Source of the DNA: Candidatus Thermoplasmatota archaeon
Lineage (GTDB): Archaea > Thermoplasmatota > E2 > DHVEG-1
Direction of reading: 5' to 3'
Assembly: GCA_029907305.1 (NCBI GenBank)
Contig: JARYMC010000004.1
Span: forward strand, 1 to 36,193
Length of the DNA: 36,193 nucleotides
The position numbers and the translations under genes were made by a program. Below, piece after piece: positions 1 to 36,193 of this stretch. Position 1 is the stretch's first letter. The number at the start of each line of letters is the position of its first letter. Below the pieces are notes generated by a model. That model made no database searches and had not been told where the DNA came from. It saw nothing but the letters and a program-made list of their open reading frames with translations.

Positions 1-259
1 CGCCGTAGTTGTTCATAAACCCAGCAACAGTTCCACCAACCAATGGTGTTCCTTTAGGTAACACATCCCACACACCATCTAAAAACTCTTGAAAACCACC
101 ATGTTTTTCATAATGTATCGTAGAAAACAGCAAAAAGAAATCAGGGGGCCTGCTCAAATTCTTAATTGCCGTCTCAGCTACTTCTCTTCCTGCCTCACGT
201 GCATCCCACTTACGGCTCATGCCAACAGCTGCTTCAAACTTCGGCTCAGGCATACCCAT
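1..259 (-). CDS. FIST-domain sensory protein, N-terminal part (cut by window edge)
   Basis: The minus strand encodes an open frame starting MGMPEPKFEAAVGMS and running off the left edge with no stop. About 86 residues are visible. The pattern WDAREAGREVAETA, then PDFFLLFSTIHY, then PKGTPLVGGTVAGF matches the start of a FIST_N domain (family pattern: Ala-rich helix, hydrophobic strand ending near H/Y, then P(L)hGG(S/T)xAG). FIST domains are intracellular sensory modules thought to bind small ligands and often sit with signalling proteins. Start codons at 259 or 253 are both possible; neither has a well-spaced Shine-Dalgarno sequence. The promoter region carries a TATA-like box and a motif shared with the Roadblock and KaiC genes. 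The family call is fairly firm; ligand and C-terminal architecture cannot be seen. Confidence 0.8.
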   Translation of the reverse strand, partial: MGMPEPKFEAAVGMSRKWDAREAGREVAETAIKNLSRPPDFFLLFSTIHYEKHGGFQEFLDGVWDVLPKGTPLVGGTVAGFMNNYG

Positions 260-308
260 CCCAAATTTATTAATTTAATATGCTCAGATGTGCATCCAAA
301 TTAATACT

Positions 309-323
309 ATACAAATATTGTAT
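309..323. promoter_or_regulatory. Perfect palindrome ATACAA-ATA-TTGTAT upstream of the FIST gene
   Basis: Two perfect 6-bp arms separated by 3 bp lie 50-64 nt before the FIST start, immediately downstream (in the minus-strand sense) of the shared TATCANNTAAC element, near the predicted transcription start. The size and position suit a dimeric repressor site. In AT-rich DNA a chance palindrome is also possible. Confidence 0.35.
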
Positions 324-346
324 CAGATAACAGTTTTTAAATCTTT
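321..346 (-). promoter_or_regulatory. FIST promoter: TATA-like box plus shared TATCANNTAAC element
   Basis: On the plus strand this reads TATCAGATAAC followed by AGTTTTTAAATCTTT. Read on the minus strand it is a TATA-like TTTAAAAAC followed at once by GTTATCTGATA. The same arrangement occurs before the Roadblock (2491-2516) and KaiC (4812-4836) genes. The element is about 62 nt before the FIST start and lies between the TATA box and the expected transcription start. Confidence 0.5.
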
Positions 347-455
347 ACCACAAAAAAAATGCCATTAAAACGACAGTAACACCTCCAATAGAGAATGAAA
401 AAGCAATATACCTTTCCACATCACGGTATATCTACTCGTATTTTTACTTACAGTA
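345..455 (-). pseudogene. Degraded 3' end of a small membrane-protein gene
   Basis: A minus-strand frame ends at the TAA at 345-347 and gives RDVERYIAFSFSIGGVTVV then LMAFFLW, a convincing transmembrane helix ending at a stop. Going upstream the same frame meets TAG and TAA stops, while a neighbouring frame reads VAATVSKNTSRY, which would join smoothly after a frameshift. No Met start in frame covers the helix; only a GTG is available. It is either a gene remnant or a tiny GTG-started membrane peptide. The rest of 260-592 holds only AT-rich sequence and the promoters of the flanking genes. Confidence 0.35.
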
Positions 456-561
456 GCAGCTACTTAAAAGGGCGCATCTTATTGTTTAATAAACACATAT
501 TTTAATTTATTACACTGATGTGTATTAAAATATTGATTTTTGTTACACATTCATAGAAACA

Positions 562-570
562 TTTATAAAT
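562..570 (+). promoter_or_regulatory. TATA box of the first ATPase gene
   Basis: TTTATAAAT lies 23-31 nt before the ATG at 593, the usual archaeal TATA-to-start-site distance. No Shine-Dalgarno sequence is visible, so the mRNA is probably leaderless or nearly so. Confidence 0.55.
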
Positions 571-592
571 AAAAGAACTTTTTCAATAGTCC

Positions 593-1852
593 ATGGAAGA
601 ATCGATACAACGATGGAACATCTGGTGGGAAAACCCAGAAGAGATAATAAAATACATAGGCACAGAACGAACACTACTGACACAAATACTGCAAGAAACG
701 ACAATTCCACACATCAAAGACATCATTGGAGTAAGGAGATGCGGAAAAACAATTCTCATGTACCAGATAATGTCTAAACTAATAAAAGAGAATGTAAATG
801 CAAAAAATATTCTCTACCTCAACTTTGATGACCCTGAATTAACAGATCTTGAAGAAACGATAAAAACCTCTTTACACATCAATCCAGAGATTTCGCATGT
901 TTTTCTTGATGAAATACAGAATGTTAAAGAATGGGAAAAAACAATCCGTGTATACTACGACAGGAAAAAATTTAAACAAATCTTCGTCTCAGGCTCATCC
1001 GCATCTTTAATCTCAAGAGACATCGGACGAACACTAACAGGCAGACATGTCACAACACTTCTTACACCATTTTCGTTTAAAGAATATCTCCTTCACCAAG
1101 GAATCAAGCAGCCGGCACACATCTCACACAGAGAAAAAGTCATCCATTACCTAGAAAAATACATAAAAAATGGTGGTTTTCCTGAAACCATCAACACCGA
1201 CCCATTAACATCAAAAGCCATTCTATTAGATTTATACAATGACATCCTCTCAAGAGACATTGCCGCTCGCTTTGAAGCAGAAATGGACATCGTGAAAAAA
1301 ATAGGGTACTACATGATGACAAACATTGGAGCTCTATTTTCCTACAACAGCGTTGCGAAAGCCTTAAATCTCCATTATGACACCGTAAAGAAATACATTC
1401 CTTATTTTGAAGAGGTTTTTCTATTCATCATCATCCCATATTTTTCATGGAAAATCAAAACAACCCTCAAAAAAGACATGAAATGCTACGCAATAGACAC
1501 TGGTTTACGGAATGCGGTTTCTTTTAAATTTTCCGAAGATTTAGGAAAACTCGCTGAAAATCTTGTGATCATAGAATTAAAAAGAAGAGGAAAAGACGTC
1601 TATTTCTGGAAAGGAAAACATGAAGTTGATTGCATCATAAAAGAAGGCAATAAAGTCATTGCATTGAATATAACCTACTCCAATAAAATCTCTGAGCGGG
1701 AAAAAGAAGGTTTACTTGAGTTTAAAGAAAAATACAAAAATGTAGATCTCGTGATAATCACAAAAGAGTTAGAACAAAGAGATGATGAGAAAATACAGTA
1801 CATTCCATTATGGAAATGGCTCCTTGAGATTGAAGAAAACAGGAACGATTAA
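593..1852 (+). CDS. AAA-type ATPase with C-terminal DUF4143-like domain
   Basis: The 419-residue protein has a Walker A motif GVRRCGKT (residues 46-53), a Walker B HVFLDEIQNV near residue 100 and the SGSSASL segment typical of the AAA_14/DUF4143 ATPase family. The C-terminal part has the family's LYNDILSRDIAARF region and a helix-turn-helix-like segment (NSVAKALNLHYDTVKKYI). These ATPases are common, variable, accessory genes in archaea; their substrate is unknown. The family's C-terminal nuclease-like signature (EVDxxx...IEVK) reads EVDCIIKEG...ALNITYS here, so the expected E-x-K pair is lost. It is transcribed against its neighbours and sits between the FIST and Roadblock genes, so it is probably an insertion. 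The start is fixed by the TATA box 25-30 nt upstream. Confidence 0.85.
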   Translation: MEESIQRWNIWWENPEEIIKYIGTERTLLTQILQETTIPHIKDIIGVRRCGKTILMYQIMSKLIKENVNAKNILYLNFDDPELTDLEETIKTSLHINPEISHVFLDEIQNVKEWEKTIRVYYDRKKFKQIFVSGSSASLISRDIGRTLTGRHVTTLLTPFSFKEYLLHQGIKQPAHISHREKVIHYLEKYIKNGGFPETINTDPLTSKAILLDLYNDILSRDIAARFEAEMDIVKKIGYYMMTNIGALFSYNSVAKALNLHYDTVKKYIPYFEEVFLFIIIPYFSWKIKTTLKKDMKCYAIDTGLRNAVSFKFSEDLGKLAENLVIIELKRRGKDVYFWKGKHEVDCIIKEGNKVIALNITYSNKISEREKEGLLEFKEKYKNVDLVIITKELEQRDDEKIQYIPLWKWLLEIEENRND

Positions 1853-2020
1853 AAATCCTTCTTAAAACAACAAAATAATCAAAAACAGATAAATGTTTTT
1901 TCAAAAAAATAATACTAAACCTTTTAAAAAATCATACTAATTAGCAATTATTACAAATGTTCAAATGTGTTCAGTAGTAATTAGCACCAGAACGTACTAG
2001 CCTCAAAAAGACCTAACGTT

Positions 2021-2425
2021 TTAAACAGTAACTGAAACCTGCTTTATATTATCCTTCTCATTCATAATCTTTAATATCTCACGTCTAGCATTCTCCAACT
2101 CAACCTCAAGCAAACCCTTATTTGCTAGAGCAGGAACAATAGCAACAAGCGCATTCTCAGTATCAGGGAAAACATAAAACAAAACCTCATAATCCTGCAA
2201 CCTAAACTCCATCTCACCCAAACCAGCACCAGAATACTGACTAATCACAGTAAACACGTCATCCATAGCACGCTTAATAATATCCCAAATCTGGTTAACC
2301 TCAGGTTTAAAACCATCACCACTAGGCATAACACTAATCATATTCCTACGGGCAACCATACAAGCAAGGATATCATCAAGCTTCAACAAATCATCCAAAA
2401 CCAAAGCAATAGGATCATCTCTCAT
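2021..2425 (-). CDS. Roadblock/LC7-like small signalling protein
   Basis: A 134-residue soluble protein. The central part (IISVMPSGD-like strand, a helix IWDIIKRAMDDVFTVISQ, then YEVLFYVFPDTENALVAIVP and a final helix) resembles the alternating beta/alpha pattern of the Roadblock/LC7 fold, which in prokaryotes partners small GTPases or other NTPases. The frame could begin at a GTG at 2434, but the ATG at 2425 is preferred because GAGGAG is spaced 11 nt before it. It lies on the same strand as the FIST, KaiC and histidine kinase genes and shares a promoter element with FIST and KaiC. The family call is by pattern only; a divergent longin-like or unrelated small domain is the alternative. Confidence 0.55.
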   Translation of the reverse strand: MRDDPIALVLDDLLKLDDILACMVARRNMISVMPSGDGFKPEVNQIWDIIKRAMDDVFTVISQYSGAGLGEMEFRLQDYEVLFYVFPDTENALVAIVPALANKGLLEVELENARREILKIMNEKDNIKQVSVTV

Positions 2426-2490
2426 TCTAAACACAACTCCTCAAATCTAAATTTATAATTACACATCCACATCCATTACAAATTATACTT

Positions 2491-2516
2491 TATCATTTAA
2501 CGATTTATAAGATTTT
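2491..2516 (-). promoter_or_regulatory. Roadblock-gene promoter: TATA box plus shared TATCANNTAAC element
   Basis: The plus strand reads TATCATTTAAC then GATTTATAAGATTTT. On the minus strand this is a TATA box (CTTATAAATC) followed by GTTAAATGATA, 66 nt before the chosen ATG. It matches the elements before the FIST and KaiC genes at every defined position of TATCANNTAAC. Confidence 0.5.
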
Positions 2517-2531
2517 CCTAACTGTTTGATA

Positions 2532-3715
2532 TCACAAGAGATGCTGCTTTAATCCAGCAATATCTGTAAAATAAACCGTACAATTATCACATTTTATCTT
2601 TCCATGTTCGCCTTTATAAGTAACAACAAGTGCTTTGCCTGGGTGATACACCCTAATAAACGATCGTAAACCTTGTTCAATTTTTCCAAGATCTGCATGA
2701 AGTTTCACTTCAATCGGAACAATATTATTTGCATTTTCGACGACAAAATCAACTTCTGATTTAGTTTTAGTTTTCCAATATTTTGGTGTTATCCCTAGTT
2801 TAAGAAGTTCTGTAAAAACATAGTTTTCAAAAAGTTTACCTTCAGGCTCAAGCTCAAAACGTTTCGCAATAATATTTCTTAGTCCGGTATCAATGAAATA
2901 CACCTTTGGTTGTTTCACAATCTCCTTAAGTTTATTTGTAAAATAAGGGTAAACTCTGGCAATAAAATAACTCTTCTCCAAGGCATCAAGATATTTTTTA
3001 ATGGTTCGAAATGAAGTTTTCAATGAGTTTGACAACTCACCATAGGAGATTATTGAACCAATACCTAATGCAAGATATTTAGCAAACTCTTCTAAAGAAC
3101 GGATATCATCAATAGAAAATGTTCTTGCTACATCCTTTAAAAGCATAGTTTCATACAAATCATTTAGAATTGTTTTTTTCATTTCAGTATCATTTGTCAA
3201 TACAACCTTTGGATACCCACCATACAACATATGCTCCCACATCATCCTTTGAGCAACAACCGACGTCATCTTTTTCTGTCCTTTTGCCATTAAGAATTCA
3301 TCATATGAAAATGGGTATAGTTTTAAAATCGATATTCTACCAACTAGATACGAGAGGATTTCTTTTCCAAGTATAACTTCTGATGATGAGGTGATCCAAA
3401 GTTTTCTACCGGAATCAACTAGATATTTTAACTTACGCCCAGCATTCTCACAGGATTGTACCTCATCTAGCACTGAGAAATCATATCCATTTAAATACTG
3501 GAGCTCAAATTTTTTTACATCTTCATCAAATAACGAGCGTACATCTGGATCGTCAAAGAAAATATATGTAGATTTAAAATTTTCCATCTTTTTTTTAGAA
3601 ATGTTGTTTTTCCTGCCTGTCTTGCACCAACAACTGCAACCATGTTGTAACTTTTTATGATTTTATCGAACTTTTTCTTTATCTCTCGTTCAACATATGA
3701 TAATATATTATACAT
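2532..3715 (-). pseudogene. AAA/DUF4143-type ATPase split by a frameshift
   Basis: Two overlapping minus-strand frames make up one ATPase of about 395 residues, the normal family length. The 5' frame (3715 to 3515) carries the N-terminus and Walker A (VGARQAGKTTFLKK). The 3' frame (ATG at 3587 to 2532) carries STYIFFDDPDV, the Walker B VLDEVQSCENAG, the SSSEVILGK segment and a C-terminal domain with EVDFVVENANNIVPIEVKL, a complete D...E-x-K nuclease-like signature. The break falls in a run of eight A residues (plus-strand T at 3589-3596). One more A, or a -1 slip there, restores FLKKKMENFKS. It could be a true pseudogene, a programmed -1 frameshift at A-AAA-AAG, or a homopolymer sequencing error. 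Confidence 0.8.
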
Positions 3716-3740
3716 TGCAACTATTTATAATATTTATAAT

Positions 3741-3806
3741 TTACTAAAATTGATATACTAGTCAATAAAAGTATTACTAAAATTGATGTATAGTTTAATA
3801 AAAGTA
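3741..3806. repeat. Tandem duplication, two 33-bp units
   Basis: Copies 3741-3773 and 3774-3806 are directly adjacent. Both begin TTACTAAAATTGAT and end AATAAAAGTA, with differences confined to the middle. They lie just upstream (minus-strand sense) of the split ATPase gene, over its likely promoter. There are only two units and no spacers, so this is not a CRISPR array. Confidence 0.75.
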
Positions 3807-3817
3807 GGGATAGAATG

Positions 3818-3982
3818 TTAATTATTATCGATTAATTTTTTCTGTTGTTTACTCCACTTTTTATTCGGCGTTTTCTTCAACCACTCTACATATTTATCAA
3901 TAAACTCTAAACACTCCCTAAAATTATCCTCTTTAAACTACTTCAGCTCTTTCAAGTCAACGCGTGGTAGTTTCTTCTTCAT
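3818..3982 (-). pseudogene. Small charged-protein gene with an in-frame TAG
   Basis: The minus strand from the ATG at 3982 reads MKKKLPRVDLKELK, an amber codon, then FKEDNFRECLEFIDKY, VEWLKKTPNKKWSKQQ and KKLIDNN before TAA at 3818-3820. The second part has a clear amphipathic helical, lysine-rich character and stays in frame with the first, so this is a coherent protein of about 54 residues carrying one nonsense codon. TAG ends other genes here (signal peptidase, queC), so it is an ordinary stop in this genome. The product is unrecognised. It is probably an inactivated small accessory gene, with only 8 nt to the end of the KaiC-like gene upstream of it. Confidence 0.5.
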
Positions 3983-3990
3983 AATCAATT

Positions 3991-4755
3991 TTAAACGAAC
4001 TTAATCCCGCCCTCAGTGATCATTATATCCTGGGGCCTAAGCGTATGCCTAGTAGCACGCATCTTACGAATAGTAAGCTTCCTACGATCCATAGTCATAT
4101 CCAAATCCATAAGAATAATACCATCAACAAGAAACTCACTAATAGTATCACGAGACAAACCACGGCTGCCCTCAGGAACCTCAGACGTAACAAGAGAAGT
4201 AACATTCTTGTTATTCAAAATACTCATAATACGACGGATATGAATACGAGTAGCAGGAATAGAACCAACAGGGAAACCCTTAGTAGCCCTACTCTCCTCA
4301 GAAGGAATAATCTCATGAACACCACTAACCCAAACAGGAACCTCAGCAATAGGAGTCAAAGAATCAAGAACAACACGAGAATAACCACCGTTTTTAACCT
4401 CCTCCTCAACCTCTCTATGAATAGTGTTCCTGTCAAGATCCATGTAAACAAACTTAAGCTGCCCGCTATTAACAGCAAACTGGAAATCAAAACCAATCTC
4501 ACGAGCCTGATTAAGAATATTATCAACACGCTCATCAGAAGTAAGATACAAACATTTCTCACCGCGTTTCAAACCCTCGGCTATATAATGGTAACACAAA
4601 ATCGTTTTACCACTACCAGGAGTACCAGAAACCAAAGTCACACTATTACGAGGTAGACCACCAGACAAAAGCTCATCAAGCCTACTTATACCAGTACTAA
4701 CCCTACTTGAAACATTCTTCTCAAAGCTCATACCAATCTTACCAAACTCTTCCAT
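3991..4755 (-). CDS. Single-domain KaiC/RadA-family ATPase
   Basis: A 254-residue RecA-superfamily ATPase: STGISRLDELLSGGLP (residues 20-35), Walker A GTPGSGKT (44-51), Walker B RVVLDSLTP, and a C-terminal IRKMRATRHTLRPQDIMITEGG stretch typical of KaiC-like proteins. Archaeal proteins of this type are membrane-less signalling ATPases, often found with Roadblock, FIST or histidine kinase proteins; the specific output is unknown. GAGG lies 10 nt before the ATG. It is on the same strand as the histidine kinase upstream, 312 nt away, and has its own promoter with the shared element. It is not RadA recombinase, because it lacks the N-terminal helix-hairpin-helix domain. Confidence 0.87.
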   Translation of the reverse strand: MEEFGKIGMSFEKNVSSRVSTGISRLDELLSGGLPRNSVTLVSGTPGSGKTILCYHYIAEGLKRGEKCLYLTSDERVDNILNQAREIGFDFQFAVNSGQLKFVYMDLDRNTIHREVEEEVKNGGYSRVVLDSLTPIAEVPVWVSGVHEIIPSEESRATKGFPVGSIPATRIHIRRIMSILNNKNVTSLVTSEVPEGSRGLSRDTISEFLVDGIILMDLDMTMDRRKLTIRKMRATRHTLRPQDIMITEGGIKFV

Positions 4756-4811
4756 ACCATCACATCCTCTACAATAAACACATTTCTTTAGAGAACCAAC
4801 CTAAAACAACA

Positions 4812-4836
4812 TATCAGATAACGTTTTAAATAACTT
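4812..4836 (-). promoter_or_regulatory. KaiC-gene promoter: TATA-like box plus shared TATCANNTAAC element
   Basis: The plus strand reads TATCAGATAACG then TTTTAAATAACTTT. On the minus strand a TATA-like ATTTAAAAC runs straight into GTTATCTGATA, 57 nt before the ATG. The element matches that of the FIST gene at 11 consecutive bases (TATCAGATAAC). Confidence 0.5.
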
Positions 4837-4892
4837 TGCCAAAAAAAAGAAAAAAAATTTATGGTTAAAAAAAAAAACAAAAAAAATTTTTT

Positions 4893-4997
4893 TTAGTTAT
4901 CCCGCCGGTTATAACAAATATAAAACAACTCGCGGTCAACCAATTCTAGTTCACCAAAACTATGGCTAAATAGCTGTCTGTTCTTTAAATTCAGCAT
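4893..4997 (-). CDS. Possible 34-residue small protein
   Basis: A short frame between the histidine kinase and KaiC-like genes, on the same strand, reads MLNLKNRQLFSHSFGE then LELVDRELFYICYNRRDN and stops just before a long A/T tract that would act as a terminator. A TATA-like ATTTAAAAT lies 45-54 nt upstream and GGGGAG about 11 nt upstream. GC-richer codons (GAC CGC GAG, AAC CGG CGG) stand out from the surrounding AT-rich intergenic DNA. No family is recognised. The remaining sequence of 4756-5067 is AT-rich spacer with the KaiC promoter. Confidence 0.35.
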   Translation of the reverse strand: MLNLKNRQLFSHSFGELELVDRELFYICYNRRDN

Positions 4998-5067
4998 AAG
5001 TTTTTTGCTCTCCCCAAAACAACCTAACAACAAAAACCTGTATTTAAAATCTCCTATTTTTTAAAGC

Positions 5068-5931
5068 TTAATCAGAGGGGATAGTAAAATGAATGGTTAC
5101 ACCTCTATCCTTACCAGGGCTCTCAGCCCAGATATGACCACCATGTTTCTCAACAATACGCTTACAAATACTGAGACCAAGACCTGTAGAATCAAGTTTA
5201 TGCCTAGACTCATCAACCTTATAGAACTCATCAAAGATATGCCCTATCTGATCACCAGATAAACCAACACCTGTGTCACGAACAGAGACCTGTATAAAAG
5301 AACCTGTTTTCTTCTCAACCCTCTGAGCCATAAAACTCAGCGTACCACCATTAAGCATGCTGTTGACAGCGTTTGAGGTAACATGATCAAAAACCTTCAG
5401 CAGCCTATCCCTCTCTGTTTTAACATAAACATCCCCTGGTATAAGGTTCTCAACCTTTATGTTACAGCTCTTGAAAACAACATCATACTTCTCAATCAGA
5501 TCCCTTACTATATCACCAAGGTTCTCTCTTTTCAGATAAAAATTGATGGCGTTAAGCTCAGCGATCTCCTGGGTGTTTTTAACAACACGTTTAATGTACT
5601 CGGCACTACGTATACATGTTTCAACAAGCTCCTTGGTTTTAGGATCAGTAACATTCTCTTTTATAAAAGGTAGTAGTGTAACAAGTGGTGTTATTGGTGT
5701 ACCAAGATCATGGCTTAGATGATCGATGAACTTGTTTATGTGAAGAAGAAGCCTTTTAGCCTCAAGTGTCCTGTCTATAACTTTTTGTTCAAGGTTTCTG
5801 TTAAGCTCATTCAGCTGGTTCTCTGTCTCAGATAAACGTTTTTTTAGTTCCTCTATCTCAACGTTTTTTGCTTTAAGTTCCTCCTCAAGTTTTTTTTGGT
5901 AATCAGATGTACTCAACATAAAAACCATCAT
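5068..5931 (-). CDS. Soluble sensor histidine kinase
   Basis: The 287-residue protein begins with a long predicted coiled coil (residues 10-60, Lys/Glu/Leu heptads), then the phosphoacceptor motif SHDLGTP with His74, a dimerisation helix pair, an N-box (HVTSNAVNSML), G1 (VRDTGVGL), F-box (IFDEFYKVD) and G2 (STGLGLSI) of a complete HATPase_c domain, ending WAESPG...VTIHFTIPSD. There is no transmembrane segment or separate sensor domain, so the input probably arrives through the coiled coil or a partner protein. No response regulator is adjacent. Starts at 5931, 5928 or 5919 are possible; a TATA-like TTTTTAAAAAC at about 5958-5968 favours the first two with little or no leader. Confidence 0.9.
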   Translation of the reverse strand: MMVFMLSTSDYQKKLEEELKAKNVEIEELKKRLSETENQLNELNRNLEQKVIDRTLEAKRLLLHINKFIDHLSHDLGTPITPLVTLLPFIKENVTDPKTKELVETCIRSAEYIKRVVKNTQEIAELNAINFYLKRENLGDIVRDLIEKYDVVFKSCNIKVENLIPGDVYVKTERDRLLKVFDHVTSNAVNSMLNGGTLSFMAQRVEKKTGSFIQVSVRDTGVGLSGDQIGHIFDEFYKVDESRHKLDSTGLGLSICKRIVEKHGGHIWAESPGKDRGVTIHFTIPSD

Positions 5932-6010
5932 ACTGATAAGTTGTATCTCTTATTTGTTTTTAAAAACTTTCATACCCCTAAAAACAGTTTTTTTTATAAA
6001 AAAACAATAA

Positions 6011-6030
6011 TTTTTAATATAGAATAAATA
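6011..6030 (+). promoter_or_regulatory. TATA region of the OPT transporter gene
   Basis: TTTTTAATATAG ends about 25 nt before the ATG at 6050, and no Shine-Dalgarno sequence is present, pointing to a leaderless message. The 118-nt gap to 5931 also holds the divergent histidine kinase promoter. Confidence 0.4.
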
Positions 6031-6049
6031 ATATATTAATTTGTTGTTT

Positions 6050-8056
6050 ATGGTATCTAGAGAAGATTTCAAATCATTTATACCAGCAGAAAAAGACATA
6101 CCAGAGCTAACAGTAAAAGCAATTCTAGTAGGAATATTCCTAGCAGTTGTACTAGGAGCAGCAAACGCCTACCTAGGGTTATACGCTGGTATGACAGTAT
6201 CAGCAATAATACCAGGCGCAGTAATGGCACTAGCATTAATGAGACCATTCAGAGGAACAATACTTGAAATCAACCTCGCAACCATGGGCGCCTCAGCAGG
6301 CGAATGCATAGCAGCAGGAGTAATATTCACAATACCGGCCCTTGTTATACTAAAAATATGGACCGAGATACATCTCATAGAAACAACATTAATAGCCCTA
6401 CTAGGTGGAATAATAGGCGTACTATGGATGGTGCCACTACGCAGAGCACTTGTTGTTAAAACAGACCTACCATTCCCAGAAGCAGTTGCTGTAGCAGCTG
6501 TTCTCACAACAACAGTTGGTGGCGAAACAGCTGGGGAAAAGAAAAAAGAAGGCAGCATAAGCGGAATATGGCTTTTAGTAGGTGCTTTAATCGCAGGTTT
6601 ATACAAATTCGGTGAGCTAGCACTAAACATCTTCAACGGAACATTAGAGTACATTGGTAACATCGGAAAATTCAATATAATGGGAAAAACAAGAGACGCC
6701 TATTTATATGGTGGTTTAACCACGTCACCAGCCCTGTTAGCTGTCGGATGGATCATAGGACCACAAGTAGCATCCTATGTCCTAGTAGGAGGTTTACTAG
6801 GCTGGGTTGTAATAGCACCATTAATAGCCTTAGCCAGCGGCATGCCACCAGGTGCAACAACACCACTAGACGGCTTCTTCATCATATGGGGTGAGCAGAT
6901 ACGATACATCGGTGTAGGAGCAATGCTAGTAGGTGGTCTTTGGGCTATATGGAAAATCAGGAGTAACCTAGCAAGCAGCGTAAAAGAAGCGGTAATAGGC
7001 ATAAGAGGCGGACAAGTGAAAACCAAAAAAAGAACAGATCAAGACACAAGCTACAAACTAGTATTCATACTAATAATAGTAATGATCATACCTGTTTTCT
7101 TGTTATACCTCTGGCTTTCAGGTATGACAGAGTTATCACTTTTCATGGCTGTTATAACAATACTCTTTGCGTTCATAGCAAGCGCACTAGCAGGGTACCT
7201 AACCGGCTTGGTTGGCTCATCAAACTGCCCGATATCAGGAGTAACAGTAGTAGTACTACTACTAGTTAGCCTGATAATGCTCCTATTAGGTGCAACAAGC
7301 CCTCAGGCGATGGCTATAGCGGTTCTCATATCAGCAGTTATATGCGTAGGAGGATCAATATCAGGAGACCTATTACAATCAATGGCATGCGGACAAATGC
7401 TAGGAGCAACACCAAAAAGACTACAGATATCAATGACCTTTGGTGTAATAGCGGTATCAGTAGTAGTAGGACTAGTAATAGGGGTACTAAACCAAGCGTT
7501 CCAAATCGGTAGCATACGTTTACCAGCGCCACAAGCATTCCTCATGGCAGGCATAGTAAAAGGCGTACTAGGCGGAGAAATGCTATGGCCATATGTAATA
7601 GGAGGGATGGTACTCGCAATAGTACTAATACTCATAGACCTACCAGTGCTACCAGTAGCAATAGGAATATACCTACCATTCACCCTAAGCGTACCAATAT
7701 TCACTGGCGGAGTAATCAGACACTTCACAGACAAAAAACTAACAAAAAAATACGGGGCAGACGAAGAAGAAATAAGCGACTGGGAGCTAGCAATCAAACA
7801 AACAGGTGTTAAACCAAAAGAAAAAGTAATCAGAACAGGACTACTACTAACAGCAGGGCTAGTAGCAGGAGAAGCACTAACAGGAGTAATAATAGCACTA
7901 TTAGTAGTAACCGGCATAAACCTAGCAGTATTCCAAACACCACCATGGTGGCCAGGACTCATAATATGGATATACATAGCAGTACTACTAGCATACATAC
8001 CACTAAGAGAAACAACCAAAAAACAAACAAAAAACATAAAAAAACGTTTTAAATAA
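6050..8056 (+). CDS. OPT-family oligopeptide transporter
   Basis: The 668-residue protein is an integral membrane protein with many hydrophobic helices along its length. Family features are the N-terminal ELTVKAILVGIFLAVVLGAANAYLGLYAGMTVSAIIP, the DLPFPEAVAVAAV segment and the C-terminal MLWPYVIGGMVLAI and LPVLPVAIGIYLP helices, typical of prokaryotic OPT members. OPT proteins import oligopeptides or metal-chelate compounds using ion gradients; the substrate is not predictable. The frame could open at a TTG at 6041, but the ATG at 6050 (MVSREDFKSFIP) fits the family start and the TATA spacing. It appears to be transcribed alone. Confidence 0.92.
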   Translation: MVSREDFKSFIPAEKDIPELTVKAILVGIFLAVVLGAANAYLGLYAGMTVSAIIPGAVMALALMRPFRGTILEINLATMGASAGECIAAGVIFTIPALVILKIWTEIHLIETTLIALLGGIIGVLWMVPLRRALVVKTDLPFPEAVAVAAVLTTTVGGETAGEKKKEGSISGIWLLVGALIAGLYKFGELALNIFNGTLEYIGNIGKFNIMGKTRDAYLYGGLTTSPALLAVGWIIGPQVASYVLVGGLLGWVVIAPLIALASGMPPGATTPLDGFFIIWGEQIRYIGVGAMLVGGLWAIWKIRSNLASSVKEAVIGIRGGQVKTKKRTDQDTSYKLVFILIIVMIIPVFLLYLWLSGMTELSLFMAVITILFAFIASALAGYLTGLVGSSNCPISGVTVVVLLLVSLIMLLLGATSPQAMAIAVLISAVICVGGSISGDLLQSMACGQMLGATPKRLQISMTFGVIAVSVVVGLVIGVLNQAFQIGSIRLPAPQAFLMAGIVKGVLGGEMLWPYVIGGMVLAIVLILIDLPVLPVAIGIYLPFTLSVPIFTGGVIRHFTDKKLTKKYGADEEEISDWELAIKQTGVKPKEKVIRTGLLLTAGLVAGEALTGVIIALLVVTGINLAVFQTPPWWPGLIIWIYIAVLLAYIPLRETTKKQTKNIKKRFK

Positions 8057-8168
8057 AAAAAAAACAAAAAAAAAGAAGAACAAAAGTTTTTTCTCAGAAA
8101 ATCTTTATATGCAGATAAACGATAAAAAATAATAGCAAATAACGTGGAGTATAGTGGGATAAAACAGT

Positions 8169-8897
8169 ATGGCAACCATAGACCTAGGAGAGGGAAACAA
8201 ATTCATCATAACAAAAACACATGAAGAAATAATAACAATGCTAGAAGAACTAAGAAAACTGGAAGAAAAATACCCGCCTTTTGAGATAAAAGAGATAAAA
8301 CTACCAGAGAGCGAAGAAAAAGATCAGCTGATAGACATAGAACAAAAAACAGTTGAGCCAAAGAAAACCAAAAAAAGAATAAGGATAAAAAGAAAACAAA
8401 AAAGACAACCAGAAACAACTTTTACAGATATCACAGATGACGGACCAGAGTTTTTAGAATTAGAACCAACACAGGAGGAACAGGACATTGTGGAAATAAC
8501 CAAAGAGCCACAACAACCTGTTTATGAGAATCTTGTAGAATGGGAGGAGATAAAACCAGAACAAACGATACAAACAGAAGTTCAAACACCTGATATCAAA
8601 CCTGAACATATCATGTCTATAAACGAAACAGAGGCAGAAGCACCTGAGATAGAATCAAACATGAATTTACCAGAAGATGAAAAAAACCTAGAAGTAACAG
8701 AGATAAAGAAACATAGAGAGAGGATTGTCCCTAGCACAAACATAAAACTAGTAATAGATGAAGAAGGTAAACTCGTGTTAGCAGATAAACCAAAAAATAT
8801 TACAAAGAAAAAAGTAAAAACAGAGACAAAAAAAGAAGAAAAAACAAAAAAATCCAGACTTAAAAACATACTCCCGCATAGAAAAAAGACAGAATAA
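8169..8897 (+). CDS. Highly charged protein of unknown function
   Basis: A 242-residue soluble protein. A short ordered-looking N-terminus (MATIDLGEGNKFIITKTHEE, then a helix EEIITMLEELRKLEEKY) leads into a long Glu/Pro/Thr-rich acidic region, then a Lys-rich tail (KKKVKTETKKEEKTKKSRLK...RKKTE). Lysine clusters also occur near residues 62-75 (KKTKKRIRIKRKQKR). It has no membrane segment, signal peptide or recognised domain, and low-complexity composition suggests disorder. A TATA-like CTTTATATG at about 8102-8110 lies some 60 nt upstream, so it has its own promoter rather than being co-transcribed with the transporter. A nucleic-acid-binding or scaffold role would be guesswork. Confidence 0.7.
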   Translation: MATIDLGEGNKFIITKTHEEIITMLEELRKLEEKYPPFEIKEIKLPESEEKDQLIDIEQKTVEPKKTKKRIRIKRKQKRQPETTFTDITDDGPEFLELEPTQEEQDIVEITKEPQQPVYENLVEWEEIKPEQTIQTEVQTPDIKPEHIMSINETEAEAPEIESNMNLPEDEKNLEVTEIKKHRERIVPSTNIKLVIDEEGKLVLADKPKNITKKKVKTETKKEEKTKKSRLKNILPHRKKTE

Positions 8898-8917
8898 AAC
8901 AAAAAAAAACACAATTT

Positions 8918-8943
8918 ACTTATAGGATGTTTGTTCTATAAGT
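8918..8943. promoter_or_regulatory. 8-bp inverted repeat downstream of the charged-protein gene
   Basis: ACTTATAG and CTATAAGT are perfect complements separated by 10 nt. The repeat is about 20 nt after the stop at 8897 and 136 nt before the PKD-protein start. It could be a weak terminator hairpin or an upstream operator for the PKD gene. Confidence 0.4.
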
Positions 8944-9020
8944 TTAATATAAAAGAAGATAAATAATTATATAGTAGTAGCAACATATATATAATATAGA
9001 CACATAATAAATGTTTATTA

Positions 9021-9045
9021 ATACGAACATAATAAGTTTTCGTAT
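9021..9045. promoter_or_regulatory. 7-bp inverted repeat overlapping the PKD-protein promoter
   Basis: ATACGAA and TTCGTAT are perfect complements with an 11-nt spacer. The right arm runs into a TATA-like GTATATAATAAA. A second TATA-like run (ACATATATATAATATAG) lies at about 8983-8999. A Shine-Dalgarno-like GGGGGT precedes the ATG at 9079 by about 12 nt, so the gene has a leader, and the repeat is well placed as an operator. Confidence 0.4.
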
Positions 9046-9078
9046 ATAATAAAACTATAAAGGGGGTAGAATAAAAAT

Positions 9079-12000
9079 ATGAAGAGATTAGGCATCGTAT
9101 TATTTGTAAGCTGTTTTTTACTGCTTTCCAACGCAACAATAGCAATAGGTGCTATACCTGTTCCTGTTTCAAAAATTAGTATAAAAAACCAGCCAACCAC
9201 AACAACAATAGAAAACATAGATAAACCATTGATAGAAGAAACTGCAACCATAGACTCTATTAAAGAAAATGAAATTACAAATACAGAAAAGGTTATTGAA
9301 CCACCTATTGAGACAAATAATGAACAACAGATTGTTTCTAAAAATGAAGAGTTTATTGTAAAAATCAATGAACAAATTATACCTGGACAACAACAGGCTT
9401 TTTTATATAAAGCAAACGCTGGTGGACCATACTTGGGTTACGCCGGGCAACCAATTCAGTTTTCTGGAAAAAGTCAATATCAACTATTCAATGGAAACGG
9501 AGTTACGTATAGCTGGGATTTTGAAAACGATGGAATATATGATTGGAGCTCAACATATAATGGTGTAACAACACACATCTACAACAAGCCAGGAAAATAT
9601 CTTGCTACATTTAAAGTTACAAAAAATGATAAAACCTATATCGACATGGCACCTGTCGATGTTGGCATTGTTGGTGCAGATATCACTAATAGCCATCTAA
9701 AACCATATGGAGGGTGTTGTTACTATGGAACAGTTGGTAAACCTATTCTTTTTGATGCATCACAATCCACAAGCACGGGTTATCCTATAAAAACCTATAA
9801 ATGGTATTTTGGTGATGGAACAATTGGATACGGAAAAAAAGTATACCACACATACAATGAATCAATTCCTTACCTTGTACAATTAGAAATAACAGATACT
9901 GCTGGAAACAAAAGAATCGATGTTCTTCATGCTGATATAGATTGTAAACTATCAGCATACGACGATTTCCTAACCACTTCAAACCAAGTAATTCAGGACA
10001 TCTTATCCTATATCAAGGATTTTATACAAAATCGACTATATTTCTATCTATTAAATGTAAAAATTAAAACAATCCATAATGGATACGAAACTACAACCGA
10101 TGTCCCAAATGGTTACGTTCTTCCGCAAATAGATGTAGACAACGATGGCGACTATGATATCCAAATTACAGATATTTCATTTTTCGCCTTTGAAAACCCG
10201 ACTCCTTCTGATTTTACTGGTCTATCAACTTATTCTTGGAAATCAAGTTTCTCTGCAAAAGTAATACCAAGACCACCAGGTTATGAAGGCATCAAACAAA
10301 GCGATAACTTCACAATATTATTACAATTCACTTTTGGGTCGATTATAACATCAATTCTAGGTATCGAAGAACCAGTGATACAAATAGGATACACATCAAA
10401 GGCTGGAGAAGAAAAAGCCAGCGAATTTACAATATCACACAGATTCAGACCTTATATTTTAGAGCGCCTTGGACTAAGCGGAAACTCACAAAACAATCAG
10501 AACGAAGAATATAATGAATACAATCAAAATATGAACGAACAAACCATCTACTATACCACTACTAATACACAAACTGGTCCTACTCAACAGACACAGACCT
10601 ACAACAATTACGAACCTAGCCCTCAACCGATAGAGAACACCCCAGTTATAGAAAGTGAATCCGAACAAACTCTACAAATGCAAGCAACACAACAAACAAT
10701 CAATCCATATCCTCTTGGTGATGAAATTGATCTTTACCCCGAGCAAGAAGTAAACTTTGCAGATGTAGATGTAGAAAAATTTTCACTAGTTATTGCATGT
10801 GCAAATAGTAATAATCCTTCTTACCCCAACTATATTAGAACAGAACTACAGTTATCATTCGATCAATTTGTCGATTCTACTCTTAAATCTAAGAGATTCT
10901 ACGACGTTGGTTTTAATGGATATCAACAAAGTGGTGATGCAAGTTTGACACTAACTATTTCAAGACAGAAAAATGGACGAAAAGCAACACTTGGATTAAT
11001 AATTGACCCAATTCAAAACTTTATTACACATGTTGACTACACTAAAAACGCAGACGGAGTTTGCACGCTATCCTTCAATATCGATAATCCACCAGAAAAC
11101 CTAGTGTTATTTGCAGAAAGCGAAGACTCATGGGGTGAATACAAATCAAATTATTTCTATTTAGAAAATATACCTTCCAGTCTAACTTTTAGTATCCTAC
11201 CAAAATTAGAAAACGGATACATCTCGGTGACAAAAGAGGGAAGTAGCGAATTCAAAGTCGGTATTAAAAATGATCTTAAAGAACCAAGTGTGAATCTCTA
11301 TATAACCCGTCGTTCTTTGCATGAGACTAGAATTGAATGGCAGCTTTTATCACAACCACATCATTCTATCAAGTTAAAAAGCACCACAACTGGCTTAGGT
11401 CTTAATGCTGAGATCAAGGATTTAACACAACAAGATCAAAACATAGAATTCCATGGAACTCTGCAAAATGACCTAGAAGTTGAAATTGAGTGGAGTTTTA
11501 TCGATGGATATCTTGCAGTAAGAAAAAGTAAAACAGTAATAGATTTTTATTTCTCTTATACCAAAAACGACATTAAATTAATGGTTGAAGGTAGCTATAC
11601 AGGGGAAGCTGGAACTGGTCTAACCATTGATTTCGATAGATTTGGTGAAAAAGGAATAATAGAAATCGATACTGGCAAAGCGATTTTCTTGCATGTATCT
11701 GGTAAAAAATCAACTGCTACTCTAAGAACAGACATAGATTTTAGTACAAATGGTCATATGAAACTAGAATGGGACCAATCTACTTTTCTTAGTTTTGATG
11801 CCACTCAATCACTAACTTTCAGGAATCTAGATTTTAATGCCCCCGACTTTGCCATAACTGCTGATAGCATTTTATTTGCGAGTTCATCAAGCTTCAAACT
11901 AGATTTAACAGGTAATAATCGACTACAAATTGGAGGAAACAATCAGATAACACTATCTAATATAGAGTTAACTACCAAACAATGGAGAGGTGCAATTGGT

Positions 12001-13776
12001 TATGCAAAATCTGTAGGAAGCTTCAATATAAACCTACAACCAGATATTAAATATTACAGTTTAAACATGAATCAACTATTAATTTTAGAAAACTTTAATC
12101 TAATTTTTGATAGTTACAATAGTCAATATGACACTGATTTTGGGGTTGAAGATCTAAACTTAATCAACAGTGGCATCGTTTGGTTTGATTTTAATTCCCT
12201 CCCACTAAAATTCGAGATGTCAACACAGTACCAAACAAGCACACTAAGTTTCGAAAACTTGCATCTTGCAATTGGTCCACAAAACAGCAGAACCATTGAT
12301 TTCACTATATCATCCTTTAACGTAAACAGTGGAGGCATAATTCACTCAGAATTTAATAGCCAACACTTTTACGTAGCAGCTAATATTGCTTTTAACTGGA
12401 ATATTGATGTAACCACTTTGAGTTATGGTAACTGGAAAATAAATGGCACATACTCTGGTTCTGGAACAATGGATATCACAGAATGGCAGCCAGGTGTAAG
12501 AGGCCAAGTTGCCATAGGTGTTGTCACACCCATCCATCATAATCTAAAAATTATCCATGGTCAGCTAGAGTTAGAACTTGGTAATATGACTTTAAATCAA
12601 GGATCATCCAATATTAAATGGAAACGTGAGCAACCAAACTCAAATGGATATTTCAACATTACAAGTAATGTTTTAGGTTCACTAACATTATGTAAACTAA
12701 CTTACAACGATTCACAAAACCCAGTTGAATTCTCCATAGAGAACATACAGATACAACCAGTTAAACTAAACTTTAGTTGGCAAAAACAATCAGATACCAA
12801 AATGCTACATATAAACAACAACCATACCATAAACATGGCTCTCATCAAACTGAAATGGTCTGATAAAACTTTAACAGTTGGCAATATAGGCCTTAAACCA
12901 GGTCAGTTCAACATAGTATACGATTCTGCAAACAAGATAATAACTTTGAACAATGGCATGAACGCTTTCGGTCCATTATGCACATACGAAGATACAAACA
13001 GAAAATTATCAATTGATCTACTCAATCTTGTTAACGATTACTCAAAAACCATGACATTGAAATGGTATGAAGATTCAAACAACAAGATCATAGGAGTATA
13101 TCTGGATACAGACGATACCCAGCTAGTAGACTGGATAACTTTCACATCAATAAGATATGGTTCGACACCTACAGGTAGACGCATAGCATTAAGTGGTTTC
13201 AAAGCAGATGATTTCAAAATAATGAAAAACGTAAACGATAAAATAGAGATAACAGGTAAACTATACATTGCAAACCATATCACATACTCAAGACTAGTTA
13301 ACCTACAAACAGATCAATGGGAAGACTTAGACATAGAATGGGATTTACAGAGCGACCTTAAAATGATCAAATTTGAAAGCGAATTTGATTTAACAATCAA
13401 ACTAATCTCATTTGAAATAGGTGGTTTAACATTCACATCTGATCTGGACTTAACCGATTATATGGAAGTTAAATGGAAACTAGCAGGTGGTCCAACAGTA
13501 CAAAAAGAGTTCTATTTTGATACAAACGGACAAACTATCTCAAGTTTGAGCTTCACATTACTAGGTCCAGACAACAGAGGAATAGAAATCGTAGGTGGAG
13601 GAGTTTATGCAGAAAACTTCTACGTCAAATGGAAACTATGGCCGCCATCACAAGCAGACATACAATGGGGTGGAACAATAGGCTATGATACAGCTACAGT
13701 ATACGGAACACAAGACGGAACTACCTGGATAGAAATCTGGCCTTTCGCTAGTGGATCACAACACACCACAGGATAA
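9079..13776 (+). CDS. Giant secreted protein with two PKD domains
   Basis: The 1565-residue protein opens with a Sec signal peptide (MKRLGIVLFVSCFLLLSNAT, cleavage probably near residue 24). Two PKD domains follow a Thr/Glu-rich linker. The first (about 112-200) has AGGPYLGYAGQPIQFSG and YSWDFENDG. The second (about 210-292) has GTVGKPILFDASQS, YKWYFGDGT and YHTYNES. A Gln/Asn-rich linker lies near 475-550. The remaining thousand residues are beta-strand-rich with loosely repeating hydrophobic/polar alternation and recurring W-containing strands (IEWQLL, LEWDQS, IKWKRE, LKWSDK, IEWDLQ), suggesting a beta-solenoid or repeated beta-sandwich. No C-terminal membrane anchor is seen. It is probably cell-surface or released; adhesion or polymer binding is only a family-level guess. 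Confidence 0.85.
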   Translation: MKRLGIVLFVSCFLLLSNATIAIGAIPVPVSKISIKNQPTTTTIENIDKPLIEETATIDSIKENEITNTEKVIEPPIETNNEQQIVSKNEEFIVKINEQIIPGQQQAFLYKANAGGPYLGYAGQPIQFSGKSQYQLFNGNGVTYSWDFENDGIYDWSSTYNGVTTHIYNKPGKYLATFKVTKNDKTYIDMAPVDVGIVGADITNSHLKPYGGCCYYGTVGKPILFDASQSTSTGYPIKTYKWYFGDGTIGYGKKVYHTYNESIPYLVQLEITDTAGNKRIDVLHADIDCKLSAYDDFLTTSNQVIQDILSYIKDFIQNRLYFYLLNVKIKTIHNGYETTTDVPNGYVLPQIDVDNDGDYDIQITDISFFAFENPTPSDFTGLSTYSWKSSFSAKVIPRPPGYEGIKQSDNFTILLQFTFGSIITSILGIEEPVIQIGYTSKAGEEKASEFTISHRFRPYILERLGLSGNSQNNQNEEYNEYNQNMNEQTIYYTTTNTQTGPTQQTQTYNNYEPSPQPIENTPVIESESEQTLQMQATQQTINPYPLGDEIDLYPEQEVNFADVDVEKFSLVIACANSNNPSYPNYIRTELQLSFDQFVDSTLKSKRFYDVGFNGYQQSGDASLTLTISRQKNGRKATLGLIIDPIQNFITHVDYTKNADGVCTLSFNIDNPPENLVLFAESEDSWGEYKSNYFYLENIPSSLTFSILPKLENGYISVTKEGSSEFKVGIKNDLKEPSVNLYITRRSLHETRIEWQLLSQPHHSIKLKSTTTGLGLNAEIKDLTQQDQNIEFHGTLQNDLEVEIEWSFIDGYLAVRKSKTVIDFYFSYTKNDIKLMVEGSYTGEAGTGLTIDFDRFGEKGIIEIDTGKAIFLHVSGKKSTATLRTDIDFSTNGHMKLEWDQSTFLSFDATQSLTFRNLDFNAPDFAITADSILFASSSSFKLDLTGNNRLQIGGNNQITLSNIELTTKQWRGAIGYAKSVGSFNINLQPDIKYYSLNMNQLLILENFNLIFDSYNSQYDTDFGVEDLNLINSGIVWFDFNSLPLKFEMSTQYQTSTLSFENLHLAIGPQNSRTIDFTISSFNVNSGGIIHSEFNSQHFYVAANIAFNWNIDVTTLSYGNWKINGTYSGSGTMDITEWQPGVRGQVAIGVVTPIHHNLKIIHGQLELELGNMTLNQGSSNIKWKREQPNSNGYFNITSNVLGSLTLCKLTYNDSQNPVEFSIENIQIQPVKLNFSWQKQSDTKMLHINNNHTINMALIKLKWSDKTLTVGNIGLKPGQFNIVYDSANKIITLNNGMNAFGPLCTYEDTNRKLSIDLLNLVNDYSKTMTLKWYEDSNNKIIGVYLDTDDTQLVDWITFTSIRYGSTPTGRRIALSGFKADDFKIMKNVNDKIEITGKLYIANHITYSRLVNLQTDQWEDLDIEWDLQSDLKMIKFESEFDLTIKLISFEIGGLTFTSDLDLTDYMEVKWKLAGGPTVQKEFYFDTNGQTISSLSFTLLGPDNRGIEIVGGGVYAENFYVKWKLWPPSQADIQWGGTIGYDTATVYGTQDGTTWIEIWPFASGSQHTTG

Positions 13777-13853
13777 AAAACCATTCTCTTTTCTTTATAC
13801 ATATCAGATTACAGTTAAAATAAAATAGAATAATACTACTTACCTCAAACCAA

Positions 13854-14396
13854 ATGAATCAACAAAAAAAGTTAACATTTTATATATTGGACACATCAGT
13901 TATTCTCTCAGGAAAAACAATTAACTTAGATGCAGGCATGCTTACTACACCTGGCGTAACCAAAGAATTTTCAACAGGTGGCAAAGATTACAGAAACTTC
14001 CAATTCCTTTTAGAAAAAGGATTAAAAATACAAGATCCAACAAAAGAATCAATCAAAAAAATAGATGAAATCTCACTAAAAACAGGTGATAAAAAAAGAT
14101 TATCAGATGTAGACAAAGAAATCCTAGCACTAGCATTAGATTTAAACAAAAACGATGAAGCAGTTATCTTAACAGATGATTACTCAATACAAAACGTTGC
14201 ACAAACATTGAAAATAAAATTTGAAACAATATCACAAAAAGGTATAACAAAAAAGTTTAAATGGACCTATCAATGTCGAGGCTGCGGTAAAAAATTCAAA
14301 GAAAATATAAACACTTGCCCTATATGTGGGTCCTCAATAAAACATACAATTTCCCGCACAGAAAACATAAAAAAAGAGAATGTGATAAGCAGATGA
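13854..14396 (+). CDS. nob1: NOB1-type endonuclease (PIN domain plus zinc ribbon)
   Basis: The 180-residue protein has a PIN nuclease domain beginning YILDTSVILSG, with acidic residues Asp13, Glu38, the DVDKE segment (85-89) and TDD (107-109), and a C-terminal zinc ribbon with Cys141, Cys144, Cys155 and Cys158 (CRGCGKKF...CPICGSS). This order is that of archaeal NOB1, which cuts the 3' end of pre-16S rRNA in small-subunit maturation. Its last codons overlap the signal peptidase start (ATGA, 14393-14396), so the two are translationally coupled. The gene follows the PKD gene after 77 nt. A VapC-like toxin is unlikely because of the zinc ribbon and the lack of an antitoxin gene. Confidence 0.88.
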   Translation: MNQQKKLTFYILDTSVILSGKTINLDAGMLTTPGVTKEFSTGGKDYRNFQFLLEKGLKIQDPTKESIKKIDEISLKTGDKKRLSDVDKEILALALDLNKNDEAVILTDDYSIQNVAQTLKIKFETISQKGITKKFKWTYQCRGCGKKFKENINTCPICGSSIKHTISRTENIKKENVISR

Positions 14397-15253
14397 ACAT
14401 CAAGAGCATTAAAGAGCTATTTTTACGTTTCTGGCATAGCAAAAACAGCAAGATATCCCTAATCAGAGACATACTTTTTGCCCTATTAGCAGTTTTTATC
14501 ATAATAATAATCCTGTGGTCTTACACTGGCCAATGGCTTGGCACACCAATGGTTGCTATCGAGTCTGGTAGTATGATGCATGCGAACGAACCATTCGGTA
14601 GACTAGGAACCATAGACGCGGGAGACATGGTTTTACTTGTTAAAGTAACAAAGAGAAGCGATATAGTAACCTACGGTTATGCAAAAAACCAGGGGAGAGA
14701 AGACCTAAAAACCTATGGAAACTACGGAGACGTAATAGTTTATAGAAAATATGGTGACACAACAGAAGACCAAATAATCCACAGAGCAATGTGCTGGGTT
14801 GACGTAGAAATAAACGGCACAGAAAAAACCTACACAATAGAAGAATACGGCATATACAACCAGAAAACACTTTACATACCAGAAATAGGTTTACAAGAAA
14901 ACAACAAAGCTGTTTCACCAGACTGGTCTCACTCAGGTTTCATAACAAAAGGAGACAACCCCTATACAAACAAAGAATGCGACCAACTAGGTGGCATATG
15001 CAGCGAACCAATAAGACTTGAATGGATATCAGGCAAAGCAAGATCAGAACTACCATGGATAGGAACAATAAACCTGTTCTTCAACGACCTAGTAAGCGGA
15101 GCATTCTGGGATAACAACAAAGAAGTAACAGTAGCAAACGTTCAATCAGACAGCATAGCCTGCCTAATAATACTACTAGCTGTACTAATATCAATACCAA
15201 TCATACTAGACTTCTATGATTATTACAAAACAAAAAAGAAACAACAAACCTAG
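14393..15253 (+). CDS. Archaeal type I signal peptidase (S26B-like)
   Basis: The 286-residue membrane protease has an N-terminal transmembrane helix (about 26-45), the catalytic Ser motif ESGSMM (Ser60), the catalytic-His motif IIHR (His130), a later GDN (ITKGDNPYTN) and a C-terminal membrane helix (about 255-278) ending in a Lys-rich tail. Archaeal signal peptidases use Ser and His (with Asp) rather than Ser-Lys. The frame extends upstream to 14315, but the ATG at 14393 overlaps the nob1 stop and starts just before the expected N-terminal helix. An insert between Ser and His (about 85-115) makes it longer than minimal forms. Its TAG stop shares CTAG with the queC stop on the other strand. 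Confidence 0.87.
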   Translation: MNIKSIKELFLRFWHSKNSKISLIRDILFALLAVFIIIIILWSYTGQWLGTPMVAIESGSMMHANEPFGRLGTIDAGDMVLLVKVTKRSDIVTYGYAKNQGREDLKTYGNYGDVIVYRKYGDTTEDQIIHRAMCWVDVEINGTEKTYTIEEYGIYNQKTLYIPEIGLQENNKAVSPDWSHSGFITKGDNPYTNKECDQLGGICSEPIRLEWISGKARSELPWIGTINLFFNDLVSGAFWDNNKEVTVANVQSDSIACLIILLAVLISIPIILDFYDYYKTKKKQQT

Positions 15254-16893
15254 TACCAATCAGGTAAAAAACTGTACTCAATAGGATCCCTAACACCAGT
15301 TTCTTTAAAACCCTTCAGCCTAAGCAAACAAGAATCACACCGACCACAGGCTTTATCACCACCAAGATAACAGGACCAGGTTTTTTCAAAAGGAACACCA
15401 AGCTCTAAACCTTTTTCAATTATCTCCTTCTTAGTCATATAAAGAAGCGGAGCCTCTATCCTAATAGGCCTACCCTCAACACCAGCTCTAGTCCCAAGTT
15501 TAGAAACCTTACGAAAAGCCTCAATATACTCAGGTCTACAATCAGGGTAACCACTTTGTGAAATAAACAACAATCCTTGATCACCTGCTAGAAGAGTGTG
15601 ATTTTTTTCTACTGTTAAATCATATAGCTCTTCTTTATTTTCAATCTCTTTTATTTTTTGAATGCGAACAAAACTAGTACCTAAAAATTTCGTTCTTCCA
15701 CTACCATAATGAACTCCTTTAATTTGCCCTTCGCTTTTTCCCCATAAAAATGTACATCGATATCCAAGACGATTTGCAATATACCAGAATTGTTGTAATA
15801 ATTCATTCGAAGATGTCCAAAAATTCCTTTCATTTATATTGCCATCACCTTTAACTAATGTCTCAAAAATTATTTTTAATGCTGAATTTGGTAAACTTAA
15901 AAAATGTGCAGGTAAATGTTTTTCATTTGCTTTTTTTCCCAATTTTTCACATTCTTTACGTAATTTTTTATTAAAAATTGTGATTTCATTACTAGAAATA
16001 TTTGGTTTATAGTGTAATTTTTTAGTGGTCTGAATAATTTCTTCAAAATATTTTTTATTTTTTTCAGGTGACTGATAAATTGCAATCCCGTTTATTCCAT
16101 GCAAGCAACCCTCTGTTACATACCAACTGATTAATCTTAAATAAGCTGGATTAAACCTATTATTTTTATTTTTTACATTTATTGCAGAACATGCAACTGG
16201 GAGATAGTCACCCACTTTTAATTCATTAGCTTCAACAATTTTTATGCAATCAAATTTAATACTTGGTTTATGTTTAGAAATTACATACTTTAACATATGA
16301 TGTTCAGGAGTACATCTTATTTTAATTCCATTTGCATTTATTTCTAATAACTTATCTCTCATCTTTTGCTTATATATACCAACAACAGGCTGCCAACTGA
16401 GTCCATCAATACCTACTGATAATACCTTATCGCCTTTTGCAATATCTTTTAAATCTTTGATTCCATCCTCAGTAAATATCTTGGTTGAACCTGGTAAACA
16501 ATAATCCATCGCAGTAGCACCAATAAACAAAGCATCAGCACCAATAGCCTCAGCATAAGACAAACCAACCGACAAAAAAACAGTGTTCCTACCAGGAACA
16601 TAAGTAGAAGGAATATCCTTACCTATATCCTTCAAATCCTGGTTTTTCGGAACATCCAAAGAAGTATCCATCAAAGAAGAACCACCAAACTTACTTAGAT
16701 CAACATCAAAAACAACATGCTTCTTCGCCTCAACAGCAGAAGCAATCATCTCAGCATGCCTAATCTCCTTTTCATGACGCTGCCCATAGTTAAAAGACAA
16801 ACAATAAACATCGTAACCACTTTTCTTAGCCAGAAAAGCAGTCACACAAGAATCAATACCACCGGATATCAAACAAACCGCTTTTTTAACCAT
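15250..16893 (-). CDS. queC: 7-cyano-7-deazaguanine (preQ0) synthase QueC, intein-interrupted
   Basis: The 547-residue precursor splices to a QueC of about 232 residues, the usual length. The N-extein has the PP-loop SGGIDS (residues 10-15), YGQRHEKEIRHA and PGRNTVFLS. The C-extein has SGYPDCRPEYIEAF, the TKKEII helix and the zinc-binding cysteines of CYLGGDKACGRCDSC. QueC converts 7-carboxy-7-deazaguanine to preQ0 with ATP and ammonia; in archaea preQ0 becomes archaeosine in tRNA. The ATG at 16893 is chosen over that at 16908 because GGGGGTG is correctly spaced (6 nt) before it and MVKKAVCLIS is the normal family start. It is the last gene of the operon, 16 nt after queD. The intein (15556-16500) lies between Tyr131 and the Ser of SGYPDC. 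Confidence 0.92.
   Translation of the reverse strand: MVKKAVCLISGGIDSCVTAFLAKKSGYDVYCLSFNYGQRHEKEIRHAEMIASAVEAKKHVVFDVDLSKFGGSSLMDTSLDVPKNQDLKDIGKDIPSTYVPGRNTVFLSVGLSYAEAIGADALFIGATAMDYCLPGSTKIFTEDGIKDLKDIAKGDKVLSVGIDGLSWQPVVGIYKQKMRDKLLEINANGIKIRCTPEHHMLKYVISKHKPSIKFDCIKIVEANELKVGDYLPVACSAINVKNKNNRFNPAYLRLISWYVTEGCLHGINGIAIYQSPEKNKKYFEEIIQTTKKLHYKPNISSNEITIFNKKLRKECEKLGKKANEKHLPAHFLSLPNSALKIIFETLVKGDGNINERNFWTSSNELLQQFWYIANRLGYRCTFLWGKSEGQIKGVHYGSGRTKFLGTSFVRIQKIKEIENKEELYDLTVEKNHTLLAGDQGLLFISQSGYPDCRPEYIEAFRKVSKLGTRAGVEGRPIRIEAPLLYMTKKEIIEKGLELGVPFEKTWSCYLGGDKACGRCDSCLLRLKGFKETGVRDPIEYSFLPDWY
15556..16500 (-). other. Intein with LAGLIDADG endonuclease inside queC
   Basis: A 315-residue in-frame insertion starting CLPGSTKIFTEDGIKDL (Cys1 plus Hint block A), with block B TPEHHM, two LAGLIDADG-type motifs (LRLISWYVTEG with an acidic Glu, and IIFETLVKGDG with an acidic Asp), then block F LYDLTVEKNHTLLAG and the C-terminus GLLFISQ before Ser of the C-extein. 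The canonical penultimate His and terminal Asn are Ser and Gln here. Gln-ending inteins are known to splice, but this pair is unusual. Removing the segment gives an uninterrupted QueC sequence (ATAMDY joined to SGYPDC). The endonuclease motifs look intact, so homing may still be active. Confidence 0.92.
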
Positions 16894-16909
16894 AACAAAC
16901 ACCCCCATT

Positions 16910-17401
16910 CTATTTAAATAATTTAACTAAACGAGCACCCTGCCCAAATCCTTCATCAACACCAATTTCAATACTTTCAATATTTTTTGGTATATCAATA
17001 TTTTTCTGCAGTTTATCTAAAACATAACCTGCGAGATTCTCAGCCGTCGTCGAACCAACAGGTAGAAAAACACAATCAACCAAAGGAAAAACATATTTTT
17101 TACCAAGAAAAGATATCCTAACAGAACTATTATCTTTCTCGATTTTCACATTAGTGTTTTTCTCAGGAATCAAAACCTTATGATCAAGCTCATCAGTAAT
17201 CTGTTTAAGAATATCCTTCAGTAAAGAAAAATCCATTATTATACCATTCTTATCACATTTACCATTTACTTTCGCGTGAACAGCATAAGTATGACCATGT
17301 AATCGCCCACATTTTTCGTACTCAGGTATTATATGCGCAGATGAAAAACGCAGGTTAGATTTCCAACCATCGATATAGATATATGTGCTCATAACCATCA
17401 T
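16910..17401 (-). CDS. queD: 6-carboxytetrahydropterin synthase QueD
   Basis: The 163-residue protein belongs to the 6-pyruvoyltetrahydropterin synthase family: zinc ligands His23 (FSSAHII), His35 and His37 in CGRLHGHTY with the catalytic Cys31, and a C-terminal Glu in IEIGVDEGFGQGARLV. QueD makes 6-carboxytetrahydropterin from dihydroneopterin triphosphate, two steps before QueC, so the two serve the same archaeosine route; QueE is not in the window. The ATG at 17401 overlaps the iscU stop (ATGA), which indicates translational coupling. A second in-frame ATG directly follows. This is the only gene between the two intein-bearing genes and has no intein. Confidence 0.9.
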   Translation of the reverse strand: MMVMSTYIYIDGWKSNLRFSSAHIIPEYEKCGRLHGHTYAVHAKVNGKCDKNGIIMDFSLLKDILKQITDELDHKVLIPEKNTNVKIEKDNSSVRISFLGKKYVFPLVDCVFLPVGSTTAENLAGYVLDKLQKNIDIPKNIESIEIGVDEGFGQGARLVKLFK

Positions 17402-18846
17402 TTTTTTTGTTTACTTCTATAGTCTTTTATCGCTTCACGTAAAGCATCAGCCGCCAGGTTTGAACAATGCATCTTAACCGCTGGTAACCCACCAAGCTCA
17501 TTTGCTACATCATCACGGGTTATCTTAAGTGCTTCATCAATGGTTTTGCCTTTGACCATCTCTGTTAGAACACTACTTGTGGCAATTGCGGCCGTGCAGT
17601 TATGAACCGCAAAGCCCCTTACAAGATAAGAATGATCATTAGAAGCAACTTCAAAATTATAGACCTGCCCTTTATATCTTATTTCTTCTATCTTCCGTAT
17701 TGGAACTAAAAAATACTTATCTTTCCTTTTAACAAAACTATTGTTTTTATTAATTTTAAATGACAGATGATATTGATCAACTCCTCTGATTATCTGCCCT
17801 TCCAGTTTATGTGTTTTTCTTTTAATCTTACTAATTGATGCAAATATCCCATTTCTTGCTAAAATCTGCTGCATTTGAATCGCAAGCGTTTTTGATGTTG
17901 TATCAATTCTGTAAGTTTCTGAATCTCCGGCTCTTCTTTTGTACTTGTTACCATCCCCCTTGAAATAACTCAAAAATATATTCCATTGTTTTTTTGGTGG
18001 AAGCTTCATAACTTCCTCAGACATTCTTTTGTTTTTTGCTAAACTACCACCATGTTCTTTCAGTGATCTCACAAGTTTTCTTGAACAAACATAAACCTCT
18101 GCGACACTTTTTCTTATCCTCATCTTTACATTTTTTCCAGTAACCTTCAAAATAAGAGTTTTGAGCTCATTGATATTTTCTTTCTCATTTTTATTAAATG
18201 CAAAAGCAACGACACTCCCTTTCGCTGTAAAATATCCTTCAGATAAATAATAACCAAGAAGTTTAAGATAATCTTCTGATAGAACAGGATTGTCTTCTGT
18301 AGAATTTAATGGAATAAACACCAAATAGTCTCCTGCGGAAAGATTATGTGCATCAACATAGTAAGGATCAGTAGTTGATAGTTCCTTTTTATTTAATCTA
18401 AGCCAATTGCATTTAGAATTTGATATTTGTGATTTTTTCATCCATTGCCTTTTTATAGCAAGTACAGGATGATTTGGAGTAAGCATAAATGAATTATATG
18501 GTGATACAAAAGGTACAATATTTAGTAATTTGCCATCATATTCCCTTGAATATCTCTTTTTAATGTCAACTCGATTTCCAAAGCTATTAATTAAATCTAC
18601 AGGTTGTTCTGAAACTTTTTTCCAAGAACCATCTTTTAACATAACTTCTTCGTTATGCGGTACGCATCCAAATGTTTTAAATTTTATATCAACAATCTTT
18701 TCATCCTTAACCTTTATGTAAATAGCCATAACATCCCCACAAACAGGGTTGCCTACTTTACCATAACCATCAGGGTTCTTGATCTCACCCATGTTACGGG
18801 GGTTACGGAAATGATCCATCACCTTCTCAGTATACATATCGTTCAT
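17398..18846 (-). CDS. iscU: IscU-type Fe-S cluster scaffold, intein-interrupted
   Basis: The 482-residue precursor splices to a 126-residue IscU/NifU_N scaffold. The N-extein reads MYTEKVMDHFRNPRNMGEI, then GNPVCGDVM (Cys36, Asp38) and IKFKTFG. The C-extein reads CTAAIATSSVLTEMVKGK and VKMHCSNLA. The three cysteines are the cluster ligands; the middle one is the first C-extein residue, so it is also the splicing nucleophile. IscU assembles clusters with sulfur from IscS, whose gene ends 12 nt upstream. The NadA encoded earlier in the operon is a [4Fe-4S] enzyme and a likely client. The ATG at 18846 is used; one at 18837 (MYTEKV) is also plausible. Confidence 0.93.
   Translation of the reverse strand: MNDMYTEKVMDHFRNPRNMGEIKNPDGYGKVGNPVCGDVMAIYIKVKDEKIVDIKFKTFGCVPHNEEVMLKDGSWKKVSEQPVDLINSFGNRVDIKKRYSREYDGKLLNIVPFVSPYNSFMLTPNHPVLAIKRQWMKKSQISNSKCNWLRLNKKELSTTDPYYVDAHNLSAGDYLVFIPLNSTEDNPVLSEDYLKLLGYYLSEGYFTAKGSVVAFAFNKNEKENINELKTLILKVTGKNVKMRIRKSVAEVYVCSRKLVRSLKEHGGSLAKNKRMSEEVMKLPPKKQWNIFLSYFKGDGNKYKRRAGDSETYRIDTTSKTLAIQMQQILARNGIFASISKIKRKTHKLEGQIIRGVDQYHLSFKINKNNSFVKRKDKYFLVPIRKIEEIRYKGQVYNFEVASNDHSYLVRGFAVHNCTAAIATSSVLTEMVKGKTIDEALKITRDDVANELGGLPAVKMHCSNLAADALREAIKDYRSKQKK
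17599..18666 (-). other. Intein with LAGLIDADG endonuclease inside iscU
   Basis: A 356-residue in-frame insertion at residues 61-416. It begins CVPHNEEVMLKDGSWKKV (Cys1, block A), has block B TPNHPV (123-128), two LAGLIDADG-type motifs (YLKLLGYYLSEGYF, 193-206; IFLSYFKGDGN, 290-300), block F YNFEVASNDHSYLV and the canonical end VHN followed by Cys. The acidic residues of both endonuclease motifs (Glu, Asp) are present, so it appears full length and potentially mobile. The insertion point is the KTFG/C junction, the most conserved cluster-ligand position of IscU. Confidence 0.95.
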
Positions 18847-18858
18847 CTAAAAAACAAC

Positions 18859-20028
18859 CTACCTGTTCCAAAGCGGGGACATATTCCTAAGTTTTTGAAC
18901 AATCTCTGGTAAAACCTTGCAAACATACTCGACCTCTTCTTTTGTGCTAGATCTACCAAGTGATAATCTAATAGAACCATGTGCCTCCTCAGGTTTAAGC
19001 CCTAACCCTAGGAGTACATGTGATGGCTGTAGCTTCTTTGAGGAACAAGCAGAACCAGTAGCAGCAGCAACACCTTTGTCATCAAGCATGAGATTCAACG
19101 ACTCACCCTCAATAGCAAAGAAACGGAAATGAGCATTGTTAACCAAACGTTTTTCAGGATGACCATTAAGAAAACTCTCCTCGATTTCCAAAACATTCTT
19201 AATCAAAGTATCCCTAAGTTTTTTCATATGTTCTGTGTCTTTGTCAAAACGTTCCTTGCCAAGCTCACATGCTTTACCAAGACCAACAATACCAGGGGTA
19301 TTCAACGTACTGCTCCTAAAACCCTTTTCATGTCCACCACCATGAGCTAGCGGCTCCAGTTTAACCCCTTTCCTAACATAAAGAGCACCAACTCCTTTTG
19401 GGCCATAAATCTTATGAGATGAAATTGACAACAAATCAATATTTAACCTGTTTACATCAATTGGAACCTTACCCACTGCTTGAACAGCATCTGTATGCAA
19501 CAAAACACCATGTTTTTTTGTTATTTTACCGATCTCCTCAATAGGCTCTATAGTACCTATCTCGTTGTTAGCAAACATTATCGTAACAAGAAAAGTATCC
19601 TCAGAAATAGATTCTTCCAACTCTTTTGGGTTTATAAAACCGTATTTATCAACTGGTAAAAACTTTACATTAAAACCCTGTTTCTCTAGATGTTTACAGG
19701 TTTCAAGAACAGCAGGATGCTCTATACAACAGGTTATTATATTGTAGCCTTTTCCACCACGTTTATTCTTATTTAGATAAGCAACACCTTTTATCGCAAG
19801 GTTATCAGACTCAGTGCCACCAGAAGTAAAAATGATTTCCTCAGGGCTACAACCTATTAAATCTGAAACCTGGTTTCTAGCGTTTTCAACAGCCTTATCA
19901 GCTTCTCTGCCAAAGAAATGTATGCTAGCCGGGTTCCCATAGTTTTTTTGGAAAAAAGGCATCATCTCTTTTAAAACCTCATCGTCAACAGGAGTAGTTG
20001 ATGCATAGTCCATATATATTCTTTTCAT
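18859..20028 (-). CDS. iscS: Cysteine desulfurase IscS/NifS
   Basis: The 389-residue PLP enzyme has the family start IYMDYASTTPVD, the CIEHPAVLET segment with His104, HTDAVQAVGK, the PLP-binding Lys206 in SSHKIYGPKG, and the sulfur-accepting Cys328 in a loop TGSACSS. It removes sulfur from cysteine for Fe-S assembly on IscU, and probably serves other thiolation reactions. It begins 3 nt after the nadA stop and ends 12 nt before iscU. The iscS-nadA link is known in other prokaryotes, where a NifS-like protein supports NadA maturation. The Cys loop is that of IscS/NifS rather than SufS. Confidence 0.93.
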   Translation of the reverse strand: MKRIYMDYASTTPVDDEVLKEMMPFFQKNYGNPASIHFFGREADKAVENARNQVSDLIGCSPEEIIFTSGGTESDNLAIKGVAYLNKNKRGGKGYNIITCCIEHPAVLETCKHLEKQGFNVKFLPVDKYGFINPKELEESISEDTFLVTIMFANNEIGTIEPIEEIGKITKKHGVLLHTDAVQAVGKVPIDVNRLNIDLLSISSHKIYGPKGVGALYVRKGVKLEPLAHGGGHEKGFRSSTLNTPGIVGLGKACELGKERFDKDTEHMKKLRDTLIKNVLEIEESFLNGHPEKRLVNNAHFRFFAIEGESLNLMLDDKGVAAATGSACSSKKLQPSHVLLGLGLKPEEAHGSIRLSLGRSSTKEEVEYVCKVLPEIVQKLRNMSPLWNR

Positions 20029-20031
20029 TTT

Positions 20032-20949
20032 TTAGTCACCCCGCCCAGCATCCATCATACGCTGAAGAGGCAATTTAGCCTCCTCCATAATATCAGATGG
20101 TAGTTTAACCTCTGGTTCTAAGGTTATAAGACTATTTAAGATTTTTTCTAAATCAATCTTCTTCATATTAGGACAAACAGCTGACTCAACTGGATAAAAC
20201 TCTTTACCAGGGTTCTCTTTTTTCAACCTATAACAAAGACCTTTTTCAGTACCAATAATAAACTCTTTTACCCTGGATTCCCTAACATGATTAACCATAC
20301 CATTTGTTGAAAGCGCCTTGTCAGCAATGTCTATAACCTCCAATCTACACTCAGGGTGAACAAGAACCTCAGCACCAGGATGCTTCTTTTTCAAACCTAG
20401 GATATCCTCTTTAGTTATGTTATGATGAGTACGGCAGATACCAGGCCATAGTATCATCTTTTTCTCTGGAACGAAACGCTGGATATAAGAACCAAGGTTT
20501 ATATCAGGTACAAAAATAACTTTTTTAGAAGAAATACTTTTCACAATTTTTACACCATTCGCAGAAGTACAACAAATATCAGCCAATGCCTTAACCTCAG
20601 CAGTGGTGTTAATGTACGCCACAACCTCAGCATCAGGATGATCTTTAATCAAACATCTGAGAGCCTCTGCATCAACCATAGCAGCCATAGGGCAAGTAGC
20701 ATCTTTAACAGGGAGAACAACTTTTTTCTCGGGGTTGAGGATCTTCGCTGACTCTGCCATGAAATCAACACCACAGAAAACAATGTTTTTCGCATCAGTC
20801 TTAGTTGCCTTAAGAGACAAATCCAGTGAGTCACCAACAAAATCAGCTATATCTTGGACTTCTGGTATCTGGTAGTTATGAGCGAGAATAACAGCTTTTT
20901 TCTTTTTTCTCAAATCATTTATCCTGCTGATAACACTGTTTTTATCCAT
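20032..20949 (-). CDS. nadA: Quinolinate synthase NadA
   Basis: The 305-residue protein has the family order: ILAHNYQIPEVQDIADFVGDSL, FCGVDFMAESAKIL, TCPMAAMVDAE, the CCTSANGVKI segment, FVPDINLG, WPGICRTHHN, HPECRLEV and CPNMKKI. Three of these cysteines hold the catalytic [4Fe-4S] cluster. NadA condenses iminoaspartate with dihydroxyacetone phosphate to quinolinate, the NAD precursor; NadB and NadC partners are not in the window. It is first in the operon, whose promoter lies in 20950-21042 (TATA-like GTAAATATAAAAAG on the minus strand at 21029-21042), giving a leader of about 60 nt. I saw no convincing riboswitch in that leader. Confidence 0.95.
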   Translation of the reverse strand: MDKNSVISRINDLRKKKKAVILAHNYQIPEVQDIADFVGDSLDLSLKATKTDAKNIVFCGVDFMAESAKILNPEKKVVLPVKDATCPMAAMVDAEALRCLIKDHPDAEVVAYINTTAEVKALADICCTSANGVKIVKSISSKKVIFVPDINLGSYIQRFVPEKKMILWPGICRTHHNITKEDILGLKKKHPGAEVLVHPECRLEVIDIADKALSTNGMVNHVRESRVKEFIIGTEKGLCYRLKKENPGKEFYPVESAVCPNMKKIDLEKILNSLITLEPEVKLPSDIMEEAKLPLQRMMDAGRGD

Positions 20950-21033
20950 AAGATGCGAAACCTACTACGTTTTTTTTCCTGCCCCCAATATACAGATACC
21001 TAAGATAAATCTTGTTGTAACACCACCACTTTT

Positions 21034-21072
21034 TATATTTACCAAACATATATATCTATGATAGTAAATATA
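21034..21072. promoter_or_regulatory. Divergent promoter pair: mirrored GTAAATATA elements
   Basis: GTAAATATA occurs on the minus strand at 21034-21042 and on the plus strand at 21064-21072, forming a perfect 9-bp inverted repeat with a 21-bp spacer. Each copy points outward, towards nadA and towards the gene at 21094. They can be read as two identical TATA boxes (the plus copy lies 22-30 nt before the ATG at 21094) or as one operator for the divergent pair. Confidence 0.5.
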
Positions 21073-21093
21073 CCATTTAGGATGGAATGAGTT

Positions 21094-21519
21094 ATGGATG
21101 TAGTTTCGTTGATAATAGGTTTTGTGATAGGGGTAGTATTTCTAGGAATAGCAATAGAGATAGGAACAAAAAAAACAACAAGGTCACAACCAGCATCTAA
21201 ACCAACAAAAAGCTGGCACATATCAGAGATAACAAACCCAAAAATCATGGCAGAATACCTAGGCGATATAGAAATACCAAAAGACTCCAAAGTTATTGTT
21301 AATAAATACAAAGACAAAAAGATGCTCGCTGGTTTAAATGTTAAATCAAACCCTGATCTAAAAGGCAACTTCATAATAGGAAACGACAGAGCACTTATTC
21401 TCGCAGGCCCAGTGAAAAAAGACGAGATAGGCATTTGGACTGTTGAAAAAGAGATAGTCGAAAAACTAAACGATGAATTTAATCAACTTTGGGCAGAAGG
21501 AACAGACCTAGAAGACTGA
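21094..21519 (+). CDS. Small membrane-anchored protein of unknown function
   Basis: The 141-residue protein has one N-terminal transmembrane helix (VVSLIIGFVIGVVFLGIAIEIG, residues 3-24), a short basic/Ser/Pro linker and a soluble mixed alpha/beta domain (about 40-135) with IPKDSKVIVNKY, NFIIGNDRALILAG and WTVEKEIVEKLNDEFNQLW. The family is not recognised. The start-side sequence has GGATGGAATGAG before the ATG. It is 7 nt upstream of the deaminase gene, so the two are probably co-transcribed, and it is divergent from nadA. The soluble domain is probably cytoplasmic, given the Lys/Arg-rich segment (TKKTTRSQ) directly after the helix. Confidence 0.75.
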   Translation: MDVVSLIIGFVIGVVFLGIAIEIGTKKTTRSQPASKPTKSWHISEITNPKIMAEYLGDIEIPKDSKVIVNKYKDKKMLAGLNVKSNPDLKGNFIIGNDRALILAGPVKKDEIGIWTVEKEIVEKLNDEFNQLWAEGTDLED

Positions 21520-21526
21520 GGATCAC

Positions 21527-22816
21527 ATGAGTATTCTCATAAAAAACACTTCTATAATCACCCAAAACAAAAAAAAACAAAAGATCATGGGTGACCTCTA
21601 TATAGAAGATAAAGAAATCACCCAGATTTCTAAAAAAAACATTAATGTAGAAGCTGATTACAAAATAGATGGTAGAAACAAACTTGTTTTACCAGGTCTT
21701 ATAAACACGCATACACACATACCAATGACACTCTTACGCGGCTACGGAGACGACATGATACTAAGCAGATGGCTTAAGGAGAGGATATGGCCTATTGAGG
21801 CTAAACTAAACCCTAGATCCATAGAGATAGGAACACGACTAGGTTTGTTGGAGATGATAAGCTCTGGTACAACCACTTATCTAGACATGTATTTTTTTGA
21901 GGACACCATAGGAAAAACAACTGAGGAAACTGGTCTGAGAGGCTTCCTAGGTTTCCCAATGCTGGATCTTGGTACACCAGAGTTTTCCTCGGATCAGTTT
22001 TTCCCTGAGTGTGAAAAATTCATAAAAAGATGGAGGAACAACGATCTTATAAAACCTGTTATAGCACCACATGCAACATACACGTGTGGACCAGAAAACC
22101 TAGAGAAAATAAGGGATTTATCAGATAAATATGATGTCTTGATTCATACCCACTGTGCTGAAACAAGAGAAGAGGTATATGATCTGCAAAAAAAATATGG
22201 TGTTAGACCTGTTGAGCAACTAAAAAAACATGGCTTGTTATGCGAAAACATGGTGCTAGCGCATTGTGGCTGGATAACAAAAAACGAGATAATTGATATA
22301 AAAAACGGTGGCTCAAAGGTTTCACACTGCCCGGTTAGCAACATGAAGATAGCAACTGGTGGTTTCGCCCCTATACCTGAGCTGATTCAATCTGATGTAG
22401 TTGTGGGTCTTGGTACAGATGGTGCAGCAAGCAATAATGTATTAGATATGTTTGACACGATGAAGTTCTGTGCTCTTATGCATAAACAGCATAGATGGGA
22501 CCCTGGTGTGTTGCCTGCGCAAACTGTTTTTGATTTCGCTACAATTGGTGGAGCAAGATGCTTGAAGATGGAAAAAAATATTGGTTCAATTGAGGTAGGA
22601 AAAAAAGCTGATATAATAATTATTGATTTAAACAAACCACATCTCACACCAAAACATGATCTTGTGTCACACCTAGTTTATGCTATGCGGGGAAATGATG
22701 TTTCTACAACCATAGTGAATGGTAAACCATTAATGCTAGACAAAGAGTTTTTGACTATTGATTACGAGAAAACAATTGAAGACGCTGAGAGATGCGCTAA
22801 AGAGTTAACTAGTTAA
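21527..22816 (+). CDS. dadD: 5'-deoxyadenosine / S-adenosylhomocysteine deaminase (amidohydrolase)
   Basis: The 429-residue amidohydrolase has metal-binding His62 and His64 (GLINTHTHIPMTLLRG), then WLKERIWPIEAKL, the HTHCAETREEV segment, AHCGWI, HCPVSNMKIATGG and the catalytic Asp in GLGTDGAASNN, followed by LGTIE-like GSIEVGKKADIIIIDL. The MTA/SAH deaminase family removes the amino group from adenosine derivatives. In archaea this recycles 5'-deoxyadenosine from radical SAM reactions and SAH from methylation, so SAH, MTA or 5'-deoxyadenosine could each be the substrate. GAGGATCAC precedes the ATG. It follows the small membrane-protein gene by 7 nt. Confidence 0.88.
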   Translation: MSILIKNTSIITQNKKKQKIMGDLYIEDKEITQISKKNINVEADYKIDGRNKLVLPGLINTHTHIPMTLLRGYGDDMILSRWLKERIWPIEAKLNPRSIEIGTRLGLLEMISSGTTTYLDMYFFEDTIGKTTEETGLRGFLGFPMLDLGTPEFSSDQFFPECEKFIKRWRNNDLIKPVIAPHATYTCGPENLEKIRDLSDKYDVLIHTHCAETREEVYDLQKKYGVRPVEQLKKHGLLCENMVLAHCGWITKNEIIDIKNGGSKVSHCPVSNMKIATGGFAPIPELIQSDVVVGLGTDGAASNNVLDMFDTMKFCALMHKQHRWDPGVLPAQTVFDFATIGGARCLKMEKNIGSIEVGKKADIIIIDLNKPHLTPKHDLVSHLVYAMRGNDVSTTIVNGKPLMLDKEFLTIDYEKTIEDAERCAKELTS

Positions 22817-22846
22817 ATAGAACAAGGTTTTCTGGATGCAAATAAT

Positions 22847-24127
22847 ATGCTGCTAAGTGAACTCGCTATAATGCTAGGTGTAATCATCGCTTTTATAGTC
22901 ATAATTTTTCTTATAAGGAAACAGTTTAACTTTGGTGCATCACTAATAATAGGATCCTTGATATTAGGTGTTTTTTCTCTGCAAACAATACAACCAGTTG
23001 ATATACCAAAAGCGATGGTTGAGGCGACAATTTATTCATTTGAAAAACAGCAACTGGTGACAGAAACCATTGAGCTTGCGTTGCTGATGACGTTGATATA
23101 TGTTTTAGCGAAATCAATGCAGGAAACAGGTAGCATAAAAAAACTTATTTCTAGTCTTAGAACAATTTTTTCAAAAGGTGGCATACTAGGTGTGACACCA
23201 GCAGTCTATGGTCTTATGCCAGTCCCAGGTGGCGCGTTGTTTTCTGCGCCTATGCTAGATGAAGAAGGAGATAAATATAAACTGGATAAAAACCAAAAAA
23301 ATATGCTCAACATGTGGTTCAGACACATATGGTTCCCAGTGTATCCTATCTCTTCTGCAATGATACTTATCTGTAGCACAAAATTCTCTGACATAAACAT
23401 ATATTCTCTAATGCTAATCAATATGCCAGCTTTTATAGCATCAATACTCATTGGACTGTTTTTACTGAAAAAATTCATAGGAAAAACAGATAAACAAAAT
23501 GGGGAAAAAAGAGAATACAATGGCTTGATATATCTGATACCACCGGTTACCCCATTGTTTTTCTATGGGGTTCTGAGAATAGTTGATTTCCCTGAAACAA
23601 CATCTTTTCTAATAGGCATAATAGTTAGTATAGTAGTTTTGTATTTCCTCACAAAAATCAAAGTAAAAGAATATCTCCAGATACTCAAAAAGTCGCTCAC
23701 ATGGAAACTAGCATTGGCTATCTTTGGTATTATGATATTCAGACAGATGTTCGAAGTATCAAAAGCAAACGAGATAATAGCAGGTATCATAGGTGGTTTT
23801 TCAGCTCCAGCGTTGGCAATGATAATCCTAATACCCCTGCTGCTGGGTTTCATAACTGGTTATAACCTTGGTGCAATCGCCTTATCATATTTCCTTGTTC
23901 AACCGTTTTTCCAAGCAACAGGGCTCAGTATACTTGGTTTAACAAGTATAATATTCATAAGCTCACTCGTAGGATACTTGATATCACCGATTCATCTATG
24001 CAATGTTCTAAGCAGTGATTACCTAAAAACTGACCCAACAAGGATATACAAATTTTTTGTTCCATCAGCATTATCTTTAATTGTAATACAGGTTTTATTC
24101 GTGTTTTTAATAGGATTGTTTCAATAG
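22847..24127 (+). CDS. DUF401-family integral membrane protein
   Basis: The 426-residue polytopic protein has about ten hydrophobic helices. The features I recognise as DUF401 are an N-terminal helix pair, the YVLAKSMQETGSIKKLI segment, the motif VYGLMPVPGGALFSAPM (residues 120-137), FRHIWFPVYPISSAMIL and LISPIHLCNVLSSDYLKTD near the C-terminus. The family resembles ion or small-molecule transporters (gluconate/citrate-permease-like), but its substrate is unknown. It starts 30 nt after the deaminase gene and could be in the same transcript; a role in exporting or importing a purine-related compound would be pure context inference. Confidence 0.8.
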   Translation: MLLSELAIMLGVIIAFIVIIFLIRKQFNFGASLIIGSLILGVFSLQTIQPVDIPKAMVEATIYSFEKQQLVTETIELALLMTLIYVLAKSMQETGSIKKLISSLRTIFSKGGILGVTPAVYGLMPVPGGALFSAPMLDEEGDKYKLDKNQKNMLNMWFRHIWFPVYPISSAMILICSTKFSDINIYSLMLINMPAFIASILIGLFLLKKFIGKTDKQNGEKREYNGLIYLIPPVTPLFFYGVLRIVDFPETTSFLIGIIVSIVVLYFLTKIKVKEYLQILKKSLTWKLALAIFGIMIFRQMFEVSKANEIIAGIIGGFSAPALAMIILIPLLLGFITGYNLGAIALSYFLVQPFFQATGLSILGLTSIIFISSLVGYLISPIHLCNVLSSDYLKTDPTRIYKFFVPSALSLIVIQVLFVFLIGLFQ

Positions 24128-24135
24128 AATGACAA

Positions 24136-24146
24136 AGCTTTTATAA
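24136..24146 (+). promoter_or_regulatory. TATA box of the phosphotransferase/kinase-dph2 transcript
   Basis: CTTTTATAAAA lies 23-33 nt before the ATG at 24169, so transcription should begin between the two possible start codons. This supports 24169 over 24151 as the real start. Confidence 0.5.
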
Positions 24147-24168
24147 AAACATGATTTCATTGTTCTAT

Positions 24169-25761
24169 ATGGAACAATCAAAGATAGTCGAACACCTCAA
24201 AAACCCTAAGTTTTATGGACACAATGTTAAATCAGTTGAAATCCTACAAACACATATATCATACGTTGCTCTAACAGGAAGTTTTGCATACAAAATCAAA
24301 AAACCTGTTAACTTTGGATTCCTTGATTTCTCAACACTAGAAAAAAGAAAGTTTTTCTGTGAAGAAGAAAAAAGATTAAACAAAAGACTATGCCCAGACA
24401 TCTATCTGGATGTTTTACCAATCACACAAATGAACAACAAAATAGAGTTAAATGGAAAAGGAGAAATCGTTGAATACACACTAAAAATGAAAGAATTCCC
24501 ACAGGAACAAATAATGACAAATCTGCTGAAACAAGGTAAAATCAACGAAGAAACCATAGATCGTATATGCACAATACTTGTTGATTTCTACAACTCACAA
24601 GAAAATACAGAAGAAATTACAAAATACGGTGAACTAAAAACAGTTAAACAAAACATAGATGAAAACTTTGAGCAAACAAAACCATTTATAGACATAACAA
24701 TACCAAAAAACACATATTGGTACATAAAAGAGGCAAACAAAAAGTTTTTTGAAAAGAAAAAAGAGCTTTTTGGCCACAGGATGAAAGAAGGATGTATAAA
24801 AGATTGCCATGGTGATCTACACTCAGGAAACATAGTTGTATCAAATGATAAAATCCACATATTTGATTGCATAGAGTTCAACAAAAGATTCAGGTTTTGC
24901 GACGTGGCATCTGACATAGCTTTTCTAGCAATGGACTTAGACTACCTAAACCACCCGTATCTATCAAGTTATCTAATACAGAGATATGTAGAAAAAAGCA
25001 ACGACAATGGTATATTTGATGTATTGAATTTTTACAAATCCTATCGAGCATATGTACGTGGGAAAGTAAACAGTTTCCAGCTAAACGACCAGGATATAGA
25101 CAGCAAAAAAAAGAATACCATTATTGAAACAGCAAAGAAATATTTTGAGTTATCACAATATTATGCATCGCTTTTCTCACTGGATTTACATAAAACAAAA
25201 CCGTTGTTGTTCCTAGTATGTGGGCTCACTGGAACTGGTAAATCAACGGTAGCACAAAAAATAGCTGTGGACTATCATGCTCATCAAATAAACACGGATG
25301 TTGTGAGAAAAGAACTAGCTGGTATAGATAAATTTGAGAGACACCACGACAAACTAAACACTGGTTTATATGACCCGAAAAAAGTTGGTTACACTTACGA
25401 GAAGGTTATGGAAAAAGCATCAGATTTTTTGAAAAAAGGGGAAAACGTTGTTTTGGATGCTACATTCCAAAAAAAGAAATACAGGGAAATGGCACATCAA
25501 ATAGCAGCAAAAAACCATTCTAAGTTAATGATTATCCACTGTGTATGCACGGATGACGTCGTGAGAAAACGTTTAGAACAAAGGTTGAAAAAAAGATCTG
25601 TTTCTGATGGGAGATGGGAAATATACGTTGAACAAAAAAAGACTTTTGAGCCATTTACATCAGATGAAAAACATTTTGAGATCGATACATCAAATGAATC
25701 ATACAATTACAGGATGAACTTTTTCAAAACACTGGTATCAAACATAGGCGAGGTAATGTAA
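24169..25761 (+). CDS. Fused aminoglycoside-phosphotransferase-like and P-loop kinase protein
   Basis: The 530-residue protein has two domains. The first (about 1-335) has TGSFAYKIKKPVNFGFLDFS, the catalytic-loop motif CHGDLHSGNIV and the metal-binding IFDCIEFN, as in APH/choline-kinase-like enzymes. The second (about 345-530) is an AAA/gluconate-kinase-type P-loop with GLTGTGKST, a NTDVVRKELAG segment, VVLDATFQKKKYR and a lid-like RLEQRLKKRS. Stand-alone fusions of this kind are widespread, but the substrate is unknown; resistance should not be assumed. The stop overlaps the dph2 start by one base (TAATG), so the pair is an operon. The start at 24169 is chosen from the TATA position. Confidence 0.82.
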   Translation: MEQSKIVEHLKNPKFYGHNVKSVEILQTHISYVALTGSFAYKIKKPVNFGFLDFSTLEKRKFFCEEEKRLNKRLCPDIYLDVLPITQMNNKIELNGKGEIVEYTLKMKEFPQEQIMTNLLKQGKINEETIDRICTILVDFYNSQENTEEITKYGELKTVKQNIDENFEQTKPFIDITIPKNTYWYIKEANKKFFEKKKELFGHRMKEGCIKDCHGDLHSGNIVVSNDKIHIFDCIEFNKRFRFCDVASDIAFLAMDLDYLNHPYLSSYLIQRYVEKSNDNGIFDVLNFYKSYRAYVRGKVNSFQLNDQDIDSKKKNTIIETAKKYFELSQYYASLFSLDLHKTKPLLFLVCGLTGTGKSTVAQKIAVDYHAHQINTDVVRKELAGIDKFERHHDKLNTGLYDPKKVGYTYEKVMEKASDFLKKGENVVLDATFQKKKYREMAHQIAAKNHSKLMIIHCVCTDDVVRKRLEQRLKKRSVSDGRWEIYVEQKKTFEPFTSDEKHFEIDTSNESYNYRMNFFKTLVSNIGEVM

Positions 25762-26786
25762 TGAAAATTTCTGGTTACAATATCGATTTTGAAACAGCTG
25801 TGAAAACGGTTAAAAAAAATGGTTATAAAACATTGGCGATCCAGCTTCCTGAAGGCTTGAAGATGGATGCCCTAAAAATGGTTGACTACCTAGAAAAGGA
25901 AACAGATGCAAACATGGTTGTTTCTGCGAGTTCATGTTTTGGTGCATGTGATGTTGCAGACGATGAACTAAAAAACCTTGGTGTAGAATGCATAATACAC
26001 ATAGGACACACACCCATACCAAACATGGATAATTTTTCTATCCCAATAATTTTTATAAACGCACTTTCAACCCATGATGTTACAAAGGTTGTTGAAAAAG
26101 CTATACCGTTTTTGAAGGGTAAAAAAATAGGTGTTGTAACAACAGCGCAACACCTACATATGATAGAAAAAACAAGTGATATACTAAAAAAACATAACCT
26201 AGAACCAATAGTATCAGATGGTGACAAAAGAATACATAGAAAAGGACAAATCCTCGGGTGTAATTTTACAGCTGGTACAAAAATCGCAGACAAAGTAGAC
26301 TCTTTTCTATTCATAGGAAGCGGCAACTTCCATCCTCTTGGTCTTCTTTTTGCAACTAAAAAAACAGTTGTCACAGCTGACCCATACACAAACACAGTAA
26401 AAACACAAGAACTAGAAGATTTAAAAGATACTATCCTGAAACAGAGATATGGTGCTATGGCTCGTTCAAAAAGCGCAAAAACATTTGGTATATTAGTTGG
26501 AACAAAAAAAGGTCAACAGAGAATCAAACTAGCATATGAAATAAAAGAGTTCTTAGATTCAAAACAAAAAAAATCATACATAATCGCGTTGAACAGTTTC
26601 TCGCCAATAGTTTTGCAGAGTTTTAGAGACATAGATTGTTTTGTTTCAACAGCATGCCCCAGGATCGCTATAGATGATTATATGCAGTATAAAACACCGA
26701 TTATAACACCTGTTGAGCTTAAAATTTTGTTTGGTAAAAAGAAATGGGAAGACTACCAGTTTGATCAAATATTATCAGACAACTGA
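25761..26786 (+). CDS. dph2: Diphthamide synthase subunit Dph2 (archaeal type)
   Basis: The 341-residue protein carries the three cluster-binding cysteines at expected positions: Cys59 (SASSCFGACD), Cys167 (ILGCNFTAG) and Cys299 (STACPRIAIDDY). Archaeal Dph2 uses a [4Fe-4S] cluster to cut SAM non-canonically and transfer the 3-amino-3-carboxypropyl group to a His of elongation factor 2, the first step of diphthamide. Family segments LAIQLPEGLK, GHTPIP and SGNFHPLGL are present. It overlaps the upstream kinase-fusion gene by one base, so co-expression is expected, though a functional link between them is not known to me. Its reaction gives methylthioadenosine, a possible substrate of the deaminase encoded upstream. 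Confidence 0.93.
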   Translation: MKISGYNIDFETAVKTVKKNGYKTLAIQLPEGLKMDALKMVDYLEKETDANMVVSASSCFGACDVADDELKNLGVECIIHIGHTPIPNMDNFSIPIIFINALSTHDVTKVVEKAIPFLKGKKIGVVTTAQHLHMIEKTSDILKKHNLEPIVSDGDKRIHRKGQILGCNFTAGTKIADKVDSFLFIGSGNFHPLGLLFATKKTVVTADPYTNTVKTQELEDLKDTILKQRYGAMARSKSAKTFGILVGTKKGQQRIKLAYEIKEFLDSKQKKSYIIALNSFSPIVLQSFRDIDCFVSTACPRIAIDDYMQYKTPIITPVELKILFGKKKWEDYQFDQILSDN

Positions 26787-26842
26787 TTTTTATCGTGTTT
26801 TTACCAAAAATCTTATAAGACATAGTTATTCCTACCCTCTGT

Positions 26843-28144
26843 ATGAACCTACAACAGATAAAAAAACAGGTTGAAACAAAAAAGGTACGCTGGATACAAC
26901 TACATTTCACCGACCTTATGGGTGGGCTAAGGGTCGTACATATACCAGCAGATAGATTCCTAAAAGATGATATAATAAAAAAAGGTCTTAGATTCGACGG
27001 CTCCTCAGTGGGTTTCAGGAAAGTAGAAAAATCAGATATGCTAGCTATACCTGATCAGGACACTTTTATGTTACTACCACATGAAGAAGGTGAAGCACTT
27101 ATCCGCGCTGATCTATATGATATAGAACTGAACCCCTACCGCGCTGGTCCTAGGCATATTCTTAAAAGAGCGTTGGAAACAGCAAAAACACAGGGTTATG
27201 ATAAAGTTATGATATCACCTGAAATGGAGTTCTATGCTTTTAACGACCACCCAGATAAATACACACAAATTAAGGAGAACGAAGGCTATTTTATACCACC
27301 GCCTCTTGACAATGCAAAAAATTACCGTAAAAAACTCGCAGATATCTTGATGGCATGTGGTTACCAGGTTAAATACCATCATCATGAAACAGGTAAATCA
27401 CAACATGAAGTGGAAGTAAAAGCCATGGATGCAATAAGAGCAGCAGATTTCTGTTGCTACTTCAAATATCTAGCAAGAGACATAGCATCTATGTTCAACA
27501 TAGAAATCACATTCATGCCAAAACCATTCTCACAAGAAGCAGGAAACGGTATGCATGCACACATAGCTCTTTACAAAAAAGGGAAAAACATGTTTGCTGA
27601 TGAAAACGACCCAATGGGTCTCAGCCAAACAGCACGATACTTCATAGGTGGGATACTAGAGCACTCACGTGCCATAGCTGCTTTGGCAAACCCTACATTG
27701 AACTCTTATAAACGTTTAATACCACATTTTGAAGCACCAATCTACATAGCTTGGGCGCCACATAACAGGAGTAGTCTAATAAGGATAGCAGCAAAAAAGA
27801 ATGTTGACATAGAAATAAGAAACGCTGACCCAGCAGCTAACCCATACCTGTTTTTTGCGGCGCTTATACACGCTGGTTTAGATGGAGTAAAGAAAAAAAT
27901 ATCATACGAACCAGTACTAGGAAATATCTACAAAATGACAGATGAGGAAATCAAGAAACACAAAATCAAGAGATTACCCACAAACCTCATGGAAGCACTA
28001 GAGGAATTCAAAAAAGATACAGTACTAATGGAAGCAATCGGACGAGATGGTGCAGAACTTTTCATACAAAACAAGACAAACGAATGGCACGAATACATGG
28101 TAGAAATAACAGACTTAGATTACAAATTCTATTTCCACTGCTAA
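26843..28144 (+). CDS. glnA: Glutamine synthetase, type I
   Basis: The 433-residue protein follows the GSI order: WIQLHFTDLMGGLR, RFDGSSVGFR, SPEMEFYAF (metal Glu residues), GKSQHEVEVKAMDAI, MPKPFSQEAGNGMHAHIAL, HNRSSLIRIA and IEIRNADPAANPYLFFAAL. The C-terminal NIYKMTDEEIKK...LPTNLMEALEEF resembles the shorter GSI-alpha group of archaea, which is not adenylylated. It makes glutamine from glutamate and ammonia. The family's usual GSGMH appears as GNGMH, a small deviation. A TATA-like CTTATAAGAC lies about 23-32 nt upstream of the ATG, so the message is probably near-leaderless and monocistronic. A related gamma-glutamylating enzyme is a less likely alternative. Confidence 0.9.
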   Translation: MNLQQIKKQVETKKVRWIQLHFTDLMGGLRVVHIPADRFLKDDIIKKGLRFDGSSVGFRKVEKSDMLAIPDQDTFMLLPHEEGEALIRADLYDIELNPYRAGPRHILKRALETAKTQGYDKVMISPEMEFYAFNDHPDKYTQIKENEGYFIPPPLDNAKNYRKKLADILMACGYQVKYHHHETGKSQHEVEVKAMDAIRAADFCCYFKYLARDIASMFNIEITFMPKPFSQEAGNGMHAHIALYKKGKNMFADENDPMGLSQTARYFIGGILEHSRAIAALANPTLNSYKRLIPHFEAPIYIAWAPHNRSSLIRIAAKKNVDIEIRNADPAANPYLFFAALIHAGLDGVKKKISYEPVLGNIYKMTDEEIKKHKIKRLPTNLMEALEEFKKDTVLMEAIGRDGAELFIQNKTNEWHEYMVEITDLDYKFYFHC

Positions 28145-28165
28145 AAATTCTATAAGAAAAATTAG

Positions 28166-28240
28166 TGGGCCTGGAGAGATTTGAACTCTCGACCTACCGG
28201 TTATCAGCCGGTTGCTCCATCCAGTCTAAGCTACGGGCCC
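28166..28240 (-). tRNA. tRNA-Ile (GAU anticodon)
   Basis: The minus strand folds as a complete cloverleaf: acceptor GGGCCCG/CAGGCCC, a D arm with GCTT/GAGC, an anticodon arm ACCGG-CTGATAA-CCGGT with anticodon GAT, and a T arm GAGAG-TTCAAAT-CTCTC. The discriminator is A73 and CCA is not encoded. Positions 6 and 67 are C and A, a mismatch in an otherwise paired acceptor stem. A TATA-like CTTTTTATATG on the minus strand at about 28269-28279 is suitably placed upstream. Confidence 0.97.
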
Positions 28241-28331
28241 TGATGAAAGGACGTATAACACTTTTCATATAAAAAGATGATTTATGTTTAATCGATATGT
28301 TAATAGATAACTAAATTATTTCTGGTTTCCA

Positions 28332-29852
28332 ATGGATCTAGATAAGATTATTCAGGAGCTTTCACAAAACGAAAAAAAAGTACTACTTACATTAAAAAAA
28401 TTTAAAGGCAAAGCTCAACCTGAAGAAATTTTTAAAAACGGTGATTTCAACCAAGAAGCAGAGGTGATGAATGCTTCATCATGGCTACAATCAAAGAAAT
28501 TGGTAACAGTAGAACAGCATATTAAAACAGTTTATTCACTTGGAAAAGAAGGAAAACATTTCCTAGAAAAAGGCCTGCCTGAGAAACGTGCACTAAAATT
28601 TATATCTGATAGAAATGGTAGAGCCTCACTAAAAGACCTATCAGCGGTTCTTGATGAACAAGAGAAATCTGTTGCGGTAGGCTGGCTTAAAAGAAATGAT
28701 TGGGCTATTATAAAAAAAGAGAAAGATGATACGGTTTTGGAGATAACTGAAAAAGGGAAAAAAGCACTTAAAACAGAAACCGAAGAAGAAAAAATACTAG
28801 AGTTACTTGACAAAAACCCAAACATCGAGGTTGATAAAAACAAGATCAAATCATTGTTGTCAAGAAAAAACATAATCCGGGAAAAAGAGGTTGTTACTAG
28901 TACTGTAATGTTGACTAATTATGGTAAAAAGATTTTAGAAAAGGGTGTTAGCATAGAAGATGAAATCTCTCAGATAACATCCTCGGTGATTAAGAGCGGT
29001 GAATGGAGAAACAAAACAATAAGACCATATGATATTCATGCTTTTGCGCCAGCAGTATATGGTGGTAAGGCTCATCCGCTTGTTGATTTGATATCAAAGA
29101 TAAGGCAGATATTTATTCAGATGGGTTTTGAGGAGATAGAGGGGGATTATGTTGAGTCTTGTTTCTGGAACATGGACATGCTGTTTATACCTCAGGATCA
29201 TCCTGCTCGTGAGATGCAGGACACATTATATTGTAAGAACCCTTCTAGATTGAAGATAAAAGAAAAAGAGTTGGTTGAGAAGATCGCGAAGGTACATGAG
29301 GATGGTGGTGGTACTTCTTCCACTGGTTGGGGTTATAAGTTTTCTACTGCTGAGAGTGAAAGGGTTTTACTGAGAACTCATACAACTGTTAACACAATCA
29401 GGTATTTGTATAATCATCCTGAGCCACCTTGTAAGGTTTTTTCCATTGGTAAGGTTTTCAGGAAGGAGAGTATTGATACAACTCATCTACCTGAGTTTTA
29501 TCAGATTGAGGGTATTGTTCATGAGGAGAACACGAATTTTAGGCAACTGATTGGTGTTTTGAAGGAGTTTTATAACAGGATGGGTTTTGAGAAGATTCGT
29601 TTCCGCCCAGGTTATTTCCCTTATACTGAGCCTAGTATGGAGGTTGATGTTTTCTGGAATGGTAAGTGGATGGAGCTTGGTGGTAGCGGCATATTTAGAC
29701 CAGAGGTTACTGAGCCTATTGGTGTTAAGAACCCTGTTTTAGCGTGGGGTCTCGGTTTAGAGAGGCTTGCTATGATGAAATTCGGTTTGGATGATATCAG
29801 GAAGTTGTATGTTAGTGATTTGGATTGGCTTAGAAAGAAATCGTTGATATGA
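28332..29852 (+). CDS. pheS: Phenylalanyl-tRNA synthetase alpha subunit
   Basis: The 506-residue protein has an N-terminal region of winged-helix-like repeats (about 1-200, Lys/Glu-rich) and a class II catalytic core (about 225-506): motif 1 area HPLVDLISKIRQIFIQMGF, CFWNMDMLFIPQDHPAREMQ, motif 2 FRKESIDTTHLPEFYQIEG and motif 3 GLGLERLAMMKFG. It is the archaeal/eukaryotic length rather than the shorter bacterial form and charges tRNA-Phe as a heterotetramer with PheT, which is not in the window. Codon use changes sharply inside the gene: the N-terminal part uses mostly AAA and GAA, the catalytic part mostly AAG, GAG and T-rich codons, with the switch near 29040. Confidence 0.95.
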   Translation: MDLDKIIQELSQNEKKVLLTLKKFKGKAQPEEIFKNGDFNQEAEVMNASSWLQSKKLVTVEQHIKTVYSLGKEGKHFLEKGLPEKRALKFISDRNGRASLKDLSAVLDEQEKSVAVGWLKRNDWAIIKKEKDDTVLEITEKGKKALKTETEEEKILELLDKNPNIEVDKNKIKSLLSRKNIIREKEVVTSTVMLTNYGKKILEKGVSIEDEISQITSSVIKSGEWRNKTIRPYDIHAFAPAVYGGKAHPLVDLISKIRQIFIQMGFEEIEGDYVESCFWNMDMLFIPQDHPAREMQDTLYCKNPSRLKIKEKELVEKIAKVHEDGGGTSSTGWGYKFSTAESERVLLRTHTTVNTIRYLYNHPEPPCKVFSIGKVFRKESIDTTHLPEFYQIEGIVHEENTNFRQLIGVLKEFYNRMGFEKIRFRPGYFPYTEPSMEVDVFWNGKWMELGGSGIFRPEVTEPIGVKNPVLAWGLGLERLAMMKFGLDDIRKLYVSDLDWLRKKSLI

Positions 29853-29888
29853 TTTTTTTTTATGCCGCATCAGAGACAGCCATAGTAA

Positions 29889-29946
29889 GTTTTATATAGA
29901 AGTGTTTGTATACCGTTTTTGCTTTTAAAGAAAAATTATAAGGAGG
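29889..29946 (+). promoter_or_regulatory. Thermosome promoter and ribosome binding site
   Basis: A TATA-like GTTTTATATAG at about 29889-29900 is followed by a leader of roughly 35 nt and a strong Shine-Dalgarno AAGGAGG ending at 29946, 12 nt before the ATG at 29959. Strong initiation fits an abundant chaperonin. I see no clear heat-shock regulator palindrome. Confidence 0.55.
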
Positions 29947-29958
29947 CAAAAGAAAATT

Positions 29959-31617
29959 ATGATGGGTGGTCAACAACCTATAATAATATTAAAAGAAGGA
30001 ACAAAAAGAGAGAAAGGTAAAGGCGCGCAACTAAACAACATAATGGCAGCAAGAGCAATATCAGACGCAGTGAAGTCAACACTAGGTCCAAAAGGTATGG
30101 ACAAGATGCTCGTTGACTCAATGGGGGATGTAGTAATCACAAACGATGGTGCTACAATCCTAAAAGAGATCGATGTTGAGCATCCTGCTGCAAAGATGAT
30201 TGTTGAGGTTGCAAAAGCACAAGATGAAGAATGCGGCGATGGAACAACAACAGCCGTAATTTTAACCGGTGAGCTATTAAAATCAGCTGGTGAACTATTG
30301 GACCAAAACATCCATCCAACAGTTATAACCAGAGGATATCAGATGGCAACCGAGAAAGCTGTTGAGATATTAAACAAAATAGCGATACCGATAAAACCAG
30401 GTGACAAAAACACGCTTAAAGACATTGCAATAACTTCTATGGCAAGCAAGGGCGCAAGCTCTGCAAAAGAGATGCTGGCTGATGTTGTCGTTGAATCAGT
30501 ATCAAACATTGTAGAAAAGATAGATGGAAAAACCGTTGTTGATCTTGACAATATTCAAGTCCAGAAGAAACAGGGTGGAACAATACAGGATACAGGGATA
30601 ATAAAGGGTATTATCCTAGACAAAGAACGTGTACATGAAGGAATGCCTAGGCTTGTAAAGAACGCGAAAATCGCCCTTGTTGATGCAGCCCTTGAGGTGA
30701 AGAAAACAGAGGTTGATGCAAAAATAGAGATACGAGACCCATCGCAGCTACAAGCATTCTTAGATGAAGAAGAATCCATGCTTAAAAAGATGGTAGATAA
30801 AGTAAAAAACAGTGGTGCAAACGTCCTTATATGCCAGAAAGGCATAGACGACCTAGCACAACACTTCCTAGCGAAAGAAGGAATCTACGCTGTTAGACGA
30901 GCGAAAAAGAGTGACATGGAAAAACTGGCTAAAGCAACAGGTGCAAGAATCGTAGCAAGCCTAGATGACCTAAGCTCAAAAGACCTTGGACATGCAGGGA
31001 CCGTTGAGGAAAAGAAATTTGGTGACGACAAAATGACTTTTATAACAGACTGTAAAAACCCGAAAGCAGTCTCAATACTGATACGTGGTGGAACAGAGCA
31101 TGTTGTTGATGAGCTAGAGCGAGCGCTACACGACGCATTATCAGTTGTAAAAGCTGCTTTAGAAGACGGTAAAATGACAGTTGGTGGTGGTGCAGCTGCA
31201 ACAGCAATCGCGATGGGTTTAAGAGACTATGCACCAACAATAGGTGGCCGCGAACAGATGGCGATTGAGGCATTCGCAGACGCAATAGAGGTAGTACCAA
31301 AGACACTATCAGAAAACGCAGGGCTAGACCCAATTGATATGATGCTGGAAATAAGACGAGAACACAAAAAAGGAAACAAACATGCTGGTGTGGACGTACT
31401 CAACGGAAAAGTCGGAAACATGCTTAAAAACAAGGTTATAGAGCCACTGAAAGTCAGCCTACATGAGATCCAAGCTGCATCAGAGGCAGCCACGATGATC
31501 CTGAGGATAGACGATATAATAGCCGCAAAAGGCGGTGGTGGTATGCCACCAGGTGGACCTGGTGGTGGCGGTGCGCCAGGTGGAATGCCACCCGGCGGCG
31601 GTATGGACGAGTACTAA
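29959..31617 (+). CDS. thsA: Thermosome (group II chaperonin) subunit
   Basis: The 552-residue ATPase has the chaperonin motifs [19 protein letters not shown] (62-68) and GDGTTTAV (93-100), and in the second half [17 protein letters not shown] and the C-terminal Gly/Met/Pro-rich tail ([14 protein letters not shown]...). It forms the double-ring archaeal chaperonin that folds proteins in the cytoplasm. Only one subunit gene is in the window. Two ATGs are adjacent (29959, 29962); the first is used. The downstream 42 nt before grpE contain a T-rich run (CCTTTATTTTTTTATTTTC) that could terminate transcription, so grpE-dnaK may be separate. Confidence 0.97.
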
Positions 31618-31629
31618 ATCTATCATACC

Positions 31630-31650
31630 TCTCCTTTATTTTTTTATTTT
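31630..31650 (+). terminator. T-rich terminator after the thermosome gene
   Basis: CCTCTCCTTTATTTTTTTATTTTC lies directly after the thermosome stop. Runs of T on the coding strand are the usual archaeal terminator. Read-through into grpE, 42 nt downstream, remains possible. Confidence 0.4.
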
Positions 31651-31659
31651 CATACAACT

Positions 31660-32187
31660 ATGCCTGAGAAGAAAAACGGTGGAAAAAAAAGGGAAATGCA
31701 GGAGTCTCTGCAGAGTAAAATAAAAAAACTTGAAGAAAAAATTAAACAACTTGAACAGGAATTAAAAGAAAAAAATGATAAACTCCTACGTTCCTATGCA
31801 GATTTACAAAACTATCAAAAAAGAATGGAAAAAGAAATATCAATAAAAGAAGAAGAAACTAGAAAAAAATATCTCTTAGAAATCATTGATTTACATGAGC
31901 TACTAAAAAAAGCATATGAGGATAACGACCCAAAACATGGCTTGAAATTAATCCTAAACAACCTCGATAGCTTCTGTGAACATGAACAGGTGAAATCCTT
32001 AGATAGTGTAGGAAAAATATTTGACCATAACATTCACCATGCTATTTCCACAGTTGAAAAAGACGACTGCGTTGATGGTGAAATAATCGAGGAGATAAAG
32101 AAAGGCTACTATTGTGGGGATAAGCTGTTGAGACCCTCACAAGTTGTTGTAGCAAAAAAGAAGAGCACGAAAAAGGAGGTAGAGTAA
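31660..32187 (+). CDS. grpE: GrpE nucleotide exchange factor
   Basis: The 175-residue protein has a long N-terminal coiled coil (about 10-70: [20 protein letters not shown], then [18 protein letters not shown]) and the GrpE head with [16 protein letters not shown] and the closing [19 protein letters not shown]. It releases ADP from DnaK. The ATG at 31660 is preceded by no clear Shine-Dalgarno site. It is followed by dnaK after one base, so the two are co-translated. GrpE and DnaK are absent from many archaea and are generally thought to have come from bacteria. The early Lys-rich segment ([14 protein letters not shown]) is probably disordered. Confidence 0.94.
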
Positions 32188-32188
32188 T

Positions 32189-34054
32189 ATGGGGAAGATT
32201 GTAGGAATAGATCTTGGAACAACGAACTCAGAAGTTGCGTATATTGAAGCAGGAAAACCTGTGATCATTAAAAGCGCAGAAGGTCAACCGTATTTCCCAT
32301 CAGTTGTTGCTTTCACTAAAGATGGTGAAATGCTGGTTGGTGAAGCAGCGAAACGTCAGGCGGTGACAAACCCTGAGGGAACTGTTTTGCGTGTTAAAAG
32401 GAAGATGGGTAGCGGAGAAAAAATCACGATCAGGGGTAAAAAGTATTCACCGGAGCAGATATCTGCTTTTATCTTGCAGAAGATAAAGAAGGATGCTGAG
32501 GATTTCCTTGGGGAGAAGATCAATGATGCGGTGATTACCGTCCCAGCGTATTTTAATGATGATCAACGTCAAGCGACCAAGGATGCTGGGAAGATAGCTG
32601 GTTTCAACGTGAGGCGTATCATTAACGAACCTACTGCTGCTGCGCTCGCCTACGGGCTTGACAAACAGGGGGATCATAAGATTGTTGTGTATGATTTCGG
32701 TGGTGGAACCCTTGATGTAACAATAATGGAGGTAGGCGAAGGAGTCTTTGAGGTCTTATCTACAAGTGGTGACACACAGCTCGGTGGCTCTGACATGGAC
32801 CTAGCTCTGGTGGATTACATAGCTGAGGAGTTTAAGAAAAAACATAAGATAGATCTGAGAAAAGACCCTGCGACTTTACAGCGGGTGTTAGAGGCTGCAG
32901 AAAAAGCAAAAATGGAGCTTTCTTCAACGATGCAAACAGAAATAAACCTACCATATATCACCGTGGTGGATGGTGAACCGAAGCATCTTGAGATGAAGCT
33001 TACACGGGCTAAGTTCGAGGAGATCATTACACCGATTGTTGATAGATCAGAGAAACCATGCAGACAGGCTTTGCAGGATGCGAAATTGAAACCAGAGGAC
33101 ATCGACCATGTTGTTTTAGTGGGTGGGACAACACGCATACCATTGGTGATGAAAAAGGTTGAGGAGATCTTTGGTAAAAAACCAAAACGAGAGGTTGATC
33201 CGATGGAGTGTGTCGCGATTGGTGCAGCGATACAAGCAGGTGTACTCTCAGGTGACATAGACAAAGACATAGTTCTCTTGGATGTGACACCACTGACACT
33301 TAGTGTGGAAACACTAGGTGGTGTAGCAACACCCCTAATAGAAAGAAACACTACTGTGCCAACACGGAAAAGTAAGATATTCTCAACCGCAGCTGATAAC
33401 CAAACCAGCGTAGAAATACATGTTTTACAGGGGGAGAGACCGATGGCAGCTGACAACAAAAGCCTCGGTAGGTTCCATCTAGATGGCATACTCCCAGCAC
33501 CAAGAGGTGTACCACAAATTGAGGTCACATTCGACATAGATGCTGACGGTATTTTAAAAGTCTCAGCAAAGGACCTTGGAACAGGCAGAGAACAATCAAT
33601 ACGTATTACTGGTTCAACCAAGCTTTCAGACAGTGAAATAGAGCGTATGAAAAAAGAGGCGAAGGAACACGAAGAGGAAGACAGGAAAAGAAAAGAACGA
33701 GTAGAGATAAGAAACAACGCAGACAGCCTCGTACATAGCACAGAGAAAACACTGCAGGAGTTAAAAGACAAATTCTCAAAAGAAGACAAAGAAAACATAG
33801 AGAACGCACTCAAGGAGCTAAGAGAGGCTTTAACCGGTGATGACACAAACAAGATCAAAGAAAAATCAGATGCTTTGACAAAGGCTCTGCAGAAAGCATC
33901 AGCAACCATATACCAGCAGGCGGCACAACAATACCAGCAACAACAAAGCAGCGGAAAACAAGATGAGTCATGGTCAGGTAAACCAGAGGATGACGATAAA
34001 ACTATAGATGCTGACTACAAAGTAAAAGATGACAAAAAAGGTAAACACAAGTAA
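32189..34054 (+). CDS. dnaK: DnaK (Hsp70) chaperone
   Basis: The 621-residue protein has the Hsp70 ATPase signatures [27 protein letters not shown] and [13 protein letters not shown], the linker region [15 protein letters not shown], a substrate-binding domain with [20 protein letters not shown], and a C-terminal lid ending in a Gln-rich stretch and [17 protein letters not shown], which recalls bacterial DnaK tails. It folds or holds client proteins with DnaJ and GrpE. GGAGGT lies 8-13 nt before the ATG, inside the grpE end. Its codon use is somewhat richer in G/C than its neighbours, consistent with, but not proof of, an ancient bacterial origin. Confidence 0.97.
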
Positions 34055-34099
34055 AAACAAAAAAAAACTTTTAATCAAAAAAAATTTTTTTCTCTATTT
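34055..34099. terminator. Bidirectional T/A-rich terminator between dnaK and dnaJ
   Basis: The short gap between the convergent genes is A-tract then T-tract (AAAAAAAACTTTTAATC, AAAAAAAATTTTTTT). It supplies T runs on both coding strands, the simplest archaeal termination signal, for dnaK on the plus and dnaJ on the minus strand. Confidence 0.6.
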
Positions 34100-35215
34100 T
34101 TATTGTTTTTTGAGTTCTCTGTCTAACTCCTCTAATAACTCTCTTGCTTTTCTGCTTAATCTCGTTGGTGTAACAACACGTATCTCAATGTACAGATCAC
34201 CGTAGCCTCTACCATGTAAACTAGGCATACCACGCCCCCTGATTTTAAACACATCCCCGTTTTGTGTACCCTCAGGTATTCTTATCCTCTCTATTTCTTT
34301 GTTAATAGTCTCAACATCTATCTTTGTCCCAAGTGCCGCCTCAGTAAAATATATCTCCTTAGTCATATAGAGATCCATGCCTCGCCTAGTAAATATCGGA
34401 TGTTTTTTTATGTGAACAAAAACATAGAGGTCACCATTTTTACCACCTTCAGGACCAGCTTCCCCTTCTCCAGCTAGTCTTAACTGTGAGCCTTCATCAA
34501 CCCCTCTTGGGATCCTAAGCTCTATACCCCTTGTTCTTTGGACAATGCCTCGTCCGTTACAATTGTAGCACTTCTCTTCGATAAAAGTTCCTTTGCCACC
34601 GCATCTATTACAAGTAGTTATCTGAGTGAAGATACCAAATGCTGTACGCTGCGACCTGTTAATTTGCCCTGTACCATTACACTGAGGACATCTTTTCGGC
34701 GAAGTCCCAGGTTTAGCACCACTACCATAACACACATCACACCTCTCAGTCCTAGGCACCTCGATCTCAGTTTCAACCCCATTATATGCATCTTCTAGGC
34801 TTATTTCAATATCATACCTTAGGTCAGCGCCTCTTCTAAAACGAGGTGCCCTCCTATCAAAACCCATCCTATGACCAAAGAAACGCTCAAAGATATCCTC
34901 AAAATCACTAAACCCAAAATCAAAATCCATGCCCCTAAAGATATCACTGAAATCTGTTCCCCTAAATATATCCTCATATGTGTATTGCTGGTCAATACCT
35001 GCATGCCCATACTGATCATACAGCCTTCTTTTTTCATCATCATAAAGCACAGCGTACGCCTCAGATATCTCCTTGAATTTTTCCTCAGCAGCTTTTTTAT
35101 CAGGGTTTTTATCAGGATGGTACTTCAAAGCAAGCCTTCTATAAGCTTTTTTAATCTCCTCCTTAGTCGCATTTCTATCAACACCAAGAATCTCGTAGTA
35201 ATCTCTCTTCTGCAT
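34100..35215 (-). CDS. dnaJ: DnaJ (Hsp40) co-chaperone
   Basis: The 371-residue class A Hsp40 has a J-domain (3-68) with HPD at 33-35, then a linker rich in Asp and Phe ([20 protein letters not shown]) in place of the usual Gly/Phe region, a zinc region with four CxxCxGxG repeats (Cys159/162, 176/179, 202/205, 216/219), and a C-terminal substrate domain. It stimulates DnaK ATPase and delivers clients. The frame extends upstream to 35272, but the ATG at 35215 ([12 protein letters not shown]) is the normal family start. A TATA-like AAAATATAGTA on the minus strand lies about 30-40 nt upstream. It is convergent with dnaK, not in its operon. Confidence 0.95.
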
Positions 35216-35311
35216 AATGTTACAAGATGGGTAAATTAGAAGTACTATATTTTTTTTACCAAGAAAAAACAATCCAGTTTCTATGATTCAGATTAACAAA
35301 TTTTTTTGTAA

Positions 35312-35743
35312 CTATTTTGATTTCACCACTAAAACAGAACAAGGGGCTTTACGAACAACTTCCTCAGAAACACTGCCAGAGATGATACGATCTATACCTT
35401 TTTTTATTGTATTCGGCATGATTATGAGATCATCTTCTTTAGCAAACTTCACAATCTCCTCAGCAGGTTTACCAGATATGATCTCTGTCTCGACTTTAAC
35501 ACCAACCTCATCACCAATTTTCTTAAAGCTATCTAGCAGAGCCTCAGCCTCTTTCTTTAATCTTTCCTCGATAACAACAGAGGAAACAAACTGATGTGTA
35601 TCATTAACTGATATAACCTTTATTGAAACACCAAGTAGTTTAGCCAACAACGCCCCCCTCTTAACAGCTATTTTTGAAACCTCAGAGCTGTCAACAGGTA
35701 TAATTATACGTTTTATGTCATCTATTTTTCCCACTTTAATCAC
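35312..35743 (-). CDS. Universal stress protein (UspA family)
   Basis: The 143-residue protein has the Usp pattern: N-terminal strand RIIIPVDSSEVSKIAVKRG, a middle VKVETEIISGKPAEEIVKFA, DDLIIMPN and the C-terminal SGSVSEEVVRKAPCSVLVVKS. The nucleotide-binding loop usually reads G-x2-G-x9-G-S; here the first glycines are partly replaced (PNTIKKGIDRIISGS), so ATP binding may be weak. Its exact cellular role is unknown. It starts with GTG at 35743; no in-frame ATG is available and a TATA-like ATTTATATGA lies about 15-25 nt upstream, suggesting a leaderless message. It sits about 97 nt upstream of dnaJ on the same strand, and joint transcription is possible. Confidence 0.87.
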   Translation of the reverse strand: MIKVGKIDDIKRIIIPVDSSEVSKIAVKRGALLAKLLGVSIKVISVNDTHQFVSSVVIEERLKKEAEALLDSFKKIGDEVGVKVETEIISGKPAEEIVKFAKEDDLIIMPNTIKKGIDRIISGSVSEEVVRKAPCSVLVVKSK

Positions 35744-35870
35744 TCATGTAAATTCATATAAATATTTGATGTATAATTAAATATTTCTTAAAAATGCAGA
35801 GTTTAAAAGGTTAAGGCTTCATCCCGAAATAAATAATTAAAGAAAAAAACATTCATTTTTTTCCTATTAG

Positions 35871-36193
35871 ATGGGATGTGCCAAGAAAAGGATAAAACCC
35901 AAAAGTTGCTAACCATGTAAACCGCAACTTCGACACAGAATTTACCAAAGCAGTTATAAAAGCAGTAAAACAAATGCCATCACCATGGAAAACCAAAAAC
36001 AAAGGGAAGAAAAAAGGACATGATCCAAAGGCAGTAGCAGTAGGATGCATCCTCAAAACAGGGTTGAACAAAACCTATGATGGCATTGAAGCACATATGA
36101 AAGACAGCCGAAACCATCAAACAAACACTACAAAAAAAAATCCTTGGTCATAGTGTAATACAAAGAGGAATGAAAAAAACTCTCCAATCACCT
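35871..36193 (+). pseudogene. Frameshifted transposase-like gene, 5' part (cut by window edge)
   Basis: Three frames together read like one protein. ATG at 35871 gives MGCAKKRIKPK then a stop. The frame 35896-36153 gives NHVNRNFDTEFTKAVIKAV, PSPWKTKNKGKKKGHDPK and LKTGLNKTYDGIEAHMKD. A third frame from 36104 gives TAETIKQTLQKKILGHSVIQ and RGMKKTLQSP and runs off the window. The Lys-rich start and YDGIEAHM segment resemble the beginning of DDE transposases of insertion sequences, but the family cannot be assigned and the catalytic region lies beyond the edge. Two frameshifts within 300 bp indicate decay. No terminal inverted repeat was identified in 35744-35870. Confidence 0.5.

Follow-up and report, generated by a model that had tools for sequence, protein, structure and literature searches.

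An element shared by three promoters of a split KaiC-Roadblock-FIST cluster in a Thermoplasmatota archaeon: a probable melting-region half and a cluster-specific half

The promoters of three genes in a stretch of 36,193 nt from a Candidatus Thermoplasmatota archaeon (contig JARYMC010000004.1, referred to as the window) have a short element in common behind the TATA box. They are probably ordinary archaeal core promoters of the BRE/TATA type that belong to a sensory cluster; the TGATA half of the element would be part of the melting region and the GTTA half would be specific to the cluster. According to this proposal, the sensory cluster is made up of a KaiC-family ATPase, a small Roadblock protein and a FIST sensor, each of which would be expressed from its own BRE/TATA core promoter. 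The (T)GATA half, located about 10-15 nt behind the TATA box and roughly at -14 to -9, may serve as the AT-rich site of first DNA melting, a function that we infer. The GTTA half would be a cluster-specific likeness with a local role at most.

Genes of the Cluster and Their Order

The FIST-domain gene (2..259, minus strand) is represented by its N-terminal 86 aa and is truncated by the contig end. Its full-length orthologues match PF08495 (FIST), and the gene is present in 27 of the 45 genomes of the family. At the other end of the cluster lies the gene of a single-domain KaiC-family ATPase of 254 aa (3991..4755, minus strand; PF06745). KaiC-family ATPases have been described as signalling hubs in archaea (PMC5847659). 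The third gene is small and conserved (2021..2434, minus strand), with a conserved start ATG at 2425. A preliminary description of this DNA labelled it Roadblock, a label that is unconfirmed, as the gene had no match in Pfam, NCBIfam or PDB. Two structure models of its product were of low confidence (mean pLDDT 49 and 44) and mutually discordant.

The order KaiC-Roadblock-FIST is conserved in other genomes of the same family (G001, G009, G023 and G027), where the three genes are close together on one strand. A conserved gene order is thereby documented for uncultured Thermoplasmatota, together with one genome in which it is split. In the window, each of the two gaps contains an AAA_14/DUF4143 ATPase gene. 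One of these (593..1852, plus strand) is located between Roadblock and FIST, which are adjacent in the relatives compared, and the second (2532..3587, minus strand) is located between KaiC and Roadblock. Each of the three cluster genes has a separate promoter. The best explanation is that the cluster has been split into three transcription units, with the DUF4143 ATPase genes in the gaps. Pfam checks of a few neighbouring genes, both in the window and in three relatives, revealed no DNA-binding regulator, and a literature search found no paper on this KaiC-Roadblock-FIST cluster. A tandem pair of 33-nt units, 82% alike (TTACTAAAATTGATATACTAGTCAATAAAAGTA), was also observed at 3741-3806, in the gap upstream of a DUF4143 gene.

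The Shared Element at the Three Promoters

Exact plus-strand matches of TATCANNTAAC are found at 321-331, 2491-2501 and 4812-4822. Since the FIST, Roadblock and KaiC genes are all on the minus strand, the shared word reads GTTANNTGATA in gene sense. The word before both FIST and KaiC is GTTATCTGATA, identical at 11 of 11 positions, and the word before Roadblock is GTTAAATGATA. The FIST promoter (321..349, minus strand) consists of the BRE GGTAAAG at 343-349, the TATA box TTTAAA at 336-341 and GTTATCTGATA at 321-331. The KaiC promoter (4812..4840, minus strand) is built in the same order from GGCAAAG at 4834-4840, TTTAAA at 4825-4830 and GTTATCTGATA at 4812-4822. The Roadblock promoter (2491..2518, minus strand) has the BRE GGAAAA at 2513-2518, the TATA box TATAAA at 2504-2509 and GTTAAATGATA at 2491-2501, followed by AAGTATAA.

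At all three sites, which were recognised by consensus, the motif comes after a BRE-like A-tract and a TATA box. An RRAAA-type BRE stands directly before a TTTAWA-type TATA box in each case, the FIST and KaiC BREs having a pyrimidine within the purine stretch. The motif follows the TATA box after 4 nt in the FIST promoter (TTTAAA) and after 2 nt in the Roadblock (TATAAA) and KaiC (TTTAAA) promoters, so the spacing is not quite constant. Measured from the motif, the start codon is 61 or 67 nt away in FIST, where either of two ATGs is possible. The corresponding values are 56 or 65 nt for Roadblock (GTG at 2434 or the conserved ATG at 2425) and 56 nt for KaiC. In the start-site map of P. furiosus, the BRE occupies -36 to -32, the TATA box -30 to -23 and the AT-rich region that melts initially -11 to -2 (PMC6640164). 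With start sites placed by analogy with this map, the shared element would extend from about -21 to -11 in both KaiC and Roadblock, and in FIST it would lie about 2 nt further downstream.

The preliminary description had reported the same element at 321, 2491 and 4812, in one orientation and beside a TATA box, with FIST and KaiC copies alike over 11 bases and a location downstream of the TATA box but before the expected start. The three exact copies, the identity of the two words and the position predicted from the P. furiosus map bear these claims out. Its start-codon distance of 57-66 nt was recomputed as 56-67 nt, depending on the start used.

Orthologous Promoters and the Two Halves of the Motif

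Orthologous promoters can be used to separate words picked by eye in AT-rich archaeal DNA into core-promoter and gene-specific sequence. Across 12 genera, the KaiC promoters are nearly invariant in the BRE GGAAA and the sequence TATTTAA. Conservation is next strongest in the (G/T)AT(A) half at 10-13 nt behind the TATA box, where A at +11 and T at +12 are each kept in 11 of the 12. GTTA is only weakly conserved, its four columns agreeing in 5, 6, 8 and 10 of the 12 promoters, respectively, so that the A is the best kept. A near-complete counterpart of the motif is found in the KaiC promoters of genus g2, which read GTTAAATGATAAC in G001 and ATTAAATGATAAAC in G023, and half of it is found elsewhere. 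Among 25 Roadblock promoters, which include several from one genus and hence are not independent, AT is present at +11/+12 in 60%, compared to 0-28% at other positions; no conserved GTTA was found in these promoters. The Roadblock promoter of the window continues as ATAAAGTATAA, as in members of genus g13, which indicates that this promoter has its own history. FIST in relatives is mostly located close behind Roadblock, without a comparable promoter.

Another sequence was noticed near the FIST start. GGATGCA/GGATGTA is present in the window at 285-300 (minus strand) and also upstream of FIST at L092, L094, L096, L100 and L111. In several genera its distance from the FIST start is about 30-60 nt, and in some a very short reading frame (MHI*, MYI*) comes after it; it may represent a leader element or mark an alternative start.

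Elsewhere in this genome, promoters show the AT(A) half as well, though less strongly. At 47 other TATA-anchored candidates, which are consensus TATA matches and include false promoters, ATA/TAT was found at +10 to +16 in 47%, compared to 18% in coding matches; at a control offset the values were 28% and 25%. The general claim is based on this set, which was drawn from this genome alone with the three promoters and the exact motif words left out. A broader TATA-anchored set includes KaiC orthologues and hence was not used as its basis. Unsupervised motif discovery (EM) was abandoned after drifting towards T-runs, and consensus-anchored sets were used instead.

An AT-rich region some 10-20 nt behind the TATA box is present in KaiC (11 of 12) and Roadblock (60%) promoters and is weaker in the other promoters of the genome. 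Because the AT(A) half recurs both in orthologues and in other promoters, the GATA half is best taken as a melting or promoter-proximal region. A reading of the motif as an operator common to signalling genes is not supported, since many genes have AT(A) in their promoters at 11-13 nt behind the TATA box and the Roadblock orthologues keep it without GTTA. The three promoters resemble the archaeal core promoter (PMC6640164; PMC9087966) in their purine-rich A-tract BRE, in the TTTAAA/TATAAA box and in the AT(A) at about -13 to -11. They differ from it in the GTTA right behind the TATA box, which is common to the three and absent from that consensus.

Occurrence of the Motif in the Genome

The bare motif was found 23 times in the genome (1.41 Mb in a fragmented assembly of 141 contigs, 95.5% complete), compared to 14 times for a reversed control, which is near chance. 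When a TATA box was required in front (TWTAAA-N1-5-GTTANNTGATA), three matches were found genome-wide, all of them in this cluster, and the reversed control gave 0. None of the remaining 20 copies is preceded by a TATA box, and almost all of them are located in coding sequence or at gene ends, which argues against a regulon. Across the family, too, TATA box plus motif is matched mainly within coding sequence; matches in promoter position before the cluster were found in G000, G001 and G023.

The preliminary description had proposed a regulator site common to signalling genes and had suggested a motif search over the whole genome as a check. This search revealed no other promoter in the genome with TATA box plus motif. 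The same site does not occur at several loci of the genome, as the operator of a regulon would, and a signalling-wide regulon is not supported. What remains of the proposal is an element located between the TATA box and the start and confined to three related genes. One-mismatch matches in the window number 21, close to the expected 15.6 +/- 3.6. The near match TATCAGATTAC at 13802..13812 (plus strand), before nob1 and in the opposite orientation relative to it, is therefore at chance level, as had been suspected, and falls outside the set. A general GATAAAGTAT promoter motif was rejected, having 2-3 copies in a sample whose stretches cover about a quarter of the genome.

Alternative Explanations for the GTTA Half

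Repressor operators in archaea can sit between the TATA box and the start site. The shared element has the same position, and in one relative it forms an inverted repeat, GTTA-N5-TAAC; it differs from such operators in having no other target in the genome, no known regulator and an incomplete dyad in the window copies. A local regulator could bind GTTANNTGATA(AC) and block or help initiation at all three promoters, which would keep the split cluster co-regulated. The inverted repeat of the fullest copies, the restriction of TATA box plus motif to this cluster and the KaiC promoters of G001 and G023 are consistent with such an operator. However, none of the three window copies has a complete TAAC arm (they read TACA, TAAA and TATG), the FIST spacing to the TATA box is off by 2 nt, the Roadblock promoters of relatives are without GTTA, and the few neighbouring genes checked yielded no DNA-binding regulator. 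A cluster-specific operator is rather unlikely on balance. It is quite unlikely that one putative regulator acts on GTTA-N5-TAAC between TATA box and start as a single control over the three split units of the KaiC-FIST module. If the GTTA half is functional, it would provide a small, testable case of co-regulation that has outlived the break-up of an operon.

The likeness between FIST and KaiC extends beyond the motif. Their upstream regions give a 38-nt alignment that takes in the T-run, the BRE and the TATA box, with a score that 0.02% of the 14,674 upstream pairs attain, and the promoter stretch is a direct repeat of 37 nt at 78%. The KaiC promoter may have been copied before FIST when the cluster was split, an order of events that we infer, and the identity would then reflect recent common descent and not control. 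This is improbable, as the TATA box, BRE and T-run make up much of the 38 nt and Roadblock is left unexplained: its promoter keeps ATAAAGTATAA as in another genus, so it is no copy of the KaiC promoter. The GTTA half could derive from a local operator or from KaiC to FIST promoter copying, but copying alone fails for Roadblock. Likeness could also arise by chance among AT-rich core promoters chosen by eye in a long window. The number of one-mismatch matches in the window agrees with this, and 1 of 483 neighbouring-promoter pairs in the genome sample has an equally informative common word, which would make a few pairs of this kind in each genome unsurprising. Chance is nevertheless highly improbable, since three promoters are involved and not two, and the reversed motif has no match behind a TATA box. 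In shuffles of the three 31-nt segments, which take these promoters as picked from the window, an 11/11 pair arose in 0.13% and a three-way 9/11 match in 0 of 3000, a result that also favours an operator.

The core-promoter reading, which is preferred here, has evidence against it as well. The GTTA half goes beyond what a core promoter would predict, as does the 11/11 identity between FIST and KaiC, and GTTA-N2-TGATA behind a TATA box is absent from other promoters of the genome. The g2 KaiC promoters carry the motif or nearly so, and GTTA is thus partly conserved there.

A stronger case of paired promoters than FIST and KaiC was observed elsewhere (L154, G000:C8). Two genes starting at 8049 (minus strand) and 15203 (minus strand), 7 kb apart on one contig and with signal-peptide-like N-termini, have a promoter stretch of about 60 nt in common, with ATAAGTTAACATNNGTTAA.
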